From NCBI GenBank assembly GCA_021796215.1, contig JAJYOK010000017.1, positions 1-64,000 on the forward strand: DNA of 64,000 nucleotides, read 5' to 3'. The position numbers were made by a program, and so were the translations under genes. Of this stretch, positions 1-64,000 are shown in pieces. Below the pieces are notes generated by a model. The model saw nothing but the letters and a program-made list of their open reading frames with translations, was not told the DNA's origin and ran no database searches. Origin of the DNA: Bacteroidota bacterium (GTDB lineage: Bacteria > Bacteroidota > Ignavibacteria > UBA10030 > UBA8401). The number at the start of each line of letters is the position of its first letter. Within the stretch, counting starts at the first letter, position 1.

Positions 1-134
1 TAGTGAATGAGCGGCAGTCGCCTGGAAAATATTCTGTGACATTCCATACGGAAACTCTGACGAGCGGGATCTATTTCTACAGGCTTTGCGCCGGGGACTA
101 TTCTTCAACAAAAAAACTAATGCTGTTGAAATAA
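1..134 (+). CDS. 3' end of a T9SS-secreted protein (cut by window edge)
   Basis: Only the last 43 codons are present; the frame is open from base 3 to the TAA at 132-134. The residues follow the pattern of a type A T9SS C-terminal sorting domain: a beta-strand-rich stretch, then SGIYFYRL, a short turn, and a final KKLMLLK. In Bacteroidota such tails direct a protein through the outer membrane by the type IX system and are then removed. What the cargo part does cannot be seen. A strong terminator follows about 40 bases downstream. Confidence 0.8.
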   Translation, partial: VNERQSPGKYSVTFHTETLTSGIYFYRLCAGDYSSTKKLMLLK

Positions 135-176
135 AAAAAATCGGGCGTGAAAAAGCCTTGAGCGTTTCTCGCATTT

Positions 177-216
177 AAGCCTCTTTATGCTGAACTGCAT
201 AATGAGGCTTTTTTTA
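177..216 (+). terminator. Rho-independent terminator
   Basis: A 14-base stem (AAGCCTCTTTATGC paired with GCATAATGAGGCTT, one mismatch) closes a 6-base loop and runs straight into a T tract. It ends the transcript of the partial T9SS gene. Confidence 0.85.
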
Positions 217-279
217 TTTCAAAAATCTCTTTAATCTCGAAAAGAGATTTTGTAGATTGTGTGGAAAGATTTCTTGAGC

Positions 280-1362
280 ATGACACGAGCAAAAGTTGCA
301 GTTCTGAAAACCCACCCATCCACAGTCCTGAAGGACTATGAGAAATTACTGCGTCTTGCAGGAATTGAAAGCGCACTTTCAAAATCTTCACCGGTAATTC
401 TCAAAGACAATATCACGTGGCATTTTCCATACCTCAGTGCAAATACAACGCCGTGGCAGTTGGAAGGAACAGTTCTGACATTGCAGAATTTGGGTTTCCG
501 GAATCTCGTCTCAGTGCATAACAACACAGTCGTTACGGATCCATACCGGGGCGAAAAATTGAACAAGCTTGCCCCGCTGTATAAAAAATATCATGTCGAA
601 GAACGCTATAACTTTAATTCCGATGAAATAAAGTGGATTCACTATCAGCCAAAAGCAAAAATGCACGCGCTCGACAAGGTGTATCCTCATGGTATTCACA
701 TTCCTGAATATTTTTTCGGGAAGAATATCATTCACTTGCCGACTGTGAAAACGCATATTTATACAACGACAACCGGCGCGATGAAGAACGCATTCGGCGG
801 ATTACTGAACACCCGCCGCCATTACACTCACACATGGATTCATGAAACTTTGGTTGACCTGCTCGCAATTCAAAAAGAAATCCATTCCGGGATCTTTGCT
901 GTGATGGACGGAACAATCTGCGGCAACGGACCCGGTCCACGCACTATGATTCCTGTTGAGAAAGATTATATTCTTGCCGGCTCCGATCAGGTCGCTATTG
1001 ATGCGGTTGCGGCAAAGATGATGGGATTCGATCCGATGAGCATTAAATATCTCCGGCTGGCGCATGAAGACAACCTTGGCTGCGCCGATCCGCATGAAAT
1101 TGAAATTATCGGTGAAGACATTTCGAACATTAATTTTGGTTTTACCGTGGGAGACAATATGGCAAGCCTTGCCGGAGATGCGCTCTGGTTTGGGCCTCTA
1201 AAATCAATCCAGCGATTCTTCTTTCATACTCCGCTTGTGTACGGATTTGTCTTTGCTTCATATTTCTATCATGATTATTTTTGGTGGCCCCTGAAAGGAA
1301 AAGCCGCAATGAACAAGATAAAGACTCAGTCAAAGTGGGGACGACTGTTCGATGAATATTGA
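280..1362 (+). CDS. DUF362 domain-containing protein
   Basis: A soluble protein of 360 residues that fits the DUF362 family over most of its length. The central part has the family's typical run of HLPTVKTH followed by GAMKN and a glycine-rich FGGLL, and later MDGTICGNGPGPR and AGSDQVAIDAVAA. The family is found with or without ferredoxin domains, and its biochemical role is unsettled; this copy has no ferredoxin domain. I chose ATG 280, which has GGAAAG about 12 bases upstream; an in-frame GTG at 259 would add seven residues. The stop overlaps the next start (TGATG), so it is probably co-transcribed with the transporter gene. Confidence 0.75.
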   Translation: MTRAKVAVLKTHPSTVLKDYEKLLRLAGIESALSKSSPVILKDNITWHFPYLSANTTPWQLEGTVLTLQNLGFRNLVSVHNNTVVTDPYRGEKLNKLAPLYKKYHVEERYNFNSDEIKWIHYQPKAKMHALDKVYPHGIHIPEYFFGKNIIHLPTVKTHIYTTTTGAMKNAFGGLLNTRRHYTHTWIHETLVDLLAIQKEIHSGIFAVMDGTICGNGPGPRTMIPVEKDYILAGSDQVAIDAVAAKMMGFDPMSIKYLRLAHEDNLGCADPHEIEIIGEDISNINFGFTVGDNMASLAGDALWFGPLKSIQRFFFHTPLVYGFVFASYFYHDYFWWPLKGKAAMNKIKTQSKWGRLFDEY

Positions 1363-2303
1363 TGATGACTCCAGAAAACAAAGTTGAAAACCACGCCAGA
1401 AGACGGGCTGAGCTTGTTCTTTTTGCTACAACATTTATCTGGGGCGGCACATTTGTCATTGTGAAAATCGGAGTGGAAAGCATTTCGCCTTTCCTCTTTG
1501 TTGCCGTCAGATTTACAATCGGTTCTATCCTTTTTGCCTTGATTTTTTTACCCCGCCTCTTCAGCATCCGATGGGGCGCTGTGTGGAAGGGGGCCGTTCT
1601 GGGTTTGCTGCTCGGTGCCGGGCTTGCGCTTCAAACTGCCGGAATTCAGTTTACAACGGCGTCGAATTCAGGATTCATTACCGGCATGATGGTAGTCTTC
1701 ACGCCGCTTGCACAATTGGCTATCGAACGCCGTCTGCCGAAGCTTGGCAACGTTCTCGGCGTTCTTATCGTCACGCTCGGATTGTATTTGCTCACTTCGC
1801 CCGGTGCATCGGGTTTCAATTTTGGCGACCTTCTTGTGCTCATCGCCGCATTTCTTTTTGGAATCTATATTGTATATTTGGATATCTTTACAAAAGAAGA
1901 GGAAACTTTTTCAATTGCGTTCACACAAACCGCATGCACGGCACTTGTCGCGTGGATGCTCGTTCCGTTTGAAACGACGCACTTTGTATTCAACATGAAT
2001 TTGATCGGAATTTTATTTTATACCGGATTTCTTGCAACAGTTGTCACAACGTATACGCAGACACGATTTCAAAAAGATTCCACGCCGACGCGCGCAGCGA
2101 TCATTTTTACATTTGAACCGGTTCTGTCCGCTATTCTTGCGTATGTTGTGTTGCATGAAATTCTTGGCGTCACCGGTATTATTGGCGGAACATTGATTGT
2201 TGGAGGCATTCTTGTTTCTGAATTATCCGATACGTGGATCGGGCGCTGGAGTTTATTCCGCTCTAAACGGAAATGGAAATTCGACATCACTGAGGAAGAA
2301 TAA
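1362..2303 (+). CDS. EamA/DMT-family transporter
   Basis: An inner-membrane protein of 313 residues with about ten hydrophobic segments arranged as two EamA repeats. The first begins with the family signature FIWGGTFVIVK near residue 22 and the second ends with a glycine-rich helix near residue 280. Drug/metabolite transporters of this type export small solutes such as amino acids or purines; the substrate here cannot be told. ATG 1362 overlaps the DUF362 stop by one base, and a second ATG follows at 1365. A short charged cytoplasmic tail ends the protein. Confidence 0.88.
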   Translation: MMTPENKVENHARRRAELVLFATTFIWGGTFVIVKIGVESISPFLFVAVRFTIGSILFALIFLPRLFSIRWGAVWKGAVLGLLLGAGLALQTAGIQFTTASNSGFITGMMVVFTPLAQLAIERRLPKLGNVLGVLIVTLGLYLLTSPGASGFNFGDLLVLIAAFLFGIYIVYLDIFTKEEETFSIAFTQTACTALVAWMLVPFETTHFVFNMNLIGILFYTGFLATVVTTYTQTRFQKDSTPTRAAIIFTFEPVLSAILAYVVLHEILGVTGIIGGTLIVGGILVSELSDTWIGRWSLFRSKRKWKFDITEEE

Positions 2304-2309
2304 GCTGCC

Positions 2310-2582
2310 ATGGACGTGCACGCAATAATTGTTGTCAGCGGGCTTGTGCAGGGAGTCGGATTCCGCTGGTTTGTGAATCGCCACGCTGTGCGGTTAGGGT
2401 TAAAGGGATTTGTGCAGAATAAATTTGATGGTACCGTTCTTGTTGAAGTGGAAGGAAATCGTTCGCTCATCGAAGAGCTGATCAAGGAATTAAAAGTCGG
2501 TCCCCGCGCCGCACAGGTCACGGACATGAAGATCGAATGGAGCGAACCCGGGAATATGTTTTTAGGATTCTCAATAAAGTAG
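2310..2582 (+). CDS. acyP: Acylphosphatase
   Basis: A 90-residue protein covering the whole acylphosphatase fold. The phosphate-binding loop VQGVGFR is at residues 13-19 with the catalytic arginine R19, and the catalytic asparagine is N37 in FVQNK. The enzyme hydrolyses acyl phosphates such as acetyl or carbamoyl phosphate in the cytoplasm. It starts six bases after the transporter stop, so these genes probably form one unit. Length and motifs are normal. Confidence 0.95.
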   Translation: MDVHAIIVVSGLVQGVGFRWFVNRHAVRLGLKGFVQNKFDGTVLVEVEGNRSLIEELIKELKVGPRAAQVTDMKIEWSEPGNMFLGFSIK

Positions 2583-2603
2583 CCGCAGACTTTACGTCTG
2601 CGG
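2583..2603. repeat. Short hairpin after acyP
   Basis: Perfect 8-base inverted repeat CCGCAGAC / GTCTGCGG around the loop TTTAC, immediately after the acyP stop. No T tract follows, so it is more likely a dispersed palindrome or an mRNA-end stabiliser than a terminator. Confidence 0.6.
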
Positions 2604-2666
2604 TTATGAAGCGAAATCTTTGACTCATGGTATGCAGAGAAGGAAAGTGTATAAAAAAATAGGTTC

Positions 2667-2733
2667 GTCATGCCCGAACGCTTTAGTCAGGCATCCATAG
2701 CATGGATTCCCGCTAAAAACATGCGGGAATGAC
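2667..2733. repeat. Dispersed palindromic repeat (TCATGCCCGAAC family)
   Basis: A GTCATGCCCGAACG stretch is followed by a hairpin ATTCCCGC / GCGGGAAT with a 9-base loop. Related sequence recurs at 30331-30366 and, in a different form, in the 6501-7034 array. Two T tracts follow, so this copy may also terminate transcription from acyP. Confidence 0.7.
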
Positions 2734-2806
2734 TTTTTCTTTTTCGGTCTTGCGTAACATCAGTCGTTGAATTTAAAATGCGAACAAACTAAACAGGAGT
2801 ATTTTT

Positions 2807-3283
2807 TTGAATCGTATCGGCTTTGGTTACGACGTGCACAAATTAGTTGAGGGACGCAGGCTTATTCTCGGCGGCGTTGAGATCCCGAATGAAAAAGGAT
2901 TGCTCGGTCATTCGGATGCCGACGTTGTGCTTCATGCACTGTGCGACGCACTTCTCGGCGCCGCGGCGCTGGGAGATATCGGGAAACATTTCCCGGATAC
3001 CGACCCTCAGTACAAAGATATTTCAAGTTTAAACTTGCTTGAGAAGACCGGCAATTTGCTTTTGCAGCATCATTTCAATATTGTCAATGCAGATGTTACG
3101 ATCGTTCTTCAACAGCCGAAAATTGCTCCGTATGTTGAAACGATGCGCGCTAACATTGCGCACGTGCTTCGGATCGCTGTAAATAATATTTCAATCAAAG
3201 CAACAACGAATGAAGGAATGGGATTCATCGGCACCGGCGAAGGTGCCGCTGCGTACGCAATCGCCTCCATTCAATCAAAATAG
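2807..3283 (+). CDS. ispF: 2-C-methyl-D-erythritol 2,4-cyclodiphosphate synthase
   Basis: IspF converts CDP-methylerythritol 2-phosphate to the cyclic diphosphate in the non-mevalonate isoprenoid pathway. The 158-residue length is normal. The metal ligands D9 and H11 (GYDVH) and H43 are present, with the flexible GHSDAD loop at 34-39 and the C-terminal [14 protein letters not shown] motif. The start is TTG, supported by AGGAG eight bases upstream; no better in-frame start precedes it. ispD is not adjacent. The next gene follows after 20 bases. Confidence 0.97.
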
Positions 3284-3303
3284 AAAAACTAAAGCCAAAA
3301 CTT

Positions 3304-3924
3304 GTGGAATCTCTCGTTCATACTTTCCATCATCTGCATCCGGTGTGGATTTATCTGGCATTGTTTTCGTTCGCCTATGTCGAGAATATTTTCCCTCCGA
3401 CTCCAAGCGATATCCTCATCATCTTCGCAGGTTCGTTGGTCGCATACGGACAAATTCATCTCCTCGCGGCGCTGTTGATCACCACTGCCGGCAGCACCGC
3501 CGGCTTTATGACAATGTATATTGTCGGTGACTGGTTTGGAATTTCTATTGTAGAAAAGCAGAAGCTTCGCTTTCTTCCTCTTGAGAATATTCACAAGATC
3601 GAAAAGTGGTTCCGTCGCTGGGGCTACGCGCTGATCGTCGCAAACAGATTTTTATCGGGAACGCGCGCCGTCGTTTCATTCTTTGCCGGAATGTCTGAGC
3701 TTAAATTTTTGCCGACCGCAGTCCTTTGTTTTTTCAGCGCGCTGGCATGGAATTTTCTCCTCATCTATCTCGGTTCTGTCCTCGGACAGAACTGGCATGC
3801 TATTTCAGGATACCTTGTAACCTATAGCAAGTTTGTCACAGCAGTAATTTTCATCGTAATTTTATTTTTCGTCGTTCGATGGCTTTATAAGAAACGCGTG
3901 AAAGCCTCAGGGAATCTTCAATAA
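3304..3924 (+). CDS. DedA family membrane protein
   Basis: A 206-residue polytopic protein of the DedA/VTT (SNARE-associated) superfamily. It shows the family's re-entrant loop sequence ENIFPPTPSDILI near residues 28-40, a glycine/serine-rich helix, and the basic motif NRFLSGTRAVVSFFAG near residues 117-132. Members act as lipid scramblases or flippases for undecaprenyl phosphate or phosphatidylethanolamine, or support membrane homeostasis. The start is GTG at 3304 with no clear ribosome site. The last base overlaps the PAP2 start (ATGATCG), and pairing with a lipid phosphatase fits a role in carrier-lipid recycling. Confidence 0.9.
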   Translation: MESLVHTFHHLHPVWIYLALFSFAYVENIFPPTPSDILIIFAGSLVAYGQIHLLAALLITTAGSTAGFMTMYIVGDWFGISIVEKQKLRFLPLENIHKIEKWFRRWGYALIVANRFLSGTRAVVSFFAGMSELKFLPTAVLCFFSALAWNFLLIYLGSVLGQNWHAISGYLVTYSKFVTAVIFIVILFFVVRWLYKKRVKASGNLQ

Positions 3925-4511
3925 TGATCGAATTTTTGTATTCCATTGATAAAGCGGTTTTCTTTTTCATCAATCATACTCTCAGCAATCCGGTATTTGA
4001 TGTCGTCATGCCGTTCATTACCAACTTGAACCAGATTCTTTTGGTGAAGATTCTCGTTCTCATTCTTTGGTTGTGGCTGATGATCAAAGGAGGGAAGACC
4101 GGACGCACTGTCGGCATTCTTCTCATTCTCACGATCATTTTCAGCGACCAGCTAAGCAGCCACATTATCAAATTCTGGTTTGCGCGGGTCCGTCCGTGCC
4201 ATGCTCTTCAGGGCGTGCGCGAGCTTGTCGGATGCGGCAGCGGGTATTCGTTTCCTTCATCGCATGCGGTAAATAATTTCGCCGGCGCAACGGTCATTGC
4301 ATATTATTATCGGAAACAAAAATGGGGATGGTACAGCTTTGCGTCGCTTGTTGCATTCACACGCCCGTATGTCGGAGTGCATTATCCGTCGGATATTCTT
4401 GGCGGTGCAATTATCGGTACCGGCTGCGGCTACATTATTATTGGCGTCTGGACATTTGCGGAAAAAAGAATTGCTCTTTTTATTGCCAAACGTAAAGGGG
4501 AGAGGGTTTAA
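3924..4511 (+). CDS. PAP2 family membrane lipid phosphatase
   Basis: A 195-residue membrane protein with the three phosphatase motifs of the PAP2 superfamily: KFWFARVRP (C1), FPSSHA (C2) and RPYVGVHYPSD (C3), holding the conserved Arg, His and Asp. About six hydrophobic segments surround them. Candidate substrates are undecaprenyl diphosphate or phosphatidyl lipids. Its coupling to the DedA gene, overlapping by one base, favours the carrier-lipid option, but this is inference. Confidence 0.88.
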   Translation: MIEFLYSIDKAVFFFINHTLSNPVFDVVMPFITNLNQILLVKILVLILWLWLMIKGGKTGRTVGILLILTIIFSDQLSSHIIKFWFARVRPCHALQGVRELVGCGSGYSFPSSHAVNNFAGATVIAYYYRKQKWGWYSFASLVAFTRPYVGVHYPSDILGGAIIGTGCGYIIIGVWTFAEKRIALFIAKRKGERV

Positions 4512-4530
4512 AAATTCGTTTTAGAGTAAC

Positions 4531-4584
4531 GTCATTCCCGCCCGCCTGCCAAAGCGAAGCGGCGGTCAGGCGAAGGCGGGAATC
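4531..4584. repeat. Dispersed palindrome between convergent genes
   Basis: GTCATTCCCGCCCGCC at one end and a complementary GGCGGGAATC at the other, with an inner GCGAAGC / GCGAAG-rich segment. It lies between the convergent PAP2 and cupredoxin genes and belongs to the TCATTCCCG...GGGAATC class seen elsewhere in this window. Confidence 0.7.
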
Positions 4585-4623
4585 TAAGTATAAGTAGTAA
4601 GCTGTTAGACCTTTTGCGTAACT

Positions 4624-5256
4624 TCACTTGATCAACACAAGTTTCTTTGTCTCCGTCTGCGTTCCAACCTGCATACGGTAAAAGTAAACCCCGCTCGGAA
4701 AATCTGCCGCGTTCCATTGGCGCTTGTATTCTCCCGCAGGTAATTCTCCTGAAACTATATTCGATACCTCTTTCCCCAGCGCATTGTATATCTTCAGCGA
4801 TACAAATGACTTTGCCGGAAGACTGAATGAAATTGTTGTCGCCGGATTAAACGGATTCGGATAGTTCTGCATCAGTATAAAGTTATCCGGAAGCGTCTTA
4901 ATAATAGATTTTACATCAGTCGCCGCATTGACAGTAATGGTGCCTTTCATTCCAATCGAAGCATGGGGAACACAAACGTAGTAGTGCACACCTGCCTGAG
5001 TAAGCACAACCGTTCCACCGCCGGAAGGAAGGTCAAATCCTCCGTTGGAAGTTGTTCCGCCCGCAGTCCATGTCGCTTCGTCCACTTCGCGGGCAGTATG
5101 GATAGATTCAAGAACAAAATTCACCGTATCCCCGCTGGTAATTGTAATACTGCTCGGAGAGAACGAGAACCCGGAATTGCCGATGGTGTGGGTCGTTGAA
5201 TAACTCATGCTTGCGGCGGCAAGTATAAGGAACAAAAAAAGAATCACTCTTTTCAT
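4624..5256 (-). CDS. Exported cupredoxin with T9SS sorting domain
   Basis: A 210-residue precursor in three parts. Residues 1-20 are a Sec signal peptide. Residues about 22-110 are a plastocyanin-like domain with a type 1 copper set: His in SIHTA, then Cys and His in YYVCVPH, then Met in GMKG. Residues about 120-210 are a type A T9SS sorting domain with NYPNPFNPATT and the ending KKLVLIK. It is expected outside the cell or on its surface, carrying electrons. The start is MKRVIL with AGGAG nine bases upstream; a longer in-frame start at 5301 would spoil the signal peptide. Confidence 0.88.
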   Translation of the reverse strand: MKRVILFLFLILAAASMSYSTTHTIGNSGFSFSPSSITITSGDTVNFVLESIHTAREVDEATWTAGGTTSNGGFDLPSGGGTVVLTQAGVHYYVCVPHASIGMKGTITVNAATDVKSIIKTLPDNFILMQNYPNPFNPATTISFSLPAKSFVSLKIYNALGKEVSNIVSGELPAGEYKRQWNAADFPSGVYFYRMQVGTQTETKKLVLIK

Positions 5257-5721
5257 ATAATTTCTCCTATGTGCTTTATTTTGATATAGCAACATAGCCA
5301 CTTACTAAATCATTCCCGCAAACTCCTCCAATTTGAGATTTGCATCTTAACTTCGTCAGGAATCCTCTCGCGCAACCGTATCTTCAGGCAGGAACAGTCT
5401 TGCGGTACCTTAATCCGGCGTCTGTCTCGCTTAAAAAATATCCCTATTTTTTCCTTGCTTTTCGCAAATAAACACCATATACTGATTTCACCAATTGCAC
5501 CACACGGAAGGTGGAGCAGCCAACCCACGCACCGGTGCATGAAATTCCCAACATAACAACAATCAGCGGATTCACCAGTCTTTCGCACAAGCGGCATCTC
5601 ATGTCGTTTCCGTGAAAGCGGAGATCTATAGTCTTCATGCAGAAAAAAAAATTTGCACATACCTCATTTACCCACGCCCGGCAAACGGGCACATCTCTCA
5701 CCACACCACACAGGAGGCATT
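5257..5721. other. Intergenic region, no gene recognised
   Basis: These 465 bases separate two divergent genes. I see no convincing coding frame, RNA or repeat. A frame of 116 codons on the minus strand has no signal peptide, ribosome site or recognisable motif. A short CGCCCG / CGGGC hairpin lies just before the next gene. Confidence 0.5.
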
Positions 5722-6429
5722 ATGCCTGCAATAACGTCGTATGGATTGGAACAAGAAGGGAGAGTTCTCCCTACACTCATCGCGGATTACACCGATCGCA
5801 TGCAAAAGCGCGGCGTCAGTGCTGATAGACTTACACAGCTCAGCACTAAACTGCTAACTATGTCCGTTACACGTACCGCCGCTCTCAGCACAGTTTCAGG
5901 AAAGAAAAAACTCACTATCAACGAAGCAGATGCCCGCAAGAATGTGGTCGCGTCTATGATAAAAATGCGCCGTGCCGCTAAGCAGGTCTTTCCTGCAGGA
6001 AGTCCCGAGCTTGATGAATTCCACGTCGGTGATAAAGGAACTTCTTCAACAAAAACAGTTCTTGCCTTTGCGGATGATACCATCGCCGCATGGATCAAGT
6101 ACAAAGACCAGCTCGTTGCCAAAGGCGCACTGGAAGATGACTACACCGAACTTGTTGCCATCACTGCAGAACTTCGCTCCGTTGATACCTCTCAGGAAAA
6201 AGCAAAATCGAATGACGCCCCCGGCGCTACCGCCGCCTTCGTTGCGGCAAGAAACGCAGTGAAGGACGATCTCGACGATATCGAAAACCGTGTCGGGATG
6301 GAATTCCTGAAGGAGCCGGAAGTGCTCGCCCGTTTCCGTGAAGTGAAAAAACTTCGCTACAGCCCCGCACCTCGCGGCACGGAAGAGCCTGCACCCGCAC
6401 CTGCTCAACCCGCAGCAACACCCGCGTAG
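5722..6429 (+). CDS. Hypothetical helical protein with Pro/Ala-rich tail
   Basis: I do not recognise this 235-residue protein. It has no signal peptide or membrane segment. Residues 1-205 are predicted by eye to be mostly helical and rich in Ala, Lys, Asp and Glu; residues 212-235 form a low-complexity Pro/Ala/Glu tail. The start MPAITSYG at 5722 is fixed by CAGGAGG eight bases upstream, one of the best ribosome sites in the window, which suggests good expression. A terminator follows at once, so it is probably a single-gene transcript. Confidence 0.75.
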   Translation: MPAITSYGLEQEGRVLPTLIADYTDRMQKRGVSADRLTQLSTKLLTMSVTRTAALSTVSGKKKLTINEADARKNVVASMIKMRRAAKQVFPAGSPELDEFHVGDKGTSSTKTVLAFADDTIAAWIKYKDQLVAKGALEDDYTELVAITAELRSVDTSQEKAKSNDAPGATAAFVAARNAVKDDLDDIENRVGMEFLKEPEVLARFREVKKLRYSPAPRGTEEPAPAPAQPAATPA

Positions 6430-6440
6430 TAAAAAAAACA

Positions 6441-6478
6441 AAGATGATCCCGCTTTTTAGCGGGGTCATCTTTTTTTG
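6441..6478 (+). terminator. Rho-independent terminator
   Basis: The stem AAGATGATCCCGCT / AGCGGGGTCATCTT (one G-T or mismatch position) with a 3-4 base T loop is followed by seven T. It ends the 5722-6429 gene. Confidence 0.9.
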
Positions 6479-6500
6479 TCAAAAACATAACTGCCCGGTG

Positions 6501-7034
6501 TCCTTCCCGAACGCTCTTATCGGGAATCCATCGTCATTCTGAGCGCAGCGAAGCGGCGTCTTGTGCCGCCACGCTCCGCGTGGAATCCAGCTTCTCTTGT
6601 GGTTCTTTCTCTTGCTTCATCTCTCGTCATTCCCGAACGCTCTTATCGGGAATCCATCGTCATTCTGAGTGCAGCGAAGCGGCGTTTCGTGCCGCCACGC
6701 TCCGCGTGGAATCCAGCTTTCTCTTTTGGTTCTTTCTCTTGCTTCATCTCTCGTCATTCCCGAACGCTCTTATCGGGAATCCATCGTCATTCTGAGCGCA
6801 GCGAAGCGGCGTTTTGTGCCGCCACGCTCCGCGTGGAATCCAGCTTCTCTTTTGGTTCTTTCTCTTGCTTCATCTCTCGTCATTCCCGAACGCTCTTACC
6901 GGGAATACATCGTCATTCTGAGCGCAGCGAAGCGGCGTCTTGTGCCGCCACGCTCCGCGTGGAATCCAGCTTCTCTTTTGGTTCTTTCTCTTGCTTCATC
7001 TCTCGTCATTCCCGAACGCTCTTATCGGGAATCC
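6501..7034. repeat. 126-bp tandem repeat array (four units plus a partial fifth)
   Basis: Units begin at about 6501, 6627, 6754, 6880 and 7006, a spacing of 126, 127, 126 and 126. Each unit joins two palindromic modules. Module A is TTCCCGAACGCTCTTATCGGGAA. Module B is TCATTCTGAGCGCAGCGAAG followed by GCGGC / GCCGC and CCACGC / GCGTGG hairpins. A TTCTTTCTCTTG-rich linker follows. Units are nearly identical, so the amplification is recent. Because 126 is a multiple of three, long open frames run through it; I do not regard them as genes. Confidence 0.95.
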
Positions 7035-7092
7035 ATTTTCCAACATCTCATCGTGAACGCCTCTCTTACCAACGCCCTCTCAACGGCATTCA

Positions 7093-7214
7093 GAAAAAAC
7101 GGCGTTTAAAAATTTCGGAGCGTAGAGTTAAAAAACAAATACTGTCTGAGCGGCGACGCAGACGCCGCGAGTTTATTTGTTTTAGCGGAGCGGAGAAATT
7201 TTCAGCCGTTTTTC
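7093..7214. repeat. Long imperfect inverted repeat
   Basis: Arms of about 45 bases face each other. The left arm reads AAACGGCGTTTAAAAATTTC and later AAAACAAATA; the right arm reads TATTTGTTTT and later GAAATTTTCAGCCGTTT. The centre holds a GCGGCG / CGCCGC hairpin. The transcript or single strand could fold into one rod of about 120 bases. Confidence 0.75.
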
Positions 7215-7239
7215 CTGCAAGCCTTGACCTTCTCTTTTG

Positions 7240-7273
7240 GTTCTTTCTCTTGTGTCAAGACAAGAGAAAGAAC
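7240..7273. repeat. Perfect 14-bp inverted repeat
   Basis: GTTCTTTCTCTTGT and its exact complement ACAAGAGAAAGAAC flank the 6-base loop GTCAAG. The left arm is the same linker sequence that closes each 126-bp unit upstream, so this looks like a rearranged end of that array. Confidence 0.85.
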
Positions 7274-7310
7274 AAGGGTACTCTCGCTCACGCCCGGCGC
7301 ACTCATCCAT

Positions 7311-7380
7311 CGTCATTCTGAGCGCAGCGAAGCGGCGTTTTGTGCCGCCACGCTCCGCGTGGAATCCAGCTTCTCTTGTG
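7311..7380. repeat. Detached copy of module B of the 126-bp unit
   Basis: Bases 7311-7372 repeat the CGTCATTCTGAGCGCAGCG...GTGGAATCCAGC module almost exactly, about 280 bases beyond the end of the array. It is followed by TTCTCTTGTGTCAAGACCAGAG, another relic of the linker palindrome. Confidence 0.9.
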
Positions 7381-7618
7381 TCAAGACCAGAGAAAGAATG
7401 ATTGAAAATCCCTCTGTGAAAACAGAGTCTCTTGTCCATCTTTCCATTTTCCATCACCCATCTGCCATTTCCTGATTGCATCTCCCACAAAATTTCTTTA
7501 TGTTTTCGCATCACAAACCATGAGAGACCAATCTTAGACTTACCGATGAAATTATTAATTGACGGAAACGAAGAAGCTGCATTCGGATTTTTGTGTTTTA
7601 CATGTCAAGGATTTATTA

Positions 7619-9073
7619 ATGTTTGAACAGACTTTTAAAAATATCGACGATAAGCTGTGGAAAGATGCCGGCTGCTCCAGCGAGCTGGATTATGTAGAGC
7701 AAACCTCATGGATTCTTTTCCTTAAATACCTCGCCGACTTAGAAAAAGACAAAAAAGCTTCTGCAGACCTAACCGGAAAAACATACAAGCCGATTATTGA
7801 AAAACAATTTCAATGGGATGTCTGGGCTGCGCCCAAACTGAAAGATGGAAAGATCGATTTCCAAAAAGCGATGACCGGCGACGACCTGAAAGAGTTTGTC
7901 GACCATAAACTTTTCCCTTACCTCAAGAAATTCAAGACTTCGGCAGAAAGCCCCGATACGATTGAATACAAGGTCGGCGAAATATTCAACGAGCTGAAGA
8001 ACAAAATCCAGAGCGGCTACAATATGCGGGAAGTGATCAACCTTGTGGATGAGCTTCGTTTCCGCTCCCATGCCGAGAAGCATGAAATGTCCCATCTCTA
8101 CGAAGACAAGATCAAGAACATGGGGAATGCCGGAAGGAACGGGGGCGAATATTACACTCCCCGCCCGCTGATTAAGACAATCGTGAAGGTGGTTGCGCCG
8201 AAGATCGGCGATAAGATTTATGACGGCGCGGTTGGCTCGGCGGGATTTTTGGTCGAATCGTTCGAGTATCTGAAGCAAACCAAGAACCTTTCCACGAAGG
8301 ATATGGAGACCCTTCAGAAGAAAACGTTCTACGGCAAGGAGAAGAAATCGCTCGCCTATATTATCGGCACAATGAACATGATCCTGCACGGCATTGAAGC
8401 GCCGAACATTGTACATGACAATACTCTTTCAGAAAATATCTCGGATATACAGGAGCGAGACCGCTATGATGTTGTGCTTGCGAACCCGCCGTTCGGCGGC
8501 AAAGAGCGGGCGGAGGTTCAGCAGAATTTTCCCATTAAGACGGGTGAAACGGCGTTCCTCTTCCTTCAGCATTTCATCAAGATATTGCGTGCCGGCGGAA
8601 ATGCCGGCATTATTATAAAGAATACATTTCTTTCCAATTCGGATAATGCGTCGGTCAGTTTGCGGAAGCTGCTGCTCGAAACGTGCAATCTGCATGCCGT
8701 GCTTGACCTTCCCGGCGGCGTATTTACCGGCGCCGGCGTTAAAACGGTCGTCCTCTTTTTTACCAAGGGTGAGCCGACACGCAAAGTTTGGTTCTATCAA
8801 TTGAACTTAGAGCGCAATCTCGGCAAAACAAATCCGTTAAATGAGAGCGACCTTGCGGAGTTTGTGAAGTTGCAGAAGAAGAAAGAAGATTCCGATAATT
8901 CGTGGAGCGTAAAGATTGCCGATGTTGATACAACAACATTCGACCTTTCGGTAAAGAACCCGAATAAAAAAGATGAAGCGGCATTGCGTTCACCCAAAGA
9001 TATTTTGCATGAAATGAAAAAGTTAGATGAAGAGGCAGAAAAGGTTATGAAAACGATTGGGAAGCTGGTATGA
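7619..9073 (+). CDS. hsdM: Type I restriction-modification methyltransferase subunit (HsdM)
   Basis: A 484-residue N6-adenine methyltransferase subunit. Residues about 5-120 match the HsdM N-terminal helical domain. The S-adenosylmethionine loop is near residue 200 (DGAVGSAGFL, where GSGGFL is more usual), and the catalytic NPPF motif is near residue 288. LPGGVFTGAGVKT, typical of HsdM, follows. With HsdS it methylates one adenine in each half of the recognition site and protects host DNA. I chose ATG 7619, which has AAGG nearby and gives the family's normal N-terminus; an in-frame TTG at 7559 would add 20 unrelated residues. It overlaps hsdS by 4 bases. Confidence 0.95.
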   Translation: MFEQTFKNIDDKLWKDAGCSSELDYVEQTSWILFLKYLADLEKDKKASADLTGKTYKPIIEKQFQWDVWAAPKLKDGKIDFQKAMTGDDLKEFVDHKLFPYLKKFKTSAESPDTIEYKVGEIFNELKNKIQSGYNMREVINLVDELRFRSHAEKHEMSHLYEDKIKNMGNAGRNGGEYYTPRPLIKTIVKVVAPKIGDKIYDGAVGSAGFLVESFEYLKQTKNLSTKDMETLQKKTFYGKEKKSLAYIIGTMNMILHGIEAPNIVHDNTLSENISDIQERDRYDVVLANPPFGGKERAEVQQNFPIKTGETAFLFLQHFIKILRAGGNAGIIIKNTFLSNSDNASVSLRKLLLETCNLHAVLDLPGGVFTGAGVKTVVLFFTKGEPTRKVWFYQLNLERNLGKTNPLNESDLAEFVKLQKKKEDSDNSWSVKIADVDTTTFDLSVKNPNKKDEAALRSPKDILHEMKKLDEEAEKVMKTIGKLV

Positions 9074-10215
9074 AGAAGGGGTGGGAAATAAAAAATATGG
9101 GAGATATTTGCTCTATTAGCACGGGCAAATCTAACACTGAAGATGCAGTTGAAAATGGACGATTCGCATTCTTTGATAGATCAAAAATTGTAAAGAGGAG
9201 TTCAAAATATTTATTTGATTGTGATGCAATTATTATTGCAGGAGAAGGTCAAACTTTTTTACCAAAATATTATTCAGGGAAATTTGATTTACATCAGAGA
9301 GCTTATGCTATCTTTAATTTTAACGAAAGGGTTAGTATTCATTATGTTTACAAATACCTGATACATTTCCATAAGTATTTTGAAGCTGTCGCTGTTGGTG
9401 CGACTGCAAAATCATTACGGTTGAGACACTTCCAAGATTTGCCAATCCCAGTTCCCCCTCTTCCCGATCAGAAGCGAATTGTTGCTGTGCTGGATGAATC
9501 GTTTGCAGCGCTTACTAAAGCAAAAGAGAATGCGGAGAAAAATCTTGTCTATGCGAGGGAGTTGTTCAAATCTGCTCTGCAAGAAATGGTAAGTAAGCCG
9601 AAAAAGAATTGGCAAAAAAGAAAGTTGGAAGAGTTGTTCAATATAAAACATGGTTTTGCATTTAAGAGCAAATATTTTTCAAGATCAGGCAAATATATTT
9701 TACTTACGCCGGGACATTTTTATGAAGAAGGTGGATATCGAGACAGAGGCGAAAAAACAAAATATTATGTAGGAGATATACCCGATGGCTTTATTGCAAA
9801 AAAAGGTGACATTATGATTGCAATGACAGAACAAGCACCGGGGCTTTTGGGAAGCCCAATAATTGTTCCGGAGGCGAATAAATATTTGCACAATCAACGT
9901 CTCGGGCTTATTAAATACAAACAAGAAAACATTTTGGATACAAATTATTTAGCCTATCTGTTCAACACAAAAAAAATAAGAAGTCAGATTCATCAAAGCG
10001 CAAGTGGTGTAAAAGTTCGTCACACTTCGCCAACGAAAGTTTTAGAGATAAATGTTTTCATTCCCAAACTCGAGGAACAACAAACCATTGTTAAGAAACT
10101 CGATGCACTTTCATCTGAAACCAAAAAACTCGAAGCCATTTATCAGCAAAAACTCTCTGCGCTGGAAGAGCTGAAAAAATCGTTGCTGCAAAAAGCGTTT
10201 AACGGAGAGTTGTGA
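9070..10215 (+). CDS. hsdS: Type I restriction-modification specificity subunit (HsdS)
   Basis: A 381-residue DNA-recognition subunit with two target-recognition domains, about residues 1-125 and 175-325. Each is followed by a long helical spacer: residues 130-180 start PIPVPPLPDQKRIV, and residues 335-381 start IPKLEEQQTIV. The internal repeat of these spacers is the family hallmark and sets the distance between the two half-sites. The first recognition domain is more AT-rich than hsdM, as is common for exchangeable recognition domains. ATG overlaps the hsdM stop (ATGA). The motif recognised cannot be read from sequence. Confidence 0.93.
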   Translation: MKKGWEIKNMGDICSISTGKSNTEDAVENGRFAFFDRSKIVKRSSKYLFDCDAIIIAGEGQTFLPKYYSGKFDLHQRAYAIFNFNERVSIHYVYKYLIHFHKYFEAVAVGATAKSLRLRHFQDLPIPVPPLPDQKRIVAVLDESFAALTKAKENAEKNLVYARELFKSALQEMVSKPKKNWQKRKLEELFNIKHGFAFKSKYFSRSGKYILLTPGHFYEEGGYRDRGEKTKYYVGDIPDGFIAKKGDIMIAMTEQAPGLLGSPIIVPEANKYLHNQRLGLIKYKQENILDTNYLAYLFNTKKIRSQIHQSASGVKVRHTSPTKVLEINVFIPKLEEQQTIVKKLDALSSETKKLEAIYQQKLSALEELKKSLLQKAFNGEL

Positions 10216-10220
10216 GTATT

Positions 10221-10320
10221 TGTCATTCTGAGGGAGCGCAGCGACCGAAGAATCCAGAACATAGATTCTTCACAGTATAAAAATAAAAAACTGGATGCTT
10301 CGCTACGCTCAGCATGACGT
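10221..10320. repeat. Composite inverted-repeat element, empty copy
   Basis: The left arm (10221-10257) reads TCATTCTGAGGGAGCGCAGC and ends GAAGAATCCAG. The right arm (10291-10320) reads CTGGATGCTTCGCTACGCTC and ends CAGCATGACG, roughly its complement. About 33 AT-rich bases lie between. This is the form of the element without an inserted gene. Confidence 0.8.
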
Positions 10321-10336
10321 TGACTAAAGAGTACCG

Positions 10337-10372
10337 GTCATTCCGAGGGAGCGCAGCGACCGAAGAATCCAG
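10337..10372. repeat. Left arm of inverted-repeat element enclosing a GIY-YIG gene
   Basis: It repeats the left arm at 10221-10257 with one or two changes (TCATTCCGAGGGAGCGCAGC, then GAAGAATCCAG). The GIY-YIG start codon lies eight bases beyond it. The matching right arm appears only after the gene, at 10676. Confidence 0.8.
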
Positions 10373-10380
10373 TAACTAAA

Positions 10381-10668
10381 ATGTCACAGAAGAATAAATT
10401 TTTCGTTTATATTCTTGCGAGTAAGCGAAACGGAACTTTGTATATCGGAGTTACAAATAATTTGCAGCGAAGAATTGCAGAGCATAAAGAAAAACTGATA
10501 CCGGGGTTTACCAAGAAATATGAAGTCACACGGTTAGTATATTTTGAAGAGTTCAGTGATCCCCGTTATGCGATCGAACGTGAGAAAGTCTTAAAGGGTT
10601 GGTTAAGAAAAAAGAAGCTCGCATTAATCGAGTCGGTAAATCCGGAGTGGAAGGAAATAGAATTGTAG
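10381..10668 (+). CDS. Small GIY-YIG nuclease domain protein
   Basis: A 95-residue protein that is essentially one GIY-YIG domain (UvrC/YhbQ type). FFVYILASK carries the first Tyr, LYIGVTNNLQRRIAEHK is the core with the catalytic Arg, and a conserved Glu lies in YFEEF. The C-terminal ending NPEWKEIEL is common in this group. Such proteins are predicted single-domain nucleases, and their cellular job is mostly unknown. It interrupts the hsd operon and sits exactly between the arms of a dispersed inverted repeat; GAATCCAG occurs at both borders (10365 and 10668, the latter overlapping the stop codon). No clear ribosome site is seen. Confidence 0.85.
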   Translation: MSQKNKFFVYILASKRNGTLYIGVTNNLQRRIAEHKEKLIPGFTKKYEVTRLVYFEEFSDPRYAIEREKVLKGWLRKKKLALIESVNPEWKEIEL

Positions 10669-10786
10669 AATCCAGAACTGGATGCTTCACAACATAAAAA
10701 TCTGGATCCTTCACTTCGTTCAGGATGACACAGACTCTTGAGTCATTGTCATTCTGAAGAAGCGTAGCGACCGAAGAATCCAGAAG
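10668..10786. repeat. Right arm of the GIY-YIG element and a further repeat copy
   Basis: GAATCCAG, then CTGGATGCTTCACAAC, then CTGGATCCTTCACTTC ending CAGGATGAC give two right-arm-like segments (about 10678-10730). A new left-arm copy follows at 10747-10785 (TCATTCTGAAGAAGCG to GAATCCAG). hsdR starts 22 bases later. Confidence 0.75.
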
Positions 10787-10807
10787 CGTAACATTAAGAA
10801 TAAAATC

Positions 10808-13114
10808 ATGAACGAATCCGAAACCAGAGCCGAACTGATCGATCCCAAGCTGAAAGCAAGCGGCTGGGGAGTTGTTGAGGGGTCAAAGATACTTCGTGAA
10901 CATCCTATCACAATTGGAAAAATTCTAACCGGCGGCACACGTGCAAAACCGCTCAAAGCCGATTATGTACTGGTCTATAACAACCGCAAGCTTGCAGTCA
11001 TCGAAGCAAAAAGCGATGAACAGGAAGTTGGCGAAGGAGTAGCGCAGGCAAAGAACTACGCCGGAAAGATGCAGATCAATTTCACGTACTCCTGCAACGG
11101 TAAAGAGATTTACGAGATCGTGATGAGTCCCAACAAGGAAGGATTGGTTACATCCTTCCCAACGCCGGAACAGTTATGGACAAGAGCATTTCAAAAAGAA
11201 GATGCATGGCTGGAGAAGTTCAACGCCGTTCCGTTTGAAGATGTCGGCGGAACGAAACAGACACGCTACTATCAGGAAATTGCGATCAACAATACCATGG
11301 CGGCAATTGCGGAAGGAAAGCAGCGCATTCTGCTCACGCTCGCAACAGGGACGGGAAAGACATTCATCGCATTCCAGATAGTGTGGAAATTATTTCACTC
11401 CCGCTGGAACCTGAACCGGGACGGTGGGCGCAGGCCGAGAATCCTTTTTCTTGCAGACAGAAATATCCTTGCAGACCAGGCATACAACGCATTCTCTCCC
11501 TTTCCCGAAGATGCGCTGGCACGCATTAAGCCGGATGAGATTCGCAGAAGAGGGCAAGTCCCCACCGGCGGAAGTATCTTCTTTACCATCTTTCAGACAT
11601 TCATGAGCGGAAGCGATGCGGAAGGGCGCCCCGCGCCGTACTTCGGCGAATATCCCAAAGACTTTTTTGATTTTATCGTTATCGACGAATGCCACCGCGG
11701 CGGAGCAAACGACGAGAGCAACTGGCGGGATATTATGGAATATTTTTCTCCCGCAGTGCAGCTAGGCTTAACGGCGACACCAAAACGAAAACATAACATC
11801 GATACCTATAAGTATTTCGGAGAGCCGGTCTATATCTATTCACTGAAAGAGGGAATCAATGACGGGTTTCTTACGCCGTTCAAAGTAAAACGGATTAAAA
11901 CAACGCTAGACGATTACATCTATACGCCGGACGACCGGGTTGTTGAGGGAGAAATCGAGGAAGGGAAGATTTACATCGAGCCCGATTTTAATAAGATTAT
12001 TGAAATAAAAGAGCGGGAAGCAAAGCGGGTAGAAATTTATCTTTCCGAAGTGGACCAAAAAGAAAAAGCGATTGTCTTCTGCGCAACACAGGCGCATGCT
12101 GCTGCGGTGAGAGATTTGATTAATGAAAGGAAAAAGAGCACTGACCCTCTTTATTGCGTTCGGGTAACTGCGAACGACGGAGCGCTCGGCGAACAGTACC
12201 TTCGTGATTTTCAGGATAATGAAAGAGCGATCCCTACAGTTCTGACAACATCACAAAAACTCTCTACCGGCGTCGATGCAAGAAACATACGGAATATTGT
12301 TTTGATGCGTCCGATTAATTCGATGATAGAATTCAAACAAATCATCGGGCGTGGAACGAGATTATTCGACGGCAAAGATTATTTTACTATTTATGATTTC
12401 GTCGACGCATATCATCACTTTGCAGATCCGGAATGGGATGGTGAGCCAATAGAACCTGAACCAAAACCTCCGATAGTATCAGAACCACCTCCAACGCCCC
12501 CTGAACCACCTCAGCCGCCAAGGCAGAGAGTTAAAATTAAGCTTGCCGATGGCAAAGCTCGTGAAATTCAGCACATGGTTGCGACATCCTTCTGGAGTCC
12601 CGACGGAAAACCAATATCAGCAGAACAGTTCTTGAAGCAGTTATTTGGTGAGCTGCCAAAATTCTTTAAGAATGAAGAAGAGTTGAGAAGTCTATGGTCC
12701 AGTCCGGCAACACGAAAAGCTTTGCTGGAAAAACTTGCCGGTGCCGGTTACGAAAGGGAACAGCTCTCAATATTACAGACACTCATCAACGCTGAAAAAA
12801 GCGATCTGTTTGACGTGCTCGAGTATGTTTCATTTGCACTAAAGCCAATAACAAGAGAAAAAAGGGTAGCACTCGCGCAAACAAAAATTTTTTCAGGTTT
12901 AACGAACAAAGAGAAAGAGTTTTTAGAGTTTGTTCTTTCTAAATATATTGAAACGGGAGTGGAGGAATTAGATCAAGAGAAGCTGCCAACCCTCCTTCAA
13001 TTAAAATATCAAGCTATAAGCGATGCAGCGGAAATATTGGGTGGGGTTGAAAAAATTAAAGGCACTTTCATTGCGTTTCAAAAGTACTTGTATGCAAACT
13101 ATGCTGCAACTTAA
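10808..13114 (+). CDS. hsdR: Type I restriction endonuclease/translocase subunit (HsdR)
   Basis: A 768-residue motor and nuclease subunit. The N-terminal PD-(D/E)XK nuclease shows D52 and E66-A-K68. The superfamily 2 motor follows with Walker A (ATGTGKT, about residue 180), the DECH box (about 292), GLTATPKR, and QIIGRGTR (about 513). A proline-rich stretch at about 548-575 links to the C-terminal domain of the EcoEI-like R proteins. The subunit pulls DNA and cuts foreign, unmethylated molecules. All expected motifs are intact, so the system should be active. It is separated from hsdS by the GIY-YIG element of about 590 bases, so it may need its own promoter. Confidence 0.95.
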   Translation: MNESETRAELIDPKLKASGWGVVEGSKILREHPITIGKILTGGTRAKPLKADYVLVYNNRKLAVIEAKSDEQEVGEGVAQAKNYAGKMQINFTYSCNGKEIYEIVMSPNKEGLVTSFPTPEQLWTRAFQKEDAWLEKFNAVPFEDVGGTKQTRYYQEIAINNTMAAIAEGKQRILLTLATGTGKTFIAFQIVWKLFHSRWNLNRDGGRRPRILFLADRNILADQAYNAFSPFPEDALARIKPDEIRRRGQVPTGGSIFFTIFQTFMSGSDAEGRPAPYFGEYPKDFFDFIVIDECHRGGANDESNWRDIMEYFSPAVQLGLTATPKRKHNIDTYKYFGEPVYIYSLKEGINDGFLTPFKVKRIKTTLDDYIYTPDDRVVEGEIEEGKIYIEPDFNKIIEIKEREAKRVEIYLSEVDQKEKAIVFCATQAHAAAVRDLINERKKSTDPLYCVRVTANDGALGEQYLRDFQDNERAIPTVLTTSQKLSTGVDARNIRNIVLMRPINSMIEFKQIIGRGTRLFDGKDYFTIYDFVDAYHHFADPEWDGEPIEPEPKPPIVSEPPPTPPEPPQPPRQRVKIKLADGKAREIQHMVATSFWSPDGKPISAEQFLKQLFGELPKFFKNEEELRSLWSSPATRKALLEKLAGAGYEREQLSILQTLINAEKSDLFDVLEYVSFALKPITREKRVALAQTKIFSGLTNKEKEFLEFVLSKYIETGVEELDQEKLPTLLQLKYQAISDAAEILGGVEKIKGTFIAFQKYLYANYAAT

Positions 13115-13186
13115 TTACAGTGGATCATTACTTTGTTGTGAATTCCGTCATCATTTGATACTTGTCGAAAATCAAAAGGCGAAACG

Positions 13187-13750
13187 ATGAACACTGAAGA
13201 TAAAATTATCGTGCCGCATGGCGGTTATAAAAACCTTAAAGCATATCAAATGTCTGAAATTGTTTATGACGGAACAGTGAAATTTTGTGCGCGTTTTGTA
13301 AGTGCACGCTCTCGCACCACCGACCAAATGATACAAGCAGCGCGAAGCGGCAAGCAAAATATCGCTGAAGGTAGTATGGCATCCGGCACTTCTAAAAAGT
13401 TTGAACTTAAATTAGTCGGTGTAGCCCGTGCAAGTTTAGAAGAGCTTTTACTTGACTATGAAGATTACTTAAGACAACATCAACTAAAACTCTGGGGAAA
13501 AGATAATCCAAATGCAATTAAAATTCGAAAGTTTGGTTCTTCAGAAAATAGGTCATATATGACTTATAAGACCTTTATTGAAAACCAATCTGACGAAGTA
13601 GCAGCAAATGCACTTATCTGTCTAATCCACCAGACAAACTATTTATTAGACCAACTGTTGCGGCAATTAGAACAAAAATTCTTGACAGAGGGTGGTTTCA
13701 CGGAAAGGTTATATAATTCACGAAAGAACATACTAAAAAAGCGGTTGTAA
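13187..13750 (+). CDS. Four-helix-bundle (S23/IVS-type) protein with suffix domain
   Basis: A 187-residue all-helical protein of the family first seen inside 23S rRNA intervening sequences. The signature stretch runs from LKAYQMSEIVYD to TTDQMIQAARSGKQNIAEGS, about residues 17-65, followed by a helix SLEELLLDYEDYLRQ. It is longer than the plain 120-residue form because of a C-terminal helical suffix. The family's function is unknown; members are often found in accessory DNA. It follows hsdR by 72 bases in the same direction and may travel with the restriction system. Confidence 0.85.
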   Translation: MNTEDKIIVPHGGYKNLKAYQMSEIVYDGTVKFCARFVSARSRTTDQMIQAARSGKQNIAEGSMASGTSKKFELKLVGVARASLEELLLDYEDYLRQHQLKLWGKDNPNAIKIRKFGSSENRSYMTYKTFIENQSDEVAANALICLIHQTNYLLDQLLRQLEQKFLTEGGFTERLYNSRKNILKKRL

Positions 13751-14067
13751 TAATCCCATAAATCCCTCATCACAGGTCATTTCTCAAAAAATCTCCGACA
13801 AAATCAGCCACCTCGTTCCCGCTGCCTGCCGCTCTGTGGCGTGGCTCCCGCGTGGGAATGTAACTCCTGCCCCTCAGCCTCGAAACCTTAGAAAGCTGCC
13901 AATTAGTTGCCCTCCAAAACCCGTTCGCACGACAGAAGCCCGTCATTCCCGAAAGTGAGCGCCCCCATCCCGTAGAGCGGGGTTTTTGCCGGAAATCTAA
14001 TCCGCTTTTGCAGTGAAAAATCGAAAACATAGGCATATTCCCCTGAAAAGCCCCATTTTTAACCCCT
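13751..14067. other. Non-coding leader of the 21-bp array
   Basis: These 317 bases have no convincing gene. They include a CCCG / CGGG hairpin followed by five T at about 13967-13987, which could terminate the preceding gene. A TCATTCCCGAAAG tag of the dispersed repeat class lies at about 13941, and degenerate 21-bp-like units precede the clean array. Confidence 0.5.
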
Positions 14068-14424
14068 TGGGAAGCGTTCTGAGTCATCGGGGAAGCGTTC
14101 TAACTCATCGGGGAAGCGTTCTGAACCATCGGGGAATCATTCTGAACCATCGGGGAAGCGTTCTAACTCATCGGGGAAGCGTTCTGAGTCTTCGGGGAAG
14201 CGTTCTAAACCATCGGGGAAGCGTTCTAACTCATCGGGGAAGCGTTCTGAGTCTTCGGGGAAGCGTTCTAACTCATCGGGGAAGCGTTCTGAGTCTTCGG
14301 GGAAGCGTTCTAAACCATCGGGGAAGCGTTCTAACTCTTCGGGGAAGCGTTCCAAGTCATCGGGGAAGCGTTCTAACACACCGGGGAACACCTCTGAGTC
14401 TTCAGGGAAACAATAAAAATCTCC
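14068..14424. repeat. 21-bp tandem repeat array (16-17 units)
   Basis: Sixteen contiguous 21-base units run from 14068 to 14403, with a degenerate one after. Each has the fixed core GGGGAAGCGTTCT and an 8-base variable end drawn from few variants (AACTCATC, GAGTCTTC, AAACCATC, GAACCATC, AACTCTTC, GAGTCATC). Units decay at both edges. There are no unique spacers, so this is not CRISPR. The period of seven codons keeps frames open on both strands: RGSVLTH-type repeats on plus and ERFPDEL-type on minus. Confidence 0.95.
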
Positions 14425-14553
14425 AGAGAACATCATCCGAACATCCGGTATCAGCACTAAACACTCCTATCTTCATTCTTAAGCGCGAAATGGACGAAAA
14501 AAACAGTCAAAGAAAGCCTTTCAGGTTTTGGCAGCACATATCAACGTACATAA

Positions 14554-14585
14554 TTTGCAAAACAGCAATCTTCTTTATACATTTA
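14554..14585 (+). promoter_or_regulatory. Bacteroidota-type promoter for lnt
   Basis: TTTG at 14554, exactly 20 bases, then TACATTTA at 14578, against the known Bacteroidota consensus TTTG-N19-21-TAnnTTTG. Transcription would begin near 14592, upstream of the extended lnt N-terminus. Confidence 0.55.
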
Positions 14586-14657
14586 CCTTTGTTAAATTTG
14601 AACAAATTGCAGAACATCTTTGAGATGCCCTGCCACTAACATTAACAGGCCACTGTC

Positions 14658-16334
14658 ATTGAAGCACAACACACATCACGAATTAATCTCGCTCTTGCAG
14701 CCATTACCGGCATTGCATTCGGCTGTGCATTTCCTCCTTTCCCGCTCGGAGTTCTGGCGTGCGTGGCGCTGGTGCCACTGCTGATTTTGCTGGAACGTCT
14801 CGATTCCTATTTCGAAAGATTCCGATTCCTTTATCTTACGTTTTTCATTGCAAGCTGTATTGCATTGTACTGGGTTGGCGGATTCACGCACATGCGGGAT
14901 CCTTATTTGATGATGGCAGGCGGACTTTTGCTTCTTGCAGAGCCGGTGTTCTTCTCGTTGATCATGTTGACATATTCATTCATTCGGAAAAAACTCGGAC
15001 TAACAATTGCGCTTATCGCACTGCCCGCAGTTTGGGTAACGTGGGAATGGCTTTACGCCTACGGTCAGTTTTCGTTCCCATGGCTCACGCTCGGCGATAC
15101 GCAAACATACTACTTGCAGAAAATTCAGTTTGCAGAAATTACCGGCGTCTATGGCATTTCGCTTTGGATCGTCATCATTAACGTTCTTGTATTTTTGCTC
15201 TTCCTCGAAGCCGCGAAAGCAGGATGGAAAGTTTCACAAGGCAAAAGTGTTCTACTTATAGCGGCAATAGCCGCTGTTTACATCGCGCCAACGATTTACA
15301 GCTTTACTGTGAACGAAAATAAATTTATGAAGACTTCTCCTGATGAATTGAACGTTGGCATCATTCAGCCTAACACAGACCCGTGGGAAAAATGGACAAG
15401 CGGAAATTCCTTAGAACCTCGCTGGCATCAGGTAGAACAGTATTTGGCAATGACAAACGCTCAGCGAAAAGACAGCGTGCAGATTTCTGTGTGGCCCGAA
15501 ACCGCAGTGCTGTTCAATCTTCCTTCAAGCCGGTATTACGATCAGTTTCGTTCGGCAATTGATTCGATGAATATTTCCATCATCACCGGCTTTGTGGACT
15601 ATCATTTTTATGAAAACGGCGAAGCGCCGGTAGGAAGCAGCATTATTTCCGGCACAAATGTTCATTATGATTCGTACAATGCCGTGATGTTCGCAGAGCC
15701 GCACGTTCCGTTCATTCAGAAATATGCGAAGATGCGCCTCGTTCCGTTCGCTGAACGCATTCCGTACGCCGACGAAGTTCCGTTCCTCATCGAGCCGCTG
15801 CGATGGGGCGTCGGCATCAGCAATTGGGGGATCGGAAAAGACAGTACAGTCTTCGAAGACCATGTGAACAATTCAAATCGGCCGAAGGCTGATCAGCCTA
15901 AGGCTGAATTCCTGGCAATGGTCTGCTACGAATCCATTTTCCCTGAATTTGTCAGCTCATTTGTGAAACGCGGCGCTGAATTTCTTGTTTTCATTACAAA
16001 TGACAGTTGGTGGGGGAATACATCAGGCGCGCGGCAGCACGCGCAGATTGCCGTGTTACGCGCGGTGGAAAACCGGCGCTGGGTCGTGCGATGCGCGAAC
16101 GGCGGAATTTCCTGCTTTATTGATCCGATGGGAAGAATGTACGACAAGACTTCGATGTACACTCAAGCGTCCATTGTCCATCGCATCGAGCCGCGCTCTG
16201 AACAAACATTTTACACGCGTCATGGCGATTGGCTTGCCCGTATATGTGCGGTGTTGACGTTGGTAATGCTAGTGATATCTCTAATTGTGAGTTTCAGGTC
16301 TAAATTTTACGGTTTAAAGTTTGCTGAATCTTGA
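14658..16334 (+). CDS. lnt: Apolipoprotein N-acyltransferase
   Basis: Lnt adds the third acyl chain to lipoproteins at the inner membrane. An N-terminal block of about seven membrane segments is followed by a nitrilase-like domain with the catalytic triad: Glu in VWPET, Lys in YAKMRLVPF and Cys in MVCYES. TNDSWWG and RAVENRRWVVR follow as usual. The first normal start is GTG 14763, but the family's N-terminal helix (GIAFGCAFPPFPLG) is encoded upstream in the same frame, and the only plausible start before the in-frame TAA at 14643 is ATT 14658. A repeat palindrome is inserted just before the catalytic Cys strand. Confidence 0.9.
   Translation: MEAQHTSRINLALAAITGIAFGCAFPPFPLGVLACVALVPLLILLERLDSYFERFRFLYLTFFIASCIALYWVGGFTHMRDPYLMMAGGLLLLAEPVFFSLIMLTYSFIRKKLGLTIALIALPAVWVTWEWLYAYGQFSFPWLTLGDTQTYYLQKIQFAEITGVYGISLWIVIINVLVFLLFLEAAKAGWKVSQGKSVLLIAAIAAVYIAPTIYSFTVNENKFMKTSPDELNVGIIQPNTDPWEKWTSGNSLEPRWHQVEQYLAMTNAQRKDSVQISVWPETAVLFNLPSSRYYDQFRSAIDSMNISIITGFVDYHFYENGEAPVGSSIISGTNVHYDSYNAVMFAEPHVPFIQKYAKMRLVPFAERIPYADEVPFLIEPLRWGVGISNWGIGKDSTVFEDHVNNSNRPKADQPKAEFLAMVCYESIFPEFVSSFVKRGAEFLVFITNDSWWGNTSGARQHAQIAVLRAVENRRWVVRCANGGISCFIDPMGRMYDKTSMYTQASIVHRIEPRSEQTFYTRHGDWLARICAVLTLVMLVISLIVSFRSKFYGLKFAES
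15878..15909. repeat. Palindromic repeat inside lnt
   Basis: A near-perfect 32-base palindrome centred on AGGCTGATCAGCCT (15886-15899), translated as PKADQPKAE. The central 12 bases GGCTGATCAGCC recur at the ribF 3' end (59748-59759). It appears to be an in-frame repeat insertion in a surface loop. Confidence 0.7.
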
Positions 16335-16411
16335 ATCGTGAACAACACACCTTAGTTCTCACTTGGAAGTTTAGAATTTAAACGTTGAACATAAATACAA
16401 AGGAAGAAAAG

Positions 16412-17452
16412 ATGAGTTCAGAAAAATATATTGATCTGCGGAGCGATACAGTCACACGTCCGACAAAAGCAATGCGTGAAGCAATGGCAAATGCCGAAGT
16501 CGGTGACGACGTTTTCGGCGAAGATCCAACCGTGGTGAAGCTTCAGGAAAAAGTTGCCGCTCTTCTTGGAAAAGAAAAAGCGTTGTACGTTTCTTCCGGC
16601 GTGATGAGCAACCAGCTTGCAATCAAATCACAGACAGAACCCGGCGATGAAATCATTTGCGAGCAGGACGCGCATATTTTCAATTATGAAACTGCGGCGC
16701 CATCGCTTATCTCTTCCGTTCAAGTGAAAACGATTCCCGGCGTAAAAGGCGTGTTACGCGCTGAACAGCTTGTCACGGCGCTTCGTCCGAAAGTATATTA
16801 CATGCCCCGCTCACGCATGATCTGTTTGGAGAATACTCACAATCGCGCCGGTGGAACAATTTATCCGTTGGAAGAAATTAAGAAAATTTCTGCCTTCGCA
16901 CGGGCTAACGGCTTGCTCATGCATCTTGACGGCGCGCGATTATGGAACGCATGGGTCGCAACAGGAATTCATCCGAAAGAGTACGCACAATATTTCGATT
17001 CGGTGTCGGTCTGTTTTTCAAAAGGACTTGGCGCTCCGATCGGTTCGGCAATTACAGGAACTGCTGATTTCATTGAACGCGCACGCAAGTGGCGCAAAGT
17101 GTATGGCGGCGGAATGAGGCAAGCCGGCATTATTGCCGCCGGTGCGCTCTACGCTCTTAAACACAATGTGGAACGATTGAAAGAAGATCACGAGAAAGCT
17201 TCGTACTTCGCAAAGAAAATTTCCACATCTCCCAAGGTTCGTATTGATCTCGATACGGTACAGACCAACATCGTTCTTGTCAATGTTGAAGGTACTGGCA
17301 AACATCCTGATGAAATTATTGCAGCATTAAAATCAAAAGGACTGCTGGTTTCGTTCGGAACATACACGAGCATTCGTGCAGTGATGCATCTTGATGTCTC
17401 AATGGAAGAAGCGAAACGGGCAGCCGATATTTTTGTTTCAACAGTGAATTAA
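16412..17452 (+). CDS. ltaE: Low-specificity L-threonine aldolase
   Basis: A 346-residue PLP enzyme of the beta-eliminating lyase family that splits L-threonine or allo-threonine into glycine and acetaldehyde. It begins with the typical [20 protein letters not shown] and [10 protein letters not shown] bind the cofactor, and the PLP lysine lies in [14 protein letters not shown]. The start is ATG 16412, eight bases after AAAGGAAG; an earlier in-frame TTG at 16385 is less likely. Length is normal. Confidence 0.93.
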
Positions 17453-17459
17453 TGAAGGA

Positions 17460-17505
17460 TCGTTGGATTGATAACATTAATTTCCACTATCCAATAATCC
17501 ATCGA
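17460..17505. repeat. Dispersed TGGATTG / CAATCC repeat
   Basis: TTGGATTGATAA faces TATCCAATAATCCA with about 15 bases between. Similar blocks lie at 20945-21006 and 27297-27362. Confidence 0.5.
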
Positions 17506-17545
17506 TCTATTTTCCATCGTTGACGTAGTGGCAAGAAAAATATAA

Positions 17546-18007
17546 ATGGACAAGATTGTTTTCAAACACCGCATTCAGCTTTCCGTCCGCAATTATGAAA
17601 TTGACTGGCAGGGCATCGTCCATAATGCCGTGTATCTTCATTATTTTGAAACGGGCCGCGTTCAATATTTGACAGACATCGGTGCAGTGGTGGATATCAA
17701 TTCCATTAACAGCAATTCCAAGGTCGTCCTTGTGCGAAATGAAATTGATTACAAAATGCCGGCACGATTCCGGGACACGCTCAATGTGTACTCAAGAATA
17801 TCGGCAATACGAAAGACAAGCTTTGACTTCGAAGGCATTCTCGAAAATGATGCCACGAAAGAAATTGTTGGTGAAAATAAAGCAATCCATGTGTGGCTTG
17901 ATCCGCGCACGAATAAGCCAACGCCTGTGCCGCAGGATTTCAGAAATCTCGTCCGGAAATTCGAAGGCGATCATTGCAGGATAGAACCATATACAATTAT
18001 CGTTTAA
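17546..18007 (+). CDS. Hotdog-fold acyl-CoA thioesterase (YbgC/4HBT family)
   Basis: A 153-residue single hotdog-fold protein. The helix start YEIDWQGIVHNAVYLHYFE (residues 17-35) matches the 4-hydroxybenzoyl-CoA thioesterase family, with the catalytic Asp at residue 20. Substrate cannot be told from the sequence; short-chain or aromatic acyl-CoAs are typical. The start is ATG 17546. It lies between the threonine aldolase and trpE without close coupling to either. Confidence 0.85.
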   Translation: MDKIVFKHRIQLSVRNYEIDWQGIVHNAVYLHYFETGRVQYLTDIGAVVDINSINSNSKVVLVRNEIDYKMPARFRDTLNVYSRISAIRKTSFDFEGILENDATKEIVGENKAIHVWLDPRTNKPTPVPQDFRNLVRKFEGDHCRIEPYTIIV

Positions 18008-18053
18008 TAATAACTTTGTGCCTCAGTGCCTTCGTGGTTAAAAGGATTTTACA

Positions 18054-19559
18054 GTGACATCATTTGAAGAATTTAAAAAACTAACAGCAAGCGGAAACAT
18101 TATTCCGGTTTATGAAGAATTGCTTGCGGATACTGAAACGCCTGTTTCTGTTTATCTTAAAGTGAAAGATGAAAGCCGCTATTCATTTTTGTTTGAAAGC
18201 GTGGAAGGCGGCGAAAAGGTCGGCCGCTACACCTTCATCGGCTACAATCCTTTTATGATTTTTGAAATCAAAGGAAAAAAATTCTCAATCACTCCACGGC
18301 ACGACGACGTTGCTGTTTTGCCTCGTCTTACAGAACCATCAATGCATCCGTTGGATGCGCTGAAAAAGATTTTTGCACACTGCAAGACTGTACCGATTCC
18401 CGGATTGCCGCGATTTACCGGCGGTGCAGTGGGTTACTTCGGTTATGAGACAATTCAGCTTGTCGAAGAAATCCCTTCGGTCGCTCACGATGAGCTTGGC
18501 TTGAACGATGCAACGCTGATGTTCTTCGACACCTTGCTCGTTTTTGATGCGGTCAAGCGAAAAGTCGCTCTTATTGCCAACGCCTATATTCCCGAAGACG
18601 CAACGGAATCAGTATTGCGGAAAGAATATGACAAAGCGGAAGTGGAGATTTATCGGCTCAAAGAGATTTTGAAAAAACAAATCACCGACGAATTCCCGCC
18701 TGCGCAAATCGGCGCCGTCGAAAAAGAAATGAGCAGGGAAACATATTTCCAAATCGTTGAAAAAGCAAAACGCTACATTGTCGAAGGAGACATCTTTCAG
18801 GTTGTTCCTTCACAAAGAATGCGCGCAAAGTTTTCCGGTGATCCGTTCAATATTTACCGAATGCTTCGTGTGGTCAATCCTTCGCCATATTTGTATTTTA
18901 TTAACATGGATGGCGTGAATATTATCGGTTCATCTCCGGAACTTTTAGTGCGCGTTGAACAACGAACGGTCGAAACCCGTCCGATTGCCGGAACACGCAG
19001 GCGCGGCGCTTCACCGGAAGAAGACCAGCGCATTGAACAGGAATTACTGTCGGACGAAAAAGAGCGCGCAGAACATTTGATGCTCGTTGATTTAGGAAGA
19101 AATGATATCGGACGCATCAGTGAATTCGGTTCTGTGGCAGTCACACAGTTCATGGTGATAGAAAAATATTCTCACGTTATGCACATCGTATCAAATGTGC
19201 AAGGCACACTGCGGAAAGGCATGACTGCGCTTGATGCATTGTACTCGTGTTTTCCTGCCGGAACATTGACCGGCGCACCGAAAATTCGCGCGATGGAAAT
19301 TATTGCTGAGCTTGAACCGGTGAAACGCGGAGTGTACGGCGGCGCAATCGGTTATTTAGACTTTTCCGGGAATCTTGATTCGTGTATTGCTATCCGCACG
19401 ATTGTGGTAAAAGATAACGCTGCGTATTTTCAAGCCGGAGGCGGCGTGGTGTTTGATTCTGTTCCTGAAAATGAATATCAGGAAACGATTGATAAAATGT
19501 CAGCAACTGTTCAGGCAGTGCAAATGTCCGGCGGGGAAGTTGCGTTGGAGCGGCAATGA
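18054..19559 (+). CDS. trpE: Anthranilate synthase component I
   Basis: A 501-residue chorismate-binding enzyme that makes anthranilate from chorismate using ammonia supplied by TrpG. Residues about 25-170 form the N-terminal domain. The chorismate domain holds FQVVPSQR, GSSPELLVR, ETRPIAGTRRRG, LVDLGRNDIGR, GTLTGAPKIRAME and GGAIGYLDFSG, all diagnostic. The start is GTG 18054 with AAAGGA eight bases before. The stop overlaps trpG (ATGA). No trp leader peptide or attenuator is visible in the short upstream gap. PabB is the alternative reading, but the residue pattern favours TrpE. Confidence 0.93.
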   Translation: MTSFEEFKKLTASGNIIPVYEELLADTETPVSVYLKVKDESRYSFLFESVEGGEKVGRYTFIGYNPFMIFEIKGKKFSITPRHDDVAVLPRLTEPSMHPLDALKKIFAHCKTVPIPGLPRFTGGAVGYFGYETIQLVEEIPSVAHDELGLNDATLMFFDTLLVFDAVKRKVALIANAYIPEDATESVLRKEYDKAEVEIYRLKEILKKQITDEFPPAQIGAVEKEMSRETYFQIVEKAKRYIVEGDIFQVVPSQRMRAKFSGDPFNIYRMLRVVNPSPYLYFINMDGVNIIGSSPELLVRVEQRTVETRPIAGTRRRGASPEEDQRIEQELLSDEKERAEHLMLVDLGRNDIGRISEFGSVAVTQFMVIEKYSHVMHIVSNVQGTLRKGMTALDALYSCFPAGTLTGAPKIRAMEIIAELEPVKRGVYGGAIGYLDFSGNLDSCIAIRTIVVKDNAAYFQAGGGVVFDSVPENEYQETIDKMSATVQAVQMSGGEVALERQ

Positions 19560-20125
19560 TTCTTGTTCTTGACAACTACGATTCATTCACCTACAATCTG
19601 GTTCAGTATCTCGGAGAGCTGGGCGCAGAAATGACTGTAGCGCGCAATGATAAAATCACGATTGCTGAAGTCGGAAAATTGAAACCCGATGCAATTGTCA
19701 TTTCTCCCGGTCCCTGTACGCCCAATGACGCCGGAATAACGCTTGAATTGATTACGCACTTTCACAAATCGGTTCCGATTTTAGGTGTCTGTTTGGGTCA
19801 TCAATCAATTGGGCAGACATTCGGCGGCAAGGTAGTCAAAGCTCCGGCTGTCGTTCACGGAAAAACCGCGACGATCGAACATTCCGGCAAAGGAATTTTT
19901 CGCAACGTTCCAAATAAATTCACAGCGGCGCGTTATCATTCATTGGTTGTATCTAAAGAACATTTCCCCGAAAAGCTCGATATTACGGCGTGGACTGATG
20001 ACGGCGTAATTATGGGAATTCAACACAAAGAATTTCCAATGTTCGGAGTTCAATTCCATCCGGAATCAATCGCCACAGAGTTTGGGAAAATAATTCTTGA
20101 AAATTTCTTGAAGAAAAAATACTGA
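19556..20125 (+). CDS. trpG: Anthranilate synthase component II (glutamine amidotransferase)
   Basis: A 189-residue class I glutamine amidotransferase that feeds ammonia to TrpE. It starts with the family hallmark DNYDSFTYNLVQYL. The nucleophile Cys is in GVCLGHQ, and the His/Glu pair is in QFHPESI near the C-terminus. The gene overlaps trpE by four bases. It may also serve PabB in folate synthesis, as in many bacteria with one such subunit. Confidence 0.95.
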   Translation: MILVLDNYDSFTYNLVQYLGELGAEMTVARNDKITIAEVGKLKPDAIVISPGPCTPNDAGITLELITHFHKSVPILGVCLGHQSIGQTFGGKVVKAPAVVHGKTATIEHSGKGIFRNVPNKFTAARYHSLVVSKEHFPEKLDITAWTDDGVIMGIQHKEFPMFGVQFHPESIATEFGKIILENFLKKKY

Positions 20126-20195
20126 AAGGCTTTACAAACAAGAAAATGGCTCCCTCCTTGAGAATAGAGTCCATTTGTTAACTGAAAGGAAGAAG

Positions 20196-20906
20196 ATGAC
20201 AACAAAAAAAACTACACATGACATTTTTCAAGACAAAGAAATCGGGCAGCTTCTTACGACCCAGCAAGATATGTGGCGGGTGTTCCGCGTGATGGCGGAA
20301 TTTGTGGAAGGATTTGATACGTTTTCAAAACTTGGACCGTGTGTTACGCTGTTCGGTTCTGCCCGCACCAAACCCGGCACGCCGCATTATGAGCTTGCAC
20401 GGCAAACTGCAAAAGAACTTGTGAAGGTTGGTTACGGTGTCATTTCCGGCGGCGGACCCGGAATCATGGAAGCCGCGAACAAGGGAGCGAAAGAAGCGGG
20501 CGGCGCTTCGGTTGGAATAAATATTGATCTGCCGTTTGAACAGAAAGCGAATGATTATATTGATCATGACAAGCTTTTATCCTTCAGGCATTTTTTTGTC
20601 AGAAAAGTTATGTTTGTAAAATACGCACAAGGCGTTATCGTTCTTCCCGGCGGCTTCGGCACACTCGATGAATTCTTTGAAGTGGTGACGCTGGTGCAAA
20701 CGAAAAAAACGAAGCCGTTTCCAATTATTCTGATGGGAAAAGATTATTGGAGCGGATTGATGGAGTGGGTGAAAACGAGAATGCTTGAAGAAGGAACTAT
20801 TTCTGAAAAAGATTTGGGTCTCTTCGTTGAAACCGACGACCCCAAAAAAGCAGCGAAGACAATCAAAGATTATCACAAGAAAGACGGAAACCGGCCGAAC
20901 TTCTAA
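20196..20906 (+). CDS. LOG family protein (TIGR00730-type Rossmann fold)
   Basis: A 236-residue protein of the lysine-decarboxylase-like LOG family, whose characterised members release free cytokinins or remove the ribose phosphate from nucleoside monophosphates (PpnN-like). The signatures GGGPGIMEAANKGA and PGGFGTLDEFFE carry the substrate-binding Arg/Glu pattern. The start is ATG 20196, seven bases after AAAGGAAG. A longer relative lies at 40503-41372. Confidence 0.9.
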   Translation: MTTKKTTHDIFQDKEIGQLLTTQQDMWRVFRVMAEFVEGFDTFSKLGPCVTLFGSARTKPGTPHYELARQTAKELVKVGYGVISGGGPGIMEAANKGAKEAGGASVGINIDLPFEQKANDYIDHDKLLSFRHFFVRKVMFVKYAQGVIVLPGGFGTLDEFFEVVTLVQTKKTKPFPIILMGKDYWSGLMEWVKTRMLEEGTISEKDLGLFVETDDPKKAAKTIKDYHKKDGNRPNF

Positions 20907-20944
20907 GTCTGCTTGTATGAACGAGAAATTGTTGTCGAACCGAC

Positions 20945-21006
20945 GAATGGATTGATGGAGCAATGGAAGTCTTTGTAATCAGTAATCCAATTATCCAACA
21001 ATCCGG
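20945..21006. repeat. Dispersed TGGATTG / CAATCC repeat
   Basis: AATGGATTGATGGAG faces TCCAATTATCCAACAATCC. It is the same class as 17460-17505 and 27297-27362 and sits directly upstream of polX. Confidence 0.55.
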
Positions 21007-21072
21007 TTTTCTCATGTGTTAGAGGTGATGTTGCTATGCGGGATAACTTTGTCGAGAAGAAAGGAGGCTGCC

Positions 21073-22824
21073 ATGGATAAGAATCGAGTTGCAGAAATTC
21101 TAGATGAGATTGGAACGCTCCTCGAATTGAAAGGAGAGAATCCATTCAAATGCCGGGCGTATCATAACGCATCCCGCACGATTGCCGGACTTACTGTGGA
21201 CATCAGGACGCTTGTCGAATCCGGCGAGATTCGGAACATTAAAGGGATCGGCGAAGCGATTGCAGAGAGAATAAAAGAACTTGTGCTGACCGAAAAGTCT
21301 GAATATTATGATGAACTGAAATCTTCGCTTCCTGAAGGCTTGATGAAGATGCTTTCAATTCAAGGCGTCGGTCCAAAAAAAGTGAAACTCCTGTACGAAA
21401 AATTGAAAATCAAAAGCGTTGAAGAATTGGAGAAAGCTTGCAAGGCAGGAAAGCTTGGTAATCTGGAGGGATTCGGCAAGAAAACAGAAGAAAATATTCT
21501 TGCCGGAATAGAAGCGCTTCGGAAACGGAGCACGAAATCATTGTATTCGACAGCCGAACTTTCTGCGCGGCGGATGTTTGATGTTGTTGCAAAGCAGCCC
21601 GGCATTATTCGCGCTGAAATTGCCGGTAGCTTGCGAAGAAGAAAGGAAACCATCGGCGACATTGATATTGTTGTGAGCGCACGGCGGACTGCGGTAAAAG
21701 CAATTATGAAATCGTTCACTACTCATGGTGACGTTGAGCGAATCACGGGAGAAGGAGAAACAAAATCGAGCGTCGTACTCAAGTCAGGAATTAATTGCGA
21801 CCTTCGCGTCGTTGACGATTCGGAATTTCCTTTTGCGCTGAACTATTTTACCGGAAGCAAAGAGCACAATGTCCGTATGCGTTCGCGTGCGAAAGAATAT
21901 GGATTGAGCCTGAATGAATATGGCTTCTCAAAATTAGACGCGACTGAAAAACGCGGGAAAGCGAAAAAAGTTGTTGCCTGCAAAACAGAAGATGATATTT
22001 ATGGCGCGCTTGACTTGGCGTATGTTCCGCCGGAGCTTCGTGAAGATACAGGTGAAATAGAAGCAGCGGAGAAAAATTCTCTTCCGAACTTGGTAGAGGA
22101 AAAAGATATTTGCGGCACATTTCATTGCCATACAAATTACAGCGACGGCTCGAACACGCTTCTTGAAATGGCTGAAGCGGCGAAAAAACTGGGCTGGCAG
22201 TATTTAGGCATTGCCGACCATAGCAAAGTCGCTGCGTATGCAAATGGTTTATCTGAAGAACGAGTGAAAAAGCAGCACAAAGAGATTGACGGACTGAATC
22301 AAAAGTGGGGTAACTTCCGTATTTACAAAGGCACTGAAGTTGACATTCTTTCGAACGGAGATTTGGATTTTAACGATAAAACTCTTGCTTTGTTCGACTA
22401 CGTTGTCGCATCTGTTCACAGCAGCTTCAAAATGTCTGAAGCAGAAATGACGAAACGAATTATCAAAGCGCTTAAAAATAAATACGTGACTATGCTTGGG
22501 CATCCGACCGGAAGATTGCTGCTGCAGCGTGATAATTATCCGATTGACATGATTGCTGTGATTAATGCGGCAGCGGATTATGGAAAGATTATCGAGATCA
22601 ATGCACACCCGATGCGCCTGGACTTAGATTGGCGGCTTTGTTCGTACGCCAAGAAAAAAAATGTGAAGATTTCAATTAACCCTGATGCACACGTTACCGA
22701 CGGATTAGCCGATGTGCATTACGGTGTTGGCATTGCGCGCAAAGGGTGGCTCGAAAACAAAGATGTGATCAACACTCTCAATCTCAAACAAATGAATAAA
22801 TTTCTCGAATCGTTACGCCCATAG
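21073..22824 (+). CDS. polX: DNA polymerase/3'-5' exonuclease PolX
   Basis: A 583-residue family X polymerase acting in gap-filling DNA repair. The order is an N-terminal helix-hairpin-helix 8-kDa-like domain (1-80), HhH motifs (GVGPKKVKLLY, GFGKKTEENI), and a palm with GSLRRRKETIGDIDIVV carrying the metal-binding aspartates. A C-terminal PHP phosphoesterase domain from about residue 350 (FHCHTNYSDG, GIADHS, GTEVDIL, INPDAH) should provide exonuclease activity. The start is MDKNRV, eight bases after AAAGGAGG. A sequence TAACTTTG at 21044-21051 would be a good -7 element, though its -33 partner is weak. Confidence 0.95.
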   Translation: MDKNRVAEILDEIGTLLELKGENPFKCRAYHNASRTIAGLTVDIRTLVESGEIRNIKGIGEAIAERIKELVLTEKSEYYDELKSSLPEGLMKMLSIQGVGPKKVKLLYEKLKIKSVEELEKACKAGKLGNLEGFGKKTEENILAGIEALRKRSTKSLYSTAELSARRMFDVVAKQPGIIRAEIAGSLRRRKETIGDIDIVVSARRTAVKAIMKSFTTHGDVERITGEGETKSSVVLKSGINCDLRVVDDSEFPFALNYFTGSKEHNVRMRSRAKEYGLSLNEYGFSKLDATEKRGKAKKVVACKTEDDIYGALDLAYVPPELREDTGEIEAAEKNSLPNLVEEKDICGTFHCHTNYSDGSNTLLEMAEAAKKLGWQYLGIADHSKVAAYANGLSEERVKKQHKEIDGLNQKWGNFRIYKGTEVDILSNGDLDFNDKTLALFDYVVASVHSSFKMSEAEMTKRIIKALKNKYVTMLGHPTGRLLLQRDNYPIDMIAVINAAADYGKIIEINAHPMRLDLDWRLCSYAKKKNVKISINPDAHVTDGLADVHYGVGIARKGWLENKDVINTLNLKQMNKFLESLRP

Positions 22825-22860
22825 AACATTTTTATTGACTGATTTTAAACTGGAGCAGCT

Positions 22861-23466
22861 ATGAATACTTATCGCAGACCCTATCTTGGCGGATTAATAC
22901 TAATTACACTTGGGGTTTTATTCTTGCTCGACACGCTCAACATTGCAGATTTCGGCGACCTCATATCAACATACTGGCCGTTGATTCTTATCTTTGTCGG
23001 CTTTAGTATTTTGGCAAGGAACAGGCATCGCCCGCTGAAAATCAGTACTGAAGAGGAAGCCGCCGCGTCATTTTCCAGTGAGCATCAACAATCAGATGCT
23101 TCAGCGGTCCGGTCTTCTTCGGTATTTGGCGATGTTGATCTGAAATTTTCGTCAAAAGATTTCCACGGCGGCTCGATTTCGAACGTCTTTGGCGATACTA
23201 ATGTTGATTTATCAGAAATCGCTCTTGCCGATGGCGAGCATCTTCTTAAAGTTGACGGCGTTTTCGGCGACTTGCATATACTCGTTCCGAAAGATATTGA
23301 AATCTATGTCGGAGGGAAATCGGTGTTCGGCGATGTAAGGGTTCTGGGAAATTTGAAAACCGGATTTGGACAGGAAATTAACTACTCAAGCGAGAACTAT
23401 GGAACTGCAACAAAAAAACTTCGCTTGTACGCACATCAGGTATTCGGCGACGTTCGGATTTGGTGA
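22861..23466 (+). CDS. LiaF-like membrane protein
   Basis: A 201-residue protein with two N-terminal membrane helices (about residues 8-28 and 36-53) in the DUF5668-type hairpin, a linker, and a C-terminal right-handed beta domain with four VFGDVDL/VFGDTNV/VFGDLHI/VFGDVRV repeats. This is the layout of LiaF and cell-wall-active antibiotic response proteins. LiaF restrains a two-component envelope sensor in Firmicutes. No histidine kinase lies nearby, so the role here is open. Confidence 0.82.
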   Translation: MNTYRRPYLGGLILITLGVLFLLDTLNIADFGDLISTYWPLILIFVGFSILARNRHRPLKISTEEEAAASFSSEHQQSDASAVRSSSVFGDVDLKFSSKDFHGGSISNVFGDTNVDLSEIALADGEHLLKVDGVFGDLHILVPKDIEIYVGGKSVFGDVRVLGNLKTGFGQEINYSSENYGTATKKLRLYAHQVFGDVRIW

Positions 23467-23502
23467 ATCATTATTGCATAGTTGTTGTGAGGTAGAAAAG
23501 CC

Positions 23503-24417
23503 ATGATTGCATATTCAATTAATCAGCAAATAAAGCAAAGCCTCGTTGACGAAAACTATCTCAACGGAATGAAGGAGTCGTTTGCGCTTCTCCGAAAAAC
23601 TTCCGACGCTTTGGTTGCGGATTTGGCGAAATCATATATTGAGTCGCTGCAAAAATATTCTCAGGTAACGCGGGGAAGCCTAAATCAATTTCTTTCCACA
23701 CCGATCAAATCTGATGATGAAGAAATTCGCCGTATCATCAAAGATAATTTTGAGAGATTTGCCGAACAATACTTTGACATGCTGAATACCGGCGTTCAAC
23801 GTTCATGGCAGTCACGTGTGGTCACCGACCCCGCGCTTTTTACCAATCACGACAAAAAGGTAAAGAAACTCTTTTCAGCCGGTAAGAAGCTTCTCGCTCA
23901 ATATGGAATTATTTCAGGAAAGGTTCCCTCAGCAGTTTTTGAAAGTGTCTTTATTTTCCCGACAGCTCAAGGGCTCTCTCATTTGAACAAAGTTATTAAC
24001 ACGTTGCCCGACGGAGAATTTGAATATCTTAACTCGTCTGCTGCGAGAGGCGCAGCTCTCGAACGAATAGTGCATGAGACCGGCGTGCAGCCGACAAACA
24101 TTGTAAAAAACGGGACAGCAGCACAATGGGGAATTACTTTCTATCCGAAACAACGGGAAACATTTGCAGAATTTGAAACGAAATGTGCCGACCTGTTTGC
24201 ACGGATTTCTTCCGAGTTGAACATTCAACACCTTGCCTTGTGGAAACGACTGCTCGGACTCGGCACCGGTCCTTTGTATTCAATCCGCCTTACAATTATT
24301 CCTGACATGCAAATGGTAACAGAAATCGTTCGCTGGCTAGCAGAAAAAGCGGATAGCGAAATGCGCGCAAGTATCATCACCAACGGAGGTTTGGTAGTCA
24401 AAGAAATTTTATGGTGA
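23503..24417 (+). CDS. Conserved-looking hypothetical protein
   Basis: I do not recognise this 304-residue protein. It has no signal peptide or clear membrane segment. Residues 1-150 look helical; the rest alternates strands and helices, ending in an IRLTIIPD...ASIITNGG stretch. The start ATG 23503 follows GAGGTAG. Its end overlaps the start of nth by seven bases, so it is translated together with nth. This hints at a cytoplasmic role, possibly in DNA metabolism, but nothing in the sequence proves it. Confidence 0.7.
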   Translation: MIAYSINQQIKQSLVDENYLNGMKESFALLRKTSDALVADLAKSYIESLQKYSQVTRGSLNQFLSTPIKSDDEEIRRIIKDNFERFAEQYFDMLNTGVQRSWQSRVVTDPALFTNHDKKVKKLFSAGKKLLAQYGIISGKVPSAVFESVFIFPTAQGLSHLNKVINTLPDGEFEYLNSSAARGAALERIVHETGVQPTNIVKNGTAAQWGITFYPKQRETFAEFETKCADLFARISSELNIQHLALWKRLLGLGTGPLYSIRLTIIPDMQMVTEIVRWLAEKADSEMRASIITNGGLVVKEILW

Positions 24418-25151
24418 GCGAGCAGAACAAAGCGCGTCAGATGGATTCCACCTTGGAGGTGGAATCCATCCTAATCGAACCGCCGCAAGAAAAGAATGAA
24501 CGAGCCTTTAAAATTGAGCAATACCTTCGCCGCACTTATCCCAATCCGGTCATCGCTCTTGAATTCACTACACCGCTGCAGCTTCTCGTCGCCGTGATCC
24601 TTTCTGCACAGTGCACCGATGTTCGCGTGAACATTGTGACAAAAGAACTGTTCAGAAAATATCGGACCGCAAAAGAGTTTGCAAATGCGAACCGGTTAGA
24701 ATTGGAGCAGGAAATTCATTCTACCGGTTTTTATAAGAGCAAAGCTAAAAATATTATTTCGTGCTGCCAAACGCTGATAGAAAGATATGGCGGCGAAGTG
24801 CCGCAGACAATGAAAGAATTAACGGCGTTAGCCGGCGTTGGTAGAAAAACAGCCAACTGCGTGCTTGGCGGATGTTTCAATATTCCTTCCGGCATTGTTG
24901 TTGATACGCACGTAAGGCGGCTTGCCAATCGTCTCGGGTTAACAGATCAAGATGATCCGGAAAAAATTGAAGCTGATTTGATGAAATTCATACCAAAGAA
25001 AGACTGGATTCATTTCGGCAATGCGCTTATTCAGCATGGACGAAAAGTTTGCGTCGCACGAAAGCCATTATGCGCGGAATGTGTTTTGAAAGATTTATGT
25101 CCATCAGCATTTACTATTGTAGGTCGCAGCGGCGCTCCAACCTACAAATAA
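24411..25151 (+). CDS. nth: Endonuclease III
   Basis: A 246-residue base-excision glycosylase/AP lyase removing oxidised pyrimidines. SAQCTDVRVN, the HhH motif LAGVGRKTANCVL with the catalytic Lys, and VVDTHVRRL with the catalytic Asp are intact. The [4Fe-4S] ligands are the four Cys of CVARKPLCAECVLKDLC. It is about 35 residues longer than E. coli Nth. The extra residues are encoded at both ends, and both extensions contain DNA palindromes (24440-24470 and 25117-25147), so they probably come from repeat insertion. Confidence 0.95.
   Translation: MVSEQNKARQMDSTLEVESILIEPPQEKNERAFKIEQYLRRTYPNPVIALEFTTPLQLLVAVILSAQCTDVRVNIVTKELFRKYRTAKEFANANRLELEQEIHSTGFYKSKAKNIISCCQTLIERYGGEVPQTMKELTALAGVGRKTANCVLGGCFNIPSGIVVDTHVRRLANRLGLTDQDDPEKIEADLMKFIPKKDWIHFGNALIQHGRKVCVARKPLCAECVLKDLCPSAFTIVGRSGAPTYK
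24440..24470. repeat. Perfect palindrome in the nth 5' coding end
   Basis: GATGGATTCCACC and its exact complement GGTGGAATCCATC flank the loop TTGGA. It lies within codons 10-20 of nth and encodes part of a non-conserved N-terminal extension. Confidence 0.9.
25117..25147. repeat. Palindrome in the nth 3' coding end
   Basis: TTGTAGGT pairs with ACCTACAA around a GC-rich 15-base centre that itself has GCGC symmetry. It encodes the last residues of nth after the iron-sulfur Cys motif (IVGRSGAPTY), which are not part of the family. Confidence 0.8.
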
Positions 25152-25166
25152 ACAAGGAGAAAAATA

Positions 25167-25718
25167 ATGACTCGCGATGAAACTCTGAACATTCTTTTTG
25201 AATACACCAAAAGCGACAGTTTACGCAAGCACGCATTTGCCGTCGAATCTGCAATGCGGGCGTATGCACGGAAGTTCGGTCAGAACGAAGAAGAATGGGG
25301 CATTACCGGTTTGATCCACGATTTCGATTATGAAATGTATCCGACCGCACCTGATCATCCGTTGAAAGGCTCAGAGATTTTGAAATCGAAAGGCTATTCG
25401 GACGAAATCAGAACGGCTATTTTAGGACATGCTTCGTACACTAACGTTCCTCGTGAGTCGCAGATGGCGAAGGCGCTCTTTGCCTGCGACGAGTTGTGCG
25501 GCTTCATCACCGCCTGTACGCTTGTTCGCCCGAATAAAAAAATTGCTGAGCTGGAAGTAAGTTCTGTGAAAAAGAAAATGAAAGACAAAGCGTTTGCACG
25601 AAACGTGAGAAGGAAAGACATCATAAGCGGGGCAGAAGAGTTAGGCATTCCGCTCGATGAGCATATTCAATTTGTTATTGATGCGATGAAGGCAAATGCG
25701 GAAGCGCTGGGGTTATAA
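25167..25718 (+). CDS. HD domain-containing phosphohydrolase
   Basis: A 183-residue protein with an HD-type metal site: the first His in LRKHAFAVE, HD in GLIHDFDYEM, and a later His in LGHASY. The family includes HDIG proteins acting on nucleotides or phosphoesters; the substrate is not evident. ATG 25167 follows AAGGAG. It comes 15 bases after nth and probably shares its transcript. Confidence 0.85.
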   Translation: MTRDETLNILFEYTKSDSLRKHAFAVESAMRAYARKFGQNEEEWGITGLIHDFDYEMYPTAPDHPLKGSEILKSKGYSDEIRTAILGHASYTNVPRESQMAKALFACDELCGFITACTLVRPNKKIAELEVSSVKKKMKDKAFARNVRRKDIISGAEELGIPLDEHIQFVIDAMKANAEALGL

Positions 25719-25791
25719 TCACGCAGAGCCGCAAAGAAGCGAAGAATCCTCTGAAATGTTTTCCTTAATGTCTTTGCAGCTTTGCGTGAGT
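25719..25791. repeat. Imperfect inverted repeat (CACGCAAAGC class)
   Basis: TCACGCAGAGCCGCAAAGA faces TCTTTGCAGCTTTGCGTGA with about 33 bases between. It lies between the convergent HD and tyrosine phenol-lyase genes. Fragments of a similar sequence (CTTTGTGCCTCAGTGCC, GCGTCTTTGTAACTTAG) precede trpE and glcD. Confidence 0.7.
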
Positions 25792-25800
25792 TAAGAATGT

Positions 25801-27234
<1,434 letters not shown>

Positions 27235-27296
27235 CTAAAAGTGAATTGCTGAAAATGTACGGATTTTAGCTTCCATGTTCAAGAAAAGACCTGGAT

Positions 27297-27362
27297 TAGT
27301 GGATTGCTGGATTGCGGGATTATTTATTGTTCATTAAGATCATCAATCCATTCATCCAATTT
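27297..27362. repeat. Dispersed TGGATTG / CAATCC repeat
   Basis: AGTGGATTGCTGGATTGCGG faces ATCAATCCATTCATCCAAT. It lies in the divergent gap between tyrosine phenol-lyase and glcD. Confidence 0.6.
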
Positions 27363-27400
27363 TTTGCGTCTTTGTAACTTAGTGACAGAAAAATGAAACT

Positions 27401-28858
27401 ATGATATCCTCCTCAGTTCTCAAAAAAATTTCCTCAATCGTCGGCAAACCCAATTACCTCGATTCGCAAGAAGACAAAATTGTTTATTCTTACGACGGGA
27501 CGCAATTACTGAAGCAGCTTCCTGAAGCAATTGTCATTCCTCAATCGAAAGAACAGATCAGCCAAATCCTTAAACTAGCGAACGAAGAAAGTTTTGCTGT
27601 GGTACCGCGCGGCTCCGGCTCCGGATTAAGCGGCGGCTCAATTCCTGTTGAGAATTCCATTGTCATGCTGATGACGCAGTGGAATAAAATTCTTGAAATT
27701 GACAGCGAAAACCTGACGGTGCTGGTTGAGCCGGGCGTCATCACATCACAATTGCATTCCGCAGTGGAAAAGATCGGATTATTCTACCCGCCTGACCCGG
27801 GAAGCATGAATATCTGCACACTCGGCGGCAATGTTGCAGAAAATTCCGGGGGACTGCGCGGCCTGAAATACGGCGTGACAAAAAATTATGTTCTCGGAAT
27901 GGAAGTCGCTTTGCCGAGCGGGGAAATTATTTTCTCCGGCGGGAAATCAGTGAAAGACGTCGCTGGCTATAATCTGAAAGATTTTTTCATCGGCTCGGAA
28001 GGAACGCTCGGCGTCTTTACAAAAATTCTGCTGAAACTTATTCCGAAACCCGAGACGAGTAAAACGATGCTCGCATTTTTTCAATCACGCCACGATGCCG
28101 CAGAAACAGTTTCAGAAATAATTGCCGCGCACATTATTCCGGCAACGGTGGAATTTCTCGACCGCACAACAATCAAATGTGTTGAAGAGTATACGCATCT
28201 CGGCTTGCCGCTTGACGTTGAATCACTGTTGTTGATCGAAGTGGACGGCAGACCTTCAATTGTAGAAGAAGACGCTATCAAAGTCGTTGAGCTGTGCAAG
28301 AAACACAAATGCACCGATTTGAAAATTGCGCAATCTGAAACAGAAGCATTGAAGTTGAAGACTGCCCGACGCTCTGCGTTTTCCGCGTTGGCGCGTGTGA
28401 GACCGACAACAATCTTAGAAGATGTAACTGTTCCTCGCAGTGAAATTGCACCGATGCTCGAGCGCATAGATACGATTGCCCGCAACCACAATGTCACGTT
28501 CGGCAACTTTGGACATGCCGGGGACGGGAATCTTCATCCCACTTGCTTAACGGATGAACGTGATAAAAACGAAATACATCGTGCTGAAGCTGCATTCGAA
28601 CAAATCTTTGATGAGTCCATTAAGTTTGGCGGAACGATCACCGGCGAACATGGCACAGGATTAGCAAAAAAGAAATTTCTTGAAAAGCTTGCCGGTGCGC
28701 CTGCCGTGGAAATGATGCGCTCGATCAAGCTAGCGATCGATCCGAACGCAGTACTGAATCCGGGAAAAATATTTTCCGTGAAGCCTCGCTGTGAAGGAAC
28801 ATTGCCGCGTTCGCGTGAAGAAATAAAAAAGTTTGAAGAGCTTGGTGTGTTTACATAA
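27401..28858 (+). CDS. glcD: FAD-linked glycolate/lactate oxidase subunit (GlcD-like)
   Basis: A 485-residue flavoprotein of the vanillyl-alcohol-oxidase/PCMH family. The FAD-binding domain shows VVPRGSGSGLSGGS near residue 65 and GGNVAENSGGLRG near 145. The C-terminal domain shows FGHAGDGNLHP and the final TGEHGTGLAKK. It oxidises a 2-hydroxy acid, likely glycolate or D-lactate, and passes electrons to the Fe-S subunit encoded next (28976). The pair without a GlcE gene suggests a two-subunit form. Confidence 0.9.
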   Translation: MISSSVLKKISSIVGKPNYLDSQEDKIVYSYDGTQLLKQLPEAIVIPQSKEQISQILKLANEESFAVVPRGSGSGLSGGSIPVENSIVMLMTQWNKILEIDSENLTVLVEPGVITSQLHSAVEKIGLFYPPDPGSMNICTLGGNVAENSGGLRGLKYGVTKNYVLGMEVALPSGEIIFSGGKSVKDVAGYNLKDFFIGSEGTLGVFTKILLKLIPKPETSKTMLAFFQSRHDAAETVSEIIAAHIIPATVEFLDRTTIKCVEEYTHLGLPLDVESLLLIEVDGRPSIVEEDAIKVVELCKKHKCTDLKIAQSETEALKLKTARRSAFSALARVRPTTILEDVTVPRSEIAPMLERIDTIARNHNVTFGNFGHAGDGNLHPTCLTDERDKNEIHRAEAAFEQIFDESIKFGGTITGEHGTGLAKKKFLEKLAGAPAVEMMRSIKLAIDPNAVLNPGKIFSVKPRCEGTLPRSREEIKKFEELGVFT

Positions 28859-28896
28859 GAACGATTCAAAATTCACAATTCAGGTTGCACATGGTT

Positions 28897-28961
28897 TTGA
28901 GGTTCGGGTTTAGAGGTTTGTGGTTGCGTCAATGTTCGAACCTCGAATCTCAACCCTCGAA
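28897..28961. repeat. Imperfect inverted repeat between glcD and glcF
   Basis: GAGGTTCGGGTTTAGAGG faces CGAACCTCGAATCTCAACC. It separates the two oxidase genes without a T tract. Confidence 0.6.
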
Positions 28962-28975
28962 ACAATGCTAAAAAA

Positions 28976-30313
28976 ATGTCCTTCGAAATCTCATCTAACA
29001 TCACAGAACAATCGCCTAAGCTCGGCGGCTTCGCCGGCGTTGACATTCCGAATTACGATTTCATTACCAATTGTATGCACTGCGGCTTATGTTTGCCAAC
29101 GTGTCCGACCTATTCGTTGACAGGATTAGAACGCTCATCGCCGCGCGGGAGAATTCGTCTCATCAAATCTGTCGCAGACGGGGAACTCGAAATGACACAG
29201 ACATTTATTGACGAAATGAATTTTTGTCTCGATTGTCAGGCGTGTGAAACGGCATGTCCTGCCGGCGTAAAATACGGAGCTTTGGTTGAAGCGGCGCGTG
29301 CACAAATTTTTCAGAAACGCGTTTTGCCGCTCAAAGAACGTTTATTGAAATGGATTTTCCTTAAGAATGTTCTTTCGTCAAAGTGGAAATTGAAGTTGAC
29401 GGCAGGACTTTTCCGTATCTATCAGCAATGGGGAATAGAATCAGTCATTAAAAAATCCGGAGTATTAAAAATATTTTCATCGAAGCTTAACGATCTTCAG
29501 GCACTTGCACCTCGAATTGACACTCAGTATTCCGATAAAATAATTCCGGAAATTCTCAAGCCGCAAGGGACAGCCAAGTATCGCGTTGGCTTTCTTTCCG
29601 GCTGTTTGATGAATGTCGCGTTCGCCGGAATCAACAAAGATACAGTTGATGTTCTTCTCCACAATGGATGCGAAGTCATTACTCCGCGCGAACAAGAATG
29701 CTGCGGCTCACTTCAAGCGCACAGCGGCGATTTTGAAACTGCGCGCCGCCTTGCACGCCATAACATCGAAGTCTTCTCGAAATACGAATTGGACGCCATT
29801 GTTATGAATTCCGCCGGCTGCGGCGCCTTCATGAAAGAATATGGGCATTATCTTAACGATGATGCGATGTATGCAGAGAAAGCACGAATTCTTTCTACAA
29901 AGATTAAAGACATTTCTGAATTTTTAATCGGCATCGAGTTCAGAATTCCAACCACGCAATTTAACAAGCGCGTTGCTTATCATGATGCGTGTCATCTTGC
30001 GCACGCACAGAAAATTTCGACTGAGCCGCGTATACTTCTTGCCATGATTCCGGGAATTGATCTTGTTGAGCTGCCGGAGGCAAGCTGGTGCTGCGGCAGT
30101 GCGGGAATTTACAATGTTGTTCATTACGATGACTCAATGAAATTGCTCGAACGAAAAATGGACAACGTAAAATCTACCGAAGCGGAAATTATTGTCGCCA
30201 ATAATCCCGGTTGTTTAGGACAAATGCAATACGGCGCTAATAAATTTGACGTAGATGTTGAGATCATTCATTTTTCTACGCTTTTGAAAAGAGCGTACAG
30301 GTTAGAAAATTGA
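28976..30313 (+). CDS. glcF: Glycolate oxidase iron-sulfur subunit (GlcF-like)
   Basis: A 445-residue electron-transfer subunit. Two [4Fe-4S] ferredoxin motifs lie near the N-terminus, CMHCGLCLPTCPTY and CLDCQACETACPAG. Two CCG domains follow, with CCGSLQAHSG and CCGSAGIYN, the heterodisulfide-reductase-type cysteine sets. It takes electrons from GlcD and passes them to the quinone pool at the membrane. Start ATG 28976 is preceded by an A-rich stretch only. Confidence 0.92.
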   Translation: MSFEISSNITEQSPKLGGFAGVDIPNYDFITNCMHCGLCLPTCPTYSLTGLERSSPRGRIRLIKSVADGELEMTQTFIDEMNFCLDCQACETACPAGVKYGALVEAARAQIFQKRVLPLKERLLKWIFLKNVLSSKWKLKLTAGLFRIYQQWGIESVIKKSGVLKIFSSKLNDLQALAPRIDTQYSDKIIPEILKPQGTAKYRVGFLSGCLMNVAFAGINKDTVDVLLHNGCEVITPREQECCGSLQAHSGDFETARRLARHNIEVFSKYELDAIVMNSAGCGAFMKEYGHYLNDDAMYAEKARILSTKIKDISEFLIGIEFRIPTTQFNKRVAYHDACHLAHAQKISTEPRILLAMIPGIDLVELPEASWCCGSAGIYNVVHYDDSMKLLERKMDNVKSTEAEIIVANNPGCLGQMQYGANKFDVDVEIIHFSTLLKRAYRLEN

Positions 30314-30330
30314 TTAATGCTCAAATTAAG

Positions 30331-30366
30331 CTGACCGTCATGCCCGAATGTTTTTAGCGGGAATGA
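30331..30366. repeat. Dispersed TCATGCCCGAA repeat, short copy
   Basis: GTCATGCCCGAATG, a short T/A spacer, then AGCGGGAATGA. It matches the outer parts of the repeat at 2667-2733. Confidence 0.65.
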
Positions 30367-30414
30367 TGTTAGCTTGGCTTTAATTTACCTAAAACCAGGT
30401 ATAGAAGAGGAATT

Positions 30415-31491
30415 ATGAGATCAATTTTCACGCGCAGAGATTTTTTGAGAACCACAGCCGCAGTTGGAGTTGGTTCAACATTTTTGCCTTTTTCGGGTTA
30501 CGGGAAATCTACTACAACTTCATCGAGATATATGAAAGGCTTGGTCGTTGCGAGTGCGAACGGACTCCGGGCAGCACAGAAAGCCATGGAAATTATTCAG
30601 AACGGCGCAGATGCGCTAGACGGAGTTATTGCCGGTGTCAATATTCTTGAAGACGACCCCGATGACATGACAATTGGATTAGGCGGATTACCGAACGCCG
30701 ACGGTGTTGTCGAATTGGATGCATCTGTCATGCACGGACCGACGCATCGCGCCGGCGCGGTCGGTGCGCTTCAAAATATTAAAAACCCCTCCATCGTTGC
30801 GCGCTATGTGATGGAACGAACCGATCACGTTCTTCTTGTGGCAGAAGGCGCTTTAAAGTTTGCAAAAATGCATGGCTTCAAAGAAGAAAATCTTCTTACT
30901 GAGAAAGCGCGTAAAGAATGGGTGAAGTGGAAAGAAAGTCTGAGCAGCCAAGATGATTATTTGCCTCCGCATTCAATTAATGATAAAGTTGTCTTGGGAA
31001 ATTCAAACGATGTTATGCACACATACGGCACTATTAATTGTTTAGGAATAGACCTTCATGGCGGCATTTCCGGCGTGACCACAACGAGCGGCATGGCATA
31101 CAAAGTGCCCGGACGCGTCGGCGATTCACCAATTATCGGCGCGGGCTTGTTTGTCGATAACGAAGTTGGCGCCGCCGGTTCAACAGGAAGGGGAGAAGCG
31201 AATCTTTTGAATTGCAGCTCGGTGATGGTTGTAGAATATATGCGGCAAGGAAAGAATCCAACCGAAGCGTGTTTAATGGCATGTCAGCGTATCGTTGACC
31301 ATAACAAGGAGCGGCGGTTGCAAGATGATCGCGGACGGCCGAATTTTGATGTGAAGTTCTATGCACTTAATAAAAATGGAGAATACGGCAGCGGATCTAT
31401 TTGGAGTTCAGGTGCAAAGTTCGTCGTTCACGATGGCAAAACAAATGAGACTCATTATGCTTCTTATCTTTTCAAATCGGAAACAAAATGA
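30415..31491 (+). CDS. Tat-exported glycosylasparaginase (Ntn hydrolase)
   Basis: A 358-residue precursor of N4-(beta-N-acetylglucosaminyl)-L-asparaginase type. Residues 1-32 carry a twin-arginine signal (TRRDFLRTTAAVG). The mature part has the family's GADALDGVIAG and DPDDMTIGLGG. The predicted autocleavage site is before the Thr of YGTINCLGID near residue 203, which then acts as N-terminal nucleophile. It would remove the sugar-Asn link of glycoproteins in the periplasm. The start follows AGAGGAA. The stop overlaps the TonB-domain gene (ATGATG). Confidence 0.9.
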   Translation: MRSIFTRRDFLRTTAAVGVGSTFLPFSGYGKSTTTSSRYMKGLVVASANGLRAAQKAMEIIQNGADALDGVIAGVNILEDDPDDMTIGLGGLPNADGVVELDASVMHGPTHRAGAVGALQNIKNPSIVARYVMERTDHVLLVAEGALKFAKMHGFKEENLLTEKARKEWVKWKESLSSQDDYLPPHSINDKVVLGNSNDVMHTYGTINCLGIDLHGGISGVTTTSGMAYKVPGRVGDSPIIGAGLFVDNEVGAAGSTGRGEANLLNCSSVMVVEYMRQGKNPTEACLMACQRIVDHNKERRLQDDRGRPNFDVKFYALNKNGEYGSGSIWSSGAKFVVHDGKTNETHYASYLFKSETK

Positions 31492-32258
31492 TGCGGCATC
31501 CACTGCACACATATTTTGCGCTGCTGCTTGTTTTATTTTTACTTTCCACCGGATTTCAACAATCCACCCAACACAGGCCAAGCGAAAAGGATTATCATGA
31601 TTTGTTTATTCCGCTGAAAGGAAAACCATTCCACGGAAAGATTCTTCGCATTGAAGGAAAACAAATTTATACTGAAGTTTTAAAGCGGGGTGTTCCAATC
31701 GTCATTACACAAAATGTTGATTCACTACTTGAAGTGAAACGAGACTACGGTGCAATTCAAATTTCCATTTGGAGGCAAATAAAAAAGGCCGAACAATCTC
31801 CAAAAACAGATGAACATGCTGCAATCAAGCTGGCAGAGAATTATGGTACTACAGTGAAAGGCGATACAACGCTGATTAAACAATATGAAAAAGATTCGCT
31901 TGATGTGGGGTTCATTAACAAGGATGATTCAACACATAAAGTAACTTTTTCTTCGGGTGAAGTTCAGGGAGAAAAACCACCTGCTCTTTCCCAACGGCCG
32001 ATACCGTTGATTCAGGCACCGGTAAATCTTCCACACTACATGATTGAAAATCCGATGACGGGCGTTGTTGATGTTCGTGTGTGGATTAATAGCGAAGGGA
32101 AACCGGAAAAATTTGAAATTCTCAGCGCCACAAGCCAAGCATTTGTTGAACCGGTCTCCGAATCAATTATGCAATGGGAATTTTCGCCTGCTCAGATTAA
32201 TGGCGTGCCGATTGGCGTGTGGGCTTCGGTAGAATTTGAATTTCGTGTCGGACAATAG
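31488..32258 (+). CDS. TonB C-terminal domain protein
   Basis: A 256-residue exported or N-anchored protein. Residues 5-22 are hydrophobic (signal or anchor). The middle 130 residues are unrecognised and polar. Residues about 170-256 form a TonB-like domain with TGVVDVRVWINSEGKPEKFEIL and QWEFSPAQINGVPIGVW. TonB domains contact outer-membrane receptors or take part in periplasmic assemblies; no ExbBD lies beside it. It overlaps the glycosylasparaginase by four bases. Confidence 0.82.
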   Translation: MMRHPLHTYFALLLVLFLLSTGFQQSTQHRPSEKDYHDLFIPLKGKPFHGKILRIEGKQIYTEVLKRGVPIVITQNVDSLLEVKRDYGAIQISIWRQIKKAEQSPKTDEHAAIKLAENYGTTVKGDTTLIKQYEKDSLDVGFINKDDSTHKVTFSSGEVQGEKPPALSQRPIPLIQAPVNLPHYMIENPMTGVVDVRVWINSEGKPEKFEILSATSQAFVEPVSESIMQWEFSPAQINGVPIGVWASVEFEFRVGQ

Positions 32259-32275
32259 CGACGTTTGCACTTTTC

Positions 32276-32306
32276 TTGATTTCACAAGCAAGTATTTGTA
32301 TATTTG
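32276..32306 (+). promoter_or_regulatory. Bacteroidota-type promoter of the tRNA-Leu locus
   Basis: TTG at 32276, exactly 20 bases, then TATATTTG at 32299-32306, a full match to TAnnTTTG. Transcription would start near 32313, just before the tRNA 5' fragment at 32319. No promoter is seen before the intact tRNA. Confidence 0.65.
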
Positions 32307-32318
32307 TAACGATTTAAT

Positions 32319-32370
32319 GCCAAAGTGGCGGAATTTGTAGACCTGCCTACCTGCAGGCAGGCGCGCTGGA
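32319..32370 (+). pseudogene. tRNA-Leu 5' fragment split by a palindrome
   Basis: Bases 32319-32342 copy the first 24 nucleotides of the tRNA-Leu at 32628 (one T for G). An 18-base insert CTGCCTACCTGCAGGCAG follows, then GCGCGCTGGA, which resumes the tRNA up to the 5' side of the anticodon stem. Identity ends exactly there, at the anticodon loop. The GIY-YIG start codon is 16 bases further on. Confidence 0.88.
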
Positions 32371-32386
32371 AATAAAGATATAAAAG

Positions 32387-32620
32387 ATGATTACTGTTTA
32401 CGCAATTAAGAGTATGAAAACAAATTATATCTATGTCGGAATGACGAACAATCTAGAAAAACGGATAGAAAGACATAACAAAGGGTACGAAAGAACTACA
32501 AGACCTTATCGTCCGTTTGAATTATTATTTCAGGAAGAACTGGCTAATCGGTTGGAAGCTAGGAAGAAAGAAATATATTTAAAATCTGGAATCGGAAAAG
32601 AATATCTTAGAACTTTGTAA
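32387..32620 (+). CDS. Minimal GIY-YIG nuclease domain protein
   Basis: A 77-residue single GIY-YIG domain. TVYAIKSMKTNYIYVGMTNNLEKRIERHN gives the two Tyr/Gly motifs and the catalytic Arg, and FQEELANRLEARKKEIYLKSG gives the Glu-containing helix. It ends seven bases before tRNA-Leu and is preceded by a broken copy of the 5' half of the same tRNA. It must be co-transcribed with the tRNA. A role as a homing-type or tRNA-gene-targeting nuclease is suggested only by position. Confidence 0.85.
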   Translation: MITVYAIKSMKTNYIYVGMTNNLEKRIERHNKGYERTTRPYRPFELLFQEELANRLEARKKEIYLKSGIGKEYLRTL

Positions 32621-32627
32621 GGTGAAT

Positions 32628-32713
32628 GCCAAAGTGGCGGAATTGGTAGACGCGCTGGACTCAAAATCCAGTCTGGCTTACCCCAGGTGAGGGTTCGAGT
32701 CCCTCCTTTGGTA
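32628..32713 (+). tRNA. tRNA-Leu (anticodon CAA)
   Basis: An 86-base class II tRNA. The acceptor stem is GCCAAAG / CTTTGGT with a G-T closing pair, also usual for this tRNA in Bacteroidota. It has D-arm GGCGGAATTGGTAGACGC, anticodon stem CTGGA / TCCAG with loop CTCAAAA (anticodon CAA), a long variable arm, and T-arm GGGTTCGAGTCCC. CCA is not encoded. A terminator follows after 11 bases. Confidence 0.97.
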
Positions 32714-32724
32714 CTACTAAACAC

Positions 32725-32766
32725 AAAGCCTTGTCAAATTCAGAAAACGTGACAAGGCTTTTTTAG
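32725..32766 (+). terminator. Rho-independent terminator after tRNA-Leu
   Basis: The 12-base stem AAAGCCTTGTCA / TGACAAGGCTTT with a 13-base loop, followed by T residues. Confidence 0.88.
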
Positions 32767-32786
32767 TTACTCTTTGAAATAAACAC

Positions 32787-33290
32787 TTAGAGTAAAAACG
32801 AATAGGAGAGAAGCAAAGATTCTAACCCCGGATTTGTTTTCGAAAGCGAACCGTTCGAGAAATGATATATACCGACACCAATGTACGAATGGTTTGCCAG
32901 TTCGTATGTAATTTCAAGGTCAGAGCAAAATTCCATAGCATATCCAAGCTCTGTTCCGTTTCCGTGCTTATAGATGCCCCCGCCAATACTGGGAAGTAAT
33001 ACAAAATTTCCAGACAAACTTACCGGTATTCCGGCTCCAACGCTTGCATACAAATCACGGGTGCCGGTTGTCAAGATACCAGCCATAGGGCGGATGATGC
33101 TCAATTTCGTTGGAAGAAAAATTTCCACTTGTAATTCTGATGTTACACTTGGTCGGCGAAAATCGTACAGTCCGGCGCCAATTTGGATGATAGTAGAATT
33201 TTGGTGAATTATGGTTTGTCCTTGCAAAGGCTCAAAGATAATAGCAATGGTGCTCAAAGATATAATCCAGTGTAAACATTTACACATCAT
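32787..33290 (-). CDS. PagL-like lipid A 3-O-deacylase
   Basis: A 167-residue outer-membrane barrel precursor with a signal peptide (about 1-25). The C-terminal half carries the PagL active-site pattern: H143 and S145 in YHFSNGS and E157 in NPGLE, a His-to-Glu distance of 14, as in the characterised enzyme (His126, Ser128, Glu140). PagL removes the 3-position acyl chain of lipid A and so alters surface charge and immune recognition. Final residues are aromatic/aliphatic, as usual for a barrel end (LLLSYSFLL). The start follows AAGGATAG. It converges on the tRNA-Leu unit and diverges from the motor-like cluster. Confidence 0.8.
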   Translation of the reverse strand: MMCKCLHWIISLSTIAIIFEPLQGQTIIHQNSTIIQIGAGLYDFRRPSVTSELQVEIFLPTKLSIIRPMAGILTTGTRDLYASVGAGIPVSLSGNFVLLPSIGGGIYKHGNGTELGYAMEFCSDLEITYELANHSYIGVGIYHFSNGSLSKTNPGLESLLLSYSFLL

Positions 33291-33666
33291 CTCTATCCTT
33301 CTGTGATTCTACCTACCAGCTATTTAATTTTTAGGCTTTTTTCTGACCAAAAAATAGGCTAAATGTCACAATATACATAAAATCTTTAATCTGGCAAGTG
33401 GTACCTGTTTCATTCACTTTTTTTGATGAATTTGACCACACATTTCATTGAAGTTAGACGATTTTCTATTGATTTACGTCTGACTTTGGCTTTTTTTCTT
33501 GACAAAACTAAAAATTCTGTTATATTACTGCCAATTAACAATGCGCTTACAAGGAAAGTCTAAATTGTTTGCGGTAATTTCATAACCAGTAGTCAGAATT
33601 TGCCCGGGGGATTGTAATATGAAGAACACCAAATAAACTATTCGATTCACCACGCAGACAAACATC
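33291..33666. other. Divergent intergenic region before the motor-like cluster
   Basis: These 376 bases are AT-rich, with no gene recognised. They separate pagL-like (minus) from the five-gene cluster (plus) and hold a promoter-like site at 33499-33530. The remaining about 135 bases before the first start codon would be a long untranslated leader. Confidence 0.6.
33499..33530 (+). promoter_or_regulatory. Candidate promoter of the MotAB/FliFG cluster
   Basis: Two readings overlap: TTGACA (33499) and TATATT (33521) with a 16-base spacer, a sigma-70-like site; or TTG (33500), 20 bases, TATTACTG (33523), matching four of six fixed positions of TAnnTTTG. Either would transcribe all five genes to the terminator at 38946. 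Confidence 0.45.
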
Positions 33667-34806
33667 ATGTACGAATGGACGAAGGTTGCTACACGGTCGT
33701 TTCTTTTTTACACATTATTATTTCTTATTGCCGCACCTCTTTATAGTCAGCCGGCAACAACTATTTCACCGAAACAATCTACGCCGATACATCCGGCAAA
33801 TTCCACTCCTTCACTTGACAACTCGACACTGATTTCGATCTTTCCGCTGTTTGATTCAGCCGTTGATTCATTAATAACACAAATGAGCGGAATAGAACGC
33901 GAGGTAACGCCGAACATCCGGACATTACTTATTTACAAGGTTAAAGTGCATTGGCCGTTTAAGGAGCAACTCACGTACGCTGAACTGCAATTTCTCGACA
34001 GTTATTTTGAACAGCGATTACAAAATGCTCTTACGGACAGCCGCCGGTTTGCCGTCTTCTCGTCTCAGGATTTGAAAACATTATCGTTCAAAGCAACTGA
34101 CAGCACGCTGCAAGTAAAGAACACATACACTGAAGATGAACTTCGCCAGTATGCACATCAACGAAATATAGATGGCATTGTGAATGCCGACATTCTTATT
34201 TCTCCAAACAAGATCTTAATGTTTGTTAACGTCAACGATCTTAGCGGCATCACTGTTTGGAGCAAGGAGATGACTGCAGCATATCGCCTTCTGCCTATGG
34301 ATGCAACAAAAGAACTGGAACGTGAATACGAATTGCGGAGGAAAACCGGTCTCATTGAAAATTATCTTTCTATAGGATTTCAAATTGCGACCACGTACCA
34401 GTTAGGAGTGAAGGACACAACGGGTTCGTATGGTTATTATTCTCTAGGGTATCGCCTAAATGAAATGGCAACCATCTTAAATTTTCTGAAATTTTACATT
34501 GACGGACGATTAATAGGAACCTCAAAATTAGGATTGATGGGGCTTATTGTCCAACCGGGATTTTCATTTGAACTGATTGGCAGCGACGCGATAGGTCCAG
34601 GACTTCTTATGCTCGATGCCTCAGGCGGATTCGATATTTCATTCAAGAACGGAGTAGCTGAAACGTACGGCGGCGGGTTGTCACTTCGCTTAAGCCGGAA
34701 TATTGGCATTTCAGGAATTTACAATTACGTCGTCATCAAAAACAGCTTTGATAAATTTGATATTGGCGGACCAGTTTATGGTTTGCAGGTCAATTTTGTT
34801 CTCTAA
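33667..34806 (+). CDS. Exported protein, probable outer-membrane barrel, motor-like cluster gene 1
   Basis: A 379-residue precursor with a signal peptide (about residues 1-28, ending near PLYSQ). Residues 80-215 look like a mixed alpha/beta domain; one stretch (TLLIYKVKV, then SYFEQRLQNALTDSRRFAVFS) weakly recalls CsgG/FlgO-type periplasmic domains. Residues 235-379 alternate short amphipathic strands and glycine-rich turns and end NFVL, as an outer-membrane barrel would. It opens the MotA/MotB/FliFG cluster and could anchor it to the outer membrane, by inference. No clear ribosome site precedes ATG 33667. Confidence 0.72.
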   Translation: MYEWTKVATRSFLFYTLLFLIAAPLYSQPATTISPKQSTPIHPANSTPSLDNSTLISIFPLFDSAVDSLITQMSGIEREVTPNIRTLLIYKVKVHWPFKEQLTYAELQFLDSYFEQRLQNALTDSRRFAVFSSQDLKTLSFKATDSTLQVKNTYTEDELRQYAHQRNIDGIVNADILISPNKILMFVNVNDLSGITVWSKEMTAAYRLLPMDATKELEREYELRRKTGLIENYLSIGFQIATTYQLGVKDTTGSYGYYSLGYRLNEMATILNFLKFYIDGRLIGTSKLGLMGLIVQPGFSFELIGSDAIGPGLLMLDASGGFDISFKNGVAETYGGGLSLRLSRNIGISGIYNYVVIKNSFDKFDIGGPVYGLQVNFVL

Positions 34807-34831
34807 GACCGGAACAAAAGAAGGTGATATT

Positions 34832-35545
34832 ATGAAATATCTGTTATTTGTTTTCTTGTTTTGCTTTGCAACAAGCAGCTATGCACAAGTGCCCGCTAAC
34901 AATCCAGCACAAGATTCACTTCAAGGACAACAAAATACGCCGCAGCAAAATGTCGCAATACATTCGGCACCAGCAACCGTGAAGCTGAATACTCCTACGC
35001 TAAACATGGATGTACTGCTTGACTTGTATAACCGCGACATTGACTTTTCTATTGATTACTCAGGAACAGCATTTCGGCCGCCAGCAAATGCTTCCCAAGT
35101 CTCATCTCCATCACAACAAGATCAATCGGGGAAACCCGGACAACAGGAAAAGCGCCAACAACAGGCGCAACAAGTTACCGACCAGCTTCTGAAGCCGCAT
35201 GAAGAAGATATTACTTCAGATATTCAGGACATTGTTGATACCTCAAAAGTTAAGCGGCAACAACGTACGGGCAGTTACACAAAAGAAGACGCAGATTACA
35301 ATCGCGCATTATTCAGCTTGCAGGAAGCACAGCGGCTCTTTTCATTGAAACGGTACACACAAGCTTTGGTGGAAATTAACAAATCCATTGATGCAGCACC
35401 TAATCTGGCGTTAGCGCATGCGATTAAAGGCTCGGTGTATTATATGCTGCAAAATATGAACCAAGCAAAGATCAGCTGGGAGAAAGCGTTGGAACTCGAT
35501 CCCTCAATGGATAATGTGCGCGCAATTTTGTATAGACTTTATTAA
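34832..35545 (+). CDS. Exported TPR protein, motor-like cluster gene 2
   Basis: A 237-residue precursor. Residues 1-19 are a clean signal peptide (LLFVFLFCFATSSYA). Residues 20-120 are Gln/Pro-rich and low in complexity. Residues about 160-237 hold two to three TPR-like helix pairs (YNRALFSLQEAQRLFSLKRY, LALAHAIKGSVYYMLQNMNQ). The start is fixed by AAGGTGAT before ATG 34832. Periplasmic TPR proteins usually scaffold envelope complexes; here the partners are likely the neighbouring stator and barrel proteins. Confidence 0.75.
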   Translation: MKYLLFVFLFCFATSSYAQVPANNPAQDSLQGQQNTPQQNVAIHSAPATVKLNTPTLNMDVLLDLYNRDIDFSIDYSGTAFRPPANASQVSSPSQQDQSGKPGQQEKRQQQAQQVTDQLLKPHEEDITSDIQDIVDTSKVKRQQRTGSYTKEDADYNRALFSLQEAQRLFSLKRYTQALVEINKSIDAAPNLALAHAIKGSVYYMLQNMNQAKISWEKALELDPSMDNVRAILYRLY

Positions 35546-35565
35546 TCTTTAACGGAGAAAAGTTC

Positions 35566-36411
35566 ATGAATTCGACCGTCCTGGGATATGTTTTATTTGT
35601 GATTGCGGCGTACGTGCTTCTTATTCTTGGCACCGACGTTGCCACTGTAGATGCACTACAAAAACAGTTTGTGCCCGATAACCTAACTCACTATATTCAT
35701 ATTCCCGGTGTTATTTTCGTGTTTCTTGGTGTTACGGCTTCTGTACTCATTAGCTATAATTTCACTGAAATTTGGAAGGCGACGCGATCATTGTATCTTG
35801 TCTATTTCCGAAATAAAATTAATTTCAGTTGGTACCTCGATGCCATTACAAACATTGCGCAGTACACCAACACACATGACGTCGAATCACTCGAAGAATA
35901 TGCCAATCAAATCAAATATCCATTCATGCGCGATGGGTTGCTGATGCTTGTCAATGGATATAAAAAGGAAGAAATTCGTGATGTGCTCCAAGTGAGAATT
36001 GAAAACGAATCTTTTCATGACCAAATCGAGGACGATGTTTTCCGTTCCGCTGCTGCATATTCTCCAGGATATGGCATGTTAGGAACGACAGTCGGTTTAA
36101 TTCAAATGTTCTCAACAAAAATTGACGCAGCTGCGGGATTCGCTCCCATTCTCACTGGCTTGGCTGTTGCGTTTACAACAACATTGTATGGTTTGTTCTT
36201 ATCGAATTTTATTTTCCAGCCTTTTTCCGACAAGATTGAACGCCGGACGGAAGTAGAGGTCTTATTGAAAACAATGATTATGGATGGCTTATGTTTGATC
36301 AGCGAGAAGAAACATCCGATCTATATCCAAGATAAGCTTGCCACTTACATTCATCAGAGTAGAACGCTTGGCGTCCCGAAAATTGCACAGCTTTCTGTTG
36401 AAGGAGCATAA
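35566..36411 (+). CDS. motA: MotA-type stator protein
   Basis: A 281-residue inner-membrane protein matching MotA/PomA rather than TolQ/ExbB. Two N-terminal helices (about 4-24 and 47-66) are followed by a cytoplasmic region with the MotA pattern YPFMRDGLLMLVNGY. Then come SPGYGMLGTTVGLIQMF (helix 3, with the conserved Pro) and GLAVAFTTTLYGLFLSNFIFQP (helix 4). With MotB it should form an ion channel that turns a rotor. ATG 35566 follows GGAGAAA. It sits 20 bases after the TPR gene and six before motB. Confidence 0.9.
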   Translation: MNSTVLGYVLFVIAAYVLLILGTDVATVDALQKQFVPDNLTHYIHIPGVIFVFLGVTASVLISYNFTEIWKATRSLYLVYFRNKINFSWYLDAITNIAQYTNTHDVESLEEYANQIKYPFMRDGLLMLVNGYKKEEIRDVLQVRIENESFHDQIEDDVFRSAAAYSPGYGMLGTTVGLIQMFSTKIDAAAGFAPILTGLAVAFTTTLYGLFLSNFIFQPFSDKIERRTEVEVLLKTMIMDGLCLISEKKHPIYIQDKLATYIHQSRTLGVPKIAQLSVEGA

Positions 36412-36417
36412 CGCCTA

Positions 36418-37083
36418 ATGTACAGCGTGCCACGCAAAGTCCAAGAAAAACATTGGCAAGTTAGCTACATTGATTTGCTGACAGCAATGCTTGCTGCCTT
36501 CACGTTGCTCTTGGCGTTGTCCGTCCCGGATCAATCCAAGCTGGACAGTTTAGCTTCTTCAGTATCAGACGCTGCAAAAAAGCAACAGAACCTTGGTACA
36601 TTGTCAAAAGATTTGAAGCAAGTCATTGATAACAACGCGGCATTGAAAGGGCAGGTAAGCGTTGTGATGACAGACCAAGGTATTGAACTCAGGTTCGGGA
36701 GTAATTTGCTGTTTCCTCCCGGCCAGGCGAGACTAAGTCCGGGAGGATATGATGCAATTTTCAGTGTCGGCAGGATCCTTGGATATTTCGTAAAAGCGCG
36801 TGACGCTTACATTGCCGTTGAAGGGCACACTGATGATACACCTCTGCGGGCGAATGCAGAATTCAAATCTAATTGGGAACTCTCATCGTCTCGCGCACTG
36901 GAAGTGCTTCATTACTTGCAGGATACTGTTCAGATTGAAGGAAAGCGGCTTTCAGCGACCGGCTATGGCGATGCGCGCCCGCAAAACAAACAACGCGATC
37001 CTGTAACAGGACAATTCACAGAACAAGCACGCAACGATAACCGCCGAGTTGTTATACGAATTTATTATCACAGTCAGGTTTAA
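36418..37083 (+). CDS. motB: MotB-type stator protein with OmpA-like domain
   Basis: A 221-residue protein. One N-terminal helix follows W13 and reads SYIDLLTAMLAAF; D19 lies where MotB has its essential ion-binding Asp (D32 in E. coli). Residues about 45-95 would be the plug/linker. The OmpA-like peptidoglycan-binding domain covers 100-221, with VEGHTDDTPL, NWELSSSRA and NDNRRVVIRI. It is shorter than E. coli MotB (308), mainly in the linker and tail. The cytoplasmic N-terminus is very short. With MotA it should form a cell-wall-anchored stator. Confidence 0.9.
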   Translation: MYSVPRKVQEKHWQVSYIDLLTAMLAAFTLLLALSVPDQSKLDSLASSVSDAAKKQQNLGTLSKDLKQVIDNNAALKGQVSVVMTDQGIELRFGSNLLFPPGQARLSPGGYDAIFSVGRILGYFVKARDAYIAVEGHTDDTPLRANAEFKSNWELSSSRALEVLHYLQDTVQIEGKRLSATGYGDARPQNKQRDPVTGQFTEQARNDNRRVVIRIYYHSQV

Positions 37084-37124
37084 TTGCAATGAATTTTCTT
37101 TCCAAAAAATTTAACGAGGAAAGT

Positions 37125-38927
37125 ATGAAATCTCGCGTTACAGGTTTTCTGATGGCGCTGATATTTTTCCAGGCGTCGTTCTTCAGCAGCGGACTTGAGC
37201 TTGAAAAGAAGAAAATGGAAAGGGACCTCGAAGACCGGATTACAAACGAGATTCAGCGCTATTTTCCGGATTTAAATTTTCTTGTTACTGCAGAAGTAAC
37301 ACTGGTTGATCTTACGCCCGCGAAACCCACAACCGATCAGCGCGACCTGATGCTGCCGGGAGTTTCCGGATTTCAAGCGGAAAATCCACAAGCTCAAACT
37401 TCCACGCAACCACAATACGGTGTTGAATCTATAGTTGTAAGAATGCTGATAGACAAAAACCGCAGTCAGGAAGACAAAGACCTGCTGCAAAATATTGCAT
37501 TTTATACCGGACGATTAAACAAAGTCCGGGGCGACCGTGTTGATATCCAAGAAATGACTTTCCCTCCAAACGCCCTTCAGGTTCAGCGCGAACAACTGAA
37601 AGCTGACCAAGATAAACGTATCCAGGAATTAGAAAAACAAAAACAGGATGCCGAAGACAAGGCAAAGCAGCAGCCTCTGCAACAAGAATCATTTCTGAAT
37701 CCAACAACAATTATTCTGCTTGGACTTGGCATTTTGATTCTTATTCTTCTCATTACTCTTTTAATGCGGGGAAGAAACCGCCAGCAAATGGAGCTTGCAA
37801 CTCAATCTGTCAACGACGGACTTGCACAACAGCCTTTATTGAATGCCGCAGACAATACTGCGACTCAGACTTCGTCTGAAGAAATGCAGGCGTTTACGGA
37901 CGGACTTGAAGTTGCAAAGGTCCGCTCGACACTGGTGGCGACGTGTGCCGGCGAATCAGAATTGACCGCGAGCGTTATTCGCGACATGGTTGCCGACCAA
38001 GCTCAAAAAGAAAACTTGTCGGTCATTATTTCACAGTTAGGCAATAGTGTGCTGCAAGTAATGCGCGATTACTTCTCGCTTGAAGAAATAAAGCTGTTGC
38101 AGGAATACACGATGCTGAAACCAGAAAAGAGCGCTTCCGAAATAAAAGAGGCTCTTATGTATTTTCAGAATCAGCTTACCATCAAACGTTTTTCCGATGC
38201 CAGGCATTCGAAAAAGAACCCGTTTGCTTTTCTTGAAAGACTTTCCGAACCCCAGCTTTATTTATTGATGAAGGATGAACCGCCAGGCATCATTGCAATT
38301 ATCCTTTCACAACTAACAACGCCTGTGGCTTCTTCGATGTTGAAAAGCTTGCCGTCAATGCAGCAGGGCGAAGTTGCGCTTGAGCTTGGTAAGTTACGCC
38401 GTTTGACCTCCGACACGTATGTTTCCGTTGCAAAACAACTTGCTGCAAAGGCTGCAACAATTCCTGTGATCAATAATGTTCAGGTGCAGGGGACGGACCT
38501 TCTTCTTGACATTTTCGATAATTTGGATGAAACAAGTGAAAACTCAATTATCGAATTCATCAAAGTTGTGAACCTTGATTTGTTCCGCGAAATTACAGGC
38601 CAGCGAGTTTCATTCAACGCGATCGCTCAACTAGACGACCGAATGCTGCGGCAGTTAGTCAAAGACATCTCGGGAGATGAAATTGCCATCGCATTGAAGA
38701 ACGCTCCGCCGGAAACGAGCGAACGCATTCTTTCTGTTTTGCCATCAAAGGCACGACAAATTCTGGAAGATCGAATGGCTTCCATGCGAACAGTTTCACC
38801 TGATGATGAACTGAAAGCGCGCAGACGAATTACGCGTATGATTCGCCAATACCTTAAAAACGGCGGCGCCGCATTGTCAACACAGGAGGAACTTGGAGCG
38901 GCGGAGACTACAGAACAGCAAGCATAA
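37125..38927 (+). CDS. FliF-FliG fused rotor-like protein
   Basis: A 600-residue protein. An N-terminal membrane or signal helix (about 1-22) is followed by a periplasmic region of about 150 residues resembling the third ring domain of FliF (IVVRMLIDK, then VRGDRVDIQEMTFP). A charged coiled segment and a strong helix (LGILILILLITLL, about 192-212) follow. The rest matches FliG middle and C-terminal domains: FAFLERLSEPQLYLLMKDEP, IIAIILSQL, and the torque region LDDRMLRQLVKD then IAIALKNAP. FliG's N-terminal FliF-binding domain is not recognisable, as a fusion would allow. I chose ATG 37125 after GAGGAAAG; ATG 37089 adds 12 residues. The gene ends the MotAB cluster. Confidence 0.82.
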   Translation: MKSRVTGFLMALIFFQASFFSSGLELEKKKMERDLEDRITNEIQRYFPDLNFLVTAEVTLVDLTPAKPTTDQRDLMLPGVSGFQAENPQAQTSTQPQYGVESIVVRMLIDKNRSQEDKDLLQNIAFYTGRLNKVRGDRVDIQEMTFPPNALQVQREQLKADQDKRIQELEKQKQDAEDKAKQQPLQQESFLNPTTIILLGLGILILILLITLLMRGRNRQQMELATQSVNDGLAQQPLLNAADNTATQTSSEEMQAFTDGLEVAKVRSTLVATCAGESELTASVIRDMVADQAQKENLSVIISQLGNSVLQVMRDYFSLEEIKLLQEYTMLKPEKSASEIKEALMYFQNQLTIKRFSDARHSKKNPFAFLERLSEPQLYLLMKDEPPGIIAIILSQLTTPVASSMLKSLPSMQQGEVALELGKLRRLTSDTYVSVAKQLAAKAATIPVINNVQVQGTDLLLDIFDNLDETSENSIIEFIKVVNLDLFREITGQRVSFNAIAQLDDRMLRQLVKDISGDEIAIALKNAPPETSERILSVLPSKARQILEDRMASMRTVSPDDELKARRRITRMIRQYLKNGGAALSTQEELGAAETTEQQA

Positions 38928-38945
38928 TGCATGTCTGATGTTTAT

Positions 38946-38986
38946 AAAGCATCCCGTCATACTGTCGGTATGGCGAGATGCTTTTT
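38946..38986 (+). terminator. Terminator of the motor-like cluster
   Basis: The stem AAAGCATC / GATGCTTT extended by CG-CG and CAT-ATG pairs, followed by a T tract. It closes the five-gene unit. Confidence 0.85.
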
Positions 38987-39035
38987 CATTAAATGACTGA
39001 ATTTTTTTCTCCCGTGAGTTGTTATAGCACTGAAA

Positions 39036-39974
39036 ATGAACACTATTGCACAGACAACGGTTTTAGACAATCAGCCTTCGAAAGTTGAGCAGCAGGCTCT
39101 TCACGAACGAAGGGCTTTTGCTCAGGTTGATCTCAAAGCAATTGAAATGAGGGGCAACGACGTTAATGATTTTCTCCAACGCATTTCAACGAATGATTTT
39201 TCTCATTTTTCTAAAGGCGAAATACGCCCGACCTTATTTCTGACGGAAAAGGGGAGGGTAATTGATCTTGTTTATGCAATTCATCAAGGCGACAGCATTC
39301 TCTTACTCATATCTGCCGGCGCAGAAGAGAACGTTATTGAATGGCTTAATAAATTTATCATTATGGATGATGTGTCATTGAGGTGCATTGATCCTGTTCC
39401 AAATATATTCTTTGCTTTGACCGATAAAAAAATAGCAACCAACGCTGGCTCACAATATCAGATGACGGCGTTTGGTTTGAAATTTTCGTTTTTTTTGATT
39501 TATAGTGAAGCGGACAAATTTATTACCGCCCAGAGAGCAAACGGATTAACTTTTGTCTCAGAAAAAAACTGGGAAGAATTCAGAATCTCGCATGGAATAC
39601 CGCAATACAATAAAGAATTACTCGAGAAATTTAACCCGTTAGAAGTGAATCTGTCGGAATTTATTAGTTTTACCAAGGGCTGCTATATAGGACAAGAAGT
39701 GGTCGCGCGACTCGAAACCTATAACAAAATTCAGAGAAAACTTTGCTTACTCTCTATTGTTGGAGCCCCTGACTTAGAAGAACGTACCCTTATTTCCGAG
39801 TCCACAAACGATGAAGCGGGAATTCTTACCAGCGTCTGTCAGAATGCTGATATGCCAGAACATTTCATAGGGCTTGCGGTCGTGAGAAATAGATATGCAA
39901 TTGAAGGCGAAAAGCTTACGGTTCAAGGCGGCTCCATAAAATCAAACGTTATTAAAATCTTCTGTAAAAAATAA
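39036..39974 (+). CDS. ygfZ: YgfZ/GcvT-like folate-binding Fe-S maintenance protein
   Basis: A 312-residue tetrahydrofolate-binding protein of the COG0354 family, needed for repair or assembly of some Fe-S enzymes. The diagnostic motif FTKGCYIGQEVVARL, with the conserved Cys, is near residue 212. The N-terminal half follows the GcvT fold (RISTNDFSHF). Length is normal. The next gene starts two bases after its stop, so it is coupled to the methionine sulfoxide reductase; both relate to oxidative damage. Confidence 0.92.
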   Translation: MNTIAQTTVLDNQPSKVEQQALHERRAFAQVDLKAIEMRGNDVNDFLQRISTNDFSHFSKGEIRPTLFLTEKGRVIDLVYAIHQGDSILLLISAGAEENVIEWLNKFIIMDDVSLRCIDPVPNIFFALTDKKIATNAGSQYQMTAFGLKFSFFLIYSEADKFITAQRANGLTFVSEKNWEEFRISHGIPQYNKELLEKFNPLEVNLSEFISFTKGCYIGQEVVARLETYNKIQRKLCLLSIVGAPDLEERTLISESTNDEAGILTSVCQNADMPEHFIGLAVVRNRYAIEGEKLTVQGGSIKSNVIKIFCKK

Positions 39975-39976
39975 AC

Positions 39977-40459
39977 ATGGAATCAATTACTATTACATCA
40001 ACATCAAAAGACGAGCAATATCAAGAATTGCTTCCGAAAATCCGCTCGCTTATTGAAGATGAAGTTGATTTGGTCGCAAATCTTGCCAATGTTTCTGCGG
40101 CGCTAAAATCCACTTTTAACTATTATTCATGGGTAGGATTTTACTTAAAAAAGAACGACGAGCTGGTGTTGGGACCATTTCAAGGTAAAGTAGCATGTGT
40201 ACGAATTAAAATCGGTTCAGGAGTCTGCGGAACCGCTGCAGTGACTAAAAAAACCTTGCTTGTGCCCGATGTAAATAAATTTCCCGGTCATATTTTTTGT
40301 GATCCTGACTCAAAATCAGAAATTGTTGTCCCGCTTATTAAATCAGACGAATTGCTAGGCGTGCTTGATGTTGACAGTAATGCGTATAACAGCTTTGATG
40401 GCAACGATAAGAAATATTTGGAAGAGTTAGCATTATTTCTTCTTCCGAAATTTTTTTAA
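39977..40459 (+). CDS. msrC: Free methionine-(R)-sulfoxide reductase
   Basis: A 160-residue GAF-domain enzyme reducing free Met-R-sulfoxide. The three functional cysteines are in ACVRI, GVCGTA and IFCDPDS, and FPGHIFCDPDSKSEIVVPL is the family signature. Length is normal. It is translated with ygfZ (two-base gap). Confidence 0.93.
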   Translation: MESITITSTSKDEQYQELLPKIRSLIEDEVDLVANLANVSAALKSTFNYYSWVGFYLKKNDELVLGPFQGKVACVRIKIGSGVCGTAAVTKKTLLVPDVNKFPGHIFCDPDSKSEIVVPLIKSDELLGVLDVDSNAYNSFDGNDKKYLEELALFLLPKFF

Positions 40460-40502
40460 CGTCAAAAATAGTCGCTCCATCGGAAACACTATAGACAAAC
40501 GG

Positions 40503-41372
40503 ATGAAACAACGACTGCCTGTTAAGGCATACAAAAATTTAGGATTTTTAAATGCGAAGGATGCACGGCCAATACGCATTTTGTCTGAATTTCTTGAACC
40601 ATTAAGCCGCTTCGGGTATTACGGTGTCAAAGATACCGTGGTTTTTTTCGGGTCCGCGAGAATACATTCTCGCAACTATTGTCTCAAACGCTTGCGAGAA
40701 ACGAAGCGGAAAGCAAAAAAGCACAAACGAATTTCTCCCCAGCTTCAAAAAGAACTTCAGGAAGCTGAAACGGCATTGGAAATTTCCTCATATTATGAAG
40801 ATGCAACTGAGGTGGCGCGTTTAATGACCGAATGGTCACACTCACTAAGTGAGCCAAATAGATTCGTTGTGTGTTCTGGCGGCGGACCCGGTATCATGGA
40901 AGCTGCGAACAAAGGCGCAGCAATGGCAAATGGAAAATCTATCGGACTTAATATTAGTTTACCGTTTGAACAATACCCAAATTCATATATCACTCCGGAA
41001 TTGAATTTTGAGTTTCATTATTTCTTCATGCGTAAGTACTGGTTTATGTATCTTGGCAAAGCATTAATTGCATTTCCTGGAGGCTTCGGTACACTCGACG
41101 AGTTCATGGAATTGCTGACGCTTTTACAAACGGGTAAAATCAAGAAAAAAATGACTGTTGTGCTATATGGCAAAAAATACTGGGATGAAATAATAAATTT
41201 TAATGCACTTATAAAGTACGGTATGATCAACAAAAGTGATCTTGGCTTGTTTTCATTTGCTGATACGCCTACAGAAGCATTTTCAATTTTGAAAGCTGAT
41301 TTACTTCGGAATTATCCTTTAGATAAAAAGAAACAAAATGAAAGAAGACGAACCGCAGCAAATTCGCTCTGA
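40503..41372 (+). CDS. LOG family protein, long form
   Basis: A 289-residue relative of the 20196-20906 gene with an insertion of about 45 lysine-rich residues after FFGSARIHSR (a predicted helical, charged segment) and a C-terminal extension. GGGPGIMEAANKGA and PGGFGTLDEFMELLTLLQ are intact. The likely activity is nucleoside-monophosphate phosphoribohydrolase; substrate preference is unknown. Its last 35 bases overlap the start of the next gene. Confidence 0.88.
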   Translation: MKQRLPVKAYKNLGFLNAKDARPIRILSEFLEPLSRFGYYGVKDTVVFFGSARIHSRNYCLKRLRETKRKAKKHKRISPQLQKELQEAETALEISSYYEDATEVARLMTEWSHSLSEPNRFVVCSGGGPGIMEAANKGAAMANGKSIGLNISLPFEQYPNSYITPELNFEFHYFFMRKYWFMYLGKALIAFPGGFGTLDEFMELLTLLQTGKIKKKMTVVLYGKKYWDEIINFNALIKYGMINKSDLGLFSFADTPTEAFSILKADLLRNYPLDKKKQNERRRTAANSL

Positions 41373-42204
41373 ACTTGTTTCTCTAATCAAACTTCTCGAC
41401 GATGAGGATGAGGTCGTTTATGAAATTGCAAAGGAACGCCTTATAGCTTCCGGAGACGCAACATTATCACTGATTTCAGAAAGATATCGGATAACGGACG
41501 AAAACATTCTTAATAAACGCCTTCGAGAAATTACTGAAGAAATAACGTTCACTAAGCTGAAAGAGCAATTCAGAACATTCAAGCGAAAGTATGACGGTGA
41601 TTTGGATTTGGAAGAAGGAGCTTTTCTCATTGCTCACATAGGAACACCGATATTCGATCAGAAGCCTTACATGGAAAAATTAAATGCCTTAGCTGCTGAG
41701 CTTGACGGCAGACTTGACCATGTTCAAGAGCCGCAGGATATCATTCGAACTGTGAACCATTTTTTTTTCGTTGATAAACAATTCCGAGGAAACAGCGGCG
41801 ACTATTACAGCTTAGATAGCCATTATATTAATCGTGTTCTTGACACTAAAACCGGAGCCCCGATTGCACTTTCAACTATCTACATCCTGGTAGCGCGCCG
41901 CTTAAACATTCCTGTTTATGGGATCGGCATGCCCGCTCATTTTATTGTTCGCTATGAATTAGACAATAAAAATATTTATGTTGATCCATTTCATGAAGGC
42001 AGAGTGCTGAAAAAAGAAGACTGCATCGAATTTTTACAGACATCAGGATATGATTTTCGTGAAGAATACCTTGAGCCTGTTTCCACAGTGCAGATTCTGG
42101 AGCGTATGCTGCGTAATCTTATAGTGGTTTATGAAAAACTAAAATCAAAAAAACAAGTCGAACGGCTTTTACAGTACATTGATATTCTTAATTCAAATAT
42201 CTAA
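41338..42204 (+). CDS. SirB1-type transglutaminase-like protein
   Basis: A 288-residue protein of the SirB1/transglutaminase-like group. HEAT-like helices (residues 5-90) precede the domain with the pattern YYSLDSHYINRVLDTKTGAPIALS and IPVYGIGMPAHFIVRY, then NIYVDPFHEG. The usual catalytic Cys position carries Ser in this family branch, so enzymatic activity is doubtful. Function is unclear; relatives sit near translation and murein genes. It overlaps the LOG gene by 35 bases and ends 12 bases before tmRNA. Confidence 0.82.
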   Translation: MKEDEPQQIRSELVSLIKLLDDEDEVVYEIAKERLIASGDATLSLISERYRITDENILNKRLREITEEITFTKLKEQFRTFKRKYDGDLDLEEGAFLIAHIGTPIFDQKPYMEKLNALAAELDGRLDHVQEPQDIIRTVNHFFFVDKQFRGNSGDYYSLDSHYINRVLDTKTGAPIALSTIYILVARRLNIPVYGIGMPAHFIVRYELDNKNIYVDPFHEGRVLKKEDCIEFLQTSGYDFREEYLEPVSTVQILERMLRNLIVVYEKLKSKKQVERLLQYIDILNSNI

Positions 42205-42209
42205 CTTTA
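42179..42209 (+). promoter_or_regulatory. Bacteroidota-type promoter for tmRNA
   Basis: TTG at 42179, exactly 20 bases, then TAACTTTA at 42202, seven bases before the tmRNA 5' end. It overlaps the end of the SirB1-type gene. Confidence 0.55.
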
Positions 42210-42216
42210 AAGAGAA

Positions 42217-42577
42217 GGGGGTGAATGGTTTCGACGGGGTAGAGGATGGTTAGACTTGCATGTCGTGGTCTCCGGGTCCACGCTAAAAAATCGGAAAAAC
42301 AATAAGTGCAGATTACAACTACGCACTGGCTGCTTAATTAGTTAAGCAACCCATCTTTTGTAGACTTTACCTGGCAGGTTTACATAAAGGTGTCGACTTA
42401 TACCGGGCTGGTTTACGAATTGTCAGAGCATCGTGAACGAGATCACCGTCTCTGAATAGTTTTCCGCGAGCTTAGTTCATCAGGGCTGCGGGAAGCGAAG
42501 TGTAACGTGATGAACTATACATGTAGTAAGTCTAATAGTCTTCACTTCGGACCGGGGTTCGACTCCCCGCACCTCCA
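42217..42577 (+). ncRNA. ssrA: Transfer-messenger RNA (tmRNA)
   Basis: A 361-base one-piece tmRNA that rescues stalled ribosomes. The 5' end GGGGGTGAATGGTTTCGACG and the 3' end GGGTTCGACTCCCCGCACCTCCA form the tRNA-Ala-like part (acceptor GGGGGTG / CACCTCC). The resume codon GCA is at 42308; the tag reads ADYNYALAA and stops at TAA 42335-42337. CCA is not fully encoded. Pseudoknot-type helices lie between tag and 3' domain. Confidence 0.97.
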
Positions 42578-42602
42578 CAAAAATAAATAGACAAGAGGGT
42601 TC

Positions 42603-43475
42603 GTGCACGAGAGAGAAAAAATTTCTTTTACAAAAATGAGCGGGGCGGGAAACGATTTTGTTGTTATAGACAATCGTTCGGGCATCATAAAGAACAATGT
42701 TGAGTTTGCGAAGACAATTTGCGACAGAAAGTGGGGTATTGGTGCAGATGGCGTTCTTCTTATAGAAAAAAGCAACAATGTCGCTTTCACGATGCGATAT
42801 TTTAATGCCGACGGAAGCTACGGCGGCATGTGTGGCAATGGCGGACGATGTATAAGCCGCTTTGCGTTTGATCATCATATCACAAATCTGTCTTCATTTT
42901 CATTTGAAGCGCTTGACCATATATACACCGCACGAATTGATGAAAATGGCGTTTTGTTGACAATGAAAGACCCTACCGATATCATGCTCCGGCAAAAGTT
43001 AATTTTTGAAAAGAGAGAAATACTATACCACTATCTAAATACTGGTTCTCCTCATTGTGTTATTTTTCTCCATGAAAATGCACATGCTTTTACCTCCAAA
43101 CTCTCCGACATTGATATTGATCGCATTGGGAGAATAATAAGAAATGACAGGGCTTTTGACCAGATGGAAGGAACCAACGTTAATTTTGTTTATATCAACT
43201 CTAAAACATCGATAACCATAAGGACTTATGAACGTGGAGTTGAAGCAGAAACTCTTGCTTGTGGCACAGGGTCGATTGCATCTGCAGTTGCTGCTTATTT
43301 AATCGGAAAAACGTCATCTAGTTGTTTAGTACAAACAAAAAGCGGTGAAGAGTTGGAGGTTAACTTCCAAAACAAAAACAACAAAATAGATAACGTTACA
43401 CTCTTTGGAAGCGCCCACGTTATGTTTGAAGGCACGATCATTTATAACTGGTCATCAAACAAGATTTTGAGTTGA
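42603..43475 (+). CDS. dapF: Diaminopimelate epimerase
   Basis: A 290-residue cofactor-free epimerase converting LL- to meso-diaminopimelate for lysine and peptidoglycan. The two catalytic Cys are in GGMCGNGGRC and ETLACGTGS, and SGAGNDFVVID opens the protein. The start is GTG 42603 behind GAGGG. The next gene follows after three bases. Confidence 0.95.
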   Translation: MHEREKISFTKMSGAGNDFVVIDNRSGIIKNNVEFAKTICDRKWGIGADGVLLIEKSNNVAFTMRYFNADGSYGGMCGNGGRCISRFAFDHHITNLSSFSFEALDHIYTARIDENGVLLTMKDPTDIMLRQKLIFEKREILYHYLNTGSPHCVIFLHENAHAFTSKLSDIDIDRIGRIIRNDRAFDQMEGTNVNFVYINSKTSITIRTYERGVEAETLACGTGSIASAVAAYLIGKTSSSCLVQTKSGEELEVNFQNKNNKIDNVTLFGSAHVMFEGTIIYNWSSNKILS

Positions 43476-43478
43476 ATA

Positions 43479-44393
43479 TTGCACCGTTACTACTGCATTC
43501 TTAATCCATTAGCGGGCGGGGTAAGATCTCGCCGCATCATTCCTAAATTACAAGACGTTTTTACATCGGACGGTATTGCGCCTGTAATTTCTTTAACAAA
43601 GTGCCCGGGCGAAGCTATTTCATTAGCTCGCCATGCCGCACAACAAGGATTTACCAATATCATTGCCATTGGTGGCGATGGAACTGTAAACGAAGTTGTG
43701 AATGGATTGGCCAGTTTTGATTCTAAGTCCGTGCTAGGCGTGATTCCAGCTGGCTCTGGAAATGATTTCGCTCAGACATTATATTCCGGCAAAACTTCCA
43801 TTGAATATGTTCTTAGAATTTTAGTTCAAGATAAAATCCGAACTATTGACCTTGGCTGGATAAAATCGTCAGATGCCGATGGTAAAATAAAAGAGAAGTA
43901 CTTTGCCAATGGTGTTGGAATAGGGCTTGATGCTAAGGTTGCTTTCGAAGCAAAGAAGCTTAAATGGCTTCCTAACAATATAATGTATATTGCTGCCGCA
44001 CTTAAAACAATAGTTACATATAACTCTTCTTATGTGTCTGTGTACAATCAAGAGCTAATTGATTCAAATAAATATTTATTAATTGCCGTGGGCAATGGTA
44101 AATCGGCAGGCGGTGGTTTTTATTTGACCCCTGATGCGGATTTATCTGACGGAATGTACGATGTATGCCTAGTGAAAGATATAAGCTTTACTAATATTCT
44201 TAAGATTTTTCCTAGTGTGTTTAAGGGTAGGCATGGAAAATTTCCCGAGGTCAAGTTTATAAAGACTAATGAGCTACGAGTACAATCACCAGAAGGATTA
44301 CCAATTCATGTTGATGGCGAAATCCTGGGACTACTGGAAAACGATATTGAAATTAAGCTGAGACATAAAGCATTGCGCGTAGTAGCGCCGTAA
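43479..44393 (+). CDS. Diacylglycerol-kinase-family lipid kinase (YegS/BmrU-like)
   Basis: A 304-residue cytoplasmic kinase of the DAGK catalytic family. NPLAGG opens it, GGDGTVNEVVNGL (about 65-77) binds ATP, and AGSGNDFA follows; the C-terminal beta domain ends in VDGEILGL. It should phosphorylate diacylglycerol or a similar lipid. The start is TTG 43479, three bases after dapF, with no alternative nearby. Confidence 0.9.
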   Translation: MHRYYCILNPLAGGVRSRRIIPKLQDVFTSDGIAPVISLTKCPGEAISLARHAAQQGFTNIIAIGGDGTVNEVVNGLASFDSKSVLGVIPAGSGNDFAQTLYSGKTSIEYVLRILVQDKIRTIDLGWIKSSDADGKIKEKYFANGVGIGLDAKVAFEAKKLKWLPNNIMYIAAALKTIVTYNSSYVSVYNQELIDSNKYLLIAVGNGKSAGGGFYLTPDADLSDGMYDVCLVKDISFTNILKIFPSVFKGRHGKFPEVKFIKTNELRVQSPEGLPIHVDGEILGLLENDIEIKLRHKALRVVAP

Positions 44394-44437
44394 TGGTATA
44401 CTATTTTGAATATAATAGATATTATGTATAATTAAAC

Positions 44438-44456
44438 TAGGCTTAACTTTAGCCTT
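44438..44456. terminator. Weak bidirectional hairpin between convergent genes
   Basis: AGGCT and AGCCT around the loop TAACTTT, between the lipid kinase and purL. The stem is short and flanked by modest A/T runs, so the call is tentative. Confidence 0.3.
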
Positions 44457-44469
44457 CCTTCGTAAACAA

Positions 44470-46776
44470 CTACGCCATCGCTTCTCCAATTGATTCTTTG
44501 TAAATGATCTCAGCTTGTTTTAGCGGGATTGATACCGACGAGGAAATTTGCAGAATGGAATCGTCTGTTACTTCCCCTATTACTTGACACGGAACACCGT
44601 ACCTCAGGGATTGATTAACCACAGTGTCTATGTCTTGCTTTTTGCATGAAATAATAATTCTAGATTGGTCTTCTCCAAATAAAATCGTATCCAGCCGTCC
44701 GTCTTTCTTGTCTAGATTTATTTTTGCACCTTTTAACAATGGGTTAGAAATACAGGATTCAATAAGAGCCACGGCAATTCCGCCATCTGAAATATCATGT
44801 GCAGAGATGATTAACTCATCTTTAATTAATTGCATGCATAAACTCTGTAACTTTTTTTCAAATGCCATTTCAAACCAAGGAGCATCATAACCACAGATAT
44901 TATGTATCCACTGCAAATACTCGCTGCCATTCAGATCGCCTCGATTCTCTCCCAATAACAAAATTGCATCTCCAATAGATTTGAAATAAGCTGTAGTAAT
45001 ATGCGACTTTGACTCAAGCAGTCCTAACATTCCAATTACAGGCGTTGGAAAAACGGCTCCATTGGGTGCTTCATTATAAAAACTCACATTTCCACCGGTG
45101 ACAGGTGTGCCTAATTCGGTGCAGGCATAAGCAATACCGGCAATAGCCTCCTTGAACTGCCAATACATATCTGGTTTGTATGGGTTTCCGAAGTTAAGGC
45201 AATTTGTAATAGCAAGCGGAGTAGCACCTGAACAAATAACATTTCTTGCTGATTCAGCTACAGCGATCGCTGCACCTCTTTTAGGATTAAGATAAACGTA
45301 ACGAGCGTTGCAATCGGTTTTCACTGCCAAATATTTTTCTGTCCCTTTAACGCGAACAACTGCCGCATCTGCACCAGGTAATATTACGGAATTCGTTCTT
45401 ACCATCGAATCATATTGTTCGTATACCCACTGCTTACTTGATATGTTTGGTGAACGGAGTATTTGCAAAATTGTTTCTACATAATCCGACGGCTCTGGTA
45501 TAGTTTTTAAATTAAGTGAGGTTTTGTTCTTTATGTAATCCGGAACGCACGTCTCGCGAATGTATACAGGTGCTCCACCTCCGAGAACTAACGACTCAGC
45601 AGGAACATCTGCTTTTATTTCTCCATTCTTATAAATTTTAACCTTATCGCCTTCAGTCACTTCACCAATAACTATTGCATGGAGATCCCATTTGTTGTAG
45701 ATGTCCTTTATTTTTTCTTCGTTACCTTTCTTAGCAACCAATAGCATCCGTTCTTGAGATTCTGAAAGCATAATTTCGTATGCTGTCATTCCTGTCTCTC
45801 GAACTGGCACTAAATCCAGATTAATCGTCATTCCGGATTTACCCTTTGCACTCATTTCCATTGTTGAACAAGAAATTCCAGCAGCACCCATATCCTGTAT
45901 ACCAATAAGATAGCCAGCAGCAATTACTTCAAGAGTTGCTTCAAGAAGAAGTTTCTCCGTGAATGGATCTCCTACTTGAACAGACGGTCTCTTTGCTTCT
46001 GATTTTTCAGAAATTTCTTCTGATGCAAAAGTCGCACCGTGTATTCCATCACGACCAGTTGACGAGCCAACAATCATCACAGGGTTTCCAACGCCATCTG
46101 CCACGGCCGAGGCTGTTTCAGAGTGCTTAACGATGCCGACCGCCATAGCATTGACTAACGGATTATTTCGGTAACATTTGTCAAAATAAATTTCGCCGGC
46201 AACCGTGGGAACACCAAAACTATTTCCATAATCTCCAATACCGCGAACGACTCCATCGAATAGTTGCCTTGAGCGGGCATCATTTAAATCTCCAAACCGT
46301 AAAGAGTTAAGAGCCGCTATAGGCCGCGCACCCATTGTAAAAATATCCCGCATAATTCCGCCGACACCGGTCGCTGCACCTTGATATGGTTCTACGGCTG
46401 AAGGATGATTGTGGCTCTCAATCTTGAATGCAACCGCAAGCCCATCACCGATATCAACCAGCCCAGCATTTTCTTCTCCTGCGGCAACCAAAAGTCTGCC
46501 TCCGGTCCGTGGTAGCGTTTTAAGCAGTGCAATTGAATTTTTATAGCTGCAATGTTCGCTCCACATCACGCTGTAAATTCCCAACTCAGTATAATTTGGA
46601 ACACGTCCGAGTATAGTAATAATGCGTAAATATTCCTCTTCCGTTAAGCCATGCTGAATGGCTAGTTCTTTCGTTACAACAGGTTCTTTATCTAATTGTT
46701 CTACCATCTGAATTTGAGATAAATTAAGTGAATCATTTTCTATATCTAATTTTTTATCTAATCTGTTATGTCTCAT
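44470..46776 (-). CDS. purL: Phosphoribosylformylglycinamidine synthase subunit PurL
   Basis: A 768-residue small-type PurL, the synthetase subunit that makes FGAM from FGAR and ATP in purine synthesis; it needs PurQ and PurS, which are not in the window. [13 protein letters not shown] near residue 68 carries the active-site His. [21 protein letters not shown] binds ATP and Mg. The two AIRS-like halves each end in a phosphate-binding loop. It begins one base after the biotin carrier gene's stop. Confidence 0.96.
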
Positions 46777-46777
46777 A

Positions 46778-47290
46778 CTAGAGGATCAAGGCAAGAATTT
46801 CACCTTTCTCCACAACCTGACGATCTTCTACAAACAATTTTTGTACGACACCGGTCTTAGGGCTTTTGACTTCGTTCTCCATTTTCATAGCTTCAAGTAT
46901 AACAATGCCCTGTCCTATTTTCACACTTTCCCCCTCTTTCACTTCACGTTTCACGACAAGTCCTGGCATCGGAGCACGAATCTCATCTGGATGACGAAAA
47001 GCGGAAGCTTTGCCAACTATGCTTTGTAATTTTTCAAGAGTTGGGTCAATTACTTTAATATGGTATGCTTCGCCATTAACTAATGCTATGCATCCTCCAT
47101 TCGCCTCTGTAAGAATAACATGATACAGTTTTCCCTCCAAAGATAAAAAAAGATCAGCATCTGATACTTTGTCAATCTTTGCAACTACAACCTTCCCGTT
47201 AACCGAAATTGTTCCATCGTCTGAAAATTTCCATTCGTATTGGATATCATTCACTTGTGTGATGATTCTTTTAAGCGAAGTATTAGGCAT
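46778..47290 (-). CDS. accB: Biotin carboxyl carrier protein subunit
   Basis: A 170-residue protein whose last 75 residues form a biotinyl domain with the biotinylated Lys in EAMKMEN and the preceding [10 protein letters not shown]. The N-terminal 90 residues are a beta-rich domain seen in acetyl/propionyl-CoA carboxylase carriers. The start ATG 47290 overlaps the biotin carboxylase stop by eight bases (ATGCCTAA). No carboxyltransferase gene is adjacent, so acetyl- versus propionyl-CoA as substrate is open. Confidence 0.88.
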
Positions 47291-48785
47291 CTTCAAATCG
47301 TTTTAGCTTCCAACGATTAACATTATTTGTTTCTAATGAGTTAGTAGATAATAATGAAACTCTATTCTTGGCCATAAATGCAACCGCTAGTGATGCTGCT
47401 AAGATATTGTGTATATCATTAGACGTCTGTTTACCATTATTGTAATACTTGTCCACGAAGCCAATATCAAAATTGCCTTGAACGAAGCTTTCGTGTTTCA
47501 TAACAAAATTACAAAATGGAATTGTTGTTGCAACACCGCCAATTGTATATTCACGAAGAGCGCGTTTCATTCTATCAATAGCTTCCTTACGTTCTTTTCC
47601 CCACACGATAAGTTTCGCCAGCAACGGATCGTACAGGTGAGAAACTACAAAACCAGCACAAATTCCTGAATCATTTCGAATGCCATAACCTTCGCTCGGC
47701 TGATAGTGAGTAATAGTACCTGTTGAGGGGAAGAAATTGTTTTCTGGATCTTCGGCGTAAAGACGACATTCGATAGCATGTCCGCGTGGAGCAATTTCTG
47801 ATTGTTTAATTGTAAGTTCTTCTCCCTCAGCAATTTGTATTTGAGCCTTTACTAAATCTATTCCATACACCAACTCGGTGACAGGGTGCTCGACCTGAAG
47901 CCTTGTATTCATTTCGAGGAAATAGAATTGCTTATTGGCATCCAGTAAAAATTCAACTGTCCCTGCATTAACATAACCACATGCCTTAGCAACATTAACG
48001 CCTGCACGACCAAGTTGCGAACGAAGCTCCGGCGTCACCGCTGCGCTTGGACTTTCTTCAACAACTTTTTGATGACGTCTTTGGACGGAGCATTCTCTTT
48101 CTCCCAGATAAACAACATTGCCATAAGCATCCGCGAGAATTTGAACTTCTATGTGTCGGGGATTCATTAAGAGCTTTTCGACATAGATTCGATTGCTTCC
48201 GAAAGCGCTTTGAGCTTCCGCTTGAGCGCGCTCAAAAGAAGATTTGAGATCAGAGAATGAATCTACCTTCCGCATCCCCTTTCCTCCTCCTCCGTCGGCC
48301 GCTTTAATGAGAAGTGGAAATCCTATTTCAGAAGCAATGAGAGATAATTCGTCATAACTCTTGATTGGGTCAAGACTCCCCGGAACAATTGGAACCTTTG
48401 CCTCTGACATCAATCGCCGTGCTGATGTTTTGCTTCCCATTTTTTTTATTGCATTACTTGGCGGACCAATAAAAATAATATCTCTTTGTTCAACTGCCGC
48501 GGCAAACCCAGAATTCTCAGAAAGAAACCCATACCCGGGATGGAGCGCATCGCAGCCAGACACAGATGCTACGTCAAGAATTTTCGGGATGTTAAGGTAT
48601 GTTTCATTTGCTGTTGAGCCGTTCAGCGAATATGCCTCATCGCTGTTCAAAACAAAGGGAGCATGAGAGTCTTCAAAAGAATATATCGCTACTGTTCGTA
48701 TCCCAAGCTCTCTTGCCGTGCGTTGAATTCTTAAAGCAATCTCACCTCTATTTGCAATGAGAATTTTTTTAATTTTGCGTTTCAT
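47283..48785 (-). CDS. accC: Biotin carboxylase
   Basis: A 500-residue ATP-grasp enzyme that carboxylates biotin on the carrier protein. IANRGEIALRI opens the N-terminal domain. AADGGGGKGMRKV is the ATP-grasp loop; the active-site run is FLEMNTRLQVEHPVTE, then the C-terminal GHAIECRLYAEDP. It is about 50 residues longer than E. coli AccC at the C-terminus, as in propionyl-CoA carboxylase alpha chains. The start overlaps the mutS2 stop by one base. Confidence 0.94.
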   Translation of the reverse strand: MKRKIKKILIANRGEIALRIQRTARELGIRTVAIYSFEDSHAPFVLNSDEAYSLNGSTANETYLNIPKILDVASVSGCDALHPGYGFLSENSGFAAAVEQRDIIFIGPPSNAIKKMGSKTSARRLMSEAKVPIVPGSLDPIKSYDELSLIASEIGFPLLIKAADGGGGKGMRKVDSFSDLKSSFERAQAEAQSAFGSNRIYVEKLLMNPRHIEVQILADAYGNVVYLGERECSVQRRHQKVVEESPSAAVTPELRSQLGRAGVNVAKACGYVNAGTVEFLLDANKQFYFLEMNTRLQVEHPVTELVYGIDLVKAQIQIAEGEELTIKQSEIAPRGHAIECRLYAEDPENNFFPSTGTITHYQPSEGYGIRNDSGICAGFVVSHLYDPLLAKLIVWGKERKEAIDRMKRALREYTIGGVATTIPFCNFVMKHESFVQGNFDIGFVDKYYNNGKQTSNDIHNILAASLAVAFMAKNRVSLLSTNSLETNNVNRWKLKRFEDA

Positions 48786-51154
48786 TAATCTTTAAGATCT
48801 ATGACTGTAACTCCCGAACCGCCTTCATTCCACTCGCCAAGGTGAAACGATTTAATGCGATTATCTGATTTCAAATACTCAGCAACTCGTTTGCGAAGAG
48901 CACCTGTTCCTTTTCCATGAATGATGTCAATGTGTATCGCTCCTGAAAGAATTGAGTCATCAAGAAACTTGTCAACTGCTTTTATAGCATCGTCTCCATA
49001 CATGCCTCTTAAATCAATTTCCCTCTTTATTTCTTTCTGAATGCTGCTGCCGATGTTTGTTAAGCGTTGTCCGTGTTCTACTTTGATAGGAATCAAATCA
49101 CTTGCCGGGACTTTCATTTTAATTGCATTAAAAGCGACAATAAAAATACCATTATTATCTGCCTCCCGAACTACTTCACCGACTTCACCTCCAGATTTTA
49201 ATTTAACAATGCTCCCCTCTGTAATTGCAGAAACTGTTATAGGCTTTTCTTCGAATTCTGGGGATTCAAATTCTTTGGCAAGTAAATGAATCTCAGAGTT
49301 CAACTGCTGTATTCTACTCTTTGATTGACGGATGCTTTCTGAATTTGCTTGCTTGCTGCGAATTTCCCTGACTGAATTTTCTATAATTGAATTAGCTTTG
49401 GCAACAATCGTGGATGCCTCTTCCACGGCACGGGATTTTATTTCGGCGATTTCTTTATTTAGTTGTTTGATTTTAGTTTGATATTCATCTATTAACCTAT
49501 TGTACTTTAACTTTTCAGCGTCGGTCTTATTGAGTAAAATCTGAAGACTTTGTGAACGAGATTCAAGCTCTGCAACAAGCTTTTCCAGCCAATCTTGTTT
49601 TTCTCCAACAAAATTTTTCGCTTGACTAATGATTTCTCCATTCAGACCGAACCTTTGAGCAATTTCTAATGCATAACTGCTTCCTGGAATTCCTGTTCGA
49701 AATCGATATGTTGGTAACAGCGATTTCTGGTCGAATTCCATAGCGCCGTTTTCCATACAAGGAGACTCATAGACAAACGCTTTCAACGATAGCTGGTGTG
49801 AAGTAGCAATTGTACACGCCTTTTTGTCTGTGAGAAATTTTAAAACTGCCGCAGCCAATGCTCCGCCTTCTGCAGGGTCTGTGCCGCCTCCAACTTCATC
49901 CAGCAAAACCAGGCTACGTTCATCAGCGTCGTCGGTAATTTCTTTCAAACGAACAACATGTGAACTGAATGTACTGAGATCATTTTCTATTGATTGCGAA
50001 TCGCCGATGTCTACAAAAAGCTTTGTAAAGACCGGAAACTCCGATTCAGGCGACGCAGGAATATGAATGCCGCATTGCACCATTAATACAAGAATGCCGA
50101 CAGTTTTCATTGCCACACTCTTTCCGCCCGCATTAGGACCGGTAATTAACAGTGTGGTAAATTGGTCTCCAATGTTCAAATCCAACGGAACAATCAATTC
50201 CGGTTTGTGCCGCAGCAAAAGAATTGGATGACGCGCTTCAAAAATTTTAACTGAACCAGTTTCTTTTAGAAACGGTTTATTTCCTTTTACTTCAACGGAG
50301 TATCGCGCTTTAGCGTAGATTAAATCTAATGCCGATAGAATACCAAGAGTCTCAAGCAATATCTCTGACGATTCACTAACCTGTGCTGTCAGCGCCCTTA
50401 AAATTTTTTCAACTTCTCGTTGCTCTCTGAAATGAAGTTCTTGAATCTCATTATTGAGCGAAAGTGTTTCTGCCGGCTCGATAAAGACAGTCAAACCGGT
50501 TGCTGAAGACGAGTGAATAAATCCCGGGACTCTGTGTTTCTCCTCAACTTTTACCGGAATTACCATCCTTCCATCCCTTGTGGTGATAATTTCTTCTTGT
50601 GCTGCTCCCTGCTCGGAAACTCTCTGTAGAATGCGTTCAAGGCGTGAGCGAAGCATATCTTGCATCTTTACAAGATCAGCACGTACCATTTTCAGCTCTT
50701 TGCTCGCGCTATCACGCACCGAGCCTTTTTCGTCTATTGCAAGTAAAATGTTGTATTCAAGCACTTTATCCGTTGAAAGCTTGTCGGAAAGAGCTTGTAA
50801 TTCAGAATATAGTTCCCGGCGCTTACCGATATAGGACTTGATGTTCTGCGTAGCTTTGAGAGTAGAAGCAATGTGTAATAATTCAATTGCTGTTAAGATG
50901 TTGTTCTCAACACGAGATCGTTGCAAAGCTTCGCGTATGTCTTTCAGCCCATCAATAAAAAAAGCATCTTCCCCTTCTATGATGCTTTTCATTTCAGTAA
51001 CACGGTTCAATTCCTGGGAAAGAAAGAAAAGATCGGTAGAAGGAACAATCTCTTCAGCAGCTGATCTACCGAGTTCGGAAGAAGCATAGGACTGGAGGCG
51101 ATAAATAATTTTCGCAAAATCTAATTTTTCGGCGGCAAGGCGGTATTCAATCAT
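48785..51154 (-). CDS. mutS2: Endonuclease MutS2
   Basis: A 789-residue MutS2. The N-terminal lever domains lead to the ATPase with GPNAGGKSVAMKT (Walker A) and LLDEVGGGTDPAEG (Walker B). A coiled stretch of about 120 residues follows. The C-terminal Smr nuclease domain shows IDLRGMYGDDA and IIHGKGTGALR. MutS2 proteins suppress recombination or split collided ribosomes rather than repair mismatches. It lies downstream of cvpA (nine bases), a common pairing. Confidence 0.95.
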   Translation of the reverse strand: MIEYRLAAEKLDFAKIIYRLQSYASSELGRSAAEEIVPSTDLFFLSQELNRVTEMKSIIEGEDAFFIDGLKDIREALQRSRVENNILTAIELLHIASTLKATQNIKSYIGKRRELYSELQALSDKLSTDKVLEYNILLAIDEKGSVRDSASKELKMVRADLVKMQDMLRSRLERILQRVSEQGAAQEEIITTRDGRMVIPVKVEEKHRVPGFIHSSSATGLTVFIEPAETLSLNNEIQELHFREQREVEKILRALTAQVSESSEILLETLGILSALDLIYAKARYSVEVKGNKPFLKETGSVKIFEARHPILLLRHKPELIVPLDLNIGDQFTTLLITGPNAGGKSVAMKTVGILVLMVQCGIHIPASPESEFPVFTKLFVDIGDSQSIENDLSTFSSHVVRLKEITDDADERSLVLLDEVGGGTDPAEGGALAAAVLKFLTDKKACTIATSHQLSLKAFVYESPCMENGAMEFDQKSLLPTYRFRTGIPGSSYALEIAQRFGLNGEIISQAKNFVGEKQDWLEKLVAELESRSQSLQILLNKTDAEKLKYNRLIDEYQTKIKQLNKEIAEIKSRAVEEASTIVAKANSIIENSVREIRSKQANSESIRQSKSRIQQLNSEIHLLAKEFESPEFEEKPITVSAITEGSIVKLKSGGEVGEVVREADNNGIFIVAFNAIKMKVPASDLIPIKVEHGQRLTNIGSSIQKEIKREIDLRGMYGDDAIKAVDKFLDDSILSGAIHIDIIHGKGTGALRKRVAEYLKSDNRIKSFHLGEWNEGGSGVTVIDLKD

Positions 51155-51162
51155 ACAAAAAT

Positions 51163-51696
51163 TTACTTCTCAGGTTCCTTATTTTTGTCAGGCGGACGGA
51201 GTGTATCGTGATAAATATCCTCGGCTTCCGGTACGAGTGTCGTAAAACAATCCATGACAAACGGTGCGAAGCTCTTTATCGGAGGAAATAAAAAGGAATC
51301 CTCGCGTGTTTCTTCGGAGGGATAATGAAAGTAGGTTCCGAGAAAAAGAAATAAAACGCTCAGAAGAAGAGCGGCTTCCAAAATTCCGAGAACGGCTCCA
51401 GCGATTTTGTTCCATAAACCTTCCGCCAAATTCTTCACAAAAATCCGATACAGAACCCCTTGAACAAACATCACAACTAACACAATCAGAAGATAACTGA
51501 CGACTGTTGCTACGCCTCCTGAAACACCTATAGATGCAAGGAACGTTCTGCCTATATACGCACTGTATTTTGTTGCTAAAAAAATTGCCAACACAAGTGA
51601 TGCGACAGAAATAATTTTTTTCAATAATCCCTTGCGCCACCCGGAAAAGGCGAACACCCCTAAAACAATAAGTACAACAATGTCAAACGAGTTCAT
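51163..51696 (-). CDS. cvpA: CvpA family membrane protein
   Basis: A 177-residue membrane protein with four hydrophobic helices and the family's opening FDIVVLIVLGVFAFSGWRKG and central AGAVLGILEAALLLSVLFLF. CvpA-like proteins are linked to envelope stability. The start overlaps the yqeY stop (ATGA). It is followed directly by mutS2. Confidence 0.9.
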   Translation of the reverse strand: MNSFDIVVLIVLGVFAFSGWRKGLLKKIISVASLVLAIFLATKYSAYIGRTFLASIGVSGGVATVVSYLLIVLVVMFVQGVLYRIFVKNLAEGLWNKIAGAVLGILEAALLLSVLFLFLGTYFHYPSEETREDSFLFPPIKSFAPFVMDCFTTLVPEAEDIYHDTLRPPDKNKEPEK

Positions 51697-52148
51697 GTCT
51701 GTTGAGATAATTTCGATCTCACAATTTCGTTGATCGCTTTGCTGTCAATCTTCCCTTTTAATTCCTTCATCGCTAACGGCATTACCTTGCCAAGATCTTT
51801 AACTGACATTACACCGGCTTGAGCAATAATCTTTTCAATAACAACTGCCGCTTCATCTGCACTGATTTGTTTGGGCAAATATTCAGAAATTATTTCCAAT
51901 TCTTTTGTTTCTTTATCTACCAGATCCTGACGGTGTGCTTGTTGGTACATCTCTATAGCTTCTTTTCGTTTTTTGGAGGCCGTGAGTAAAATAGAAAGCT
52001 CATCCTCTTCATTCATCGCTCGATTCAGTCCGCGCTTTTCAAATTCAAGAATTTGCGCTCGCAACATTCGAAGAGTTTCAAGCCGCGGCTTATCACCGGA
52101 CTTCATTGCTGCTTTCATTTCTGTGGTTACTTTTTCTGATAGAGTCAT
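51693..52148 (-). CDS. yqeY: GatB/YqeY domain protein
   Basis: A 151-residue all-helical protein matching the YqeY family, related to the tRNA-binding tail of GatB. DKPRLETLRMLRAQI and EAAVVIEKIIAQAG then KDLGKVMPLAMKELKGK are typical. Its role is uncertain; a tRNA-amidotransferase-related function is inferred from homology. Confidence 0.92.
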   Translation of the reverse strand: MTLSEKVTTEMKAAMKSGDKPRLETLRMLRAQILEFEKRGLNRAMNEEDELSILLTASKKRKEAIEMYQQAHRQDLVDKETKELEIISEYLPKQISADEAAVVIEKIIAQAGVMSVKDLGKVMPLAMKELKGKIDSKAINEIVRSKLSQQT

Positions 52149-52172
52149 ATTCCTCTTGAATGATATTGAATA

Positions 52173-52895
52173 TTATTTTCTTCCGTAAACGCCGATAATT
52201 TGTCCGTTAATTGCAGATGCTTCTTCCGATGCAAGATATGTAATCGTGTCGGTTGCTTGTTCGAGAGTTACCCACGATGCCATTTCTTCTGTGCTTGCCC
52301 ATCCTTGGTTCGAAGAAGTAGCAAGAATGCTCGGTGCAATCGCGTTGACGGTTATTCTGGACTTCGAATCTGACTTCGCTTCAGTAGCTGCAATCTTTGT
52401 TAGCAACGCCACTGCGCCTTTGGAAATTCCATACGCTCCTCTTCCTCCTTCCGGTGTCAAGCCAGCCATTGCTGAAACATTAATGATGCGGCCTTCATTT
52501 CGCTCTTGCATCAGTCGAAGCCCATGCTTTGTACAAAAAAAGCAGCTTTTCAAATTAAGATCCATCATAAAATCCCAATCTCTTTCCGCCAGATTGGTCA
52601 ATTGTGTTTTCTCCATGTAGCCGCCAACTACATTGCATAAGATATCGAGTTGATGAAAGCGTTCTTTGATAAAAAAGAACGCGGCTTCAACCTCATTTTC
52701 TTTTACAAGATTGGCTTTAAAAAACTCCACACGAGGCTGGAATTCTTGAATAGCGTGTTTGAATTTTTCCTTTTCCGCCTCAGATAAATAACTTGTAACA
52801 ACCTGTGCACCTTCGGAGAGGAATCTTCGCACAACGCTCTGACCAAGTTCTCCCGTCCCACCGGAAACGAAGACAATTTTGTCTTTGAATTTCAA
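52173..52895 (-). CDS. Short-chain dehydrogenase/reductase
   Basis: A 240-residue classical SDR. The cofactor loop is VSGGTGELGQSV near residue 11, and NVVGG marks the NNAG-type motif. The catalytic Ser-Tyr-Lys set lies in NVSAMAGL and YGISKGA. The substrate is unknown. It opens the minus-strand run to yqeY-cvpA-mutS2 and has its own promoter-like site. Confidence 0.9.
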   Translation of the reverse strand: MKFKDKIVFVSGGTGELGQSVVRRFLSEGAQVVTSYLSEAEKEKFKHAIQEFQPRVEFFKANLVKENEVEAAFFFIKERFHQLDILCNVVGGYMEKTQLTNLAERDWDFMMDLNLKSCFFCTKHGLRLMQERNEGRIINVSAMAGLTPEGGRGAYGISKGAVALLTKIAATEAKSDSKSRITVNAIAPSILATSSNQGWASTEEMASWVTLEQATDTITYLASEEASAINGQIIGVYGRK

Positions 52896-52919
52896 TTATC
52901 GCCTCAGAAATTCCTTTAT

Positions 52920-52951
52920 GTAATATATCATAAGCGCCTGCTAAAATCAAA
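52920..52951 (-). promoter_or_regulatory. Candidate promoter for the SDR-yqeY-cvpA-mutS2 run
   Basis: Read on the minus strand: TTTG, exactly 20 bases, then TATATTAC (four of six fixed positions), ending 25 bases before the start codon. It is arranged back to back with the bshC promoter. Confidence 0.4.
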
Positions 52952-52969
52952 CAACCAAAAGACTTGAAG

Positions 52970-53001
52970 TTTGCATCTCTCTTTGCCAGCATGTATATTT
53001 C
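52970..53001 (+). promoter_or_regulatory. Bacteroidota-type promoter for bshC
   Basis: TTTG at 52970, exactly 20 bases, then TATATTTC at 52994 (five of six positions). The start codon lies 32 bases on. Confidence 0.6.
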
Positions 53002-53033
53002 AACAACAATTTTTTAAAAAACATCGGACATGC

Positions 53034-54674
53034 ATGAAATTTATTCCTTTTGATATTTTACAAGAGTCGGACAGTGATATAACGCGGCTTTATGTTGATT
53101 ACCTTTATCACTTTGACAAACTGAAACAACACTACGCCACCGATTTTCATGACAGAAAATCGTGGAAAAAAGTGATTGCAGAAACTGCTTCCCGCTCTGT
53201 TAATCGTTCGGCGTTTGTTCGGATACTGACTGAGCAAAACAAAGATATTCATTGTGGAATTAAAACACTCGCCAATATAGATTTGCTCGGAAATGAAAAC
53301 ACCGTTGCAATTGTTACCGGACAACAATTAGGTCTATTCACCGGCCCGCTTTATACTTTGTACAAAACTATTACTGCAATTCAATTGGCAGAAAAGCTTA
53401 CTTCGGAATATCCGGATTTTAATTTTGTCCCTGTCTTTTGGGTTGAAGGTGAAGATCATGATTTTGAGGAAGTAAATCACGCTTTCACAATTTCACCGTC
53501 AAACCAAATCACAAAAATAGAATATCTCCCCGGCGGTAAGCCTCTTGAACGAAATTCCGGATCGGTGGCGAACATTGCCTTTGATGAATTCATTGATCAG
53601 TCCCTTTCGGCGCTTGAGAACAGTTTACAGGAAACTGAATTCAAGACGAATTTGATTTCTGAAGTGCGTTCGCACTACAAAACCGGAACAACGTTCTCAA
53701 AAGCATTTCTTGGCTTAATGAATCGCTATTTCGAAGATTCGGGTATCGTGTTTCTTAATCCGTTACATCCGGAATTCAAACAGATTCTCAAGCCGATTTT
53801 TCAAAAGGAAATTTCTTCGATTACTAAGATCAGTCAGCTTGTTATTGATAAAAGCGCTGAACTTGAAGAACATTATCATGCACAAATCAAATCGAAGCCG
53901 TTGAATTTGTTCATGTTTCACAAAGATGGAAGGTATCACATCGAGCCGCGAGAAGTTGACTTCAGCTTGAAAGGAACGCGGCGTTTCCTTTCAAAAGAAG
54001 AAATTGGCAGCCTTGTCGACCAATCACCTGAGCTTTTTAGTCCGAATGTCGTTTTGCGTCCCATTTGTCAGGACACACTCTTGCCAACCTTAGCATACGT
54101 TGCAGGTCCGTCTGAAATTGCATACTTCGCACAATTGAAACCGGTGTATGATTTCTTCCATGTTCCTATGCCAATTATTTATCCAAGAGCAACGGCAACA
54201 ATTCTGGAAGAAAAATCTAAAAGTGTTCTGGAAAAATATCAAATTGAGATAGAGCAGATTTTCTCAGGTATTGAACCGATTCTCATGAGAGTTTCCGAAC
54301 AAGGCTCAGAAGTGAAAGTAGATGCTTTGTTCGAATCAATTTCGAAAACTGTGCACGATAGAATTCAGGAGGCGCGCTTCGGCATTCAGCAAATTGATGC
54401 CACGCTCGCCGGCTCAGTAGACTCAACGATTGCAAAAATTGATTCCTATCTCGCGGTGTTGAAAGAGAAAACACAAAAGGCGCAATTACGAAGGCAGGAA
54501 GTTTCTGTCCGCCAGGTTCAAAAAGCAGCGGCCATTCTACGTCCGAACGATAATTTTCAGGAACGAGTGCTGAATGTTACCTACTTCTTAAATAAATACG
54601 GACCGGATTTTGTGAAGTGGCTTTCCGGGGAATTGGTAATTGATCGCTTCCAACATCAAATTATCGAAGTGTAA
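53034..54674 (+). CDS. bshC: Putative cysteine ligase BshC
   Basis: A 546-residue protein matching BshC, the last enzyme proposed in bacillithiol synthesis, which adds Cys to GlcN-malate. IVTGQQLGLFTGPLYTLYKT and FVPVFWVEGEDHDFEEVNH are family signatures, followed by the C-terminal coiled region. bshA and bshB are not in the window. I chose MKFIPFDIL at 53034; an earlier in-frame start at 52971 lies inside the promoter. Confidence 0.93.
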   Translation: MKFIPFDILQESDSDITRLYVDYLYHFDKLKQHYATDFHDRKSWKKVIAETASRSVNRSAFVRILTEQNKDIHCGIKTLANIDLLGNENTVAIVTGQQLGLFTGPLYTLYKTITAIQLAEKLTSEYPDFNFVPVFWVEGEDHDFEEVNHAFTISPSNQITKIEYLPGGKPLERNSGSVANIAFDEFIDQSLSALENSLQETEFKTNLISEVRSHYKTGTTFSKAFLGLMNRYFEDSGIVFLNPLHPEFKQILKPIFQKEISSITKISQLVIDKSAELEEHYHAQIKSKPLNLFMFHKDGRYHIEPREVDFSLKGTRRFLSKEEIGSLVDQSPELFSPNVVLRPICQDTLLPTLAYVAGPSEIAYFAQLKPVYDFFHVPMPIIYPRATATILEEKSKSVLEKYQIEIEQIFSGIEPILMRVSEQGSEVKVDALFESISKTVHDRIQEARFGIQQIDATLAGSVDSTIAKIDSYLAVLKEKTQKAQLRRQEVSVRQVQKAAAILRPNDNFQERVLNVTYFLNKYGPDFVKWLSGELVIDRFQHQIIEV

Positions 54675-54694
54675 ATAAAACATTTTTTACAAAC

Positions 54695-54734
54695 GAAAAA
54701 GCCATGCCTGCAATATGCCGGTATGGCTTTTTTA
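54695..54734. terminator. Bidirectional terminator
   Basis: AAAAAGCCAT pairs with ATGGCTTTTTT around an inner GC stem, giving A and T tracts on both sides. It serves bshC (plus) and the ABC ATPase gene (minus). Confidence 0.88.
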
Positions 54735-54775
54735 ATTTCGCGTTCAGCCGCTTTTCAGCTCTTAAGCGGGTACCA

Positions 54776-55879
54776 TCAAATTACACTTTCAGTTTCTTTG
54801 TCAAAGAAATGGGCTTTCGACATATCAAAAGCGAATTCAATATTGCGTCCGGCTTCTGGCTCTTCTTTTGCAGCAATCCGTGCTACATACTGTGTATCGC
54901 TTCCTGTCGTGAAATAAACATAGATCTCATTCCCCATCGGTTCAACAACATCCACCTTAGCTTTTGTATACGCAAAAGATTGACTTTTCGCCGTAGACTT
55001 ATCAAAAATGTGTTCGGGGCGCACGCCAAGCCACACTTCTTTCCCGGCATAATGACGCATGCGCTGAACATCGCCTTTTCTGATTTTCAAACGAACCTTC
55101 GTTCCTTTTTCAGCGAACTCTAATCCTTTACCGTTCACAATTGTCCCGTTCATAAAATTCATCGCAGGGCTGCCAATAAAGCCGGCAACAAATTTATTTA
55201 TAGGATTGTGATAGAGATTGAGCGGTGTGTTAATCTGTTGAACAATACCGTCTTTCATCACCACAATTCGGTCGCCCATTGTCATCGCCTCGGTTTGGTC
55301 ATGCGTAACATATATCATTGTGGCGCCAAGACGCTGATGAAGTTTTGAAATTTCTGTACGCATTTGTACACGAAGCTTCGCATCGAGGTTGCTCAGCGGC
55401 TCATCAAATAAAAAGACTTTCGGCTTGCGGACAATCGCTCTGCCCAATGCAACGCGCTGGCGCTGGCCGCCGGAAAGCGCTTTCGGTTTTCGGTTGAGAA
55501 ACTCTTCGATGTTCAATATCTGCGCCGCTTCGTGAACGCGCTGCTCAATTTCAGGTTTGGGGAACTTGCGCAGCTTCAAACCGAACGCCATGTTTTCGTA
55601 CACCGTCATATGCGGATAGAGCGCATAATTTTGAAAGACCATAGCAATGTCTCTGTCTTTCGGCGCAACATCATTCACCACTGTGCCGTCAATGGAAATC
55701 GTTCCGCTTGAAATTTCTTCAAGCCCGGCAATCATGCGAAGCGTTGTCGTCTTGCCGCAGCCCGATGGACCAACAAGCACAACAAATTCTTTGTCGTTGA
55801 TATCAACGTTAACATCTTTCACCGCAACGACACCGCCATCATAGACCTTACGAACATTTTCCAAACGAACACTTGCCAC
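54776..55879 (-). CDS. ugpC: ABC transporter ATPase, UgpC/MalK type
   Basis: A 367-residue sugar-importer-type ATPase. Walker A is GPSGCGKTTT, the signature LSGGQRQRVALGRA, and Walker B FLFDEPLSNLD, with THDQTEAM as the switch His. The C-terminal 130 residues are TOBE/OB domains. No permease or binding protein is adjacent, so like MsmX it may power several importers. It follows aroA by 12 bases. Confidence 0.92.
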   Translation of the reverse strand: MASVRLENVRKVYDGGVVAVKDVNVDINDKEFVVLVGPSGCGKTTTLRMIAGLEEISSGTISIDGTVVNDVAPKDRDIAMVFQNYALYPHMTVYENMAFGLKLRKFPKPEIEQRVHEAAQILNIEEFLNRKPKALSGGQRQRVALGRAIVRKPKVFLFDEPLSNLDAKLRVQMRTEISKLHQRLGATMIYVTHDQTEAMTMGDRIVVMKDGIVQQINTPLNLYHNPINKFVAGFIGSPAMNFMNGTIVNGKGLEFAEKGTKVRLKIRKGDVQRMRHYAGKEVWLGVRPEHIFDKSTAKSQSFAYTKAKVDVVEPMGNEIYVYFTTGSDTQYVARIAAKEEPEAGRNIEFAFDMSKAHFFDKETESVI

Positions 55880-55891
55880 GGAAATGCCTCT

Positions 55892-57175
55892 TTAATTGGT
55901 TAATGATTGAAGGGTAGTCCAAAAGGACGGATAAGAAATATCAACACATTCAGCGTTTTCTATGATCGAAGTTCCGTTCATCGCGTTGCCGGCAATTCCA
56001 AATGCCATTGCGATACGATGATCACTAAAGCTTCGAAACCTGGATGAAAGTAAAAAATTTTTTGCTTCAAATGCAAATCCGTCTTCCCTTTCCTCCACAT
56101 CAATGCCCATCGAAGTAAGATTGTTGCAAATAGCTGACAAACGGTCACATTCTTTATGACGCAGTTCCGCTGCATCTCTCACTTCAAACGTGCCGTTTGC
56201 AAAGGCGGCAGCGACGGAAAGAATTGGAATTTCGTCTATGACATTCGGAATAACATCTCCTGCGATCGTTCGGCTTGTAGTGAGAAAAGAGCTTTCAACA
56301 TGGATGTCTCCAATCGGTTCGCCGCCAATCTCTTTTGCATTTTCGATTTTGATCTTTCCTCCCATTTCCTGAAGGATGCGGAGAAATCCTATCCGCGTGG
56401 GATTAATACCGACATTTTTGATAACAATATCAGAATGCGGATTAAGAAGAGCCGCCACGACAAAAAAAGCCGCTGAAGACGGGTCGCCGGGAATGAAAAA
56501 ATTCCGCGCTTCTACTTCTTTTCCACCAGACACAGAAACAATCTTCTTCCCGTCTTCTGAAACGACTGCCAATCCCAACATACGCTCTGAGTGATCACGC
56601 GATTGTTGAGACTCTATCACGTGCGTTTCACCTTCGGCAAACAAGCCGGCAAGTAAAACGGCAGACTTTACCTGAGCACTTGGAATCGGCATTTCATAAT
56701 CAATTCCCCGAAGATGCTTTGACGGACGAATTTTCAGCGGCGCTGTAAATTTTTCCGTTCCAGAAATATTTCCGCCCATAAGAACCAGCGGCTCAATGAT
56801 CCGCTTCATCGGACGGCGGCGAAGATATTCATCTCCGGTCAGCTCGCTTTCGAAATTCTGCCCAATAAGAATCCCGGACAACAACCGCATTGTCGTCCCG
56901 GAATTTCCAGCATCAAGCGGATGCTTCGGTGATTGGTAGCTATGAATTCCTTTACCGGAAATAGTGCAAACGTTTCCGTTCCGGCGCGTTTCAACGCCAA
57001 GCGCTTCAATACAATGAAGCGTGCTGAGCGGATCTGCCGCTTCAAGAAATCCTTCTATCGCCGTTTCTCCGCGCGCTAACGAACCTATCATCACCGCCCG
57101 GTGAGAAATTGATTTATCGCCGGGCACAGTGATTTCTCCGCGCAACGGCTTATTTCCGGTGATTGTTTTATCCAT
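55892..57175 (-). CDS. aroA: 3-phosphoshikimate 1-carboxyvinyltransferase (EPSP synthase)
   Basis: A 427-residue enzyme of the shikimate pathway joining PEP and shikimate-3-phosphate. VPGDKSISHRAV (with the PEP-binding Lys and Arg) opens it, and LDAGNSGTTMRLL follows near residue 85. DRLSAI and FSDHRIAMAFG close the active site. I chose MDKTITG at 57175; a start at 57220 would add 15 residues not typical of the family. Confidence 0.95.
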   Translation of the reverse strand: MDKTITGNKPLRGEITVPGDKSISHRAVMIGSLARGETAIEGFLEAADPLSTLHCIEALGVETRRNGNVCTISGKGIHSYQSPKHPLDAGNSGTTMRLLSGILIGQNFESELTGDEYLRRRPMKRIIEPLVLMGGNISGTEKFTAPLKIRPSKHLRGIDYEMPIPSAQVKSAVLLAGLFAEGETHVIESQQSRDHSERMLGLAVVSEDGKKIVSVSGGKEVEARNFFIPGDPSSAAFFVVAALLNPHSDIVIKNVGINPTRIGFLRILQEMGGKIKIENAKEIGGEPIGDIHVESSFLTTSRTIAGDVIPNVIDEIPILSVAAAFANGTFEVRDAAELRHKECDRLSAICNNLTSMGIDVEEREDGFAFEAKNFLLSSRFRSFSDHRIAMAFGIAGNAMNGTSIIENAECVDISYPSFWTTLQSLTN

Positions 57176-57256
57176 ATTGAAAATCACGTCAGAAGCAGAG
57201 AAGAAAAATTCCTCCCTCATTCAGACGGAAGGAATTTGTTCATTCAATGTTTCATC

Positions 57257-59368
57257 TCACTGTGCCGGCGTTTCCTGTTTCTTTTTACTGTCGCCAAGCA
57301 AAACAGCTTTGCGGCTGAGATTCAACCGGCCTCTGTCATCAATTTCAACAAGCTTAACTTCAAGCACGTCTCCTACTTTAACAAAATCTGACACTTTCTC
57401 AATTCGCTTCGTGTCAAGTTGGGAAACATGAACTAGTCCTTCCCTGCCCGGTAAAATTTCAACAAAGGCACCGAAGTCCATAATTTTCTTCACGGTGGCG
57501 GTATATGTTTTGCCAACTTCCGGAACCTCAGTAATTTTTTTCACCATCGTGACCGCTTGATCGCTCGCTTCTTTTGAAGTCGCAGCAACAACGACAGTGC
57601 CGTCATCTTCGATATTGATTTCAGCTCCTGACGAACTAACGATTCCCCGAATTGTTTTTCCGCCCGGACCGATAACAGCACCGATCATATCAACAGGGAT
57701 CTTGAATGTAGTTAAGCGCGGCGCGTACTGACTCAAATCAGCGTGAGGCGACGCGATAGTTGCTTCCATAATGGAAAGAATGTGCATCCGCCCTTCCTTT
57801 GCCTGAGCGAGTGCGCGTTCCATAATTTCAGTAGAAATACCTTTGATCTTGATATCCATTTGGAATGCTGTAATGCCATCGCGCGTGCCGGCAACCTTAA
57901 AGTCCATATCGCCTAAATGATCTTCGTTGCCGAGAATATCGCTCAACACTTCTACCTGTTCGCTTTCTTTTATCAAACCCATCGCAATTCCTGCAACAGG
58001 TTTCGACAAAGGAACACCCGCATCGAACAATGCCAGCGAGCCTGCGCATACCGTTGCCATCGAAGACGAACCGTTCGATTCGAGAATATCGGAGACAATG
58101 CGAATTGTGTATGGAAATTCTTTTTCACCGGGCACAAGGTTTATCAGTGAGCGTTCAGCGAGATTGCCGTGCCCAACTTCACGGCGGCTTGTTCCGAGTC
58201 TTTTTATTTCTCCGACGCTGAAGGGCGGAAAATTGTAATGCAGCATAAAACGCCGCGCGGTTTCGGGCTGCAAGCCGTCAAGAATCTGTTCATCGAGTTT
58301 CGTCCCAAGCGTCACTGTCGTCAGCGATTGTGTTTCACCCCGCGTGAACAACGCCGAACCGTGTGTTCTCGGCAAAACGCCGATGTCGCAAGTGATCGGA
58401 CGTATGTCCGTCAGTCCGCGCCCGTCGAGCCGTTTCTTTTTCTGCAGGATCATTGAGCGCATTTCTTCTTTCTCAATATCATGCAGTATTTCGTTGATCG
58501 CAATTTCCTGTTCAGGGTATTTTTCGCTTAACGCAGAAAGAATTTCCTGTGCAATTGCTTCATTGGCTTGGGATCTTTCTTCTTTCGCAAGAACAGTGTT
58601 GACTGTCGAACGTATTTTTTCTGTCGCAAGGGACCTAACTTCTGCAACCATCTCCGCGCTCACATCGGGAATTTTCATTTCCCGCTTTGCTTTGCCGATT
58701 TCTGCAGCAAGTTCTTTCTGCAGCGCGCAAATTTTCTTGATCGCTTCATGTCCGAACTTAAGTGCGGCAAGCATGTCCGCTTCAGAAATCTCTCGCGATT
58801 CGCCTTCGACCATTACTATAGAATCATCGGTACCGGCAACGGTTACATCCATGTCGCTTGTTTCAAGCGACTGAAACGTCGGATTGATAACAAATTGACC
58901 ATTGATCCTGCCGACACGGACCTCAGCAATCGGCCCATCGAACGGGCAATTGGAAACCATGAGTGCGGCAGACGCAGCGCAAGCGCCAAGAACGTCCGCA
59001 TCATTTTGCTGGTCGGACGAAAAAACATTAACGATGATTTGCATCTCGTTATGATACCACGATGGAAACATCGGCCGTATAGGACGATCAATAAGGCGGG
59101 CGGAAAGGACTTCTTTATCCGTTGGACGCCCTTCTCTTTTCAAAAAACCTCCCGGAATTTTTCCTGCAGCAGCCATCTTTTCGCGGTATTCTACTTGCAG
59201 AGGGAAATAATCCATACCTTCCGCCGGTTTTTTCGCCGCAACAACAGTGGCGAGCACCATTGTATCTGCGTAACGCGCCATCACTGCGCCATCTGCTTGT
59301 TTCGCAAAGCGTCCGACTTCAAAGGAGAGAACGCCGTTGCCAATTTGAATTTCTTTCTTTACTACCAT
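57257..59368 (-). CDS. pnp: Polyribonucleotide nucleotidyltransferase
   Basis: A 703-residue 3'-5' phosphorolytic exoribonuclease. Two RNase PH domains flank a helical domain; MDFKVAGTRDGITAFQMDIK carries active-site residues of the second. A KH domain (MIGAVIGPGGKTIRGI) and an S1 domain (GKTYTATVKKIMDFGAFVE) end the protein. The start MVVKKEIQIG at 59368 fits the family; the in-frame ATG-less extension to 59416 does not. It lies after rpsO, the classical order. Confidence 0.96.
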   Translation of the reverse strand: MVVKKEIQIGNGVLSFEVGRFAKQADGAVMARYADTMVLATVVAAKKPAEGMDYFPLQVEYREKMAAAGKIPGGFLKREGRPTDKEVLSARLIDRPIRPMFPSWYHNEMQIIVNVFSSDQQNDADVLGACAASAALMVSNCPFDGPIAEVRVGRINGQFVINPTFQSLETSDMDVTVAGTDDSIVMVEGESREISEADMLAALKFGHEAIKKICALQKELAAEIGKAKREMKIPDVSAEMVAEVRSLATEKIRSTVNTVLAKEERSQANEAIAQEILSALSEKYPEQEIAINEILHDIEKEEMRSMILQKKKRLDGRGLTDIRPITCDIGVLPRTHGSALFTRGETQSLTTVTLGTKLDEQILDGLQPETARRFMLHYNFPPFSVGEIKRLGTSRREVGHGNLAERSLINLVPGEKEFPYTIRIVSDILESNGSSSMATVCAGSLALFDAGVPLSKPVAGIAMGLIKESEQVEVLSDILGNEDHLGDMDFKVAGTRDGITAFQMDIKIKGISTEIMERALAQAKEGRMHILSIMEATIASPHADLSQYAPRLTTFKIPVDMIGAVIGPGGKTIRGIVSSSGAEINIEDDGTVVVAATSKEASDQAVTMVKKITEVPEVGKTYTATVKKIMDFGAFVEILPGREGLVHVSQLDTKRIEKVSDFVKVGDVLEVKLVEIDDRGRLNLSRKAVLLGDSKKKQETPAQ

Positions 59369-59433
59369 AGTATTTTCACTTTCGTTCGTGACAAGAACGC
59401 GCTGGAATTTCCACACGCGTTTGATTCTATTAT

Positions 59434-59703
59434 TTATTTCCGAATATCGAGTTCTTTAATAATCTTACGATAACGCTCAATATCTTTATCCATTAAATAA
59501 TCGAGCAAGCGGCGGCGCTTCCCGACCATTTTCAGCAAACCCAGCCGCGAATGATGATCCTTCTTATGGGCATCAAAATGCGGCGACAGCGCATTGATGT
59601 TCGCGGTGAGAATTGCAATCTGCACTTCCGGTGTTCCGGAATCGCCGGCAGATTTCCCGAATTTTTTCACGAGTTCAGCTTTTTCTGTTTTTGAAATTGA
59701 CAT
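59434..59703 (-). CDS. rpsO: 30S ribosomal protein S15
   Basis: An 89-residue S15 with [36 protein letters not shown] and the end ELDIRK typical of the family. It binds the central domain of 16S rRNA and usually represses its own mRNA. The start follows AAGGAG. Confidence 0.98.
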
Positions 59704-59740
59704 GGGTGCTCCTTTATTTGAAGTTATGATAGACTCTCTC

Positions 59741-59766
59741 TGCCAAAGGCTGATCAGCCAATGGCG
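59741..59766. repeat. Palindromic repeat over the ribF stop codon
   Basis: GGCTGATCAGCC (59748-59759) with outer GCC / GGC arms. It supplies the last codons and stop of ribF. The same core lies inside lnt. Confidence 0.7.
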
Positions 59767-60719
59767 GAAATAATTTTCATTCCGGTTTTTTTGTCATCGT
59801 TCATCTGCGCAATCAACGCATCTACTGATTGAAACTTTTGTTCGTCGCGGATCCATTCAATGCACTCGACAGTGATCGGGCGTTCATAAATGTCTTCGTT
59901 GAAATCATAAATATAAACTTCTACTTTTCTTGGATGTGAATCAAAAAATGTCGGCAAGACGCCGATGTTCATCAAGCCATAGTGCCACGATGAATCTACT
60001 AGAACTCGAACTGCATAGATGCCGTTATGCGGCACCAGCTTCCGCTGATCGCTAATCTGCACGTTTGCGGTAGGAAAACCGAGCGTTCGGCCGCGCTTGT
60101 CGCCGCGAATAATGGTTCCGCTAAAACTATACCGTCGCCCGAGCAATCTGTTTGCATCTTGAACCTTTCCTTCGTGAAGCAGCGAGCGAATACGGGAACT
60201 GCTCACAACATCATCACCGGCCTTGAATGGCTGCTCTGCAACCACAGAGAATTGAAATTCGTTGCCAAGTTCAAGCAATTCTTTCAAACCAGCTTCTCTG
60301 TCCCTGCCAAAGGAATGGTCATATCCTTCTATCACTTCGCTCACGCCAATGCCGTTGATAATGTATTCCATATAAAAGTCGCGGAACGATTTACGCGAAA
60401 ACTCATACGTAAAGCTGATGACCACCGTAACATCAATATCCAATTGTTCGAGCAGCTGTAATTTTTCTTGATGCGTCGTCAGAATTTCCGGGGGCTGAAC
60501 TGTGCGTCCGCCATTCAACGATGGTTTATGCGCCGAAAGTACTTCTTTCGGGTGCGGATCAAACGTCACCACTACGCTTCTACCGTTCCGTTCTTGTGCA
60601 CGAGCCGCAACCTCGCGGATAATTTTTTGGTGTGCACGATGCACTCCGTCAAACGTTCCGACTGTGATAACGGAATTCTTATTTTTTTCAATATCAGTTA
60701 TCGAGGTGATGACCTTCAT
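59754..60719 (-). CDS. ribF: Bifunctional riboflavin kinase/FAD synthetase
   Basis: A 321-residue enzyme making FMN and FAD. The N-terminal adenylyltransferase shows [13 protein letters not shown] and [11 protein letters not shown]. The C-terminal kinase shows [20 protein letters not shown]. It sits between truB and rpsO, the usual order. Its stop codon is formed by a palindromic repeat. Confidence 0.96.
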
Positions 60720-60724
60720 AACTC

Positions 60725-61456
60725 TCAGCAGCTTTTCTCACGGATCTGAGCAAGTTCATGCAATCTGGGAATTTGCAGCGCATCAGCAACACTATAATGC
60801 CCGATACGGGTGCGCCTTAATTCTTTCAAATATGCGCCGCAGCCAAGTTTCTTTCCACAGTCATCAACAAGCGCGCGAATATAGGTTCCCTTCGAACAGA
60901 CAATGCGAAAATGGACCAACGGCAATTGCACCGCCGTGATTTCAATATCGCTGATAAATATCTCGCGTGGCTCACGTTCTATGGTGCGTCCTTTACGCGC
61001 GAATTTATACAGCGGCTTGCCGCTATGCTTTACTGCCGAATACATCGGCGGAATTTGCAGCTGCTTGCCGATGAATGACTGCATCACCTCTTTCACATGC
61101 TCTTCAGAAATTGACGAGAACTCTTTTCGTTCGGAAATTTCTGTTTCAGAATCCAAACTCGGAGTTGAGGCGCCAAGTTCCATCATGCCTTCATATTCTT
61201 TCTCAAGACCTGAAAATTCATCTATCGTCTTTGTTTTTTTTCCCGTGCAAATAATCAGCAAACCGGTCGCTTTGGGATCAAGCGTCCCGGCATGGCCAAC
61301 TTTTTTCACATGAAATAATTGACGCACGCGGTTCACAACATCGAATGATGTCCAATCAAGCGGCTTATCAACCAGCAGCATGTTTCCCTCTTCCGAATCT
61401 GCAATATAATCGGGCGGGAACTCTGTGCTACTTTGTTTTATTGCTGTCGTCATCAT
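60725..61456 (-). CDS. truB: tRNA pseudouridine-55 synthase
   Basis: A 243-residue TruB. GHAGTLDPKATGLL carries the catalytic Asp, with YSAVKHSGKPLYKFAR and SKGTYIRAL further on. The C-terminal PUA domain is absent, giving the short bacterial form. The start overlaps rbfA by 29 bases. Confidence 0.95.
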   Translation of the reverse strand: MMTTAIKQSSTEFPPDYIADSEEGNMLLVDKPLDWTSFDVVNRVRQLFHVKKVGHAGTLDPKATGLLIICTGKKTKTIDEFSGLEKEYEGMMELGASTPSLDSETEISERKEFSSISEEHVKEVMQSFIGKQLQIPPMYSAVKHSGKPLYKFARKGRTIEREPREIFISDIEITAVQLPLVHFRIVCSKGTYIRALVDDCGKKLGCGAYLKELRRTRIGHYSVADALQIPRLHELAQIREKSC

Positions 61457-61787
61457 GAATTTTTTTGATCAAACGCTCAAGGTTTTCCACGTTATCCATT
61501 GTCGTGTCGCTATAGAACTGCAAATCGGGCGTAAAGCGCATATTCAAGTGAGAAGCAAGCAGAGCGCGAATCTGAGGCTTTTCGTGCTCAAGCCGCGCCA
61601 TCGTCATCGTCCGCTGCTGATTATTTCCAAAAACACTGATGTACACTTTTGCTAATTTCAAATCTGCCGTAACGCGCACTTCGGTCACCGTGCTGAATCC
61701 CAGATCGCCGCCGCTGTATTCACGGCTGATAATTGTTCCTAATTCGTGCCGTATCACTGAAGCGACACGCTCTGTACGAATTGACAT
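61428..61787 (-). CDS. rbfA: Ribosome-binding factor A
   Basis: A 119-residue RbfA, a KH-like factor for 30S maturation in the cold. RTERVASVIRHELGTII opens it as in the family, and LKLAKVYISVFG and FTPDLQFYSD follow. I chose ATG 61787, seven bases after AAAGGA; the frame is open up to 61901 but that stretch would overlap infB and does not belong to the family. Confidence 0.93.
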   Translation of the reverse strand: MSIRTERVASVIRHELGTIISREYSGGDLGFSTVTEVRVTADLKLAKVYISVFGNNQQRTMTMARLEHEKPQIRALLASHLNMRFTPDLQFYSDTTMDNVENLERLIKKIHDDDSNKTK

Positions 61788-61875
61788 CTCTGCATCCTTT
61801 CCTTCCGCCAAAAAGTGAAGTCCCTCAGCAACAAAGGGATTTTCATTCAACAAGCGAAAATGATTCTTGAACATT

Positions 61876-64000
61876 TCAGAGCGTGCGTTTTGTTTCGACA
61901 AGCTTAAATGCTTCGATCACATCGCCGACTTTGATGTCGTTGAAATTTTCAAGCCCGATACCGCATTCAAAGCCTTGTTCAACTTCCCGCACATCGTCCT
62001 TGAATCGTTTCAGCGACGCAATACCGCCTTCAAACACTGCCACACCATCGCGCACCAGCCGAATCTTATTGTTCCGCGTGATGGTTCCATCGGTAACATA
62101 ACACCCTGCTATTGTACCGATCTTCGGCACTTTAAATGTCTCGCGCACTTCAACCGTTGCCGTAATTTCTTCCGTCACAGTCGGAGCGAGCAATCCTTCA
62201 AGCGCATTGCGCACTTCATCTATCGCGTTGTAAATAATGTTATGACTTCTAATATCAACTTTTTCATGCTCGGCTAAACGACGCGCATTCAGGTTCGGAC
62301 GAACATTGAAGCCGATGATGATCGCGCCCGATGCCGCCGCTAACAACACATCCGTCTCTGAAATTGCTCCGACCCCTTTGTGAATAACATGTACTTTTAC
62401 CTCGTCTGTTGAAAGCTTCATAAGGGAATCAGATAATGCTTCCACAGAACCGTCTACATCGCCTTTCACAACGAGCGATAATTCGCGCACTTGCTGGCCT
62501 GCCTGAATTTGCTTCGAAATATCGTCGAGTGTAATAAAATGAATCTGCCGGAAATCTTGTTCACGTTTCAGCTGCTGGCGCTTCAGACTGATCTCGCGCG
62601 CAGTTCGATCGGAGTCTAACGCCACAAATTGATCGCCGGCTTGCGGAATACCATCGAATCCAAGAAGCTGAACCGGTGTTGACGGTCCCGCCGCTTCAAC
62701 ACGCTTGCCCCGCTCGTCGAACATCGCTTTCACTTTTCCGCTGTAGATTCCTCCGATGAACGGATCGCCGACACGCAGCGTTCCTTTTTGCACCAGAATG
62801 GTCGCCAAAATTCCTTTTCCTTTATCCAGCTGCGCTTCAACAACTGCCCCGCGTGCGTAGCGGCTCGGATTTGCTTTCAATTCAAGAATTTCTGCTTCGA
62901 GCAGGATTTTCTCGAGTAGAAGCTCAACATTCTTTCCACTGCGGGCAGAGACTTCAACAGATTGAAATTTTCCGCCCCATTCTTCAACAAGCACGCCTTT
63001 ATCCGCAAGCTGCTGGCGGATGCGGTCAGGGTTTGCTTCCGGCTTATCAACTTTGTTGATGGCAATAATGATAGGAACATTCGCTGCACGGGCGTGACTG
63101 ATTGCTTCAAGCGTTTGAGGCATGACGTTATCTTCTGCCGCAACAACCAGAACAACAATGTCAGTGAGCTGCGCTCCGCGCGCACGCATTGCGGTGAACG
63201 CTTCGTGACCCGGCGTATCAAGAAAGGTAATATTTTTTCCGCTTTCGAGAGTTACTTCATACGCGCCGATGTGCTGTGTAATTCCGCCCGCTTCGCCTGC
63301 AACAACGTTTGTGCGGCGGATATAATCGAGCAATGATGTTTTCCCGTGATCAACATGTCCCATAATTGTCACAACAGGGGCGCGGCTGCGGAGCGATTCC
63401 TCGGGATCAGAAACATCTTCAAGCGCATCAACTGTGAACTCTTCGTGAAATTCTACCTGAAAACCAAATTCGTCTGCAAGCAGTGTTATGTTGTCCTTGT
63501 CAAGACGTTGATTGATGGAAACCATCAATCCAAGTCCGATGCACTTTGCAATAACATCGGCAACCGGAACACCCATCAGATTGGCAATCTCGCCAACCGT
63601 AACATATTCTGTTACGCGAAGCTTTCCTTTTTCTGATTCCTGCTCTTCGAGCAGACGCGCCTGCTCTTCTTCGCGCGCTCGTTTTCTCCTTCGGCGGGAT
63701 GCGGCGCGGACACTTATTCCGCTCTCATCCATTTCAGCAAGAGTCCGGCGAATAGCTTCTTTGACCTGATCATCGTCAACTTCGTGCAAGCGGACACGTT
63801 TTTTCTTTTTCTTCTTCTTTACAACTTCTTCTGTTTCTGGTTCCTGAAGATTGGTAGATTTATCTTCCTTAACTTTTTTCTTCTTTTTCTTCTTCTTTTT
63901 TTGTTCCTCAGTCTCCGTTGACACATGTACGGCTTCTGCCTTCTCAAGCGCCTCCGTCTCGGCAAGCGACATTCTTCCCTTGATCGTCAGTCCCCTCTTT
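61876..64000 (-). CDS. infB: Translation initiation factor IF-2 (5' end outside window)
   Basis: The GTPase that brings fMet-tRNA to the 30S subunit. A lysine-rich N-terminal region with two poly-Lys runs is followed by the IF2-N domain ([17 protein letters not shown]), the G domain ([25 protein letters not shown]) and the C-terminal beta barrels. An ATG at 63972 exists, but the frame stays open to the window edge and IF-2 of this group is normally longer, so I treat the gene as cut off. It leads the rbfA-truB-ribF-rpsO-pnp cluster. Confidence 0.93.

Follow-up and report, generated by a model that had tools for sequence, protein, structure and literature searches.

The window analysed here is the whole stretch of 64,000 nucleotides from a Bacteroidota bacterium (assembly GCA_021796215.1, contig JAJYOK010000017.1, positions 1 to 64,000 of the forward strand). 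At positions 33667-38927 it contains five open reading frames (ORFs), all on the + strand, which form one operon with intergenic gaps of 25, 20, 6 and 5 bases between the ORFs as listed. In order, the genes encode an outer-membrane (OM) barrel protein, a periplasmic TPR protein, MotA, MotB, and a FliF(RBM3)-FliG fusion. The features of the locus are as follows:

33499-33526, + strand: promoter-like site TTGACA-16-TATATT, 5' of the operon (11 of 12 matches)
33667-34806, + strand: gene 1, exported protein with an LpoB/TolB-N-like periplasmic domain and a C-terminal 8-strand OM barrel (leader, fold comparison)
34832-35545, + strand: gene 2, exported periplasmic protein with C-terminal TPR (TPR_2, E 1e-7)
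35566-36411, + strand: gene 3, MotA, with four hydrophobic segments and a flagellar-type cytoplasmic domain (profile matches, trees and structures)
36418-37083, + strand: gene 4, MotB, with plug and OmpA-like peptidoglycan-binding domain (MotB_plug 1e-8, OmpA 3e-15)
36472-36474, + strand: codon of the ion-binding MotB Asp19 in the transmembrane (TM) helix (SYIDLLTA), from sequence
37125-38927, + strand: gene 5, FliF(RBM3)-TM-FliG fusion (profiles and fold; listed ORF start 37089, 37125 likelier)
37185-37565, + strand: RBM3-like domain of the fusion with an LPG-bearing insert (fold, sequence)
37692-37766, + strand: single TM helix of the fusion, followed by MRGRNR (sequence)
37875-38207, + strand: FliG_N-like helical region (8wiw alignment from residue 292)
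38217-38459, + strand: FliG middle domain (FliG_M 2e-16, fold)
38277-38288, + strand: EPPG at the position of the FliM-binding EHPQ (alignment)
38604-38876, + strand: FliG C-terminal (torque) domain (FliG_C 4e-18, fold)
38955-38975, + strand: terminator-like hairpin, 3' of the operon (sequence scan)

The first-pass annotation had placed five co-directional genes between one promoter-like site and one terminator. The genes are confirmed in that orientation and both signals exist, but promoter-like matches across the region are no commoner than chance (7 observed versus 10.4 expected). The operon is under purifying selection (pN 0.04-0.09 versus pS 0.6-0.8 against the nearest congener).

Judged from profiles and trees, the stator is of the flagellar type and not of the ExbB/TolQ type. 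Among the NCBIfam models, gene 3 matches MotP at 1.9e-39 versus 0.019 for TolQ; among solved structures its matches are MotA/PomA chains (4e-27 to 1e-12), with ExbB/TolQ absent, and it groups with flagellar stators against ExbB. The TM Asp of MotB is conserved in the two related forms of the locus found in another class (types A and B, below).

Gene 5 probably starts at ATG 37125, where GAGGA lies immediately 5' and where the orthologues also begin; its N-terminus would then be a signal peptide. It matches the fliG model TIGR00207 at 2e-27 (fliG positions 40-329), and FliG_M and FliG_C, both over cut-off, occur in one copy in the genome, inside the fusion. At the sequence level the evidence for FliF is weak (YscJ_FliF_C E 0.058), and the fusion profile gives only a short, weak match to the profile of the relatives' FliF (RGDRV..MSFP / RNDEISVVNLxF, E 0.063), so that the FliF assignment rests on fold. 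By structural comparison the FliG and FliF folds are both present: the fusion fits the FliF RBM3 structure 6sd1 with VIA Z 12.9 (rmsd 2.2 A, 99 residues), versus about 8.7 for the unrelated OsmC, and has the RBM3 fold with an insert between the first two strands (residues 63-97) that carries LPGV in the window and LPGLP in types A and B. The FliF portion consists of the RBM3 domain and one TM helix only. Of 25 sampled flagellar FliGs, 24 retain the EHPQ motif, which is missing from all fusions, and in an unrooted FliG tree a 100/99 branch parts the fusions from all flagellar FliGs, including those of Thermotoga, Vibrio and Salmonella.

Gene 1 begins with a hydrophobic leader. Its LpoB/TolB-N-like domain (approximately residues 54-206) fits 4q6z with VIA Z 10.9 (3.5 A, 128 residues), and its barrel (approximately residues 227-379) fits OmpW 8qxp with VIA Z 16.6 (2.5 A, 130 residues). 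A match of gene 1 to FlgT_M (E 0.036) was unconfirmed and was dropped, the fold search indicating LpoB/TolB-N. The fold-match lists of gene 1 hold no secretin-like and no bearing-like match, which is not evidence of absence. Gene 2, with its probable start at ATG 34832, has a TPR homologous to the C-terminal TPR of certain ushers described below. The first-pass annotation had read genes 1 to 4 as an exported barrel-like protein, an exported TPR protein, MotA, and MotB with Asp19 and an OmpA-like domain, and all four readings are borne out; of the FliF-FliG fusion that it proposed for gene 5, the FliG middle and C-terminal domains and the FliF RBM3 fold stand, but a full FliF does not, RBM1 and RBM2 being missing.

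An 8-strand barrel offers no pore for a rod, which we count against a rotary reading. Such a barrel is also not an obvious bearing and gene 1 has a TolB-N/LpoB-like domain, and both points favour a force transducer resembling Tol-Pal or TonB-ExbBD, in which ion flow would pull or gate an OM protein, with a ring but without continuous rotation, in transport, secretion or envelope stability. Against such a transducer, Tol and Ton systems have no FliG or FliF, and the MotA found here is of the flagellar type.

The genome of the window is reported to be 100% complete, and the absences of flagellar genes from it rest on this one assembly of 44 contigs. FlhA had no match in it, while the same search found FlhA in 20 of 41 genomes and in 4 controls; PF01052 (FliM/FliN) was silent, the controls being matched; PF08345 was silent, indicating no separate full-length FliF (19 of the 41 genomes match); and there was no second FliG. 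The congeners agree in missing FlhA and FliF. In relatives with enough flank, the five genes lie together in the same order, and several relatives (G003, G004, G016, G017, G018 and G020) hold the operon beside a separate flagellar set with its own FlhA, FliF and FliG. Since the operon is kept whole whether or not a flagellum is encoded elsewhere, it is not a displaced piece of a flagellum, nor a flagellum in decay. Homology of its MotA, MotB, FliF and FliG parts to their flagellar counterparts would suit an ordinary flagellum whose other genes lie elsewhere in the genome and from which this part was displaced, but the missing FlhA, FliM/FliN and other FliF, together with the six relatives that carry both, make this extremely improbable. 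Equally improbable is a functionless vestige: FlhA is present in some relatives and missing in others, so flagellum loss is frequent in the group, but the operon is under purifying selection, is constant in its five genes and occurs in genomes that keep a flagellum, the fusions fall outside the flagellar FliG clade, the core recurs in another class, and no disrupted copies were seen among the loci read. The first-pass annotation had suggested a minimal envelope-spanning rotary motor used for a non-flagellar purpose. Neither of the findings that it had named as refuting this, a full flagellar gene set elsewhere in the genome that lacks its own motor genes or the lack of a FliG or FliF fold, was obtained; that function, which we infer, is supported by the genome search and by the conserved gene set, and independently by the usher-linked relatives.

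In the other class, the core (fusion, TPR, MotA and MotB) occurs in two forms. In type A it is accompanied by a barrel protein homologous to gene 1 of the window. Examined for surface adhesins as a hint at function, the upstream neighbours of type A loci vary by genome: one has alpha-2-macroglobulin and PBP1C there, another has sorting-tail proteins. In type B the core lies 3' of a DUF4402-chaperone-usher cluster, in which DUF4402 secreted proteins, PapD-like chaperones and an usher-like OM protein are encoded upstream of the motor. These family matches are weak: for the usher, PF00577 was matched at E 3e-4 in 1 of 6 and the TcfC E-set at 0.094 in 1 of 6, and for the chaperones 3 of 6 gave PapD_N matches that stayed under the cut-off (the best at E 7e-4). 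Against solved structures, the usher-like profile found no usher and nothing useful, and the chaperone-like profile likewise nothing useful.

Usher-motor linkage was tested on 20 fetched usher clusters; this evidence belongs to the sister form (type B) and not to the window's own form. All TPR-tailed ushers were accompanied by the motor (11/11) and none of the other ushers (0/9; Fisher p 6e-6). Each usher without a motor (9/9) carries a terminal SPOR peptidoglycan-binding tail, which was found on none of the motor-linked ushers tested; in the motor clusters, the usher-type SPOR tail is on the stator MotB instead (hhalign 99.9%, E 3e-34). A tail removed from the usher and carried by MotB suits a moving usher and an anchored stator. 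In the genome of the window, the usher profile detected no usher, its sole match being the TPR of gene 2 (profile positions 869-976, E 7e-10). The type B partner is a secretion-type OM protein, as a force transducer might have, but a peptidoglycan-binding tail on the stator and not on the usher fits an usher that moves relative to the wall. We consider the force transducer unlikely, though it deserves real weight.

We propose, with a probability of roughly 0.7, that the operon encodes a non-flagellar, ion-driven rotary envelope machine that turns or drags an OM structure. MotA/MotB units, fixed to peptidoglycan through the OmpA-like domain of MotB, would conduct ions and push on the C-terminal domain of FliG. 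The reduced FliF (RBM3 and one TM) would form a ring of which FliG is covalently part, a ring of RBM3 only being our assumption (the FliF ring has about 33-34 copies). Such a ring, with FliG covalently built in, would dispense with a FliM/FliN ring, an export gate, a rod and a hook. On its periplasmic side it may transmit torque through the TPR protein to the product of gene 1, and would so turn or drag this OM protein; what the core drives in the related bacteria may instead be the chaperone-usher-type OM protein. For the use to the cell, our first choice is surface motility or attachment by moving the OM structure; this is the least certain part of the proposal and is put forward tentatively, at somewhat less than even odds.

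The operon appears to be a type of rotary cell-surface machine that has not been described before. A search of open-access literature, with few subscription journals and no preprints, turned up no account of the operon, of the usher link or of the fusion in this phylum. When the MotA tree is rooted on ExbB, the stators of types A and B fall outside the group of window-type and flagellar stators, and the branching order of the unrooted FliG tree is compatible with this. It is conceivable, but in our estimate improbable, that these loci form a separate class of rotary surface machines spinning OM barrels or usher pili, some branches of which diverged earlier than the flagellar motor; the class could then preserve a rotor-stator engine that predates the flagellar export machine. 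If the proposal is true, MotAB/FliG torque is coupled to OM proteins with no flagellum, export gate, FliM/FliN ring or rod involved, a kind of ion-driven rotary machine is added to those known, and surface activity is predicted in many bacteria of the phylum. A pre-flagellar role of the flagellar motor could also be tested directly, as non-flagellar relatives would then be available for rotor and stator alike, and the usher form provides a natural comparison, in which one pilus-type cluster occurs both with a motor and without.

Among known systems, the bacterial flagellar motor shares with the locus MotA, MotB with its ion-binding Asp, plug and OmpA domain, the FliF RBM3 fold, and the N-M-C arrangement of FliG. 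It differs in that the window form is without FlhA, FliM/FliN and FliF RBM1/2, that FliF and FliG are fused with loss of EHPQ, and that the partner is an OM barrel or usher. Chaperone-usher pili resemble type B only, in the DUF4402 proteins, PapD-like chaperones and usher-like OM protein; the window form has no usher, and the type B usher assignment is weak by sequence. Chaperone-usher pili are not known to have a motor. In the non-flagellate Chlamydiaceae, as in the window, a shortened FliF is naturally fused to FliG sequence, possibly working with the injectisome (PMC4768692), and by this precedent the operon could belong to a type III system, injectisome-like or otherwise. We regard this as very improbable, as a FlhA/SctV-family export gate is not in the genome, and the chlamydial fusion, as described, has just the M region of FliG, keeps two RBMs and is accompanied by FlhA and an injectisome, MotAB not being among the flagellar genes named (PMC4768692). 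GldLM of type IX secretion and gliding is likewise an ion-driven motor of this phylum that acts on OM parts; it has no FliG or FliF and is described as similar to MotAB without being homologous (PMC13104615). The GldM model TIGR03517 had no match in any control, so its silence in the genome of the window carries no information. TolQR, ExbBD and AglRS are generic ion transporters of the MotAB superfamily in non-flagellar use, described as without the flagellar torque interface and plug (PMC12505986), whereas the MotAB of the window fits the flagellar models and falls on the flagellar side, with ExbB on the other.

The operon is made up of five genes arranged head to tail on one strand, as the first-pass annotation had described from sequence alone, with intergenic gaps of 25, 20, 6, and 5 bases. 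The operon and the genes just upstream of it are:

30415-32258, + strand, TonB C-terminal protein gene
32787-33290, - strand, PagL-type lipid A deacylase gene
33667-38927, + strand, operon encoding a barrel protein, a TPR protein, MotA, MotB, and the fusion of a FliF RBM3 domain to FliG

The TonB C-terminal protein gene and its preceding gene are also found upstream of the operon in the relative G002 (locus L026).

The gene 1 product is predicted by its structural model to be an exported outer-membrane protein, in which a periplasmic alpha/beta domain is followed by an eight-strand barrel extending up to the last residues; in fold comparison of the model the periplasmic domain resembles LpoB (Z 10.9, 3.5 A, 128 residues) and TolB-N, and the barrel resembles OmpW (Z 16.6). 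Gene 2 encodes an exported TPR protein. By their sequences, genes 3 and 4 are assigned to MotA and MotB of the flagellar type: MotA scores 1.9e-39 with MotP vs 0.019 with TolQ and matches only MotA/PomA among solved stators, and the plug, OmpA-like domain, and transmembrane Asp are all present in MotB, in agreement with the initial assignment of a MotA and of a MotB with an ion-binding Asp and an OmpA-like domain. The gene 5 product, originally called a FliF-FliG fusion, does carry FliG after a signal peptide, one RBM3-like domain, and one transmembrane helix; its FliF part is this single RBM3-like domain, matched by fold to FliF RBM3/collar structures (Z 10.7-12.9, about 2 A; comparison level, OsmC-type proteins at Z about 8.7).

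The first-pass annotation had proposed checking whether the five genes stay together in related genomes, and their order, gene 1-TPR-motA-motB-fusion, is indeed constant wherever the contig is long enough. Compared with the nearest congener, non-synonymous change in the five genes is 0.04-0.09 per site vs synonymous change of 0.6-0.8, which is near saturation; therefore all five genes are under purifying selection.

A use outside a standard flagellum had been suggested, together with a genome-wide search for flagellar genes. In the own genome (reported 100% complete), no match was found to FlhA, FliM/FliN, or FliF elsewhere, and the single FliG is that of the fusion; each of these searches detected its positive controls. 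Among 41 genomes (own plus relatives), the fusion occurs without FlhA in the own genome, G001, G002, G009, G012, and G015, and together with FlhA, FliF, and a separate FliG in G003, G004, G016, G017, G018, and G020; in the phylum sample FlhA is absent from 15 of the 22 fusion-bearing genomes of known FlhA status. Because the own genome lacks these flagellar genes and the fusion coexists with separate flagellar genes in relatives, the operon can be regarded neither as a flagellar part that has been displaced nor as one that has been borrowed, and the suggested non-flagellar use is supported. The FliM-binding EHPQ of the FliG middle domain, which reads EPPG in the window, is missing from every fusion, fitting the absence of FliM. 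Among 25 flagellar FliGs taken as a sample of the phylum, 24 keep it and the remaining one reads EQPQ (row L059 of the FliG set is not a FliG and lies outside these 25).

Trees built from the FliG part separate every fusion, by a 100/99 branch, from the phylum flagellar FliGs and from those of Thermotoga, Vibrio, and Salmonella. Full-length fusions were found in 23 of 395 sampled genomes (broader profile; our count), and the fusion profile, run across the phylum, picked up fusions of 600-700 residues in families outside the class. Their surroundings take three forms, the window's arrangement (W) and two others, A and B. When the MotA tree is given a root of ExbB-like proteins, the first to split off are forms A and B, and W groups with flagellar MotA (96/91). 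Branches are long and the root branch is the longest; we therefore claim from these trees only that the fusions did not arise from the flagella that their present hosts carry. A recent stator survey treats flagellar stators as one clade (PMC12505986), and a term search of it returned no mention of such operons.

Forms A and B of the motor operon
Form A: fusion-barrel protein-TPR-MotA-MotB; loci L075, L076, L080, L082, L084, L085, L086, L180
Form B: small DUF4402 secreted proteins, PapD-like chaperone, usher-like outer-membrane protein, then directly fusion-TPR-MotA-MotB; loci L045, L077, L079, L081, L083, and eleven test loci (L078 runs off its contig)

Gene 1 has a homologue in the form A barrel protein (hhalign 93.9%, E 1.5e-7; common motif DSTLQ-x-x-N). 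The form B outer-membrane protein is tentatively labeled an usher from weak sequence matches (PF00577 at E 3e-4 in 1/6, TcfC at 0.094 in 1/6) and from the make-up of the cluster, in which the chaperones show sub-threshold PapD_N in 3/6. Two different full-length fusions are present in nine sampled genomes, six of which (G092, G114, G160, G172, G223, G324) were read as one A plus one B locus. G084, G160, and G324 have FlhA and a separate FliG alongside two fusion loci (types A and B in the latter two), and thus up to three FliG-based systems occur per genome. G016 combines form W, form B (L045 5183-12122, a strongly diverged cluster within the window's own family), and flagellar genes. An LPG in the RBM3 insert (window 37353-37373) is kept in nearly all fusions, at the equivalent position in L080 and L079 among others, and reads LPGLPxxP in forms A and B; the TPR protein may make contact there.

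In the usher profile search, one kind of usher was matched to its very end through a C-terminal TPR homologous to gene 2 (the TPR part of the profile finds the own gene 2 at E 7e-10); in the other kind the match ends near position 880 and the protein continues into something else. Distant usher-like proteins of 750-1000 residues (families f27, f44, f54) were found across many further genomes of this phylum. It was predicted beforehand that TPR-tailed ushers adjoin a motor, and 20 new clusters were fetched: fusion-TPR-MotA-MotB lies directly downstream in 11/11 TPR-tailed ushers vs 0/9 others (Fisher p 6e-6, the effective number being smaller since the genomes are related). The nine motor-less ushers (L170-L178) all end in SPOR peptidoglycan-binding domains, which were found in none of the motor-linked ushers scanned and in 10/10 MotB proteins scanned from motor clusters of the same family, f33 (SPOR-tailed MotB: L079, L081, L083, L159-L169; tail of about 245 residues). 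Across about 245 residues the usher tail and the MotB tail are one and the same (hhalign 99.9%, E 3e-34; blastp to 2e-24), and given this match and their complementary occurrence, the wall-binding tail in f33 is on the usher without a motor and on the stator with one. Form B loci outside f33 (L045, L077) have an ordinary short MotB, and the tail swap is therefore a feature of one family. A second usher locus in G146 (L179 6931-12649) has its usher split into two ORFs. It also encodes a 343-residue protein that has RBM3 but no FliG (the L059 row) and a TPR protein, has no MotAB, and seems to be a copy that lost its motor.

The module is probably an ion-driven stator turning a fusion ring that is coupled to an outer-membrane partner. 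MotA/MotB, anchored to peptidoglycan, would let ions through, and MotA would push FliG_C; the fusion, assembled via RBM3, would form the ring that turns, and TPR modules would join its periplasmic face to the partner, which would be the window's barrel protein or, in form B, the usher. Relocation of the tail is exactly what an usher moving relative to the wall and an immobile stator would need. A less likely alternative is that the module acts as a force transducer, pulling or gating the outer-membrane protein as in Tol or Ton systems. The analysis shows what the components are and that they are linked, that the FliM-binding motif has been lost, that an export gate is lacking, and that the wall-binding tail has changed place; we infer that the fusion forms a ring, that torque is transferred, that rotation results, and what the machine is used for. 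Within the open-access literature searched (preprints lie outside it), no description of the five-gene operon or of the usher link was found, and one natural precedent for the fusion was, the FliF-FliG fusion of Chlamydiaceae (PMC4768692). The individual components are familiar; the machine built from them belongs to no known kind.
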